37,422 bases of DNA, taken from NCBI GenBank assembly GCA_019931245.1, contig JAINDL010000028.1, positions 1 through 37,422 on the forward strand, written 5' to 3'. The translations under genes were made by a program, and so were the position numbers. The first letter of the stretch is position 1. Each line of letters opens with the position of its first letter. Shown here piece after piece: positions 1 through 37,422 of this stretch. The notes under the pieces were generated by a model, which was not told the origin of the DNA, searched no databases, and worked only from the letters and a program-made list of their open reading frames with translations. The DNA is from Bryobacteraceae bacterium CoA2 C42 (GTDB taxonomy: Bacteria; Acidobacteriota; Terriglobia; Bryobacterales; Bryobacteraceae).

Positions 1-150
1 AGGCGAGTCCGTTGTGCGCGGTTCAACCAGAGCGCACAGGCCGAGGCGAGTCCGTTGTGCGCGGTTCAACAAGAGCGCACAGGCCGAAGCGAGTCCGTTG
101 TGCGCGGTTCAACAAGAGCGCACAGGCCGAAGCGAGTCCGTTGTGCGCGG
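1..150. repeat. 43-bp tandem repeat with internal palindrome
   Basis: The element GAGTCCGTTGTGCGCGGTTC begins at 5, 48, 91 and 134, an exact 43-bp period, so there are three full units and part of a fourth, with more probably lying off the left edge. Each full unit contains TGTGCGC and GCGCACA separated by 12 bases, a perfect 7-bp inverted repeat. The unit length is not a multiple of three, so every frame breaks between units and the repeat is not coding. All parts of the unit are conserved, so there are no spacers. The following stretch to 370 holds no gene that I can support. Confidence 0.9.
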
Positions 151-370
151 TTCCTCAAAAACAAGGTGGCGAGTTCCGTCCTCGCCTCATCGGCGCTCGG
201 CATCAGCGTGCCGTCCCGGGCCAAATCCCGCACCTCGCCAGCCCGCCACGGGCCGTTCACAGGACCTCAAAATTTTTTCCCCCAATAACCACGGGCCTTC
301 CACGACAACCCCGTCCCGGTTCCCCTCGTCCGCCTGCCATCTTGAAATCGTCCCGGAGGACTTTTTCCCA

Positions 371-817
371 ATGAAACCACTTGCTCCTGTTCCGTCACCA
401 ATAGCTTCGCCTGACTCGCGCAAAACCCGCCTCCCAACTGCTGGCGACAAGCTGCCGGTTAGCCTCCAACGCCTCTCTCCCCGGCATCGCGAGGCCGTCG
501 TCCGCCTCTATCACCACCATCGCCAGCAGCTCGCCGCCCAGGGAGAACTCGAGTGCGCCTGCGTCGCCTCCATCGCCTTGGCCCTCTATCGCCACGATCA
601 AGTCACCGCCATCAAAACAGGCCTCCAGGGGAACCCCCAAGGCCGGGAGCTCCCAAAATTCCTGAAGGCGCTCGACAAACTCCAGAAAAACTACCGGCAC
701 CTCGCCAAACGGGCCGAAAATATCCTCCGGACCGTCCAAACGCTCCGGGACACGCAGCGGGCCCCAAGCCTCGCGCGCACGCGCACCCGCACGCGCAAGG
801 AAGAACCCAGGATGTAA
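371..817 (+). CDS. hypothetical small basic protein (148 aa)
   Basis: I do not recognise this protein. The ATG at 371 is preceded by GGAGG at 354-358, a good ribosome binding site, which is why I chose it over upstream starts that run back into the tandem repeat. The product has a Pro/Ser-rich N-terminus, a middle that reads as helices (about residues 30-125, including a His-rich patch HHHRQQ), and a very basic C-terminal tail of alternating Arg and Thr. No signal peptide or membrane segment is visible. It stands alone between the palindromic repeats and the converging pyr operon. A nucleic-acid-binding role would fit the basic tail but is only a guess. Confidence 0.55.
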   Translation: MKPLAPVPSPIASPDSRKTRLPTAGDKLPVSLQRLSPRHREAVVRLYHHHRQQLAAQGELECACVASIALALYRHDQVTAIKTGLQGNPQGRELPKFLKALDKLQKNYRHLAKRAENILRTVQTLRDTQRAPSLARTRTRTRKEEPRM

Positions 818-944
818 TTCAAAACAATAGACTTATCCGTTCGGTTCTTTCGTTTTTCGATCCCCGTTGAACCCAAGCTGAACCCAAGCCGAACCCAACT
901 TGGACCCAATCGGGACCCACCAGACTCCACAATCATCCCGCGCT

Positions 945-993
945 GCGATCCGGCGGGGCCTCGAACCCCGCCGGATCGCCGGGAAAGCCCGGC
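945..993. terminator. two adjacent strong hairpins between converging genes
   Basis: Positions 945-958 and 966-979 form a perfect 14-bp GC-rich stem with a 7-nt loop, and 978-983 with 988-993 form a second 6-bp stem sharing its first two bases with the end of the first. They lie between the plus-strand gene ending at 817 and the minus-strand pyrC ending at 1039, where a bidirectional terminator is expected. There is no U-run directly after either stem, so termination is inferred from place and stem strength. The same gap (818-1038) has a degenerate run of GAACCCA/GGACCCA motifs every 11-12 bases at about 870-923. Confidence 0.5.
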
Positions 994-1038
994 GTGCCAG
1001 CGTCCGCGCCCGGAAAAAACTCGGGACCCACCGAATGC

Positions 1039-2328
1039 CTACACCATCCCGTCCAGCCGCCAGACAAACTCGCCGCCCACTATCGTCGCCACTTGGCCGC
1101 CCCGGAACGCATGGCCATGAAACGGCGTATTCCGGCTCTTCGACAGCGACTGGTTCACGTCAAACGTCCACGGCCGGTCCAAATCGAAAATCGTCACGTC
1201 CGCATCAGCCCCCGGCGTCAGCGTCCCCTTCGGAATCTGCAAAATCCGCGCCGGGTTCACTGTGAACAACTCCACCATCCGGCCCAACGAAATCAGCCCC
1301 GGATGCACCAGCTTCTCGAGCGCCAAACCAATCGCATGCTCCAAACCGGTAATCCCAAACGGACACCGTTCAAACTCCTGCATCTTCTCGCTGCCCGGAT
1401 GCGGCGCATGGTCGGTCGCAATCGCGTCAATCGCCCCGTTCACCAGCCCTTCGGTCACCCCTTCGACGTCAATGCAAGCCCGCAGCGGCGGCTTCATTCG
1501 ATAGTTCGAGTCATACGGCGCCATGTCCGTATCCGCCAGCGCAAAATGGTGCGGCGTCACTTCGCTCGTCACCGGCAGCCCCCGCTGCTTGGCAAAATTC
1601 ACCATCGCCACCGAATAGCGCGCCGAAATGTGCGCCACGTGGTACTTCACCCCGGTCACTTCCGCCAGCAGAATATCCCGGGCCACCATCACGTCTTCGC
1701 TGCATCCCGGAATGCCGCGCAGACCCAGCCGGACGGACTCCCTGCCTTCGTGCATATCGCCGCCCGCCGAAAGATGCAGGTCCTCGCAATGATTAATCAA
1801 CGGAATCCCAAACGCCTTGGCCGTCTCCATCGCCCGGCGCATCACCCGCGCGTTCATCACCGGCCGCCCATCGTCGGAAATGGCCACAATCCCGGCCTGC
1901 TTCATCGACCCGATGGCCGCCAGCTCCTCGCCCGCGCTGCCCTTGGTAATCGCTCCGATCGGGTACACATTCACCGGCGACAGCTTCCGCGCCCGCTCGA
2001 CAATATAGGTCGTCACCGTCGCCGAATCGTTCACCGGCATCGTGTTCGGCATGCACGCCACGCTCGTGAAGCCGCCGGCCGCCGCTGCGCGCCCGCCCGA
2101 TTCAATCGTCTCGGAATGTTCAAATCCCGGCTCCCGGAAATGCACGTGCATGTCCACGAAGCCCGGCGTCACCACCATCCCCGTCGCGTCAAAAACCCGC
2201 GCACCCGCCGCCGTCAGGCCCGCCCCCACCGCGGCCACCTTGCCGTCGCGCAGCAACACATCGCTCACCGCGTCCAGCCCGTTGGCCGGATCCATCACCC
2301 GGCCGTTCTTGATCAACAACGTGCTCAT
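1039..2328 (-). CDS. pyrC: dihydroorotase (class I)
   Basis: Cyclises N-carbamoyl-aspartate to dihydroorotate, the third step of pyrimidine synthesis, in the cytoplasm. The 429-residue chain has the amidohydrolase metal motif HVHFREPG with H61 and H63, SDDG at 151-154 (a position that supplies a zinc-binding Asp in class I enzymes), H180 in INHCED, H233 in HVAHIS and D306 in DHAPH, so the expected metal site is complete. Length is normal for class I bacterial dihydroorotases. Its ATG overlaps the pyrB stop in an ATGA junction, so it is the third cistron of pyrR-pyrB-pyrC and probably translationally coupled. Confidence 0.96.
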   Translation of the reverse strand: MSTLLIKNGRVMDPANGLDAVSDVLLRDGKVAAVGAGLTAAGARVFDATGMVVTPGFVDMHVHFREPGFEHSETIESGGRAAAAGGFTSVACMPNTMPVNDSATVTTYIVERARKLSPVNVYPIGAITKGSAGEELAAIGSMKQAGIVAISDDGRPVMNARVMRRAMETAKAFGIPLINHCEDLHLSAGGDMHEGRESVRLGLRGIPGCSEDVMVARDILLAEVTGVKYHVAHISARYSVAMVNFAKQRGLPVTSEVTPHHFALADTDMAPYDSNYRMKPPLRACIDVEGVTEGLVNGAIDAIATDHAPHPGSEKMQEFERCPFGITGLEHAIGLALEKLVHPGLISLGRMVELFTVNPARILQIPKGTLTPGADADVTIFDLDRPWTFDVNQSLSKSRNTPFHGHAFRGGQVATIVGGEFVWRLDGMV

Positions 2329-3218
2329 GCGCCCATCACCCGTTCAAGCACCGCCATGCGTACCGCAATGCCGTTCTCTACCTGATTCAAAATCACCGAC
2401 CGTTTCGAGTCCGCCACCTCGGACGAAATCTCCCGGCCCCGGTTAATCGGCCCCGGATGCATCACGATCACGTCCGGCTTGGCCAACTGCAAATGGTCCG
2501 GCCGCAGCCCGTAAAACTTGAAATAATCGCCCGGCGGAAACGGCGTCTCGTGCTGCCGCTCCAGCTGCACCCGCAGCATCATGATCACATCGGCGCCCGC
2601 AATCGCCTCGCGAATGTCGTAGGTCAACGAGACATTCGGCGCGAGCATCGCCAACTGCGGCGGCAGCAGCGGCGCCGGGCCGCACAAAACCACATTCGCC
2701 CCAAATTTCGAAAGGAGATGTACGTTCGACCGCGCCACCCGCGAGTGCGCAATGTCCCCAATAATCGCCACCCGCAGGCCTTCGAGCGAAGGCCGGTTAT
2801 CCAGTATCGTTCGCGCATCGAGCAGCGCCTGCGTCGGATGCTCGTGCGTCCCGTCGCCGGCGTTGATGATCGGCGTCGGCAGGTACCGCGCCAGAAAATG
2901 CGGCGCCCCGCTCGCCGCGTGCCGCATCACAATCGCGTGCGGGCGCATCGCCCCCAGCGTATTCAACGTATCCACCAGCGATTCGCCCTTCGACGTGCTC
3001 GAAGCCGACGCCGTAATCGAAATCGTGTCCGCGCCCAGCCGCTTGGCGGCAATCTCAAAACTGGTCCGCGTCCGCGTCGAGTTCTCAAAAAACAGGTTTA
3101 CCAGCAGCCGGTTCCGCAGCGTGTCCAGCTTCGCCGTCGAAGCCTGGAAATCCTTCGCCCGCGTCAGAATCGCTTCGATCTCCGGCCGCGCCAGGCTCTC
3201 AATTCCTAACAAACTCAT
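2325..3218 (-). CDS. pyrB: aspartate carbamoyltransferase catalytic subunit
   Basis: Condenses carbamoyl phosphate with aspartate, the committed step of pyrimidine synthesis. The 297-residue protein carries the carbamoyl-phosphate loop FENSTRTRTSFE at 44-55, the SxxKGES loop at about 74-80 with its Lys, HPTQ at 127-130 and HPGPINRG near the C-terminus. Length is slightly short but complete. No regulatory subunit gene (pyrI) is present; the neighbour pyrC instead suggests the PyrB/PyrC pairing common outside enterobacteria. Start and stop both overlap the neighbouring cistrons by 4 nt, so control probably comes from the upstream PyrR gene or a shared promoter. Confidence 0.96.
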   Translation of the reverse strand: MSLLGIESLARPEIEAILTRAKDFQASTAKLDTLRNRLLVNLFFENSTRTRTSFEIAAKRLGADTISITASASSTSKGESLVDTLNTLGAMRPHAIVMRHAASGAPHFLARYLPTPIINAGDGTHEHPTQALLDARTILDNRPSLEGLRVAIIGDIAHSRVARSNVHLLSKFGANVVLCGPAPLLPPQLAMLAPNVSLTYDIREAIAGADVIMMLRVQLERQHETPFPPGDYFKFYGLRPDHLQLAKPDVIVMHPGPINRGREISSEVADSKRSVILNQVENGIAVRMAVLERVMGA

Positions 3219-3769
3219 CCGTCGACCTTCTCGACCAGGAGCACTTTTTCGATCTGATCGATCTCCTGGAGCTTAACTTCTACAATCTCATTCGCCGAGG
3301 TCTGCACCATGCGTCCCACATACCGCGCCTCAATCGGCAGCTCCCGCCAGCCGCGGTCAATCAACACGAGCAGCTGCACCCGCGCCGGCCGGCCTTCTTT
3401 AAACAGCGCCTCGAGCGCCGCCCGGATCGTCCGGCCCGTGTACAAAACATCGTCCGTCAGGATGATGTCCTTGCCGGTCACATCAAACGGAATCGCCGTC
3501 GAGTTCACCACCGGCGCCGCGCCCACCGTCGTCAAATCATCGCGGTACAGGTTAATGTCGAGAGCCCCCGTAGGCACCTCGCGGCCCTCAAGATCTTTGA
3601 TCTTCGCCGCCAGCCGCGTCGCCAGCGGCACCCCGCGGCGTTTGATCCCGATGAACGCCAGATTATCGTGGTCGGTCGTCTTTTCGAGCACTTCGTGAGC
3701 CAGCCGCACCAGCGTGCGATCGATCTCGGACGCGGTCATGAGTTGCGATTTCAGACGAGTGGAAGACAT
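3215..3769 (-). CDS. pyrR: PyrR, pyrimidine operon regulator / uracil phosphoribosyltransferase
   Basis: A PRT-fold protein that in Bacillus binds pyr mRNA in response to UMP and has weak uracil phosphoribosyltransferase activity. The PRPP-binding motif appears as ILTDDVLYTGRTIRAAL, and the RDDLTTVG and VLIDRGWRELP segments match the family. I chose the ATG at 3769 (184 aa) because it gives the family length of about 180; an upstream alternative at 3820 would run into the preceding gene. The ribosome binding site is weak. Only 26 bp separate it from the upstream CBM9-like gene on the same strand, leaving no room for a PyrR-type leader attenuator just before pyrR, which is odd if it acts as an RNA-binding regulator here. 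Confidence 0.93.
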   Translation of the reverse strand: MSSTRLKSQLMTASEIDRTLVRLAHEVLEKTTDHDNLAFIGIKRRGVPLATRLAAKIKDLEGREVPTGALDINLYRDDLTTVGAAPVVNSTAIPFDVTGKDIILTDDVLYTGRTIRAALEALFKEGRPARVQLLVLIDRGWRELPIEARYVGRMVQTSANEIVEVKLQEIDQIEKVLLVEKVDG

Positions 3770-3795
3770 CTCGACGAGATTAACATGGCCCCGGC

Positions 3796-4527
3796 TCAAC
3801 GAAAACGGACCGTCCCCCACTTTTCGGGAATATGCATATTAATCACCCCCTGCGGCGACCAGACCCAGTTGTCCTCTTTCGTGTCCGGCACCTTCTCGTA
3901 ACGGCCGTCCCGGACGCGCAACTGCCACTCAACCCGCGAAAAATTCATCCGCCAGCTTTCACCCGCCCGCGGCGCCACTGCCGGCCGCGGCCCCCGGTTG
4001 AAGGCGGTCCACGGAAACGCCATCTCTACGGTCCAGCCCCGGTCCCGGTCCCGCGGGTCGTTCAACGTTCCGCGTAAGGCAACCGCCGTCCGCAGCCCGG
4101 GAATCTCCCAGCCGTTGTCGGCCTTGCCCTTGTCCTTGTACGGTTTGTCCAGATAGAGATCCCAGCCCGTGTTCCGCGCGTTGATCTCAAACTCAAAGTA
4201 GTGCAACCCGTCGCCATCGGGATCGAAAAAAACCTCGAAATCATGCTCGTGAAAAATCACCATGTCGTGCCGGTCGTAGGTCGCCCACAGGTCGGGCTCC
4301 TCCATCTCGGCCGCAATGTAAAGGTACCGGTCGTCCCAACAGATCTTCGCCCGTGTCGCCAGCCGCGGCTTCGGCTTGGCGTCGCCCTCGATGTCGACGA
4401 ACAGCGGGGTCCACGGCGCCGCCTGCCAGGCGGCCTCGTCCATCCGTCCGTCCACCGTCACCGGTTCGGCGGCCCGCGGCGCGTCATAACCAAGCACCGC
4501 CGCCAAGAGAAATATGGTTCCCAGCAT
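3796..4527 (-). CDS. secreted CBM9-like domain protein
   Basis: A 243-residue protein with an N-terminal hydrophobic signal segment (about residues 2-20), then a domain typical of carbohydrate-binding family 9-like proteins: a VTVDGRMDEAAW opening strand, DDRYLYIAAEMEEPD, and HEHDFEVFFDPDGDG, which looks like the metal/sugar-side loop. The family includes sugar-binding modules and many single-domain secreted proteins of unknown ligand. The ATG is chosen because TGATG joins it by one base to the upstream small gene, and a signal peptide follows directly. It lies 26 bp before pyrR and may share a transcript. A second member of the same family is at 36188-36865. Confidence 0.8.
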   Translation of the reverse strand: MLGTIFLLAAVLGYDAPRAAEPVTVDGRMDEAAWQAAPWTPLFVDIEGDAKPKPRLATRAKICWDDRYLYIAAEMEEPDLWATYDRHDMVIFHEHDFEVFFDPDGDGLHYFEFEINARNTGWDLYLDKPYKDKGKADNGWEIPGLRTAVALRGTLNDPRDRDRGWTVEMAFPWTAFNRGPRPAVAPRAGESWRMNFSRVEWQLRVRDGRYEKVPDTKEDNWVWSPQGVINMHIPEKWGTVRFR

Positions 4528-4826
4528 CAGAATCGCTTCATGCGGCCCCGAATCCGCCGCGTCAGCTTCTCCATCTCGTCCAGCTTCTTGATCGCCCCCA
4601 CGGAAAGCACGTGCCGGTCGTGCTTTTCGAGCTCGGCCTGGATCGACTCGCTCAACTGCCGGATCGTCTCGAGGTCTTTCAGGTTGGCCTTGTGGTCGGC
4701 CTTCAGTAGCTCCTCGGTCCGGTCCTTGCCGCCCACCGGCGGCGCATCGGCCGGCGGCTGCGGAAAGCCCTGCCCCCAACCGCTCCCGGCGGCAAACACC
4801 AGCAAAAACAGGGCTCGGAACGCCAT
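4527..4826 (-). CDS. small secreted helical protein (99 aa), unknown function
   Basis: I do not recognise a family. The product starts with a clear signal peptide (hydrophobic run ALFLLVFAAGSGWG, residues about 4-18), a Pro-rich stretch, then about 65 residues of charged amphipathic helix (ELLKADHKANLKDLETIRQL and onward) with coiled-coil-like spacing, ending in a basic RRIRGRMKRF. It is probably periplasmic. It is the first gene of a minus-strand run (this gene, CBM9-like, pyrR, pyrB, pyrC) and overlaps the next gene by one base (TGATG). The start at 4826 is only 7 nt past a -10-like TATGAT, so its mRNA may lack a leader. Confidence 0.7.
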   Translation of the reverse strand: MAFRALFLLVFAAGSGWGQGFPQPPADAPPVGGKDRTEELLKADHKANLKDLETIRQLSESIQAELEKHDRHVLSVGAIKKLDEMEKLTRRIRGRMKRF

Positions 4827-4845
4827 GTTGCTATCATAACGATTT
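4827..4845. promoter_or_regulatory. 19-bp divergent intergenic with overlapping -10 elements
   Basis: Plus strand TATCAT at 4832-4837 lies 8 nt before the hom ATG. Minus strand TATGAT at 4838-4833 lies 6 nt before the ATG at 4826. A minus-strand TTTACA at 4859-4854 sits 15 bp upstream of TATGAT. Both transcripts would begin at or next to their start codons. The assignment is by sequence only. Confidence 0.45.
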
Positions 4846-6150
4846 ATGCGTGATGTAAATATCGGTATCGTTGGCCTCGGAAACGTCGGTTCCGGCGCCA
4901 TGGCCATTCTGGCCGAAACCAGCGAATCGATCGCTCAAAAACTGGGCTTCCGCCTCGTCGTCAAAGCCCTCTGCGCCCGGTCCTTCACCGGCAAGCAGAT
5001 CCCGGCCGCTCTCGCGGGCGCCCTCCAGACCACCGATTGGCGCCAGGTCGTCAACCACCCCGAAGTCGAGATCATCGCCGAACTCATCGGCGGCCAGGGC
5101 GTGGCCAAAGAGATCATCGAAGCTGCCCTCGCCGCGGGCAAAAGCGTCGTCACCGCCAACAAAGAACTCATGGCGGCCCAGGGCCCGGCCCTCGTCGAAA
5201 AGGCCATCGAGCACGGCGCCAATATCGCCATGGAAGCCTCCGTCGCCGGCGGCATCCCCGTCCACACCGTCCTGCGCGAAGGCATCAGCGGCGACCGCAT
5301 CGAGGCCCTCTACGGCATCCTCAACGGCACCAGCAACTACATCCTCACCGCCGTCGAGCGCGACGGCGCCGCCTTCGGCGACGTTCTCGCCGAAGCCCAG
5401 CGCCTCGGCTACGCCGAAGCCGACCCCACCGCCGACGTCGACGGCTACGACGCCCGCAGCAAACTCGCCATCCTCGCCGCGCTCGCCTTCGGCGAAAAGA
5501 TCACCGCCGCCGACATCTACACCGAAGGCATCCGCCGCATCTCGCCCATCGACTTTCAATACGCCCATCGCCTCGGGCACACCATCCGCCTGCTGTGCGC
5601 CGCCCGCCTCACGCCCGATGGCCTGACCCTCTCCGTCCGCCCCGCCCTGCTCCCGGAGTCCACCATCCTCGCGGGCGTCAAAGGAGCCTACAACGCGGTC
5701 TGGATCCGCGGTCAGTACGGCGCCGATACCTTCTACTACGGCCGCGGCGCCGGCCCCCATCCCACCGGCGTGGCCGTCGTCAGCGACCTGATGCGCGTCG
5801 CCCGCGAAATCCGCAGCGGCAGCCCGCAGCGCGTCAGCCCCTTCGCCCACGCCCGTCTCGACGCCAACCAACCCGGCAGTATCCTCCGGCAAAAGCGCGC
5901 CTACTACCTCCGTTTCCGCGTCAAGGACGAACCCGGCATCATCGCCGCCCTCGCCAGCATCCTCGCCGCCAAACACATCAGCCTCGACGCCGTCCTCCAA
6001 CTCCCGAGCGAGGACAAAGCCGCCCTGCCCTTCGTCATTACCGTCGAGCCGACCTCGGAGCAGAGCATCCGCGAGGCCGTCGCCGCCATGGCCGAACTCG
6101 CCTTCATGGTCGAACCGGTCCTCGTCCTTCCCATGGAAACCGCCCTATGA
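4846..6150 (+). CDS. hom: homoserine dehydrogenase with C-terminal ACT domain
   Basis: Reduces aspartate semialdehyde to homoserine, the branch point to threonine and methionine. Residues 5-15 form the Rossmann start (NIGIVGLGNVG), TANKELMA follows at 103-110, ILNGTSNYIL at 158-166 and EADPTADVDGYDARSKLAIL at 191-210, which carries the catalytic Asp/Lys region. An ACT domain (about 346-425, RVKDEPGIIAALASIL) implies feedback control, usually by threonine. The 434-residue length matches monofunctional bacterial enzymes; no aspartokinase domain is fused. The stop overlaps the start of the next gene (ATGA). The upstream gap of 19 bp leaves almost no leader. Confidence 0.96.
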   Translation: MRDVNIGIVGLGNVGSGAMAILAETSESIAQKLGFRLVVKALCARSFTGKQIPAALAGALQTTDWRQVVNHPEVEIIAELIGGQGVAKEIIEAALAAGKSVVTANKELMAAQGPALVEKAIEHGANIAMEASVAGGIPVHTVLREGISGDRIEALYGILNGTSNYILTAVERDGAAFGDVLAEAQRLGYAEADPTADVDGYDARSKLAILAALAFGEKITAADIYTEGIRRISPIDFQYAHRLGHTIRLLCAARLTPDGLTLSVRPALLPESTILAGVKGAYNAVWIRGQYGADTFYYGRGAGPHPTGVAVVSDLMRVAREIRSGSPQRVSPFAHARLDANQPGSILRQKRAYYLRFRVKDEPGIIAALASILAAKHISLDAVLQLPSEDKAALPFVITVEPTSEQSIREAVAAMAELAFMVEPVLVLPMETAL

Positions 6151-6818
6151 AACTCCTCCTTCTCGTTGGCTTCGTTTCGCAAATCAGCCTCTTCGGCCAG
6201 CCTGCCCCGGGGGCGAACGACCGCTACCGGACGCTCGAAGGCCGGGCCGGCATGGCCGCCTCGCTCGACGGCGAGCACCGCGATGCCCGCCAAAAGCCGA
6301 AGGAGTTGATCGCGGCCCTGCGCATCAAGCCGGGCATGACCGTCGTCGATATCGGCACCGGCGTCGGCTACATGCTGCCCTTCCTGAGCGCGGCCGTGGG
6401 ACCCCGCGGCAGCGTGGTCGCCGAAGACATCTTCCCCGACTTCCTCGAGAAGGCGAAGCAAAAGGCCTCGCACCTGAAGAATGTCTCCTTTGTGCTCGGT
6501 ACGGAGAAAGATCCAAACCTCGACACCGCCTTCGCCGACCTCATCTTCATCCTCGACGCCTACCATCACTTCGACTATCCCGAGGAGATGATGTCGCGCA
6601 TCCGCCGCGCGCTCAAGCCCGGCGGCAGGCTGGCCCTCATCGACTACTACAAACGCCCCGGCGCCATGGCCAATGCCAATCCCAACTTCGCCGTCACCCA
6701 CATCCGGCTCGACGAAGCGGACGTCGTGGCGCAGATCGAAAGCTTCGGCTACCGTGCCATCCTCCGCGAGGCCTTCCTGCCCAATTCGCAGTGGCTGGCT
6801 CTGTTTGAGAAAAAGTAG
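6147..6818 (+). CDS. class I SAM-dependent methyltransferase with N-terminal signal-like segment
   Basis: A 223-residue protein whose core is a Rossmann methyltransferase: motif I VVDIGTGVGYMLPFL (about 66-80), then DAYHHFDYPEEM and ALKPGGRLALIDYY. The first 17 residues (MKLLLLVGFVSQISLFG) read as a signal peptide or membrane anchor followed by a polar region, which is unexpected for an enzyme that needs cytoplasmic SAM. The family resembles predicted small-molecule methyltransferases; the substrate is unknown. It overlaps hom by 4 nt (ATGA), so the two are probably co-translated, though nothing in the sequence ties it to threonine or methionine synthesis. Confidence 0.8.
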   Translation: MKLLLLVGFVSQISLFGQPAPGANDRYRTLEGRAGMAASLDGEHRDARQKPKELIAALRIKPGMTVVDIGTGVGYMLPFLSAAVGPRGSVVAEDIFPDFLEKAKQKASHLKNVSFVLGTEKDPNLDTAFADLIFILDAYHHFDYPEEMMSRIRRALKPGGRLALIDYYKRPGAMANANPNFAVTHIRLDEADVVAQIESFGYRAILREAFLPNSQWLALFEKK

Positions 6819-6833
6819 TTGTGTTATTCTAAT
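6805..6833 (+). promoter_or_regulatory. candidate tRNA-Ser promoter
   Basis: TTGAGA at 6805-6810 and TCTAAT at 6828-6833 are 17 bp apart, so transcription would start near 6840, about 15 nt before the tRNA. The -35 lies in the end of the methyltransferase gene. Support comes from sequence and spacing only. Confidence 0.4.
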
Positions 6834-6854
6834 GGGGGACCGACGCAAACTCGC

Positions 6855-6944
6855 GGAGAGGTGGCTGAGCGGTCGAAAGCAACGGTTTGCTAAATCGTCG
6901 TACTCGAAAGGGTACCAAGGGTTCGAATCCCTTCCTCTCCGCCA
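6855..6944 (+). tRNA. tRNA-Ser, anticodon GCU
   Basis: Reads AGC/AGU codons. The acceptor stem pairs GGAGAGG (6855-6861) with CCTCTCC (6934-6940), followed by G73 and an encoded CCA at 6942-6944. The anticodon loop TTGCTAA at 6887-6893 gives anticodon GCT at 6889-6891, closed by a 5-bp stem with one G-U pair. A long variable arm (GTACTCGAAAGGGTAC) marks it as class II, and GGTTCGAATCC is the T-arm. The converging msrA gene ends 3 bp after the CCA. Confidence 0.97.
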
Positions 6945-6947
6945 GAT

Positions 6948-7472
6948 TTACATCGCCCATTCCGCGAAGTAGCGGTGGAACTTCTCCACCTTCGGTCGAA
7001 CAACGTACTGACAGTAGCCCGCGTGCGGGTTCCGCGCGAAATACTCCTGATGGTAGGCCTCGGCCTCGTAGAAGGTGACCGCCGCAGTCACTTCCGTCAC
7101 TACGGATTCCGGCTCTTCGAACGCGGCGATCACCTCCCGCGCCGCGGCCAGCTGCGCGGGCGAATGATAAAAAATGGCCGACCGATACTGCGTCCCGACA
7201 TCGTTGCCCTGCCGGTTCAGCGTGGTCGGGTCGTGAATGGCAAAAAAGACGTGCAGGAGGTCCCGGAACCCGACCTGGTCCGGGTCGAACGTGATGCGGA
7301 CCACCTCGGCGTGGCCTGTGGTTCCCATACAAACCGCCTCATAAGAAGGATCGGCCACGTGGCCGCCCATGTAGCCGGACTCGACGGACAATACCCCCTT
7401 CATCCGGTCAAAAACAGCTTCGAGGCACCAGAAACAGCCTCCGCCCAGTGTTGCGATCTCGGTTGCAGCCAT
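6948..7472 (-). CDS. msrA: peptide methionine sulfoxide reductase A
   Basis: Reduces the S-epimer of methionine sulfoxide in proteins. GCFWC at 12-16 carries the catalytic Cys13, the SGYMGG and GHAEVVRITFDP motifs follow, and HAGYCQYVVRPKVEKF near the end includes a candidate resolving Cys. I chose the ATG at 7472 (174 aa); an in-frame GTG at 7496 would add eight residues and cannot be excluded. A GGGGAG lies about 15 nt upstream of the chosen ATG. No signal peptide is present, so it should be cytoplasmic. It converges on the tRNA gene with a 3-bp gap, so any terminator must overlap the tRNA or be absent. Confidence 0.95.
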   Translation of the reverse strand: MAATEIATLGGGCFWCLEAVFDRMKGVLSVESGYMGGHVADPSYEAVCMGTTGHAEVVRITFDPDQVGFRDLLHVFFAIHDPTTLNRQGNDVGTQYRSAIFYHSPAQLAAAREVIAAFEEPESVVTEVTAAVTFYEAEAYHQEYFARNPHAGYCQYVVRPKVEKFHRYFAEWAM

Positions 7473-7512
7473 ACCGCTTGGATGCGCACTCCCCACCTAA
7501 CGGTTTAAGCTG

Positions 7513-8346
7513 ATGAGAATGAAGACGAATTTGCGATGGCTCCTGATTGTCGCCCCGGTGCTGGCCTGGGCGCAGCCCCCGGCCGCGGCTCCGAAGCCGG
7601 CCGCGGCCAAGCCCGCCCCGGCCAAGCCCGCCCCGGCCAAGCCCGCTGCGGCGCCCGTGACACCCGCCGTGGCTCCCGCCAAACCGGCGCGCGAACCCGG
7701 CACGTATGCCTACTTCACCATTACGCAAGGCGCGACCACGCTCGGCACCATCGTCACTAAGATGTTTGCCGAAGAGTCGCCGATCACAGTGAAAAACTTT
7801 GCCGACCTGGCCATGGGCCGCAAGGAGTGGACCAACCCCCGCACGGGCGTCCGGTCTAAAGCTCCGCTCTATAACGGGCTGACTTTCCACCGCGTGATCC
7901 CCGACTTCATGATCCAGGGCGGCGACCCGCTCGGCACCGGCACCGGCGGTACGGATGTGATTCCGGACGAGTATCATCCCACGCTGAAGTTCGACGTTCC
8001 CGGACGCCTCGCGATGGCGAACGCGGGGCCGGGGACGGGTTCCTGCCAGTTCTTCATCACGCAGGGCCCCACGCCGCACCTCAATGGCCGCCACACGATT
8101 TTTGGCCAGGTTATCGAGGGCCAGGAACTGGTGACGCGAATTGCGAACGTGCCCAAGAGCCGGGGCGATATGCCGGCGGTTCCGGTGAAGATGCGCGTCG
8201 TCGTCCGGCGCGAGGGCTACCCGCCCGTGACGGCCACCCCGAAGAAGGCGGCGCCGGCCCCGGCCAAACCCGCTGCCGTGAAGCCCGCCGCGCCCAAACC
8301 CGCAGCGGCGGTCAAACCCGCCGCTCCAGCGCAGAAGAAGCTTTAG
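7513..8346 (+). CDS. secreted cyclophilin-type peptidyl-prolyl isomerase
   Basis: Catalyses cis-trans isomerisation of Xaa-Pro bonds, probably in the periplasm. A signal peptide covers residues 1-20 (cleavage expected after AWA). The cyclophilin core has FHRVIPDFMIQGG at 125-137 with the catalytic Arg, QFFITQ near 178 and HTIFGQVIEG near 193. Both ends carry low-complexity Ala/Lys/Pro segments: residues about 22-60 and 240-275. The first comes from short GC-rich tandem repeats around 7611-7645, likely to vary in length. The start could also be the ATG at 7519. It points toward the unknown secreted gene ending at 8494. Confidence 0.92.
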   Translation: MRMKTNLRWLLIVAPVLAWAQPPAAAPKPAAAKPAPAKPAPAKPAAAPVTPAVAPAKPAREPGTYAYFTITQGATTLGTIVTKMFAEESPITVKNFADLAMGRKEWTNPRTGVRSKAPLYNGLTFHRVIPDFMIQGGDPLGTGTGGTDVIPDEYHPTLKFDVPGRLAMANAGPGTGSCQFFITQGPTPHLNGRHTIFGQVIEGQELVTRIANVPKSRGDMPAVPVKMRVVVRREGYPPVTATPKKAAPAPAKPAAVKPAAPKPAAAVKPAAPAQKKL

Positions 8347-8356
8347 GGCGGCCACG

Positions 8357-8464
8357 GCGCGCCGAGCCGCGGCGGTAGTAGGTCGGAGGGCACCGAAAAC
8401 CATCGGCGACCCTCTCCTTCGGCAGCGTCCTGGCCGACAAAGGCCGTTCGATGATCACAGCGGT
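8357..8464 (-). pseudogene. decayed partial copy of the downstream secreted-protein gene
   Basis: Minus-strand translation from 8458 to 8357 gives 34 codons, VIIERPLSARTLP then RVADGF, a Thr and GSAR. The intact gene at 8494-9099 encodes VIIERAFAAKMLP, ETAYGF, a Thr and RSAR in the same order and nearly the same spacing; I count about 16 identities in 33 aligned positions. At the DNA level AAGGCCGTTCGATGATCAC (8440-8458) matches 8651-8670 with one indel, and a further CAGCGG matches after a 10-base gap. The piece has no start and lies just past the intact gene's 3' end, so it is most simply a tandem duplication remnant. Confidence 0.6.
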
Positions 8465-8471
8465 ATGATCA

Positions 8472-8490
8472 CGGCCAGCGGCGCTGGCCG
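8472..8490. terminator. candidate bidirectional terminator hairpin
   Basis: CGGCCAGC at 8472-8479 and GCTGGCCG at 8483-8490 form a perfect 8-bp stem with a 3-nt loop, placed between the converging genes ending at 8346 and 8494. No clear T-run follows on either strand. Confidence 0.4.
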
Positions 8491-8493
8491 AGG

Positions 8494-9099
8494 CTACTGC
8501 GCTCCGAGCGGAATTTCGATGTAGAAGAGTTCCTGGCTCGTCTGGGCTTCGGTAATTCCTGTGATGTAGAGCCGGGCGGAGCGGCTGTGGCCGGTCTGGT
8601 AGTACAAAAAGCCATAAGCCGTTTCGCCGGGCGGCAGCATTTTTGCCGCGAAGGCCCGTTCGATGATCACGGGGTTCTGCAGCGGGTTCTTGTTCCGCCG
8701 CATGCCCGGGATGGTCGTCGGTAGCGGCGTCGGGTTGTAGCGGGGACGGCCCGGTCCCTTCAGCCGGCTGATATCCTCGGCCGGGGTCTCGTCGAGCTTG
8801 CGGGAGCCGGGGCCGAGGTATTGGAATCGGGCGTGCTCCAGGTTCAACGTCTTCGCCCCCTCGTTCTTGAACAGCACGAGCACGGGCAGCACGCCATGCT
8901 CATAGGGGTGCAGTTTGCCGAAGGCCGCCTTGGCCTCGTCGGCGTCGTCGTAAGCGACGGCGGCGACCGTCAGGCCCTGGTTGGTCTGCTTGGAGGCGTA
9001 GGTCTCGATGGCGGCCGGCCGAAACGGCTCGATTTTCTTCTCGGCCTGGAGGGCGGCGGTCAACAGGAGGATGGCGGGAAGGGCCTTCATGTTTTTCAT
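8494..9099 (-). CDS. hypothetical secreted protein (201 aa)
   Basis: I do not recognise a named family. The first 18 residues (MKNMKALPAILLLTAALQ) form a signal peptide. The mature part begins with charged residues, contains VLPVLVLFKNEG followed by NLEHARFQYLGPG (a beta-rich pattern), a Pro-rich loop around residues 110-135, and a C-terminal strand region VIIERAFAAKMLPPGE to LFYIEIPLG that may be a beta-sandwich. It is probably periplasmic or lipid-free outer surface. Neither the ATG at 9099 nor the one at 9090 has a good ribosome binding site. A degraded copy of its 3' portion lies immediately downstream. Confidence 0.7.
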   Translation of the reverse strand: MKNMKALPAILLLTAALQAEKKIEPFRPAAIETYASKQTNQGLTVAAVAYDDADEAKAAFGKLHPYEHGVLPVLVLFKNEGAKTLNLEHARFQYLGPGSRKLDETPAEDISRLKGPGRPRYNPTPLPTTIPGMRRNKNPLQNPVIIERAFAAKMLPPGETAYGFLYYQTGHSRSARLYITGITEAQTSQELFYIEIPLGAQ

Positions 9100-9138
9100 T
9101 GTAGGGGACGCGCCCGGCCGAGGATTGGTTGCCCGGCC

Positions 9139-9146
9139 GTTATACT
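9139..9146. promoter_or_regulatory. overlapping divergent -10 elements
   Basis: Plus strand TATACT at 9141-9146 and minus strand TATAAC at 9144-9139 share bases, placed between genes starting at 9099 (minus) and 9159 (plus). The plus-strand start point would fall near 9153, after the AAGGG at 9147-9151 that otherwise looks like the ribosome site, so the plus assignment is doubtful. No convincing -35 is visible. Confidence 0.35.
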
Positions 9147-9158
9147 AAGGGCAGTCGA

Positions 9159-11414
9159 TTGCAGACTCTGATCTACCTCCTTTATCGTCTTGCGCAGTTT
9201 TTTGGCTTTCCCGCTCTGTTTGGGTTCCTCATGGTGCGCTACGGACGGACCCTGCCGGAGCGTTTCGGCGGGTTGCCGTTTCCGGTGGTGGCGCCGGGCG
9301 GGATCTGGCTGCACGCCGTGTCGGTGGGCGAGGTGCTCAGCGCGGTGGATCTGGTCGAGGTGCTGCGGGCGCGCTATCCCGATACGCCGATCTATGTTTC
9401 GACGACGACGGCGACGGGCCGGCAGATGGCCGAGCAGCGGCTGGCCGGGTGTACGGACGGCATTTTTTACCCCCCGCTTGACCTCGTCTTCGCGGTGCGC
9501 CGGGTGCTGCGGGCGCTCCGGCCGGCGCTCGTGGTGATTCTTGAAACCGAGATCTGGCCGCATCTGTGGCGGGAGACCCGGCGGAGCGGGGCGCGGCTGG
9601 TGGTGGTCAACGGCCGGATTTCGGACCGGGCGCTGCCGCGCTATCGGCGCTTCCGGTGGCTGTTTGCCCCGGTGCTCGCGCTGCCCCACCGGGTGCTCAC
9701 GCAGAGCGAGCAGGACGCAAGGCGCTATATAGCACTTGGGGCGCGGGAGGCGATCAACAACGGCAATCTGAAGTATGACCTGGACCCGGGGCGGATGGTA
9801 ACGCCGCCGGCGGTGGCGGCGGCGGTGGCCGGGGCGGGGAAGATCCTGGTGGTGGCGAGCACGCATTGCGAGGATATTGACGAAGATGATGCGGTGATCG
9901 CGGCGTGGCCGCGGTGGGTGGCGGAGTTTCCGGACCTCGTGATGATTCTGGCCCCGCGGAAGCCGGAGCGGTTTGACGCGGTGGCGCGGAAGCTGGAGGC
10001 GGCCGGGATCGCTTTTGGGCGGCGCAGCGAGGGGCGGCCGGTGGCGGCGCCGGGCGTGCTGCTGCTCGATTCGCTCGGCGAGTTGAGCGGCGTGTACCGG
10101 CTGGCCGATCTCGTGTTCATGGGCGGGACGCTGGCGCGGCGCGGGGGACACAACATTCTCGAAGCGGCGCTGCTCGGCAAGCCCGTGGTGGCCGGGCCGC
10201 ACATGGAGAATTTCGCCGAGATCGCTGCGGCGTTCACGGCCGGCGGCGGGCTGCGGCGGTGCACGCGGGAGGATTTTGCCGCGGTGGTGGCGGAGATGCT
10301 GCGCGCGCCGCGGGGCTGGGGGGAGCGGGCGCGGGAGTTGGCCGAGGGGCGGCGGGGGGCGCTGGGGCGGACGCTGGCGGTGCTGGCCGAGGAGATCGAA
10401 GAGGCCTGGCCGGTGCCGCTTTACCCGTGGCTGGCGGTGGTGACGCTGGGGCCGCTGGGCTGGTTGTGGGCGTGGGGGGCGCGGCGGAACCGGGCGCGGG
10501 CGGTGGCGCGGCGGCTGGAGACGCCGGTGATCAGCGTGGGGGGGATCAGCATGGGCGGGGCGGGGAAGACGCCGGCGGCGCTGGCGTTGGCCAAGCACTT
10601 CCGGGAGCCGGCGATACTGACGCGGGGCTACAAGCGGCTGCTGGCGGACGAGGTGACGGTGGCGCCGCGGGGGACCACGGCGCCGATTGCGCGCACGGGG
10701 GACGAGGCGCAGATTTTTGTCCGGTCGGGCGAGGCGCATGTGGGGGTGGGGCGGGACCGCTACGCGGTGGGCCGGGCGATGGAGGCGGCTTTGCGGCCGG
10801 AGGTGTTTGTGCTGGACGACGGGTTTCAGCATCACCGTCTAGGGCGGGATTTTGATTTGGTGCTGCTCGACGCACGCGACCCGTTCGCGGGCGATGCGCC
10901 GTTTCCGCTGGGCCGGCTGCGGGAGGCGCCGGAGGCGCTGCGGCACGCCACGGCGATTCTGCTGACGCGTACCGAGCGGGGGCGGCGGTACACGGCGCTG
11001 CGGCGGCGGCTGCCGGCGGTGCCGGTCTACCGTTCGCATGTAGTGGCCGAGGCGTGGATGGACGCGCGGACGGGGGAGGCGGTGGCGCTGCGCGGTGAGC
11101 GGGTGGCGGCCTTTTGCGGACTGGCCAACCCGGCGACGTTCTGGTCGAGTTTACGGGAGCAGGGCTTGCGCCCGTTGTTCCGCTGGACGTTTGGGGACCA
11201 TCATCACTACCGGCACCGCGAGTTACGGCGAATTCGGGAGCAGGCGCTGCAGCAGGGGGCCGAGGTGTTGCTAACGACGGAAAAAGACATGATGAATCTG
11301 CCGGCGGATCTCGGGGAGATTTTGGCGCCGGTGCAGGTGTTGTGGCTGCGGATCGGGGTGGCGATTGAGCAGGAAGAGGATTTAGTCCGGCAGATCCGGG
11401 CTATAATCAGATAG
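9159..11414 (+). CDS. WaaA-LpxK fusion: Kdo transferase plus tetraacyldisaccharide 4'-kinase
   Basis: One 751-residue chain holds two lipid A enzymes. The N-terminal part (about 1-415) is a GT30 Kdo transferase: a membrane-anchor helix at the start, HAVSVGE with catalytic Glu58, ETEIWPHLW, NGRISDRALPRYRRFR, and LLDSLGELSGVYRLADLVFMGG in fragments that match the family throughout. The C-terminal part (about 418-751) is LpxK: Walker A VGGISMGGAGKTP from about 458, LTRGYKR, VLDDGFQHHRLG with the conserved DD, FGDHHHY and LLTTEKD. LpxK's own hydrophobic N-terminus (PLYPWLAVVTLGPLGWLWAW) is kept at the junction. The TTG start is chosen for AAGGG at 9147-9151, 7 nt upstream. Both act at the inner membrane's cytoplasmic face. 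The frame is unbroken across the junction. Confidence 0.92.
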   Translation: MQTLIYLLYRLAQFFGFPALFGFLMVRYGRTLPERFGGLPFPVVAPGGIWLHAVSVGEVLSAVDLVEVLRARYPDTPIYVSTTTATGRQMAEQRLAGCTDGIFYPPLDLVFAVRRVLRALRPALVVILETEIWPHLWRETRRSGARLVVVNGRISDRALPRYRRFRWLFAPVLALPHRVLTQSEQDARRYIALGAREAINNGNLKYDLDPGRMVTPPAVAAAVAGAGKILVVASTHCEDIDEDDAVIAAWPRWVAEFPDLVMILAPRKPERFDAVARKLEAAGIAFGRRSEGRPVAAPGVLLLDSLGELSGVYRLADLVFMGGTLARRGGHNILEAALLGKPVVAGPHMENFAEIAAAFTAGGGLRRCTREDFAAVVAEMLRAPRGWGERARELAEGRRGALGRTLAVLAEEIEEAWPVPLYPWLAVVTLGPLGWLWAWGARRNRARAVARRLETPVISVGGISMGGAGKTPAALALAKHFREPAILTRGYKRLLADEVTVAPRGTTAPIARTGDEAQIFVRSGEAHVGVGRDRYAVGRAMEAALRPEVFVLDDGFQHHRLGRDFDLVLLDARDPFAGDAPFPLGRLREAPEALRHATAILLTRTERGRRYTALRRRLPAVPVYRSHVVAEAWMDARTGEAVALRGERVAAFCGLANPATFWSSLREQGLRPLFRWTFGDHHHYRHRELRRIREQALQQGAEVLLTTEKDMMNLPADLGEILAPVQVLWLRIGVAIEQEEDLVRQIRAIIR
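11381..11407 (+). promoter_or_regulatory. candidate promoter before ispH and the hopanoid genes
   Basis: A perfect TATAAT at 11402-11407 straddles the end of the fusion gene, with TTTAGT at 11381-11386 as a weak -35 at 15-bp spacing. Transcription would start near 11414, 11 nt before the ispH ATG. The hopanoid operon could thus be expressed alone or by read-through. Confidence 0.4.
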
Positions 11415-11424
11415 ATCTCTACTT

Positions 11425-12396
11425 ATGGCATCCGGGAAGAAGATTATTCTCTTGACCCCGCGCGGGTTTTGCGCGGGGGTAGTTCGGGCGATTGACGTGG
11501 TGAAGATTGCGCTGGAGATGTACGGCGCACCGATCTACGTGCGCAAAGAGATTGTCCATAACAAGCACGTGGTGGACGAACTGCGGGCGGCCGGAGCTGT
11601 TTTTGTCGAGGAGTTGGACGAGGTGCCGGCGCAGGCCCGGGTGATTTTCAGCGCGCACGGCGTAGCGCCTTCGGTGCGGACCGATGCGGTGGCCCGGAAG
11701 CTGAACGTGATTGACGCGACCTGTCCGCTGGTGACGAAGGTGCATCTCGAGGCGGTGAAGTTCGCGCGGAAAGGTTACTCGATTGTGCTGATTGGCCACG
11801 AGAACCACGATGAGGTTGTCGGGACGCTGGGCGAAGCGCCGGAGGCGATGAAGCTGGTGTCGACCGTTGAGGACGTGGACCGTCTCGAAGTGGCCGATCC
11901 GGCGAAGATGGCCTATTTGACGCAGACGACGTTGAGCCTCGACGAGACGAGCCACATTGTAAAACGGCTGGTGGAGCGCTTCCCGCTGATTCAGGGGCCG
12001 CATTCGCAGGACATCTGCTATGCGACCGAGAACCGGCAGGTAGCGGTGAAGGCGGTGGCGCCGTTGTGCGATCTGCTGCTGGTGGTGGGGTCGAAGAACA
12101 GTTCGAACTCGCTGCGTTTGGTGGAAGTGTGTCAGAACTCGGGCGTGCCGGCGTATCTGGTGGATGATGAGTCCGATGTGCAGACCGCTTGGCTGGAGGG
12201 GATTGCGACCGTGGCGATTACGGCCGGGGCATCAGCGCCCGAGCACCTTGTCGAACGGATCATGGCGTTTCTTGGGGCAAATGGTTTTGCCGAGCGGGAG
12301 GAGCTGGAGGTGCGGGAGGAGGATGTGCGCTTCCAGCTGCCTCCGGAGCTGAACAGCGCCCGGCTCACGCAGATCAGCACGCCCGCTTCGCTATGA
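11425..12396 (+). CDS. ispH: 4-hydroxy-3-methylbut-2-enyl diphosphate reductase
   Basis: Last enzyme of the MEP pathway, an iron-sulfur protein that makes IPP and DMAPP from HMBPP. The three cluster cysteines are C16 (RGFCAGV), C100 (DATCPLV) and C198 (DICYAT). Substrate-side residues H45, H78, the GHENHDE motif at 124-130 with its acid, and GSKNSSNS are all present. At 323 residues the length is usual. It starts 10 nt after the WaaA-LpxK stop with a weak ribosome site, and its stop overlaps the squalene-hopene cyclase start (ATGA), which places precursor supply in the same operon as hopanoid synthesis. Confidence 0.97.
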   Translation: MASGKKIILLTPRGFCAGVVRAIDVVKIALEMYGAPIYVRKEIVHNKHVVDELRAAGAVFVEELDEVPAQARVIFSAHGVAPSVRTDAVARKLNVIDATCPLVTKVHLEAVKFARKGYSIVLIGHENHDEVVGTLGEAPEAMKLVSTVEDVDRLEVADPAKMAYLTQTTLSLDETSHIVKRLVERFPLIQGPHSQDICYATENRQVAVKAVAPLCDLLLVVGSKNSSNSLRLVEVCQNSGVPAYLVDDESDVQTAWLEGIATVAITAGASAPEHLVERIMAFLGANGFAEREELEVREEDVRFQLPPELNSARLTQISTPASL

Positions 12397-14297
12397 CCCC
12401 GAGCCTGCAGGTAACGGACGCACTCGTTGCCGCGGCGGCGAAGACGGCGCGGCAGGCGGTGGAGTGGTTTGCGGACAATCAGCACGAGAGCGGCTACTGG
12501 TGGGGTGACCTGACCGCGGACACGACGCTCGAGGCCGACTACATTCTGTTGCAGTTGTGGCTTTATCCGCCGCAGCAGGGGAGTTGGAACCCGCCGGTGC
12601 GGCAGCAGATTGACCGGGCGGTGCGGTCTGTCCGGGAACGGCAGTTGGCCGAGGGCGGCTTCAATCTCTTTCCGGACGGGCCGGCGGACGTCAATGCCTC
12701 GATCAAGGCTTACTTTGCGCTGAAGGTGGCGGGGGTAGCGGTTGCCGAGGCCCGGATGGTGGCGCTGCGCGAGACCATTCTGCGCTTGGGCGGGCTGCAG
12801 GCAGCCAACAGTTACGTCAAGATTAACCTGAGCCTGTTTGGCCTGTATCCGCGGCCGCATGTGCCGTCGATTCCCCCGGAACTGATTCTGTTGGGGAAGA
12901 CCATCTACGAGATGAGTTCGTGGACGCGGGCGATTGTGATTCCACTGTCCATTGTGCAGGCGTTGACGGTGGAGCCGCGGCCGGTGCCGGCAGGTTTTTC
13001 GCTGGAAGAGCTGCTCGTGCCGGGGGTGAGCTTGGCGCTGCCGCGGGATGACGGTTTCTTTAACCGCCGGAACACGTTTCTGCGGATCGACAAAGCCTTC
13101 AAGCTGTGGGAGCGGTTCGGCAGCGGGGCGGTGCGGCGGCGGGCGATCCGGAAGGCGATGGAGTGGATCACGGAGCGGACCCGCTATACGGACGGGTTGG
13201 CGGCGATCTATCCGCCGATGATGTATACGATCATGGCGATGGATCTGCTGGGATATGCCGCGGACCATCCGGACCGGGCTGAGGCGGAGAATCAGTTTGC
13301 CAATCTGATGGTGGACGACGGGGAGCGGTTTTTCTTCCAGCCCTGTTTTTCGGTGGTATGGGATACGGCGATTGCTTGTCATGCGCTGGGCGAGAGCGGC
13401 ATGGCGGCGCCGGAGATGCTGGCGCGGGCGGGCGAGTGGCTGCTGACCAAAGAGGTCCGGCGGAAGGGCGACTGGAGCGTGAAGCGGCCGACGGTGGAGC
13501 CCTCGGGTTGGTACTTTGAGTTCGCCAACGAGCACTACCCGGACATTGACGATACGGCGATGGTGCTGCTGGGGCTGCAGGATTCGGCTTGCGGCAAGGC
13601 GGCGGTCAGCAAGCGAGCCGTCGACTGGCTGCTGGCGATGCAGTCGAGCGACGGCGGGTGGGCCGCCTTTGACGTGGATAACAACTGGCAGTTTCTGAGT
13701 GACGTGCCGTTTGCCGATCATAACGCGATGCTGGACCCGACCTGCCCCGACATTACGGGCCGGGTGGTGGAGGCGTTGACGCTGTACGGGGTGCGGCCGG
13801 ACCATCCGGCGATCCGGAAGGGGGTGGCGTATCTGGAGCGCGCTCAGGAGGCCGATGGGAGCTGGCAGGGGCGCTGGGGTGTGAACTACATCTACGGCAC
13901 CTGCTTTGCGGTGCGCGGGCTGCGGGCGGCGGGCGAGAGCGACCGGGAGGTGGCGGTGCTGCGGGCCGGCGAGTGGCTGCGGTCGATTCAGAACGCCGAT
14001 GGGGGCTGGGGCGAGAGCCCGGAGAGCTACCGGGCGAAAGTGTTTGTGGCGGCGCCTTCGACGCCTTCGCAGACAGCGTGGGCGGTGCTGGGTCTGCTCG
14101 CAAGCGGGGATACGTACTCGTCGAGCGTGCAGCGGGGCGTCGAGTACCTGATTCAGAACCAGAACGCGGATGGCACGTGGAGCGAAGAGGCGGCGACGGG
14201 GACGGGCTTCCCGAACGTGTTTTATCTGCGATATCACCTATACCGGAACTCGTTCCCGCTGCTGGCGCTGGCGACGTTCCTCAAAGCAGAGCGTTGA
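12393..14297 (+). CDS. shc: squalene-hopene cyclase
   Basis: Cyclises squalene to hopene/hopanol at the membrane. The 634-residue protein has the catalytic DxDD acid as D384-I-D-D387 in HYPDIDDTAMV, the TTLEADY motif near the N-terminus, and multiple QW repeats (QSSDGGWAAF, QEADGSWQGRWG, QNADGGWGES, QNADGTWSEE) that brace the alpha/alpha barrels. GVNYIYGT, a conserved active-site segment, is present. The ATG at 12393 is chosen because it forms an ATGA overlap with ispH and gives normal length. The stop TGA is shared with the TTG start of hpnA. The operon context makes this hopanoid rather than sterol synthesis. Confidence 0.97.
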   Translation: MTPSLQVTDALVAAAAKTARQAVEWFADNQHESGYWWGDLTADTTLEADYILLQLWLYPPQQGSWNPPVRQQIDRAVRSVRERQLAEGGFNLFPDGPADVNASIKAYFALKVAGVAVAEARMVALRETILRLGGLQAANSYVKINLSLFGLYPRPHVPSIPPELILLGKTIYEMSSWTRAIVIPLSIVQALTVEPRPVPAGFSLEELLVPGVSLALPRDDGFFNRRNTFLRIDKAFKLWERFGSGAVRRRAIRKAMEWITERTRYTDGLAAIYPPMMYTIMAMDLLGYAADHPDRAEAENQFANLMVDDGERFFFQPCFSVVWDTAIACHALGESGMAAPEMLARAGEWLLTKEVRRKGDWSVKRPTVEPSGWYFEFANEHYPDIDDTAMVLLGLQDSACGKAAVSKRAVDWLLAMQSSDGGWAAFDVDNNWQFLSDVPFADHNAMLDPTCPDITGRVVEALTLYGVRPDHPAIRKGVAYLERAQEADGSWQGRWGVNYIYGTCFAVRGLRAAGESDREVAVLRAGEWLRSIQNADGGWGESPESYRAKVFVAAPSTPSQTAWAVLGLLASGDTYSSSVQRGVEYLIQNQNADGTWSEEAATGTGFPNVFYLRYHLYRNSFPLLALATFLKAER

Positions 14298-15274
14298 AAC
14301 CGGCACTGGTAACCGGGGCGTCGGGCTTCGTGGGGTGGCACGTGGCGCGGGAGTTGGCCGAGGCGGGGACGCCGGTGCGGGCCCTGACGCGCGGGCGCAA
14401 CCCGGTGCGGGAGCTGCCGGAGCGCTACGGGGACGGGGTGCGGGTGGTGACGGGAGACCTGCAGGACCGGGCATCGCTCGACCGGGCGGTGTCGGGGTGC
14501 GGGGTGGTGTACCACGTGGCGGCGGATTACCGGTTGTGGTCGCCGGAGCCGGGGGAGTTGTACCGGTCGAACGTGGAGGGGACGCGGAACCTGTTGGAGG
14601 CGGCGCGGGCGGCGGGGGTGGAGCGGGTGGTGTACACGAGCACGGTGGGGTGCATCCATTTTGTCGAGGGGGGACTGGGGGAGGAGTCGCTGCCGGTCGG
14701 GCTGGAGGAGATGACGGGGCATTATAAACGCTCGAAGTTTTTGGCTGAGCGGGTGTCGTTGGAGTTTGCCGGGGAGGGGTTACCGGTGGTGATAGTGAAC
14801 CCGACGGCGCCGGTGGGGGATCATGATTTCAAGCCGACGCCCACGGGGCAGACGCTGGTCGATTTTTTGAGCGGGCGGATGCCGGCGTATCTCGACACGG
14901 GGTTGAATGTGGTGGATGTGCGGGATGTGGCGCGGGGGCATTTGCTGGCGGCGGAGCGGGGGCGGGTGGGGGAGCGGTACATATTAGGCAGCGAGAATCT
15001 GACGCTGCGGGAGATTTTCGCTGCCTTGGGGGAGCCGCCGCGGTGGCGCGTGCCGTACGGGGTAGCGTATGGGGCGGCGCTCGTGAGCACGGGGTGGGCG
15101 GCGGTGACGGGGCGGGCGCCGCGGGCGCCGCTTGAGGGGGTGCGGATGGCGCGGAAGAAGATGTGGGTGAGCCATGCCAAGGCGGCGCGGGAGTTGGGTT
15201 ATGCGCCGGCGGCGGCGCAGGTGGGCCTGGAGCGGGCGGCGGGGTGGTTTCGGGCCAACGGGTACTGCCGATGA
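14294..15274 (+). CDS. hpnA: HpnA, hopanoid-associated sugar epimerase (extended SDR)
   Basis: A 326-residue extended short-chain dehydrogenase/epimerase. TGASGFVG at 7-14 is the NAD(P) glycine motif, YHVAADYRLW follows, and YxxxK is Y144-K-R-S-K148; TSTVGCI supplies the Ser/Thr of the active site. Position right after shc identifies it as HpnA rather than a general sugar epimerase. Its exact reaction is not settled in general knowledge of the pathway. The start is a TTG at 14294 sharing bases with the shc stop (TTGA); starts further upstream would overlap shc deeply. Confidence 0.88.
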   Translation: MKPALVTGASGFVGWHVARELAEAGTPVRALTRGRNPVRELPERYGDGVRVVTGDLQDRASLDRAVSGCGVVYHVAADYRLWSPEPGELYRSNVEGTRNLLEAARAAGVERVVYTSTVGCIHFVEGGLGEESLPVGLEEMTGHYKRSKFLAERVSLEFAGEGLPVVIVNPTAPVGDHDFKPTPTGQTLVDFLSGRMPAYLDTGLNVVDVRDVARGHLLAAERGRVGERYILGSENLTLREIFAALGEPPRWRVPYGVAYGAALVSTGWAAVTGRAPRAPLEGVRMARKKMWVSHAKAARELGYAPAAAQVGLERAAGWFRANGYCR

Positions 15275-15936
15275 TGGTGGCGGTGGCGGCGGAGGCGATG
15301 GAGTTTACGGGCTGGTTGGGCCATTGCACGGGGGTGCGGACGCTCGCTTGGCCGGTAGCGTTTGCGCGGCGGGCGGAGTGGAACGGGCGGGTGGTGACGA
15401 TGGTGGCGAACGGGGCGGGGCCGCGATTGGCGGCGGCGGCGCTGGCCGCGGCGCGGGAGCGGGAGACCGTGACGGCCGTGATGAGCGTGGGCTGGTGCGG
15501 GGCGCTCGATCCGGCGCTGCGGCTGAATGATGTGTTTGTGGCGGTGGGGGTGCGGACAGAGGCGGGAGACCGGGCGGCGCTGGCGCCGCGGCGGATGCCG
15601 GCGGCGCGGCGGGGCGTTTTGTGGTCCGGGGACCGGTTTATCGGGACGGCGGCCGAGAAGGCGGCGCTGCGGGCGCGGGGGGCGGACGCGGTGGAGATGG
15701 AGGCGGGCGGTTTGCGGTTTGGCGGGCCCTTTTATGCTGTACGGGTGGTGAGCGATTTGGCCGGTGAGGATTTTGCGCTCGATTTCAACCGGTACCGGGA
15801 TGGTGAGGGCCGGTTTGTGAAGTGGCGGATTGCGCTGGCCGGGTTGCGTCAGCCGGCGGATCTAATTCGTATGGCCCGGCGCGGCCGGGAAGCATCAGAA
15901 GCTTTAGGAGATTTTCTTGCCCAGTGCGAACTCTGA
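15271..15936 (+). CDS. hpnG: HpnG, hopanoid-associated nucleoside phosphorylase
   Basis: Purine nucleoside phosphorylase-like protein of 221 residues. In the known pathway HpnG removes adenine from adenosylhopane to give phosphoribosyl/ribosylhopane. The sequence has SVGWCGALDP at 72-81, the ribose-binding VEMEAGG at 141-147 and SDLAGEDFALDF from 161, the usual place of the base-binding Asp. The ATG at 15271 makes an ATGA overlap with hpnA. The last 20 nt overlap the next gene, whose ribosome binding site (AGGAG, 15906-15910) lies inside hpnG, a sign of coupling to the dehydrogenase that follows. Confidence 0.85.
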   Translation: MMVAVAAEAMEFTGWLGHCTGVRTLAWPVAFARRAEWNGRVVTMVANGAGPRLAAAALAAARERETVTAVMSVGWCGALDPALRLNDVFVAVGVRTEAGDRAALAPRRMPAARRGVLWSGDRFIGTAAEKAALRARGADAVEMEAGGLRFGGPFYAVRVVSDLAGEDFALDFNRYRDGEGRFVKWRIALAGLRQPADLIRMARRGREASEALGDFLAQCEL

Positions 15937-16999
15937 AGTGATGAAAGCGGCCGTGTACCGTGGGAACAGCCAGGTGGTGGTGGAAGAGATTCCGCGGCCG
16001 GTGGCGGGTCCGGGGGAGCTGGTGGTGCGGGTGGAGAGCTGCGGGATCTGCCACACGGACTTGAAAAAGATTGAGTACGACCTGCTGGCGCCGCCGCGGA
16101 TCTACGGGCACGAGACGGCCGGGGTGGTGGCGGCGGTGGGCGAAGGGGTGACGAAGTTTGGGGTGGGGGACCGGGTGGTGGCGTTTCACCACATTCCGTG
16201 CGGCGCGTGTTTTTACTGCGCGCGGCGGCTGTATGCGCAGTGTCCGGGCTACAAGCGGGTAGGGATTACGGCGGGATTTGAGGCGGCCGGGGGCGGGTTT
16301 GCCGAGTATATCCGGGTGATGGACTGGATTGTCGAGCGTGGCGTGGAGAAGATTCCGGACGGGGTGAGCTTTGATGCGGCGAGCTTTGTCGAGCCGGTGA
16401 ACACCTGCTTGAAGGGGGTTGAGCTGGCGGCGCCGCGGGCGGACGAGTTGGCGATTGTGATGGGTCAGGGGCCGATTGGCCTGATTTTCACGATGATTTT
16501 GAAGCACCGGGGGATCCGGACGCTGGTGACGGACCGGATGGCGGGACGGCGGGCGATGGGCGAGCGGTTTGGGGCGGAGCGGGCGCTGAACCCGGGCGTG
16601 GACGATCTGGCGGCCGAGGCGGCGGCGCGGACGGCGGGCCGGGGGGCGGATGTGGTGTTTGTCGCGGTATCGGCGCCGGGGGTGGTGGAGGAGGCCGTGC
16701 GCGTGACGCGGCCGGGTGCGAAGATAGTACTGTTTGCGCAAACGTCTGACAAAGAGCGCATCGAGTTATCCGGCAAAGACATCTGCATGGGGGAGCGTGT
16801 TCTTCTGGGCTCTTACAGCGCCGATGTGGATTGGCAGAAGGAGTCGGCAGACCTGGTCTTCAGCGGCGCCCTGCCGGTGGAGGAGCTGGTGACGCACCGG
16901 GTTCCGCTCGAGCAGATAATGGACGGTTTTAAGCTGGCGTTGCATCCGACGACAGAATCGCTGAAAATTGTGGTGAAGCCCCAAGGTTACCGCTCGTGA
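15917..16999 (+). CDS. zinc-dependent medium-chain dehydrogenase in the hopanoid operon (first of two)
   Basis: A 360-residue MDR alcohol/polyol dehydrogenase. Catalytic zinc ligands are C45 in GICHTD, H65-E66 in GHETAG and an EP motif near 148; structural zinc ligands are C95, C98, C101 and C109 (C-x2-C-x2-C-x7-C). GQGPIG near 180 is the nucleotide-binding turn. A TTG start at 15917 is chosen because AGGAG at 15906-15910 precedes it by 6 nt; the ATG at 15941 is the alternative and has only a weak site. It overlaps hpnG by 20 nt and the second dehydrogenase by 4 nt. The substrate is unknown; a hopanoid side-chain aldehyde or alcohol is the contextual guess. Confidence 0.85.
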   Translation: MPSANSEVMKAAVYRGNSQVVVEEIPRPVAGPGELVVRVESCGICHTDLKKIEYDLLAPPRIYGHETAGVVAAVGEGVTKFGVGDRVVAFHHIPCGACFYCARRLYAQCPGYKRVGITAGFEAAGGGFAEYIRVMDWIVERGVEKIPDGVSFDAASFVEPVNTCLKGVELAAPRADELAIVMGQGPIGLIFTMILKHRGIRTLVTDRMAGRRAMGERFGAERALNPGVDDLAAEAAARTAGRGADVVFVAVSAPGVVEEAVRVTRPGAKIVLFAQTSDKERIELSGKDICMGERVLLGSYSADVDWQKESADLVFSGALPVEELVTHRVPLEQIMDGFKLALHPTTESLKIVVKPQGYRS

Positions 17000-18039
17000 A
17001 CAATCAGCACATGACGGCCGCTGTTCTCTACGGCAAGGAAGATGTCAAGATCGAGCAGGTAGCGATTCCCCAGCTTGGCCCGGGGGATATTTTGGTTCGC
17101 GTGAAGGCGGCGCTGACCTGCGGCACGGATGTGAAGGTGTTTCGCCGCGGGTATCATGCGCGAATGATCATGCCGCCGGCGCTGTTCGGGCATGAGTTAG
17201 CGGGAGATATCGTGGCTACCGGCGGCGCGGTGACGCGGTTTCGCGTGGGGCAGCGGGTGGTGGCGGCGAACTCGGCTCCCTGTGGCGAGTGTTTTTACTG
17301 TAAGCGGGAGCTAGAGAACCTGTGCGAGGACCTGCTTTTTAACAACGGGGCGTACGCGGAGTACATCCGCATTCCGGGGCGGATTGTCGAGAAGAATCTG
17401 TACGCGGTGCCGGAGTCGGTGGATTACATGGACGCGGCGCTGTCGGAGCCGCTGGCTTGTGTACTGCGCGGGATTGAAGAGAGCAACGTGCGGCGCGGGG
17501 ATACGGTGGTGGTGATCGGGCTGGGTCCGATTGGCCTGATGTTTGTGCGGATGCTGAAGGTGATGGGGGCGCGCGTGATTGCGATGGCGCGGCGGCAGGT
17601 ACAACTCGACGACGCCCGGCGGATGGGGGCGGCGGAGCTGATTTCAACCGTGGAGACGGACGACGTGATTGGCGCCGTGCGGGCCCTGACGGATGGCCGG
17701 GGGGCGGATGTGGTGATTGAGGCCGTGGGTAAGCCGGAGGTTTGGGACCTTTCGGTGCGGCTGCTGCGCAAGGGCGGGACGGTAAACTTTTTTGGCGGCT
17801 GCCCGGCCGAGACGCAGGTTCAACTCGACACTAACCTGTTGCATTACTCCGAGTTGACCTGCAAGGCGAGTTTTCATCATACGCCGCGGCTGATTCAGAA
17901 GGCGCTGCAGGCCGTGACGCGGGGCGAGATTCGCGCGCGCGACTTTGTGGTGGGCGAGGAGCCGCTCCATAAGATCAAGGAAGTCCTGCGGTACCTGATG
18001 AACTCAAGCGGCCGGATGAAGACCGCGATTATTCCTTAA
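16996..18039 (+). CDS. zinc-dependent medium-chain dehydrogenase in the hopanoid operon (second of two)
   Basis: A 347-residue relative of the preceding protein with the same domain order. C42 in TCGTD, H66-E67 in GHELAG and EPLAC near 150 form the catalytic zinc site; C96, C99, C102 and C110 form the structural site; GLGPIG is the NAD(P) turn. The sorbitol/threonine dehydrogenase branch is the closest match in feel. The GTG start at 16996 shares a GTGA overlap with the first dehydrogenase. Its stop is immediately followed by the hpnC GTG. Paralogy and tight coupling suggest consecutive steps or a mixed oligomer. Substrate unknown. Confidence 0.85.
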   Translation: MNNQHMTAAVLYGKEDVKIEQVAIPQLGPGDILVRVKAALTCGTDVKVFRRGYHARMIMPPALFGHELAGDIVATGGAVTRFRVGQRVVAANSAPCGECFYCKRELENLCEDLLFNNGAYAEYIRIPGRIVEKNLYAVPESVDYMDAALSEPLACVLRGIEESNVRRGDTVVVIGLGPIGLMFVRMLKVMGARVIAMARRQVQLDDARRMGAAELISTVETDDVIGAVRALTDGRGADVVIEAVGKPEVWDLSVRLLRKGGTVNFFGGCPAETQVQLDTNLLHYSELTCKASFHHTPRLIQKALQAVTRGEIRARDFVVGEEPLHKIKEVLRYLMNSSGRMKTAIIP

Positions 18040-18939
18040 GTGCCACTGCAGCCCAAAGAGTTTGTAGGCGACGCCGCGGCCATGGGCCGGGTCTGGACTC
18101 CGGCGGAGTCGCTGGCCTACACGCGTTGGCTGGCCACTTCGCACTACGAGAACTTTCACGTGGTGAGTTTTCTGCTGCCCAAGCGGCTTCACCAGGATTT
18201 CTACAACGTCTATGCCTTCTGCCGCTGGGCGGATGATCTGGGCGATGAGATGGGAGATACAGCTGAGAGTCTGCGGCTGCTGGGGTGGTGGCGCGGGGAG
18301 TTGGACCGGATGTACGGTGGGGCGGCGAGCCACCCGGTGTTTGTGGCGCTGGGGCCGACGGTGCGGCGGTATGGCCTCGAACGGCAGACGTTTGCCGACC
18401 TGATCCATGCGTTTGAACAGGACCAGGTGAAGACGCGCTACGCGGACTGGGGCGAGGTTTTCGAATACTGTGTGTACTCGGCCAACCCGGTGGGGCGGTT
18501 GGTTTTGGGGTTATGCGGATACCGGGACGCCGAGCGGTATGCCCTGAGCGATAAGACCTGCACGGCGCTGCAGTTGGCCAACTTCTGGCAGGACGTGACG
18601 GTGGATACGGGCAAGGACCGGGTGTATCTGCCGCTCGATCTGCTGGCGCGGCACGGGGTGAGCGAGGCGGATCTGTTTGCGCGTCGTTTCAGCCCGGGTT
18701 TTGCGCGGGTGATGGAGGAGGCTTGCGGGGTGGCGCGGGGGTTGTTTGTGGAGGGCCTGGCGCTGCCGGGGATGGTGGATCGGCGGTTGGCTCTCGATCT
18801 GCGGTTATTCAGCCACGGGGGGCTGGCGGTGCTCGATAAGATTGAACGGCAGGGATGGGACGTGCTGCGGGAGCGGCCGAAGATCGGGCGGTGGGAGCGG
18901 GTGGGGCTGCTCGTCAAGGCGTTGTGGGCGGCGGCATGA
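18040..18939 (+). CDS. hpnC: HpnC, squalene synthase-like (hydroxysqualene synthase) protein
   Basis: Trans-isoprenyl synthase family protein of 299 residues. In the three-gene bacterial route HpnD makes presqualene diphosphate, HpnC converts it to hydroxysqualene and HpnE reduces that to squalene. Diagnostic are HYENFHVVSFLLPKRL near 35-50, the first acidic motif RWADDLGDE and the second NFWQDVTVDTGKDRVYLP. The GTG at 18040 abuts the preceding stop with no gap and has a poor ribosome site; an ATG at 18082 is possible and would trim 14 residues. The stop overlaps hpnD (ATGA). Confidence 0.9.
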   Translation: MPLQPKEFVGDAAAMGRVWTPAESLAYTRWLATSHYENFHVVSFLLPKRLHQDFYNVYAFCRWADDLGDEMGDTAESLRLLGWWRGELDRMYGGAASHPVFVALGPTVRRYGLERQTFADLIHAFEQDQVKTRYADWGEVFEYCVYSANPVGRLVLGLCGYRDAERYALSDKTCTALQLANFWQDVTVDTGKDRVYLPLDLLARHGVSEADLFARRFSPGFARVMEEACGVARGLFVEGLALPGMVDRRLALDLRLFSHGGLAVLDKIERQGWDVLRERPKIGRWERVGLLVKALWAAA

Positions 18940-19787
18940 CGAAGGCGGTGGAGCAGAGCTATGCTTACTGCCGTGAGGTGGCGCGGAGCCGGGCCAAGAA
19001 CTTTTACTACTCGTTCGTGCTGCTGCGGCGGGAGCAGCGGGATGCTATGTGCGCCGTCTATGCGTTCATGCGGTACTGCGATGACCTGAGTGATGACCTG
19101 GAAGGCACGACGGTGGAGGCGATGGCGGAGTGGCGCGGCGAACTGGAGCGGGCGCTGCGGGGCGAATACGGGGCGCATCCGGTGTGGCCGGCGTTTCATG
19201 ATACGGTCGAGCGGTTCCGGATTCCGCGGCAGTACTTCTTTGACATGATCGACGGGGTATCGAGCGATTTGAGTCCGAAGCCGGTGGAGACGTTTGCGGA
19301 CCTCTATCAGTACTGCTACCGGGTGGCGTCGGTGGTGGGGTTGACGATCATCCACATCTTCGGCTTTGAAGACCCGAAGGCGTTGGTGCTGGCCGAGAAG
19401 TGCGGCATTGCGTTTCAGCTGACCAACATTTTGCGGGATGTGCGGGAGGATGCGGGGTTGGGCCGGGTGTACGTGCCGGCGGAGGATCTGCGGCGGTTTG
19501 GGGTGGACGCGCGGGGGATCGCCTACACGCCGGCGTTTGTGGAGCTGATGCGGTTTGAAGCGGGGCGGGCGCGGGCTTACTATGACGAGGCGCGGCCGTT
19601 GATCGGGATGGTGGAGCGGGGAAGCCGGGCGTCGTTGTGGGCGTTGATTGAGATCTACTCGCGCCTGCTGCAGCGGATTGAAGACCGGCAGTACCGGGTG
19701 CTGGACGGGCGGATCCGGCTGTCGACGTGGGAGAAGGTCTGGCTGGTGCTGGAGGCGGGGACGAAGAAGCTGGCGGGGGCGTTCTAG
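18936..19787 (+). CDS. hpnD: HpnD, presqualene diphosphate synthase
   Basis: Condenses two farnesyl diphosphates to presqualene diphosphate. The 283-residue protein has SRAKNFYYSFVLL near the N-terminus, the first Asp-rich motif CDDLSDD and the second NILRDVREDAGLGRVYVPAEDL, typical of HpnD rather than HpnC. ATG at 18936 is set by the ATGA overlap with hpnC. It is the last gene of the plus-strand operon; the HpnE partner is not here. Its stop overlaps that of the converging argR by 4 bp (CTAG serves both strands), so no terminator separates them. Confidence 0.92.
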   Translation: MTKAVEQSYAYCREVARSRAKNFYYSFVLLRREQRDAMCAVYAFMRYCDDLSDDLEGTTVEAMAEWRGELERALRGEYGAHPVWPAFHDTVERFRIPRQYFFDMIDGVSSDLSPKPVETFADLYQYCYRVASVVGLTIIHIFGFEDPKALVLAEKCGIAFQLTNILRDVREDAGLGRVYVPAEDLRRFGVDARGIAYTPAFVELMRFEAGRARAYYDEARPLIGMVERGSRASLWALIEIYSRLLQRIEDRQYRVLDGRIRLSTWEKVWLVLEAGTKKLAGAF

Positions 19788-20218
19788 GCCGGGCGGAGGA
19801 GGCGGCGTTTGAGGCGGGCGGCGGTACGGAGGTTGGGGGCGATGGCGAGGACGGTATCGTCGCCGGCGATCGTACCGGCCAGTTCGGGCCAGGCGGCGCG
19901 GTCGAGGGCGGCGGCGAGGGTGGAGGCGTGGCCGGGGGGGGTTTTGAGCACGAGCAGGTGCTGGGCTTCGCGGATATCGAGCAGGTACTCGTTGAGGATG
20001 GTGGCGAGGGTGGGGCCGGTGGGCGGGGCGGGGCTATCGAGGCGCTGGTAGCCCTGGGCGGTTTTGGCGAGGCCGAGTTCGCGGATATCGCGGGAGAGGG
20101 TGACCTGCGTGGCGGACACGCCGAGCCGGGCCAGTTTCTGGGCGATCTCTTCCTGCGTGTGGATGGGTTCGCGGGAGATGAGCTTGAGAATCTGGCCCTG
20201 CCGGAATGCTTTGTTCAT
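19784..20218 (-). CDS. argR: arginine repressor ArgR
   Basis: A 144-residue arginine-responsive DNA-binding protein, normally a hexamer. The N-terminal winged helix carries SATQVTLSRDIRELGL at 35-50 (the recognition region) and the C-terminal domain has GTIAGDDTVL at 115-124, whose DD pair binds arginine. It is the last cistron of argF-argH-argR and its ATG overlaps the argH stop (ATGA). Two near-perfect ARG boxes lie upstream of argF, so ArgR very likely represses its own operon. Confidence 0.95.
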   Translation of the reverse strand: MNKAFRQGQILKLISREPIHTQEEIAQKLARLGVSATQVTLSRDIRELGLAKTAQGYQRLDSPAPPTGPTLATILNEYLLDIREAQHLLVLKTPPGHASTLAAALDRAAWPELAGTIAGDDTVLAIAPNLRTAARLKRRLLRPA

Positions 20219-21624
20219 GAGCGGTGGGGGCGGAAGGCGTGGAGGCGTTCGGCGGCCTCGGCGAGGGCCGCCGCGACGGCCGACGGGGCGGTGCCGCCGG
20301 GTACGGAGCGGTTTTGCATGCCGCGGGCCGGGTGGAGAAACTCGGCGAGGGCGGGGGTGAACTCCGGGGCGAAGGCGGCGAGCTCTTCCGGGGTCCAGTC
20401 GAGCGGCTTCTTGCCCTGGTTGAGGGATTCGAGCACGAGGCGGCCGGCGAGCTTGTGGGCCTGGTGGAAGGGGGTGCCGGCGCGGGCGAGGGCTTCGGCG
20501 ATGTCGGTGGCGACGGTCCAGCTCTCTTCGGCCGCGAGGGCGGGGACGGCGGGTTTGAGGGTGACGGTGGCGGTGACTTCGCGGATCATGGCGAGGCAGC
20601 CGGCCAGCTGGTCGGCGGCGAGGAAGAGGGGTTCTTTATCCTCCTGCATGTCGCGGTTGTAGGTCATGGGGGTGCCCTTGACGGTGACGTAAAGGGAGGT
20701 CAGACTGCCGAAGACGCGGCCGGACTTGCCGCGGATGAGTTCGAGCGAGTCGGGATTTTTCTTTTGCGGCATGAGGCTGGAGCCACTGGTGACGCCGTCG
20801 CCGAGCTCCATCCAGCCGAACTCTTCGCTCGAGTAGAGGATCCAATCCTCGGCCAGGCGGGAGAGGTGGAGCATGGCGGTGGAGGCGGCGTAGAGGAAGT
20901 CGAGGGCCCAGTCGCGGTCGCCGGAGACGTCCATGGAGTTGCGGGTGATGCCTTCAAAGCCGAGGTCGGCGGCGATGGCGTGGCGGTCGAAGGGGAAGCC
21001 GGAGCCGGCGAGGGCGCCGCTGCCGAGGGGGCAGAGGTTGACGCGGGCGCGGGCTTGTTGGAGGCGTTCGAGGTCGCGGAGGAACATCTCGAAGTAGGCG
21101 AGGCAGTAGTGGGGCCAGAGGACGGGTTGGGCGCGGCGGAGGTGGGTGTAGCCGGGGATGATGGCGGATTCGTAGCGCCGGGCGAGGGCGAGGAGTTCGT
21201 CGAGGAAGGCGACCAGGAGGGTGGTGGTGGCGTCGATCTGTTCGCGGAGCCAGAGGCGGGTATCGACCGAGACCTGTTCGTTGCGGCTGCGGCCGGTGTG
21301 AATCTTGTCGGCGAGGGCGCCCACTTTGGCTTTGAGCTGGCGGATGACGAGGGTGTGGACGTCTTCGTCGGTGGCGTCTTCGTAGAAAGCGGGGGTGCGG
21401 GCCTCTTCGCGGAGGGCGTCGAAGGCGGCCAGCAGGGTGGCGCACTCTTCGGCCGAGAGGATGCCGACGCGGGCGAGGGCGCGGGCGAAGGCCTGCGAGC
21501 CGCGGATGTCGCAGTCGGCGAGGCGCCGGTCGAAGGAGAGCGATTCGGAGAACTGTTCAAAGTTGGCCGAGGGGCCGGAGGCGAAGCGGCCGCCCCAGAG
21601 TTGGATTTTGTCGGAGTTAGACAT
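20215..21624 (-). CDS. argH: argininosuccinate lyase
   Basis: Splits argininosuccinate to arginine and fumarate, the last step of arginine synthesis. The 469-residue protein begins with WGGRFASGPS, includes HTGRSRNEQVSVDTRLW and the fumarase/aspartase family signature GSSLMPQKKNPDS (around residues 276-290) with the catalytic Ser loop. The ATG at 21624 lies inside the last codons of argF (8-nt overlap) and gives standard length. It forms an operon with argF and argR; argG is not in the window. Confidence 0.96.
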   Translation of the reverse strand: MSNSDKIQLWGGRFASGPSANFEQFSESLSFDRRLADCDIRGSQAFARALARVGILSAEECATLLAAFDALREEARTPAFYEDATDEDVHTLVIRQLKAKVGALADKIHTGRSRNEQVSVDTRLWLREQIDATTTLLVAFLDELLALARRYESAIIPGYTHLRRAQPVLWPHYCLAYFEMFLRDLERLQQARARVNLCPLGSGALAGSGFPFDRHAIAADLGFEGITRNSMDVSGDRDWALDFLYAASTAMLHLSRLAEDWILYSSEEFGWMELGDGVTSGSSLMPQKKNPDSLELIRGKSGRVFGSLTSLYVTVKGTPMTYNRDMQEDKEPLFLAADQLAGCLAMIREVTATVTLKPAVPALAAEESWTVATDIAEALARAGTPFHQAHKLAGRLVLESLNQGKKPLDWTPEELAAFAPEFTPALAEFLHPARGMQNRSVPGGTAPSAVAAALAEAAERLHAFRPHRS

Positions 21625-22534
21625 GAGCGGGTTTCTCGAGCAGGAGGACGAGCAGCGCTTTCTGGGCGTGGAGCCGGTTTTCGGCCTGGTCGAAGACGGC
21701 CGACTGCGGGCTTTCGATGACGTCGGCGGTGACCTCCTGGCCGCGTTTGGCGGGCAGGCAGTGGAGGAAGATGGCTTCGGGGCGGGCGGCGGCGAGCAGG
21801 GGAGCGTTGACCTGGTAGGGGGCGAAGATCTGCTGGCGGGCGAGGGCTTCGGCCTCCTGGCCCATGCTGGCCCAGACGTCGGTATAGACGATGTGGGCGC
21901 CGTCGGCGGCGTGGCGGGGGTCGGGGGTGATGCTGAATTGGACGCCGGCGGCTTCGGCGGCGGCGGTGACGGCGGGCAGGGGGGCGTGGGTGGCGGGGCA
22001 GGCGATGGCGACGTGGATGCCGAGGCGGCCGGCGTTGAGGAGCAGGGAGTGGGCGATGTTGTTGCCATCGCCGATGTAGGCGAGTTTGAGGCCTTGCCAG
22101 CGGCCGAAGCGTTCGTGGATGGTCTGGAGGTCGGCGAGGATCTGGCAGGGGTGGTAGAGATCGCTGAGGGCGTTGACGACGGGGACGCGGGACCAGCGGG
22201 CGAGCTCTTCGATGGTGTCCTGGGAGAAGACGCGGGCGACGATGGCGCTGGTCCAGCGGTCGAGGTTGCGGGCGATATCGGCGAGGGGTTCGCGGTCGCC
22301 GATGGGGCCGATCTGGGTGACGGCGCCGCCGCCGAGCTGCTGGATGGCGAGGTCGAAAGTGAAGCGGGTTCGGAGGGAGGGTTTTTCGAACAGGAGGCTG
22401 AGGTAGCGTCCGGCGAGGGAGTGGGCGAAGGCGGCGGGGTCGCGTTTGAGGTGGGCGGCGAGGTCGAGGAGGCGGACGAGTTCTCGGGTGGTGAGATCGA
22501 GGTCGGTGCGCAGGTGGGGGCTGGCGAGGGGCAT
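21617..22534 (-). CDS. argF: ornithine carbamoyltransferase
   Basis: Makes citrulline from ornithine and carbamoyl phosphate. The 305-residue protein has the carbamoyl-phosphate loop FEKPSLRTR at 49-57 (a KPSLRTR variant of the commoner STRTR form), HPCQ at 128-131, DVWASMGQE near 219 and HCLP at 258-261. HPCQ and the Cys in HCLP favour ornithine rather than aspartate as substrate. The KPSLRTR form is also seen in some acetyl- or succinylornithine enzymes, so those remain a minor alternative. It is the first cistron of argFHR; the ribosome site (GGAG about 15 nt upstream) is weak. Confidence 0.92.
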   Translation of the reverse strand: MPLASPHLRTDLDLTTRELVRLLDLAAHLKRDPAAFAHSLAGRYLSLLFEKPSLRTRFTFDLAIQQLGGGAVTQIGPIGDREPLADIARNLDRWTSAIVARVFSQDTIEELARWSRVPVVNALSDLYHPCQILADLQTIHERFGRWQGLKLAYIGDGNNIAHSLLLNAGRLGIHVAIACPATHAPLPAVTAAAEAAGVQFSITPDPRHAADGAHIVYTDVWASMGQEAEALARQQIFAPYQVNAPLLAAARPEAIFLHCLPAKRGQEVTADVIESPQSAVFDQAENRLHAQKALLVLLLEKPAHV

Positions 22535-22572
22535 GTTGGGGGTTGGCGTCTCCGGGTGACAGGAACAAAGAA

Positions 22573-22598
22573 GGGCACTGAATGATTATTCAGTGCCC
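22573..22598 (-). other. hairpin at the 5' end of the predicted argF mRNA
   Basis: GGGCACTGAAT (22573-22583) and ATTCAGTGCCC (22588-22598) are an 11-bp inverted repeat with a 4-nt loop, followed on the minus strand by TTCTTTG. It contains the first ARG box and starts at the predicted +1. It could stabilise the mRNA, or act as a second terminator for the upstream mcp gene. Confidence 0.6.
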
Positions 22599-22612
22599 TG
22601 TATGATTATACA
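22579..22612. promoter_or_regulatory. tandem ARG boxes (ArgR operator)
   Basis: TGAATGATTATTCA (22579-22592) and TGTATGATTATACA (22599-22612) are both perfect 5-bp-arm palindromes around GATT, with centres 20 bp apart, close to two helical turns. They match the known ARG-box form (TGAAT-N4-ATTCA) and precede the argF operon that encodes ArgR. The second box contains the -10 element. Confidence 0.88.
22605..22610 (-). promoter_or_regulatory. -10 element of the argFHR promoter
   Basis: The minus strand reads TATAAT from 22610 to 22605, inside the second ARG box, so bound ArgR would block RNA polymerase. Transcription would begin near 22598. No good -35 is visible because that position falls in the preceding terminator hairpin. 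Confidence 0.6.
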
Positions 22613-22622
22613 GAAAAGGAAA

Positions 22623-22648
22623 GCCCGGCTGCGGGTGGGCAGCCGGGC
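22623..22648 (-). terminator. Rho-independent terminator of mcp
   Basis: On the minus strand GCCCGGCTGC pairs with GCAGCCGGGC across a 6-nt loop, and TTTCCTTTTC follows directly. It lies 28 bp past the mcp stop and just before the argF promoter. Confidence 0.85.
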
Positions 22649-22676
22649 GGAGCGGTGCAGAGGTGTTGCGATCGGG

Positions 22677-24398
22677 TTAGAAGGGTCTGAAGTCGTCGTC
22701 GTCGAGCGGGAGGACGGACTCTGGGTTGAGGTCGCGGCTGGCGCCGACGCCCTGGAGGTTGGCGGGTTTATCGAACTGGGCGGTAAAGCCGCCCGGGGTG
22801 GGCGAGGACATAGGGGCCGGGGAGGCGGCCGGCGCCGGGGCGGAGGCGTTTTCGGTGGCCTTGCTGAGGGCTTTGAGGCTGGGGGTGTGGGTCGGTTTCG
22901 GGGCGCTGACGGGGGTGTGTTTGGAGGTGCCGGGGCGGAAGGTTTTGATTGGCGCCGCGGGGGCCGTCTGGTTGACGCCGAAGATTTTTTGCAGATCGAT
23001 GACGATCTCGTCGACGCGGCGGGCCTGGGTGGAGAGGCCCTGGCCGGCGGCGGCGCTTTCCTGAGCGGTGGCGGCGAGTTGCTGGGTGAGCTGTTCCATC
23101 TGAAGGACGGCGCGGGAAATCTGAGCGATGCCGCGGGCCTGTTCCTGGCTGCCGGAGAAGACGTCTTCGACGAGGCTCTTGGCCTCGAGCGAGCTGTTGG
23201 TGAGGACGGTGATGGCGCGGGCGACCTCGTCGAGCTTTTCTTTGCCTTCGGCGGCGCGGGTGATGGACTCTTCGATGAGCTGGGTGGTGTCGCGGGCGGC
23301 CTGGGCTGAGCGCTGGGCGAGGTTGCGGACCTCGTCGGCGACGACGGCAAACCCCATGCCGGCCTCGCCGGCGCGGGCCGCTTCGACGGCGGCGTTGAGG
23401 GCGAGGATATTGGTCTGGAAGGCGATGTCGTCGATGACTTTGATGATCTTGGAGATCTTGTTCGAGGAGGTGGTGATTTCGTTCATGGAGTGGACCATCT
23501 GAGCCAGGGCTTGGTTTGCTTCATGGATGGTGGCCGATGCCTCGTTGGTTTTGCGGGTGGCCGACTCGGCGTTTTCGGCGTTTTGTTTCGTCATCGAATG
23601 GATCTGCTCGGTAGAGGCGGAGGTCTCTTCGAGCGAGGCGGCCTGCTGGCTGGCGGCGTGGGAGACTGATTGGCTCGAAGCGGAGACGCGGCCGGCGGTG
23701 TTGGCCAGGCGGCGGGCGTTTTCGTTCAGATCGGCGACCGACTGCCGGAGGATGGTTTGGATTTTCCGGACGCTGACGACGGCGGCGATGCCGACAAAGA
23801 CGCTGAAGCCACCGAGGAAGGCGATGCTCCAAAAGCTGGCGGTGTAGAGCGATTGCGCCTCCTGTTGGGCGGCGGCGAGCTGTTCGGCCTCGACCTGGAT
23901 GAGGCGGCGCGCGCGTTCGTTAGACTGATTGAGCAGGGGGAGAATCTTCCCATTCACCGTGGTGGCGGCCTGATCGAACTGACCCTGCCGGAAGGCGCTC
24001 GAGGCTTGGCTGTGCAACTCGCTCCAGCTATCCATTTGGGAGGAGATGGTCTGGATCTCCTGCAGGGCGGCGCCGGTGGTGAGTCCCTTCAGCTGGGTGA
24101 TCGCCTTGCGCAACTCCTGTTCGACGGCGCCCGCGCTCTGATCGAATGAGGAGACCGCCGCCTTCTGTTGCCGGTTGATGGCGCCGCTCATCTGGCGTTC
24201 GAGCGATTCAAGCTCGCCGAGTTGGCTGCCGAGGCTGCCTGCCAACATCTGCTGGCGGGCGACCTGGGTGAGTGCACTGTCAAGTTGCCTGCCCAGGTGG
24301 TTTGTCACCCAGGCGGCCGTGAGGCCGAGAACGACAGAGAAACCCACCACGAGGGTGGTGGTAATGGACAGACGTTTACCTGCGGACCATGAGGACAT
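22677..24398 (-). CDS. methyl-accepting chemotaxis protein
   Basis: A 573-residue transmembrane receptor. TM1 spans about 11-32 and TM2 about 188-210, flanking a Gln/Ser-rich helical periplasmic domain like a four-helix-bundle sensor with no recognisable ligand motif. The cytoplasmic part has [10 protein letters not shown]-type methylation regions and the conserved hairpin tip [24 protein letters not shown] in fragments at about 321-344, then [19 protein letters not shown]. No clear HAMP domain follows TM2. A flexible Ala/Pro/Ser tail ends in DDDDFRPF. The ATG at 24398 has AGGAG 7 nt upstream. Divergent from cheW; its signal presumably feeds that cluster. Confidence 0.93.
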
Positions 24399-24905
24399 GC
24401 AAATTCTCCTGAAGTATTTGGGCGGAACGGCGCGGGAGCTATTCCGGTTGATGCATAACAAGCCACGGCTTGGACGCTGGGTGGCGGGGGGCGGGACTTT
24501 CGATTGAGCGAGAAACTTCCGGCCGGAAGCTTGCTCGTGCAACCGGGCAGCGGACAACTCAGGGCAGACCGGCTCTAGGGCTCTGGGCCAGGCGAGGAGT
24601 CGCCGCCCGGGACCGTTCGGCCGCGCCCGGCGGCCCGGTGGAGCCGGGCGCGGCTGAACGGTCCCGGGCGGTGAAAGTTTCTGGTGAAGGCATCGGGTTG
24701 ATGTGACCGCACTTTGGGCGGGCCGGGGCGCTCGCCGGCGATTGCTGCGGGAGGGCACCTCGCCCCCATAACGAGTCATATCGGAGACGGGCAGGCCGGC
24801 TTTAGCGGGAATTCGGCGTAAAGTTTTTTCTCAGAAAAGGGCGGCGTGACCGATATGGGTGCTTGAGGGCGGAGTTTGCCCGAGCAATTACTTCGTGAGG
24901 CTGAC
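24399..24905. other. divergent regulatory region between mcp and cheW
   Basis: About 500 bp without a supportable gene. It contains the large 24603-24671 hairpin, an 8-bp inverted repeat CATATCGG (24777-24784) with CCGATATG (24850-24857), and a T/A-rich dyad TTTTCTCAGAAAA at about 24826-24838. The cheW ribosome site GTGAGG is at 24895-24900. No promoter stands out for either direction. Confidence 0.5.
24603..24671. repeat. 29-bp inverted repeat forming a very stable hairpin
   Basis: Arms 24603-24631 and 24643-24671 are reverse complements except for one position, with an 11-nt loop. Nearly all pairs are G-C. It sits between divergently transcribed genes, where no transcript should end, so a plain terminator role does not explain it. 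Confidence 0.85.
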
Positions 24906-25445
24906 ATGAATACACTGACTGCGCCGACCGTAGCGCCATATGGAGAGAATCGCGGGGGACTGCCCCCTGCCGCAGCAGTCGCCGCGCAGGCGGCGAGCAA
25001 ACACCTGATCTTCAGTCTCGGCAAAGAGGAGTTTGCCGTGCCGGTTTCCAAAGTCAAGGAGATTATTGGAATGCTCGAAGTGACCCCGGTGCCGCACACG
25101 CCCGACCACGTGCGCGGAGTGATCAATCTTCGGGGTAAGGTGGTTCCGGTGATCGACCTGCGTGCGAAGTTGGGCGTGCCGACTGCGGAGTACGATGAAC
25201 GGACCTGCATTATCGTGGTCCAGCCCGAAATGGCCAAGAGCGTTTACCTGATCGGAGTGATTGTCGACGGGGTCAGCGAGGTAATGCCGGTGCAGAGCGC
25301 CGAGATCGAAAAGACGGAGACCTTCAGCCACGGTCTGATTTCGGCCAGCTATGTTCAGGGCGTTGCGAAGATTCGGGGCAAAGTCAAGATTCTGCTGGAT
25401 CTCGATTGCGTGATTTCGCAGGCCGATCTGCGGCAACTGGTCTAG
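24906..25445 (+). CDS. cheW: chemotaxis coupling protein CheW
   Basis: Links receptors to CheA at the membrane array. The 179-residue protein has an Ala/Pro-rich N-terminal extension of about 35 residues, then the CheW beta-barrel: HLIFSLGKEEFAVPVSKVKEI, VRGVINLRGKVVPVIDLRAKLG and VDGVSEVMPV. The ATG at 24906 is chosen for GTGAGG 5 nt upstream; an in-frame start at 24876 lacks such a site. It is first in the cheW-cheA-cheR-cheD-cheY-cheX-cheB run and divergent from mcp. A 124-bp gap to cheA (25446-25569) shows nothing I can name. Confidence 0.93.
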   Translation: MNTLTAPTVAPYGENRGGLPPAAAVAAQAASKHLIFSLGKEEFAVPVSKVKEIIGMLEVTPVPHTPDHVRGVINLRGKVVPVIDLRAKLGVPTAEYDERTCIIVVQPEMAKSVYLIGVIVDGVSEVMPVQSAEIEKTETFSHGLISASYVQGVAKIRGKVKILLDLDCVISQADLRQLV

Positions 25446-25569
25446 GCGGGGGCCGGTTCCGTCGCGGCACTGCCCGCCATCCCGCGGTCTGCCCTTCCAC
25501 CTGCCGGCCGCCATCGCGCCGCCATCCCTAGGAGTCGAAGCATCGTGACAAAAAACGCAAGGAGCACCC

Positions 25570-27657
25570 GTGTCTGTAGAAGCTGATCTTCTTACTTGGA
25601 TTGACTCTCTCATTGTTGAAACGCTAGCCTTTTCGCCGGAGGAAGGAATTCCGGGAGGGGGCCGCATGGCCACGTTGGCCGGTTTGTGCGCGAACATTGT
25701 CCCGGCCGCGCATTCGCTCGGGATGGAGGAGACCGCCGCCTGCGCCGAACGCCTCGCGGCCGAGGTGGCCGCGCCGGGTCCGAACTTCAGCTCCCTTCTT
25801 GAACAACAGATTGAATTGCTGCAACTGAACGCCGACACGGAGCTCGCGGCGCGGCTCTCGCAGCAGCGGGTCGCCGCGGGTGGACCGGCCGAGATCTTCC
25901 AGGACCGTTCGATGATTGGCGACTTTATCGGCGAGGCACGGGAACATCTGGAGATGATCGAGCAGGAGTTGCTGCTGCTCGAGCAGTCGCCAGAAAATCC
26001 GGAGCCGATTCATGCCATCTTCCGCAGCTTTCACACGATCAAGGGTCTGGCCGGAATCTTCAACCTGACTTCGACCCGCGACCTTGCTCACGAGGTGGAG
26101 ACGCTGCTTGATCTGGTGCGCAACGGCGCGCTACCGGCAACGCCAGGGCTGGTCGACGTGGTGCTGGCCTGTGCGGACCGCCTCGGCGAGATCGTCAACC
26201 TGCTGGCCGAGGATAGCGGCGACGAGGGGGTGCCGCTGCCCGACAACACGGCTCTTCTCGAACGGCTACGCAACCAGATGATGCCCCCGGATGAGGATCC
26301 GGTACCGGCCGCGCCGCCGGCCGGGGCTGCGCCGCCCGTCGGGGTCTCGCCGCCCGCCGGGGTCTCGCCAGTAGCGGCGACCGTCTTCACGGCGCCCGCC
26401 GCCCTGCCGGCGGCGTCCTTCGGCGCCGAATCCGGCGTCGAGGGCGACAGCGGGGCGGCGCGGCGGCGGGCCAGCGACTTGAGCAGCGCCCAGGTAAAGG
26501 TGGACACCTCGAAGCTGGACTTTCTGGTTGACATGGTGGGCGAACTGGTAATTGCCCAGTCGCTTGTGCAGCAGGACCCTTCTTTGGTGCAGTTCGGCGA
26601 CCCGCGGCTCGGCCGTAACCTGGCGCAGCTGGGCCGAATCACCACCGACCTGCAAAAGACGGCGATGTCGCTGCGCGTGGTGCCGATCCGCCAGACCTTC
26701 CAACGGATGCAGCGGGCTTTCCGCGATCTCGTCAAAAAGTCGGGCAAGCAGGCCGAACTCGAACTGGTGGGTGAGGATGCCGAACTGGACCGTTCGATTG
26801 TCGAGCAGCTGGCCGATCCGCTGATGCACATGATCCGCAACTCGGTCGACCACGGCCTTGAGGCCCCGGGCGAGCGGGAGCAGACCGGCAAGCCCAACAC
26901 GGGAAAGGTGCGGTTGGCGGCCTCGCACCAGTCCGGCAATGTGTTGATTGAGATCTCCGACGATGGCCGGGGATTGAACCGCGCGAAGATACTGAAAAAG
27001 GCGATCGAACGCGGACTGATCCCGGCTGACGCCAATCTGCCCGTCGACAAGATTCTCGAACTGATCTTTGAGCCGGGTTTTTCGACCGCCGATCAGATCT
27101 CGGACGTCAGCGGGCGGGGCGTTGGGATGGACGTGGTCAAGAAGCAAATTCATAAGCTGCGCGGCCGGATTGAAATCCGGTCCGAGCCCGGGATTGGCAC
27201 CACGTTCCTGCTGCGGTTTCCCCTGACGCTGGCCATCATTGACGGTCTGACGATCCGGGTTTCGGGTGAGCGCTACATCCTGCCGCTGCACTGTGTGCAG
27301 GAGATCTTCCGGCCCGAGGCCGATTCCATCTACCGGGTCAAGGGGACGCAAGAAGTTGTTATGCTGCGCGACCGGGTCATTCCGCTGCTCCGCTTGTACA
27401 AACTCCTTGGCCGGGTGCCGGAGCGGACCGATCCTTACTCGGGCATTCTAATCTCGATCGAGCTCGAGGGACGGCGCTACTGTCTGCTGGTCGATGAGCT
27501 GCTTGGCAAGCAGGAGGTCGTCATCAAAAGCCTCGGGGAGTACTTCAGCGCCGTGCCGGGCGTGTCGGGCGCCGCCATTCTCGGGGACGGCTGCGTGGGG
27601 CTGATTCTCGACCTTGACGGACTGTTGTCGCAGGAGAGTCTCGATGCCGCTGCCTGA
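25570..27657 (+). CDS. cheA: chemotaxis histidine kinase CheA
   Basis: A 695-residue kinase. The HPt (P1) domain starts only near residue 108 and has H155 in FRSFHTIKG. A Pro/Gly/Val-rich linker (about 240-300) replaces the CheY-binding P2 domain. The dimerisation region begins at VDTSKLDFLVDMVGELV (about 311), the ATPase domain has NSVDHGLE (about 424), SDDGRG (about 463) and GRGVGMDVV (about 515), and a CheW-like P5 domain fills 555-690. The first 105 residues may be a degenerate HPt bundle. The GTG start is supported by AAGGAG at 25559-25564. It overlaps cheR by 14 nt. Confidence 0.95.
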   Translation: MSVEADLLTWIDSLIVETLAFSPEEGIPGGGRMATLAGLCANIVPAAHSLGMEETAACAERLAAEVAAPGPNFSSLLEQQIELLQLNADTELAARLSQQRVAAGGPAEIFQDRSMIGDFIGEAREHLEMIEQELLLLEQSPENPEPIHAIFRSFHTIKGLAGIFNLTSTRDLAHEVETLLDLVRNGALPATPGLVDVVLACADRLGEIVNLLAEDSGDEGVPLPDNTALLERLRNQMMPPDEDPVPAAPPAGAAPPVGVSPPAGVSPVAATVFTAPAALPAASFGAESGVEGDSGAARRRASDLSSAQVKVDTSKLDFLVDMVGELVIAQSLVQQDPSLVQFGDPRLGRNLAQLGRITTDLQKTAMSLRVVPIRQTFQRMQRAFRDLVKKSGKQAELELVGEDAELDRSIVEQLADPLMHMIRNSVDHGLEAPGEREQTGKPNTGKVRLAASHQSGNVLIEISDDGRGLNRAKILKKAIERGLIPADANLPVDKILELIFEPGFSTADQISDVSGRGVGMDVVKKQIHKLRGRIEIRSEPGIGTTFLLRFPLTLAIIDGLTIRVSGERYILPLHCVQEIFRPEADSIYRVKGTQEVVMLRDRVIPLLRLYKLLGRVPERTDPYSGILISIELEGRRYCLLVDELLGKQEVVIKSLGEYFSAVPGVSGAAILGDGCVGLILDLDGLLSQESLDAAA

Positions 27658-28528
27658 GCCGGCGCTTGATGAGCTGCGTACGCCTCCCGGCATTCCGGAT
27701 GCCGAGTTTCGCGACATCTGTGTGCTGGTTCAGCAGCGGTTGGGCATCGAACTGCGCCCGGGCAAGGAGGCGCTCGTCACGCTGCGGCTGGCCGAGCCGA
27801 TGCGGCGGGGAGGATTCACCTCTTTCGGCAAATACATGGAGCATGTCAAGCGGGACCCGGAGGGTCCGGCGATGCTTGAGTTCATCGACTGTTTGACGAC
27901 GAACCACACCAACTTTCTGCGCGAGGCCAACCACTTTGGTTTCTGGCAGGAACAGGTGCTGCTGCCGCTACGCCACCGCGCCGAGCTGTCCGTCTGGTGC
28001 GCGGCCAGTTCGTCGGGCGAGGAGCCCTACACCCTGGCCATGCACGCCGTCGAGGCGCTGGGCGAGGCCGCCTATCGTCAGGTGCGGATTCTGGCTACCG
28101 ACATCTCGCATGCCGTGCTCGACCAGGCCCGGCGCGGCGTCTATGCCGAACAGCGTCTGGCGCCCGTGCCGGAGGCTTGGCGGCGGCGTTACTTCCTCCG
28201 CGGCGAAGGGAAGTGGCAGGGTTACTACCGGGTCCGGCCGGAGTTGATGAAAATGGTCGAGTTCCGCCGGCTGAATTTGATTGAGCCGCTGCCCTTCATG
28301 GGGCCGTTTCCGACCATCTTTTGCCGGAATGTGATGATTTATTTCAATGCCGAGACGCGCGCGCTGGTGGTGAATCAGATGCGCACGCGGCTTGAGCCCG
28401 GCGGTTACCTGTTTGTGGGGCACGCCGAGAGTCTCAATGGTCTGGACGTCAAACTGGAGTATGTACAACCCTCGGTATACCGGCTGGCCGCCGTCGGCCG
28501 TCCGGGGGGAGAGGTCGAGAGGAGTTAA
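27644..28528 (+). CDS. cheR: chemotaxis receptor methyltransferase CheR
   Basis: Methylates glutamates of receptors with SAM. The 294-residue protein has an N-terminal helical domain, LTTNHTNFLREANHF (near 84-98), the SAM motif CAASSSGEEPYTLAM, ATDIS and FCRNVMIYF (near 230), and GYLFVGHAESL. The ATG at 27644 lies inside the end of cheA and has AGGAG at 27632-27636, 7 nt upstream, so I prefer it over the earlier in-frame start. It works against CheB, encoded three genes on. The mcp tail lacks the classical NWETF docking peptide. Confidence 0.95.
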   Translation: MPLPEPALDELRTPPGIPDAEFRDICVLVQQRLGIELRPGKEALVTLRLAEPMRRGGFTSFGKYMEHVKRDPEGPAMLEFIDCLTTNHTNFLREANHFGFWQEQVLLPLRHRAELSVWCAASSSGEEPYTLAMHAVEALGEAAYRQVRILATDISHAVLDQARRGVYAEQRLAPVPEAWRRRYFLRGEGKWQGYYRVRPELMKMVEFRRLNLIEPLPFMGPFPTIFCRNVMIYFNAETRALVVNQMRTRLEPGGYLFVGHAESLNGLDVKLEYVQPSVYRLAAVGRPGGEVERS

Positions 28529-28530
28529 GA

Positions 28531-29061
28531 ATGGTACCTAAGGGAAAAAATGCGATTGTAATTGGGGTCTCCGAGTGCCGTACGAGCCGGGACCGGGACA
28601 GTTATCTGGTTACTTACGCGCTGGGATCGTGCATCGGCGTGGCGGCGTATGACCGGAACTCCGGAGTGGGCGGGTTGCTGCATTTTCAGCTGCCCGACTC
28701 TTCCATGGACCGGGAGTTGGCTGAGTCGCATCCGGCGATGTTTGCCGATACGGGTCTGCAACTGCTGCTCAGCAAGATGACGCGGCTGGGCGCCGACCCG
28801 AAGCGGGCGCTGATCCGCATTGCGGGCGGGGCGGCGATTATCGGAGGGCAGCGGTTGGGCGGACAGGGAATCCCGATGCCGGGCGACGGGACGGGGGTAG
28901 GCAAGCAGAACTACCTGGCGATCCGGAAGCTGTTGTGGCGGCATGGGCTGATGCTGGAGGGAGAGGCGGTCGGCGGTGGCCAGGGCCGGACGCTGGGCCT
29001 GACGCTCGGCACGGGGGAGTTCTGGGTAACATCGCCCGAACCGGGTTCGATCGCCGTCTAG
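28531..29061 (+). CDS. cheD: chemoreceptor glutamine deamidase CheD
   Basis: Deamidates receptor glutamines and in many species is sequestered by a CheC/CheX-type phosphatase. The 176-residue protein has T28, C34 (LGSCIGV) and H51 (LLHFQLP), with the same 6- and 17-residue spacing as the known Thr-Cys-His set. RIAGGAAI and GKQNYLAIRKLL complete the family pattern. AGGAG lies 6 nt before the ATG, inside the end of cheR. The next gene follows after a 74-bp A/T-richer gap. Confidence 0.94.
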   Translation: MVPKGKNAIVIGVSECRTSRDRDSYLVTYALGSCIGVAAYDRNSGVGGLLHFQLPDSSMDRELAESHPAMFADTGLQLLLSKMTRLGADPKRALIRIAGGAAIIGGQRLGGQGIPMPGDGTGVGKQNYLAIRKLLWRHGLMLEGEAVGGGQGRTLGLTLGTGEFWVTSPEPGSIAV

Positions 29062-29084
29062 AGGGAAAGTTTTTGGACAAATTC

Positions 29085-29111
29085 TAAAACAATGATCAAT
29101 CTATCCGAAAA
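29085..29111 (+). promoter_or_regulatory. sigma-28-like promoter upstream of cheY
   Basis: TAAA at 29085-29088, exactly 15 bp, then TCCGAAAA at 29104-29111. This matches the TAAA-N15-GCCGATAA form at 4/4 and 6/8 positions. It lies in the only A/T-rich gap of the cluster; the start would be near 29118, and cheY begins at 29136. Confidence 0.4.
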
Positions 29112-29135
29112 GAAACTAGAAATGGGAGATAGGAA

Positions 29136-29549
29136 ATGGCACTTCGAGTATTGATTGTCGATGACGCGCCGGCGATGCGGCTCTACATCCGGCGAACGCT
29201 CCAGATGTCTGGCCTGGCCCTGAGTGCGGTCTTTGAGGCCGGCGATGGCAAGGAAGGGATCGCGGTGTTGGAGCGGGAGCACCTGCAGGGCGCCGGGCTC
29301 GACCTGGTCTTTACTGACATCAACATGCCGGTGATGAACGGCGAAGAGTTCGTGACGCAGCTGCAGCAGGATGAGCGTTTGAAGGAGGTGCCGGTGTTGG
29401 TGATCTCCACCGACGCCACCAAGACGCGGGTGCTGCGTTTGCGCGAGTTGGGAGCGCGGGGCTACATCAGTAAGCCGTGCGCGCCGGAAATGATCCGGCT
29501 GAAAGTAGAACAGATTCTTGGGAGGGACTATGCTGCCGCGTTGTGCTGA
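29136..29549 (+). CDS. cheY: CheY-like response regulator
   Basis: Single receiver domain of 137 residues. DD at 9-10, phospho-acceptor D61 in FTDINMP, S91-T92 and K113 in ISKP make a complete active site. It has no output domain, so it should act by binding a target. A TAGGAA sequence just upstream of the ATG is the ribosome site. The last 20 nt overlap the next gene. Whether it reaches a flagellar motor or type IV pili is not shown here, as no motility structural gene is in the window. Confidence 0.93.
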   Translation: MALRVLIVDDAPAMRLYIRRTLQMSGLALSAVFEAGDGKEGIAVLEREHLQGAGLDLVFTDINMPVMNGEEFVTQLQQDERLKEVPVLVISTDATKTRVLRLRELGARGYISKPCAPEMIRLKVEQILGRDYAAALC

Positions 29550-29991
29550 TTCCGATTTGATCGATGCCGCCAGCGAAGTGCTGGGTATGATGTTTTTTAC
29601 CGACGTGATGAATGGAAACGTCCCGTCGGAGGAGCCCGAAAAGCCGCTCACGGTGAAAGTGGAGTTCCAGGGCGCCAGCTCCGGGATGCTGCACATGAGC
29701 ATGCCGCGGGAGACCGCCGAGGCGCTAACGGCCAACTTTCTTGGCCTGCCCATGGGCGAGGTGCCCACGGAAGAGCAGGTCAATAACGTGGTCAACGAGT
29801 TGGGCAACATGGTGTGCGGCTCCTTTTTGAGCAAGCACGAATCCGAGGAGCTGTTCGACCTCTCCAAGCCCGAGATCCTGGCCGCTTCCGAGCCGCCCTC
29901 GCAGGTGGCTACCCTGCGCCGGTCGCTCGAACTCGACAACGGAAAGATGGTTCTGGCCCTGAGCTGGGATCGCCTCAACCCGGCTGCCTAG
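29530..29991 (+). CDS. cheX: CheX/CheC-type CheY-P phosphatase
   Basis: A 153-residue protein with the CheX-type phosphatase helix NVVNELGNMVCGSFL, which carries the ExxN pair (E-L-G-N) needed to hydrolyse phospho-CheY. Only one such helix is clear, favouring CheX over CheC. The flanking MLHMSMPRETAEALTANFLG segment fits the family. The ATG at 29530 sits 4 nt after GGAGG and inside the end of cheY, so the response regulator and its likely phosphatase are translationally coupled. Confidence 0.75.
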   Translation: MLPRCADSDLIDAASEVLGMMFFTDVMNGNVPSEEPEKPLTVKVEFQGASSGMLHMSMPRETAEALTANFLGLPMGEVPTEEQVNNVVNELGNMVCGSFLSKHESEELFDLSKPEILAASEPPSQVATLRRSLELDNGKMVLALSWDRLNPAA

Positions 29992-30034
29992 CAACCATCC
30001 CGGCGAACGCCGCCGGGAAAGGACTCCAAACGCA

Positions 30035-31117
30035 ATGGTGAACAAAAGAATCCGGGTATTGGTCGTCGATGACTCGCAAAACATGCGGCGTCTGCTGACC
30101 GACACCCTGGCGAGCGAACCGAGAATTGAAGTCGTCGGCACGGCGGCCGATCCCTACGAGGCGCGGGATCTGATCGTCGCTCTCCGTCCGGACGTCCTGA
30201 CGCTGGACATCGAGATGCCCCGCATGGACGGTATCACCTTTCTCGGTAAACTGATGGCGAAACTGCCGATGCCCGTCATCGTCGTCAGTACGCTCTGCCA
30301 GAGCGGCTCACTCGCCGTCGTCGAGGCCCTCCGCCTCGGCGCCGTCGAAGCCCTCGTCAAGCCCTCCGGAGCGCGCGAAATCCCCGCCTTCCGGCAGCAG
30401 CTTCTTCTCAAGGTTCTCGGCGCCGCCGGGGCACGCTACCGCGGCCCCGTCGCCACTCCTCCCGCCGCCAGCGCCAAACCCATCGTCTCCGGTGCCCCCA
30501 GCACCCGCCTGTTCGCCGTCGGCGCCTCAACCGGCGGCACCCAGGCCATCGAAGTCCTGCTCCAGCAGCTCCCCGCCGAGATCCCGGGCATGGTCGTCGT
30601 TCAGCACATCCCCCCCGTCTTCTCCCGCAGCTTCGCCGAACGCCTCAATCAGTTCTGCCCACAAACCGTCAAAGAGGCCGAAGAAGGTGACCTCGTCGCC
30701 GACGGCCAGGTCCTCATCGCCCCCGGCGGCTTCCACCTCGTCCTCGTCCGCGTCGGCGCCGAGTACCGCGTCCGCCTACGCCAAGGCCCCCCCGTCCACT
30801 ACCAGCGTCCCGCCGTCGACGTCCTGTTCCGCTCCGTCGCCGCCGTCGCCGGGCACCACGCCCTCGGTGTTATCCTCACCGGCATGGGCTCGGACGGCGC
30901 CGCCGGCCTCAAACAAATGCGCGACGCCGGCTCCTGGTGCATCGCCCAGGACGAAAATACCGCCGTCGTCTACGGCATGCCCCTCGCCGCCGTTCAGTCC
31001 GGCGCCGTCTCAGAAATCCTCCCCCTCGAACGCATCGGCGGCGCCATGCTCGCCGGACTCGCCCGCTGCAAACGCCCTACAGCCTATCATCAAGAGTTGG
31101 CCCCCGCCAATCCTTGA
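30035..31117 (+). CDS. cheB: receptor methylesterase/deamidase CheB
   Basis: A 360-residue response regulator with esterase output. Receiver: DD at 12-13, phospho-acceptor D58 in TLDIEMPRMDG, K109 in VKPSG. Esterase: S165 in GASTGGT, H191 in VQHIPP and D287 in GMGSDGA, the usual catalytic triad. It removes methyl groups added by CheR. The first quarter of the gene is balanced in G and C, but from about 30260 the coding strand becomes strongly C-rich with a switch in favoured codons (for example Leu CTG to CTC). It ends 7 nt before truA. Confidence 0.96.
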   Translation: MVNKRIRVLVVDDSQNMRRLLTDTLASEPRIEVVGTAADPYEARDLIVALRPDVLTLDIEMPRMDGITFLGKLMAKLPMPVIVVSTLCQSGSLAVVEALRLGAVEALVKPSGAREIPAFRQQLLLKVLGAAGARYRGPVATPPAASAKPIVSGAPSTRLFAVGASTGGTQAIEVLLQQLPAEIPGMVVVQHIPPVFSRSFAERLNQFCPQTVKEAEEGDLVADGQVLIAPGGFHLVLVRVGAEYRVRLRQGPPVHYQRPAVDVLFRSVAAVAGHHALGVILTGMGSDGAAGLKQMRDAGSWCIAQDENTAVVYGMPLAAVQSGAVSEILPLERIGGAMLAGLARCKRPTAYHQELAPANP

Positions 31118-31124
31118 TGAACGC

Positions 31125-31904
31125 ATGAAAACCTACAAAGTCACCCTCGAGTTCGACGGCACCCGCTACCACGGCTGGCAGGAACAGCGCAACGCCCGCT
31201 CCGTCATGGGCGCCCTCCGCGAAGTCATCGAACCCTCCCTCGGCTCCCCCGTCGAACTCATGGGCGCCGGACGCACCGACTCCGGAGTCCACGCCCTCGG
31301 CCAGGTCATGCACGTCAAACTCCACCCCAACGACCGCCGATCCTCCTTCCCCCACCCCGCCAAACTCCAACGCGACTGGAACGACCGCCTCCCCTCCGAT
31401 ATCGCCATCCTCGCCATCGAAGACGCTCACCCCCGCTTCCACGCCCGGCACGACGCCACCGCCCGCTCCTACCTCTACCAAATCGCCACCCGCAAATCCG
31501 CCTTCCTCAAACGTCACGTCTGGTGGATCAAAGATCCTCTCAACCTCGCCGCCATCCAGCACGCCACCCAACTCCTCCCCGGCAAACACGACTTCGTCCG
31601 CTTCGCCGCCAAAGACCCCTCCCGACCAAACGAATCCACCCTCGTCGTCCTCCACGCCGCCGAAGCCAGCCACCAGGACGACCTCCTCACCATCCGCCTG
31701 GAAGCCTCCCACTTCCTCTGGCGCATGGTCCGCCGCATCGTCGGCGTCCTCGTCAAAATCGGCGCCGGCGAGGTGACCCCGCAGCAGTTCGAACAACTCC
31801 TGCAGGGCCGCGGCACTCCCGATCTCGACGTCGCCGCCTGGACCGCCCCCGCCAGCGGCCTCTTCCTCGAATCCGTCACCTACCCGGCGAAATCCCCTAA
31901 CTGA
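31125..31904 (+). CDS. truA: tRNA pseudouridine(38-40) synthase
   Basis: Isomerises uridines 38-40 of the tRNA anticodon arm. The 259-residue protein has EFDGTRYHGWQEQ at 9-21, the catalytic D52 in GAGRTDSGVHALGQ, and FLWRMVRRIVGVLV near the C-terminus. The ATG at 31125 is 7 nt after the cheB stop. A much longer reading frame runs upstream but would overlap cheB throughout and is a shadow. The stop region overlaps the converging SMP-30 gene by 8 bp. The coding strand is extremely C-rich. Confidence 0.95.
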   Translation: MKTYKVTLEFDGTRYHGWQEQRNARSVMGALREVIEPSLGSPVELMGAGRTDSGVHALGQVMHVKLHPNDRRSSFPHPAKLQRDWNDRLPSDIAILAIEDAHPRFHARHDATARSYLYQIATRKSAFLKRHVWWIKDPLNLAAIQHATQLLPGKHDFVRFAAKDPSRPNESTLVVLHAAEASHQDDLLTIRLEASHFLWRMVRRIVGVLVKIGAGEVTPQQFEQLLQGRGTPDLDVAAWTAPASGLFLESVTYPAKSPN

Positions 31905-32931
31905 TGTGCGCCCCCTGCGCCTCGACATACACCATGTAAAGGCTCTGGCTCCCGGTCATAAACAGCTTGTTCCGCTTGGCTCCCCCGAAACACACGTTCG
32001 AGCAGATCTCCGGCAGCTTAATCTGGCCGATCCGCTGACCATCCGGAGCAAACACGTGCACCCCGTCGTAGCCATCGCCCACCCATCCGGCGCTCGCCCA
32101 GATGTTGCCGTCCGTGTCGCAGCGGATCCCGTCGGCCAACCCGTCGCCCACCCCGTCGAGCTTCATCGCGCAGAACGTCCGCCCGTTGGCCAGCCGCTTA
32201 CCGTCGACAATGTCCCATACCTTGATCACCCGCGGCGCCTGCGGATAGTGCGTCGCCCCGGTGTCGGCCACGTACAGCTTCCTGTAGTCCGGTGAAAAAC
32301 AGATCCCGTTCGGCTTGAAGATCTCGTCCGTCAGCATCGTCACCTGCCCGGTCTTGGCATCAACCCGGTAGACGGCCTCCTTCAGCAGCAGCTCACCCTT
32401 ATTCCCCTCGTAGTTCATCAGCGAACCGTAGCCGGGATCGGTAAACCAGATGCTCCCATCGTTGGGGTGCACCACGGCGTCATTCGGCGCGTTCAGCATC
32501 TTGCCGTTGTACTTATCGGCCAGCACCGTCACCGTGCCGTTGTACTCATACCGCGTCACGCGCCGGTTGCCGTGCTCGCAGGAGATCTGCCGCCCCTCAA
32601 AATCAAACGTGTTCCCGTTTGAGTAGCCCACCGGCTGCCGGAACGTCGATACCGCCCCGTTCTCCTCAAGCCACCGCATCTGCACGTTGTTCGGAATGTC
32701 GCTCCAGAGCAGATAGCGGCCCACCCCGTTCCAGGCCGGCCCTTCCGCCCACAAACAGCCCGTGTACAGCCGCCGGATCGGCGTGTTCCCCAGGCGATAC
32801 TTGTCAAACCGTTTGTCGAGCGAGACCAGATCCGGATCCGGATACCGGCCCGGTTGCGACCAGTCCCGCTTCTGCGCCAGCGCGGCGCCGCCGGCGCCAA
32901 GAGAAGAAAGAAGAAAGTTTCGACGTTGCAT
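31897..32931 (-). CDS. Tat-exported SMP-30/gluconolactonase-family protein
   Basis: A 344-residue six-bladed propeller of the SMP-30/gluconolactonase/LRE type, which hydrolyses lactones in characterised members. The N-terminus RRNFLLSSLGAGGAALA is a twin-arginine signal (RRxFL). Likely metal ligands are E63 in AEGPAW, N and D in NAPND at 147-151, and the DGIRCDTDGN loop near 265. GAGGG-type ribosome site GAGGG at 32940-32936 is 4 nt from the ATG. The substrate is unknown; sugar lactones are plausible. It is divergent from the propeller/Ig protein with a 32-bp gap and overlaps truA by 8 bp at its end. Confidence 0.88.
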   Translation of the reverse strand: MQRRNFLLSSLGAGGAALAQKRDWSQPGRYPDPDLVSLDKRFDKYRLGNTPIRRLYTGCLWAEGPAWNGVGRYLLWSDIPNNVQMRWLEENGAVSTFRQPVGYSNGNTFDFEGRQISCEHGNRRVTRYEYNGTVTVLADKYNGKMLNAPNDAVVHPNDGSIWFTDPGYGSLMNYEGNKGELLLKEAVYRVDAKTGQVTMLTDEIFKPNGICFSPDYRKLYVADTGATHYPQAPRVIKVWDIVDGKRLANGRTFCAMKLDGVGDGLADGIRCDTDGNIWASAGWVGDGYDGVHVFAPDGQRIGQIKLPEICSNVCFGGAKRNKLFMTGSQSLYMVYVEAQGAHIS

Positions 32932-32944
32932 AGAACCCTCGAAA

Positions 32945-32952
32945 AGTATACT
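32945..32952. promoter_or_regulatory. palindromic divergent -10 element AGTATACT
   Basis: AGTATACT is self-complementary, giving TATACT on the plus strand (32947-32952) and on the minus strand (32950-32945). It lies in the 32-bp gap between genes starting at 32931 (minus) and 32964 (plus). Predicted start points fall within about 7 nt of each ATG. Confidence 0.45.
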
Positions 32953-32963
32953 GAAGAGCTACG

Positions 32964-35900
32964 ATGAAGGCTATGTCCGTAAATCTGTCCCGCTTGCTCT
33001 TCCTGTCTCTCGCCACCGGGGCGGGTTTCGCCGCGCCCCTCCCAGTTCTGCTCGAACCCGCCCGCCAGCCGGGTGGGTTCCTCGCGCGCGGCCCCCGCTT
33101 CACGCTCCAACTCACCGCCCAACAACTCGCCCTCCGCACCCCCCACGCCGCCAGCACCCTCCGCTGGCACGGCGCTCGCCCCGCCGCCCGCCTCCACGGG
33201 GAAACCCTCACCCCCACCCGCCTCCACGATCTCCGCGGCGCCGACCCCGCCGCCTGGCGCCCCAACCTCCCCGCCTACTCCACCGCCCGCGCCCGCCAAC
33301 TCTACCCCGGCATCGATCTGGTCTACCACAGCCGCGCCGGCGCTCTCGAATTCGACCTCGAACTCGCCCCCCACGCCGACCCCGCCCGCCTCCAGTTCTC
33401 CCTCCCCGGCGCCACCCTCTCGCCCGCCGGCGACCTCCAACTCCCCGGCGGCTTCACCTGGAAACGGCCCGTCGCCTTCCAGGGCCAGACCCCCGTCCCC
33501 GTCGCCTACACCCCCCGCGGACCCGGCCGCTTCGGCTTCACCCTCGGCGCCTACAACCCCGCGCAACCCCTCCTCATCGACCCCGTCCTCAACTACGCCA
33601 CCTACCTCGGCGGCACCCTCGCCGATGACGCCCGCGCCGTCGCCGCCGACCCCGCCGGCAACTCCTACGTCATCGGCTCCACGCTCTCCACCGACTACCC
33701 GGGCGCCGCCGCCAGCCAGCCCGCCGGCTCGCAGGACATCGTCGTCACCAAACTCAATCCCGCCGGCACCGCCATCCTCTGGGCCACCTACCTCGGCGGC
33801 CAAAGCGTCGATACCGGACTCGCCATCGCCGTCGACGCCGCCGGCAACGTCTTCGGCGCCGGCTCAACCGCCTCCACCAACTTCCCCGTCTCCCCGGACG
33901 CTCCGCAGCGCTCGCTCGGCGGCGGCAGCGGAATCATCGACGGCATCGTCTTCCGCCTAAACCCCGCCGGCAACTCCCTCGCCTGGTCCTCCTTCCTCGG
34001 CGGCTCTCTCAACGACCTCATCCGCGGCATCGCCGTCGACCCCACCGGCGCCGTCTACGTCGCCGGCCGGACCGACTCCACCGACTTCCCCAATACCAGC
34101 CGCTCCTCTCTGCCCGCCCGCGGCGGCGGCGACGCCTTCGTCACCAAGTTCAACGCCACCGGCACGGCCATCGTCTACTCGCTCCTGCTCGGCGGCTTCG
34201 CCTTCGACGCCGCCAACGCCATCGCCGTCGATGCGGCCGGCGCCGCCTACGTCGCCGGTGAAAGCCGGTCGGAAAACTTCCCGGTCACCAACGGCGCCCT
34301 GCAAACCGCCCGCCGCGGCCCCGCCGATGCCTTCCTCGCCCGCGTCCGCCCGGACGGCAGCGGCCTCGCCTACTCCACCTACTACGGCGGAGAAGGCCCG
34401 GACGCCGCCAATGCCATCGCCGTGGACGCCTCCGGCAACGCCTACATCACGGGCCAGACCTCCTCCGAGCAGCTCCCCCTCACCGCCCAAGCCTTCCAGC
34501 GCCTGCCCGGCCTCATCCCCGAAGCCTTTGTCGCCAAGCTGAATGCGCAGGGCTCCAATCTCTTCTACAGCACCTATCTCGGCGGCAACAACGACGATAA
34601 CGGCCTCGCCATCGCCGTCAACCGGCAGGGCGAAGCCTACATCGGCGGCCAGACCAACTCGCCCAACTTCCCCGTCCGCAACGACGGTCCCATTCGGTCC
34701 TCCGGCCTCATCGGCGGCTTCGACGGCTTCCTCGCCAAGCTCAACTTCGGGGGCGCGGTCCTGCTGTTCTCCACCCACTTCGGCGGCGCCGGCAACGAGG
34801 CGCTGCACAGCATCGCCATCGACGATGCCGGCCGCCTCTGGGGCGCCGGCTCCACGGATTCGGCCAACCTGCCGGTTACCTCCGGCGCGCCGGTCACCCG
34901 CCTCGGCGGCACCACCGACGGCTTCCTCGTCCGCTGGTCCGAACTCACCGTGCAGGTCGCCCCGGCCGCCGTCACGCTCGGCCCCGGCGACACCCAGCAG
35001 TTCACCGCCGAAGTGCTCCACTCGACCGATCCCGCCGTGCGCTGGAGCGTCTTCCCCGCGCTGGGCGCCATCTCCGCCACCGGCCTCTACACCGCCCCCG
35101 CCAGCCTCTCCCTCTCTTCGGTCGTTACCGTCTCCGCCGTCTCAGTGGCCGACGGCACCAAGATCGGCGAGGCGGTCATCACCCTTACCCCGCGCGTGCA
35201 GGTCGCCATCGCTCCCGCCGCCATCACCCTGTTCGGCGGCCAGACCCAACAGTTCACCGCTACGGTGCAGGGCGCGGCCAATCCCGCCGTTACCTGGTCG
35301 CTCTCCCCGGCCACGGGCGAAATCTCGGCCGCCGGCCTCTACCGCGCGCCCGCCGTCATCGCCGCCCCCGCCTCCGTTACGGTCCGCGCCGTGAGCGTCG
35401 CCGATCCCCAACGCGCCGCCACCGCCACCGTCACGCTCTCGCCCCCCGCCGCCCCGCCCGCCCCGCAGATCTCCATCGCCGGCGTGGCCAACGCCGCCAG
35501 CTTCCGCCCCGTCACCGAGCAGGGCGGCATCTCCCCCGGCCAACTGCTCACCCTCTTCGGCCAGAACATGGGCCCCGTCGCCCTGGCCGGCCTGCGCCTC
35601 GACAGCAACGGCCTCGTCGCCAACACGCTGGTGGGCACCCGCGTGCTCTTTGACGGCATCGCCGCCCCGCTGATCTACACGAGCGCCGGCCAGTTGACCG
35701 CCGTCGTTCCCTATAGTGTCGACGGCCGCGCCACGACGCAGGTACAGGTGGAGTTCGAAGGCCGCCGGTCCAACACCATCGCCCTGCCGGTCGTCAACGC
35801 CGCCCCCGCGGTGTTCACCGCCGACTCCTCCGGCCGCGGCCCCGGCGCCATTCTCAACGAAAACAGCACGCCCAACTCCGCGGCCAACCCCGCCGCCCGC

Positions 35901-36188
35901 GGCAGCGTGGTCGTGCTCTACCTGACCGGTGAGGGCGCCACCAGCCCGGCCGGCGTCGACGGCAAGCCCGCCGCCGCCCCGCTCCCCGTGCCCCGCCTGC
36001 CGGTCGCGGTGAGCATCGGCGGCGTCGATGCCCCGGTGCTCTACGCCGGTGGCGCGCCCGGTCTGGTGGCCGGCGTCATGCAGGTCAACGTCCGGATCCC
36101 GGCGGGTGTCCCGTCCGGTCCCCAACCCATCGTCGTCAGCGTCGGCAGCGCCAGCAGCCGGCCGGACGTCACCCTGGCGGTGCGCTAA
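32964..36188 (+). CDS. large secreted SBBP-propeller / Ig-like / Solibacter C-terminal domain protein
   Basis: A 1074-residue exported protein. Signal peptide about 1-23; an N-terminal domain (about 25-205) of the kind that precedes SBBP propellers; seven SBBP repeats from about 206 to 660, each with an xYSTYLGG start, an AIAVDAAGNAY core and a TxSxNFPV end, enough for one seven-bladed propeller; two Ig-like repeats (about 665-750 and 751-835) sharing QQFTA, ISATGLYTAP and VTVSAVSVAD; and a C-terminal domain (about 845-1074) beginning GVANAASF and ISPGQLLTLFGQNMGP, the TIGR03437 'Solibacter C-terminal' type. Probably surface-associated; binding partner unknown. It overlaps the next gene by one base (TAATG). 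An ATG at 32973 is an alternative start. Confidence 0.9.
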   Translation: MKAMSVNLSRLLFLSLATGAGFAAPLPVLLEPARQPGGFLARGPRFTLQLTAQQLALRTPHAASTLRWHGARPAARLHGETLTPTRLHDLRGADPAAWRPNLPAYSTARARQLYPGIDLVYHSRAGALEFDLELAPHADPARLQFSLPGATLSPAGDLQLPGGFTWKRPVAFQGQTPVPVAYTPRGPGRFGFTLGAYNPAQPLLIDPVLNYATYLGGTLADDARAVAADPAGNSYVIGSTLSTDYPGAAASQPAGSQDIVVTKLNPAGTAILWATYLGGQSVDTGLAIAVDAAGNVFGAGSTASTNFPVSPDAPQRSLGGGSGIIDGIVFRLNPAGNSLAWSSFLGGSLNDLIRGIAVDPTGAVYVAGRTDSTDFPNTSRSSLPARGGGDAFVTKFNATGTAIVYSLLLGGFAFDAANAIAVDAAGAAYVAGESRSENFPVTNGALQTARRGPADAFLARVRPDGSGLAYSTYYGGEGPDAANAIAVDASGNAYITGQTSSEQLPLTAQAFQRLPGLIPEAFVAKLNAQGSNLFYSTYLGGNNDDNGLAIAVNRQGEAYIGGQTNSPNFPVRNDGPIRSSGLIGGFDGFLAKLNFGGAVLLFSTHFGGAGNEALHSIAIDDAGRLWGAGSTDSANLPVTSGAPVTRLGGTTDGFLVRWSELTVQVAPAAVTLGPGDTQQFTAEVLHSTDPAVRWSVFPALGAISATGLYTAPASLSLSSVVTVSAVSVADGTKIGEAVITLTPRVQVAIAPAAITLFGGQTQQFTATVQGAANPAVTWSLSPATGEISAAGLYRAPAVIAAPASVTVRAVSVADPQRAATATVTLSPPAAPPAPQISIAGVANAASFRPVTEQGGISPGQLLTLFGQNMGPVALAGLRLDSNGLVANTLVGTRVLFDGIAAPLIYTSAGQLTAVVPYSVDGRATTQVQVEFEGRRSNTIALPVVNAAPAVFTADSSGRGPGAILNENSTPNSAANPAARGSVVVLYLTGEGATSPAGVDGKPAAAPLPVPRLPVAVSIGGVDAPVLYAGGAPGLVAGVMQVNVRIPAGVPSGPQPIVVSVGSASSRPDVTLAVR

Positions 36189-36865
36189 TGCAAAAACTCC
36201 CGATGCTCATCCTCTTTGCGGCCGTCGCCTGCGCGCAGCCCCTCCGCTATGAAGTCAAACGCGCCGCCGGCCCCCTCGCCATCGACGGCAAAGTGGAGGA
36301 GGCCGCCTGGCAAGCCGCCGCTCCCATCGAATTCGTCTTCCCCTGGGCCTTCCAGAAGGGAGCCAGGCAAAAGACCATCGCCCGGCTCCTCCGTGACGAC
36401 CGCTATCTCTATGTGGCCTATGAGTGCGACGACGCCGACATCACCGCCCAACTCGAACACCGCGACGACCCCACCTACCGCGACGACGCCGTCGAACTGT
36501 TCATTAACCCGAAACCCTCGCAGTCGAACTACTTTGGCCTCGAGATGAACGCCCGCGGCACCCTCTACGACTACTTCTACCTGTTCCCCGAGTTTCTGCT
36601 CAAGCGCTTCGACTTCACCGATGTCCGCGTCCGCACCGCGCGCACCGCCAAGGGCTGGTCGCTCGAGTTGGCGCTCTCCTGGGCCGATTTTGAAGGACTC
36701 GGCACCGGCAAGCCGCCCGCGCCCGGCGAAGTGTGGACGGCGAATCTCAACCGCTGGGACGGCACCGAACCCGCCCGGCGCCTCAGCCAGTGGTCGGATT
36801 CCGAAATGGCGAAACCGAATCCGCATAACCCCAAGCGGTTCGGGCAACTGATCTTCATGGATTAG
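36188..36865 (+). CDS. secreted CBM9-like domain protein
   Basis: A 225-residue protein with signal peptide 1-16 (MQKLPMLILFAAVACA) and a carbohydrate-binding family 9-like domain: GPLAIDGKVEEAAWQAA, DDRYLYVAYECDDADI, RDDAVELFINPKP, LEMNARGTLYDYF and WSLELALSWADF. It is the same fold and order as the protein at 3796-4527 but clearly diverged. The TAATG overlap with the propeller gene suggests the two products are made together, perhaps as partners on the cell surface. The stop region overlaps the converging DUF4260 gene by 11 bp. Confidence 0.82.
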   Translation: MQKLPMLILFAAVACAQPLRYEVKRAAGPLAIDGKVEEAAWQAAAPIEFVFPWAFQKGARQKTIARLLRDDRYLYVAYECDDADITAQLEHRDDPTYRDDAVELFINPKPSQSNYFGLEMNARGTLYDYFYLFPEFLLKRFDFTDVRVRTARTAKGWSLELALSWADFEGLGTGKPPAPGEVWTANLNRWDGTEPARRLSQWSDSEMAKPNPHNPKRFGQLIFMD

Positions 36866-37229
36866 CGCGGCCGATGGTCCCCAAGTGGGTGGCGTGAAAT
36901 CCGCTCGCGTCCTTGAGACCGTATCCGGCGGTGCGGTCAAAGGCGATGTGCGCTATCCACACAAGCCACAACGGCGAGGGCAGGGCGCCGATGGCGAGAG
37001 CCTCCGTCAGCGCCCCGGCCGCCGGAGTGGCATAGCTGTGGGCCAGGTTATACAGGCGGGCTCCGGTCGCGCTGCCGCGCAGATAAGCGAGCAGCGAAAG
37101 ATCCGGCAGCAGAAACAGAGCGGCGAAGAGCAGCCAGCCGCCGCCGAGCCAGTGATAAGCAGCGGCGGAGGCGGCCAGCACGACGGCGGCCTCGCCGCGC
37201 AGCCAAAAGATAACAGTGTTAGGCTTCAT
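36855..37229 (-). CDS. DUF4260 family membrane protein
   Basis: A 124-residue protein of unknown function. Several hydrophobic helices are visible (about 10-28, 30-48, 70-100). The family signature is present: ARLYNLAHSY, WLVWIAHIAFDRTAGYGLK and GFHATHLGTIG. I chose the ATG at 37229 (MKPNTVIFW) because a good promoter ends 7 nt upstream of it, implying a leaderless mRNA; an in-frame TTG at 37265 would start inside the -35. It overlaps the converging CBM9-like gene at its 3' end. Confidence 0.82.
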   Translation of the reverse strand: MKPNTVIFWLRGEAAVVLAASAAAYHWLGGGWLLFAALFLLPDLSLLAYLRGSATGARLYNLAHSYATPAAGALTEALAIGALPSPLWLVWIAHIAFDRTAGYGLKDASGFHATHLGTIGRANP

Positions 37230-37236
37230 GGGGAAC

Positions 37237-37265
37237 AGCGTAAGGCTTGGCGGGTGCCTTGTCAA
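37237..37265 (-). promoter_or_regulatory. sigma-70-type promoter of the DUF4260 gene
   Basis: Minus strand TTGACA (37265-37260), 17-bp spacer, TACGCT (37242-37237), then 7 nt to the ATG at 37229. No ribosome binding site lies in those 7 nt, consistent with a leaderless transcript. Confidence 0.6.
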
Positions 37266-37285
37266 GATGTACAGTGTTAGTCATG

Positions 37286-37422
37286 GTGCGTCCTGAAAGT
37301 CGCATAGTTCTCACAGGTGCAAGTCCTGTCCGGGTAAGCGCCGAAGCGCCCGGTAGCAGACTCCAGCCGGGAGGAGAGATCCGACCGAGCCAAGCGGAGT
37401 GTCAAAAGCCCTTGCAAGAGAG
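37286..37422 (+). mobile_element. 5' end of a group II intron (runs off the window)
   Basis: The sequence opens with GTGCG at 37286-37290, the group II intron 5' splice consensus. CACAGGTGCAAGTCCTGTCC follows, with ACAGG (37313-37317) pairing with CCTGT (37325-37329) around TGCAAGT, and then GC-rich folded segments typical of domain I. No reverse transcriptase frame is reached before the edge, so the catalytic domains and any intron-encoded protein are outside the window. Orientation is plus. The subclass cannot be set from this much sequence. Confidence 0.78.

What the first reader, a model, noticed from the sequence alone, without database searches (positions are those of the whole stretch)
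15917..18039. Two coupled zinc dehydrogenases between hpnG and hpnC: candidates for the ribosylhopane reductase
HpnG yields ribosylhopane, and bacteriohopanetetrol formation then needs reduction of the opened sugar; as far as I know that reductase is poorly assigned. Here two MDR enzymes with intact catalytic and structural zinc sites follow hpnG directly. The first has its AGGAG inside hpnG, and the second shares a GTGA overlap with the first. They resemble polyol dehydrogenases, which act on such substrates. They may form consecutive steps or a mixed complex.
Basis: inference. Interest (0 to 1): 0.72.

Follow-up and report, generated by a model that had tools for sequence, protein, structure and literature searches.

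The report
Dehydrogenase pair in acidobacterial hopanoid operons
Soil bacteria of the phylum Acidobacteriota keep two zinc dehydrogenase genes inside their operons for hopanoids (sterol-like lipids), one built for NAD and one for NADP, which makes them good but unproven candidates for a missing step in building the hopanoid side chain.

Summary
Two zinc MDR dehydrogenases, MDR1 (15917-16999) and MDR2 (16996-18039), lie between hpnG and hpnC, with zinc ligands intact, AGGAG inside hpnG and a GTGA overlap. They are a conserved hopanoid-operon component: in the family 58 of 58 MDR1 genes follow hpnG and 56 of 57 are followed by MDR2. Where the two sit apart (18 of 42 genomes), MDR1 is still behind hpnG and MDR2 before hpnC-hpnD. 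MDR1 has the NAD-type acid (101 of 101 loci); MDR2 lacks it (108 of 109). I read them as a side-chain redox module, MDR2 being the likeliest ribosylhopane reductase. Against: 25 of 61 acidobacterial genomes with shc, hpnH and hpnG lack the pair; so do 4 of 4 proteobacterial loci; some carriers lack hopanoid genes beside it or altogether; one reduction needs one enzyme. The association was printed in 2017 (PMC5462960: ug1, ug2, function unknown); a 2025 paper still calls the enzyme 'not yet established' (PMC12583986). Partly supported.

The parts
11425..12396 (+). ispH (LytB), first gene of the cluster
   Evidence: NCBIfam over cut-off
12393..14297 (+). shc, squalene-hopene cyclase; start approximate
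   Evidence: TIGR01507 599.1 bits over cut-off
14300..15274 (+). hpnA, hopanoid-associated sugar epimerase (SDR); start approximate
   Evidence: TIGR03466 over cut-off
15271..15936 (+). hpnG, hopanoid-associated phosphorylase/nucleosidase; start approximate (ORF open from 15163)
   Evidence: TIGR03468 94.6 bits: best model, but below its cut-off of 187.1
15906..15910 (+). AGGAG ribosome-binding-site-like motif inside hpnG, 6 nt before TTG 15917
   Evidence: SD-like motif with in-frame TTG in 55 of 79 relatives
15917..16999 (+). MDR1 (position of ug1 in PMC5462960): zinc MDR dehydrogenase, NAD(H)-type; homology starts at ATG 15941
   Evidence: AlphaFold model pLDDT 92
16996..16999 (+). GTGA start/stop overlap of MDR2 and MDR1 (alternative MDR2 start ATG 17011)
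16996..18039 (+). MDR2 (position of ug2 in PMC5462960): zinc MDR dehydrogenase, NADP(H)-type
   Evidence: AlphaFold model pLDDT 75
18040..18939 (+). hpnC, squalene synthase HpnC
   Evidence: TIGR03464 344.9 bits over cut-off
18936..19787 (+). hpnD, presqualene diphosphate synthase; start approximate
   Evidence: TIGR03465 262.4 bits, just below cut-off 278.6

Best explanation
The two genes encode a redox module for the hopanoid side chain, made from one operon with hpnA, hpnG, hpnC and hpnD. HpnH (found in a genome of the same genus, not in this draft) and HpnG make ribosylhopane. MDR2, with an NADP(H)-type Rossmann fold, most likely reduces the C-35 aldehyde of the opened ribose to give bacteriohopanetetrol. 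MDR1, with an NAD-type fold, most likely oxidises or re-sets a hydroxyl on the same chain; its step is unassigned. Shown: gene order, conservation, co-retention when split, zinc ligands, cofactor motifs. Inferred: substrate, direction and order of steps.
For: hpnG-MDR1 adjacent in 58 of 58 family genomes and MDR1-MDR2 in 56 of 57. Of 80 GTDB loci, 80 have hpnG directly upstream and 76 have MDR2 next; the other four end within about 100 bp of MDR1. In 247 acidobacterial genomes, 40 of 66 with shc have the pair against 2 of 181 without (Fisher p 5e-26, not corrected for kinship). In 18 of 42 carriers the genes are unlinked, yet MDR1 stays within 235 bp of hpnG and MDR2 directly before hpnC-hpnD. 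The same family clades appear in both halves of the tree. Cofactor residue: MDR1 D/E 101 of 101; MDR2 not acidic 108 of 109, next residue R/K 107 of 109. The nearest MDR2 relative on plasmids (46%, Rhodococcus opacus) sits with an FGGY sugar kinase and a class II aldolase, and G181's MDR2 is beside a class II aldolase: sugar or polyol substrates. hpnE is kept in 5 of 5 MDR2 loci tested, none of them from the window's own family, so MDR2 is no general HpnE substitute. The step lacked an enzyme in the papers seen.
Against: 25 of 61 acidobacterial genomes with hits for shc, hpnH and hpnG lack the pair; PMC5462960 reports a tetrol maker, Chloracidobacterium thermophilum, without ug2. No MDR1/MDR2 homolog in 4 of 4 proteobacterial hpnH loci. 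Family f38 has the pair beside QueF-like and proline dehydrogenase-like genes; of its two genomes G121 has its hopanoid genes elsewhere and G268 has no shc, hpnH or hpnG hit. In f28 hpnG is not beside MDR1; hpnA is, in 5 of 6 loci read. The own draft genome has no hpnH hit. One reduction does not need two enzymes. MDR2 follows hpnC-hpnD rather than hpnG when split, which could tie it to squalene supply.
Confidence: 0.4

Rival explanations
1. The pair is a redox-neutral editing module: MDR1 oxidises a secondary hydroxyl of the tetrol (for example C-34) with NAD+, and MDR2 reduces the ketone with NADPH, setting a different stereochemistry. The C-35 reduction itself is done by another enzyme.
For: Two MDR enzymes with opposite cofactor types, kept together in 42 of 43 genomes with MDR2; sorbitol- and threonine-dehydrogenase-type MDRs act mostly on secondary alcohols (recalled); hopanoid genomes without the pair (25 of 61) would then make the plain isomer.
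Against: No lipid data tie pair carriers to a distinct isomer; nothing in the sequence shows the position attacked.
Confidence: 0.17
2. The pair is a general sugar-alcohol dehydrogenase couple that came to lie next to the hopanoid genes but acts on a soluble substrate.
For: More distant pairs lie together in G107, G118, G132, G254, G277 and G181 with no hopanoid gene recognised nearby (only 3 kb held for G254); f38 context is WYL regulator, QueF-like, proline dehydrogenase-like; plasmid relative in a kinase/aldolase operon.
Against: Adjacency to hopanoid genes in four families, and of both halves when split, is hard to explain for an unrelated function; the distant pairs fall outside the clade of the linked ones.
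Confidence: 0.15
3. HpnA, an SDR encoded beside hpnG, is the ribosylhopane reductase, and the MDR pair does something else on the side chain.
For: PMC5462960 suggests HpnA for this step; hpnA lies in many hopanoid loci read here, with and without the pair.
Against: The same paper cites evidence that hpnA is not needed for the tetrol in Burkholderia cenocepacia and that Rhodopseudomonas lacks it.
Confidence: 0.15
4. MDR2 (and perhaps MDR1) serves squalene supply, acting with HpnC and HpnD.
For: In 18 of 18 split genomes MDR2 sits directly before hpnC-hpnD; PMC5462960 makes the same link for ug2. hpnE is not in the window's cluster.
Against: Five of five MDR2 loci tested, from other families, carry hpnE after hpnD; no alcohol-aldehyde step is missing in the HpnC-D-E route (established pathway, recalled); MDR1 stays with hpnG.
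Confidence: 0.08

Closest known systems
Acidobacterial hopanoid gene clusters A and C with ug1 and ug2 (PMC5462960)
   Same: hpnA-hpnG-ug1 and ug2-hpnC-hpnD order; ug2 described there as often annotated a Zn-binding alcohol dehydrogenase of about 350 aa
   Different: The passages read give no function, cofactor or pairing, and ug1 only as unknown; here both are MDRs kept as a pair with split cofactor type. That ug1 is MDR1 rests on position (figure not held). The paper says SD3 genomes lack ug2 in cluster A; in this family MDR2 stands before hpnC.
L-threonine 3-dehydrogenase, butanediol dehydrogenase and sorbitol/ketose reductase (MDR superfamily; PDB 2dq4, 6ie0, 1e3j; also 4ej6)
   Same: Fold and two zinc sites; Foldseek E 3.8e-32 to 4ej6 for MDR1
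   Different: About 21-30% identity in the Foldseek rows listed; every NCBIfam equivalog listed is missed by a wide margin
TarJ/Bcs1-type NADPH ribulose-5-phosphate reductases (recalled, not tested)
   Same: Zinc MDRs that reduce a pentose derivative to a pentitol with NADPH (recalled)
   Different: Soluble phosphorylated substrate; no sequence comparison was made

Membership tests
Zinc-dependent MDR dehydrogenases | ADH_N plus ADH_zinc_N domains | tested here: met
   PF08240 and PF00107 over cut-off in both
Zinc-dependent MDR dehydrogenases | Catalytic zinc ligands and four-cysteine structural zinc site | tested here: met
   C/H/E/E and four C without substitution in 101 MDR1 and 109 MDR2 loci, one gap aside
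Named polyol/threonine/alcohol dehydrogenase equivalogs | Score over the curated NCBIfam cut-off | tested here: not met
   Best 147 vs 380 bits (MDR1) and 167.4 vs 450 bits (MDR2)
NAD(H)-type MDR (MDR1) | Acidic residue at the end of the second Rossmann strand | tested here: met
   D 98 and E 3 of 101; the rule is recalled
NADP(H)-type MDR (MDR2) | No acid there, basic residue next | tested here: met
   108 of 109 and 107 of 109; the rule is recalled
Hopanoid operon component | Conserved linkage and co-occurrence with hpn genes | tested here: met
   exceptions: f38, and 25 of 61 hopanoid genomes without the pair
Ribosylhopane reductase | Present wherever ribosylhopane is turned into tetrol | tested here: not met
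   absent from 25 of 61 genomes with shc, hpnH and hpnG hits and 4 of 4 proteobacterial loci; a lineage-specific reductase stays possible
Ribosylhopane reductase | NAD(P)H-dependent reduction of ribosylhopane | not testable with these tools
   needs an enzyme assay
HpnE replacement | Absence of hpnE where MDR2 is present | tested here: not met
   HpnE over cut-off in 5 of 5 loci of families f2, f28 and f49; not tested in the window's own family

The most novel reading that the evidence does not exclude
Acidobacteriota use a two-enzyme NAD+/NADPH relay on the hopanoid side chain, oxidising one carbon and reducing another or the same one, so that they make a tetrol isomer, or a route to the tetrol, not known in other bacteria; such an isomer could serve as an acidobacterial soil biomarker.
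Probability: 0.13. Interest if true: 0.75.

Novelty: new variant of a known kind. Interest (0 to 1): 0.5.

Why it matters
Bacteriohopanetetrol is a central extended hopanoid, and hopanes are used as molecular fossils (recalled), yet the enzyme that turns ribosylhopane into it was still unassigned in a 2025 paper (PMC12583986). The pair gives two concrete genes to delete and assay, with a prediction of which cofactor each uses. If right, it would assign this step, though for one bacterial lineage only.

Tried and rejected
Considered and set aside: MDR2 as a substitute for HpnE (hpnE is kept in 5 of 5 loci of other families; the window's own family was not tested). A different reductase clustered with hpnG in genomes that lack the pair: 15 neighbour proteins were scanned and gave squalene/phytoene synthases, FMN_dh proteins, HMG-CoA reductases, a GHMP kinase, a luciferase-like protein, a PLP decarboxylase and others, no clear aldehyde reductase; the FMN_dh proteins are probably type 2 IPP isomerases of a mevalonate route (inference). 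G067 as a natural loss: it has shc and hpnH but no hit for hpnG, MDR1, MDR2, hpnA or HpnD/HpnC, so it says nothing about the pair alone. Fold search added only the superfamily. Phyla other than Acidobacteriota could be reached only through the plasmid collection: the one genome-contig scan kept the best 80 loci, all Acidobacteriota-like. Plasmids: no MDR1 match at E 1e-30; MDR2 best 46%.

Rows left out: A1 used 23 of 30 MDR1 loci and A2 23 of 30 MDR2 loci, picked for spread; one MDR1 locus with an in-frame stop was left out on purpose. One search left out G060's MDR2 hit (34% identity, a paralog) and G038's second MDR1 hit (36%), and joined two split hpnG hits (G024, G040). One search used 79 of 80 loci (one match begins at residue 5). 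One search was given 122 loci; matches under 285 bits or under about 300 residues were dropped, and some genomes are counted twice. The 2 of 181 are G268 and G289; G289 is 88% complete, its contig holds ispH, hpnA and an HpnD-like gene, so a gap is likely there.

Full report
WHAT IS THERE. The window carries ispH-shc-hpnA-hpnG-MDR1-MDR2-hpnC-hpnD on the + strand. MDR1 runs 15917-16999 and MDR2 16996-18039. AGGAG (15906-15910) lies inside hpnG, 6 nt before an in-frame TTG (15917); GTGA (16996-16999) joins the two; MDR2's stop abuts hpnC's GTG at 18040. Protein homology starts only at ATG 15941, but an in-frame upstream TTG behind an SD-like motif recurs in 55 of 79 relatives (20 had none, 2 fitted the ATG, 2 another codon; no chance control). 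In several of the 17 relatives printed, the hpnG codon over it changes (by eye Leu, Ile, Phe) while the TTG stays. The overlap start is therefore credible, though hpnG's own coding constrains the same bases.

FAMILY. Both are zinc MDR dehydrogenases (PF08240, PF00107), 34% identical to each other. They reach no NCBIfam equivalog cut-off: MDR1 147 vs 380 bits for threonine dehydrogenase, MDR2 167.4 vs 450 for scyllo-inosose dehydrogenase. The nearest solved structures are a putative zinc dehydrogenase, threonine dehydrogenases, alcohol dehydrogenases and similar enzymes. AlphaFold models: MDR1 pLDDT 92, MDR2 75.

CONSERVATION IN THE FAMILY. Of 61 genomes, hpnG was found in 59 (E 1e-3), MDR1 in 58 and MDR2 in 59 (E 1e-50); one of the 59 MDR2 hits (G060, 34% identity) is a paralog and was left out. 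hpnG-MDR1 are on the same contig and strand, 31-94 bp apart by match ends, in 58 of 58; MDR1-MDR2 in 56 of 57, the exception being at a contig end. Two genomes, G039 and G060 (82% complete), lack hits for hpnG and for both genes. Of the 80 best GTDB loci, all Acidobacteriota-like though three bear other names, 80 have hpnG upstream by at most 98 bp, 76 have MDR2 next (the other four end just after MDR1) and 72 have hpnC. L179 has MDR2 but no hpnC hit in 15 kb.

CONSERVATION IN THE PHYLUM. In 247 genomes at least 85% complete, MDR1 orthologs score 427-652 bits (42 genomes) and all other matches at most 256. MDR2 orthologs score 431-658 bits in 43 genomes; nine further genes score 293-350. All 42 MDR1 genomes have MDR2; G181 has MDR2 alone. 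shc occurs in 66 genomes, hpnH in 64, hpnG-like hits in 81 (many are probably other nucleosidases). The pair is in 40 of 66 genomes with shc and 2 of 181 without (Fisher p 5e-26; kinship is not corrected for, and carriers fall in five families). hpnG lies directly upstream of MDR1 in 29 of 42, by 34-235 bp and once 813 bp: 2 of f1, 26 of f2, 1 of f49. The other 13 are f28 (11) and f38 (2).

SPLIT GENOMES. In 18 of 42 genomes MDR1 and MDR2 lie 11 kb to hundreds of kb apart or on other contigs. MDR1 still follows hpnG by at most 235 bp in 18 of 18, and MDR2 is followed by hpnC and hpnD in 18 of 18. This is the strongest sign that both belong to hopanoid metabolism and work together.

EVIDENCE AGAINST. 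Sixty-one of the 247 genomes have hits for shc, hpnH and hpnG together; 36 have the pair and 25 do not. Five of the 25 (G107, G118, G147, G173, G213) have one of the more distant MDR2-like genes. Four proteobacterial hpnH loci (Roseomonas, Mycetohabitans, Cupriavidus, Azospirillum) show no MDR1 or MDR2 homolog at E 1e-4 within 21-25 kb. In f28, hpnA directly precedes MDR1 in 5 of 6 loci read; the HpnG-like proteins of that family are away from MDR1 and in 5 of 6 scanned score better against another nucleosidase model than against HpnG. In f38 the pair follows proline dehydrogenase-like and QueF-like genes after a WYL-type regulator (the QueF-like protein was scanned in G121 only); G121 has shc, hpnH and hpnG on another contig and G268 has no hit for them. 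More distant pairs of the same two subfamilies sit where no hopanoid gene was recognised, so the pair may be older than its hopanoid link. Whether f38 branches outside the hopanoid-linked clade is unresolved for MDR1 and weakly supported for MDR2.

COFACTORS. At the end of the second Rossmann strand MDR1 has D (98) or E (3) in 101 of 101, typical of NAD. MDR2 has no acid in 108 of 109 and R/K next in 107 of 109, typical of NADP (the rule is recalled). A biosynthetic reductase would be expected to use NADPH; I recall that the cell-free reduction of Bodlenner 2015 used NADPH, but I saw only that paper's title in a reference list.

CONTEXT OF RELATIVES. The best MDR2 relative on plasmids (Rhodococcus opacus, 46%) lies with a DeoR regulator, an FGGY kinase and a class II aldolase; the MDR2 ortholog of G181 lies beside a class II aldolase. 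Both suggest sugar or polyol substrates.

PRINT. [quoted passage not shown] thermophilum, and elsewhere that SD3 genomes lack ug2 in cluster A. It says the enzyme from ribosylhopane to the tetrol is unknown and proposes HpnA. PMC12583986 (2025, passages) says it has not been established. PMC8537080 (passages) adds nothing on the enzyme. Searches of an open-licence library listed no paper that I could see naming these genes as the reductase; I judged most of them by listing only, and subscription papers are mostly not held.

VERDICT. The reductase assignment is a fair, testable hypothesis for MDR2 in this lineage, not a general answer, and MDR1's step stays open.

Noticed in passing
window 12393-15274, own genome G000: No hpnH in the cluster and no hit in the draft genome at E 1e-20, while a genome of the same genus (G004) has an hpnH on another contig; probably a missing contig, but a real loss would undercut the reductase reading here.
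   Followed up: partly
family genomes (e.g. L162 vs L238): Two kinds of HpnH: a form matching the profile only from about residue 22 (about 402-434 bits), which lies in the cluster in loci such as L162, and a full-length form (about 513-570 bits), mostly elsewhere. Each genome has one strong hit, which suggests replacement.
   Followed up: partly
L131, L132 (G268, G121): WYL regulator and proline dehydrogenase-like gene (with a QueF-like gene in G121) followed by MDR1 and MDR2, outside any hopanoid cluster.
   Followed up: partly
G000:C182:1478-3349 and G000:C112:1823-2602: A second squalene-hopene cyclase and a third HpnC/HpnD-like synthase in the own genome, away from this cluster.
   Followed up: no
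L147:8452-10676 (G067): After hpnH and a small unknown gene the contig carries transposase-like ORFs (by eye, no family search), where hpnA-hpnG-MDR1-MDR2 stand in G219 of the same genus.
   Followed up: partly
L211, L182, L208: GTDB records titled Bordetella parapertussis, Nevskia soli and Acidimicrobiia carry the acidobacterial cluster; the record names are probably wrong.
   Followed up: no
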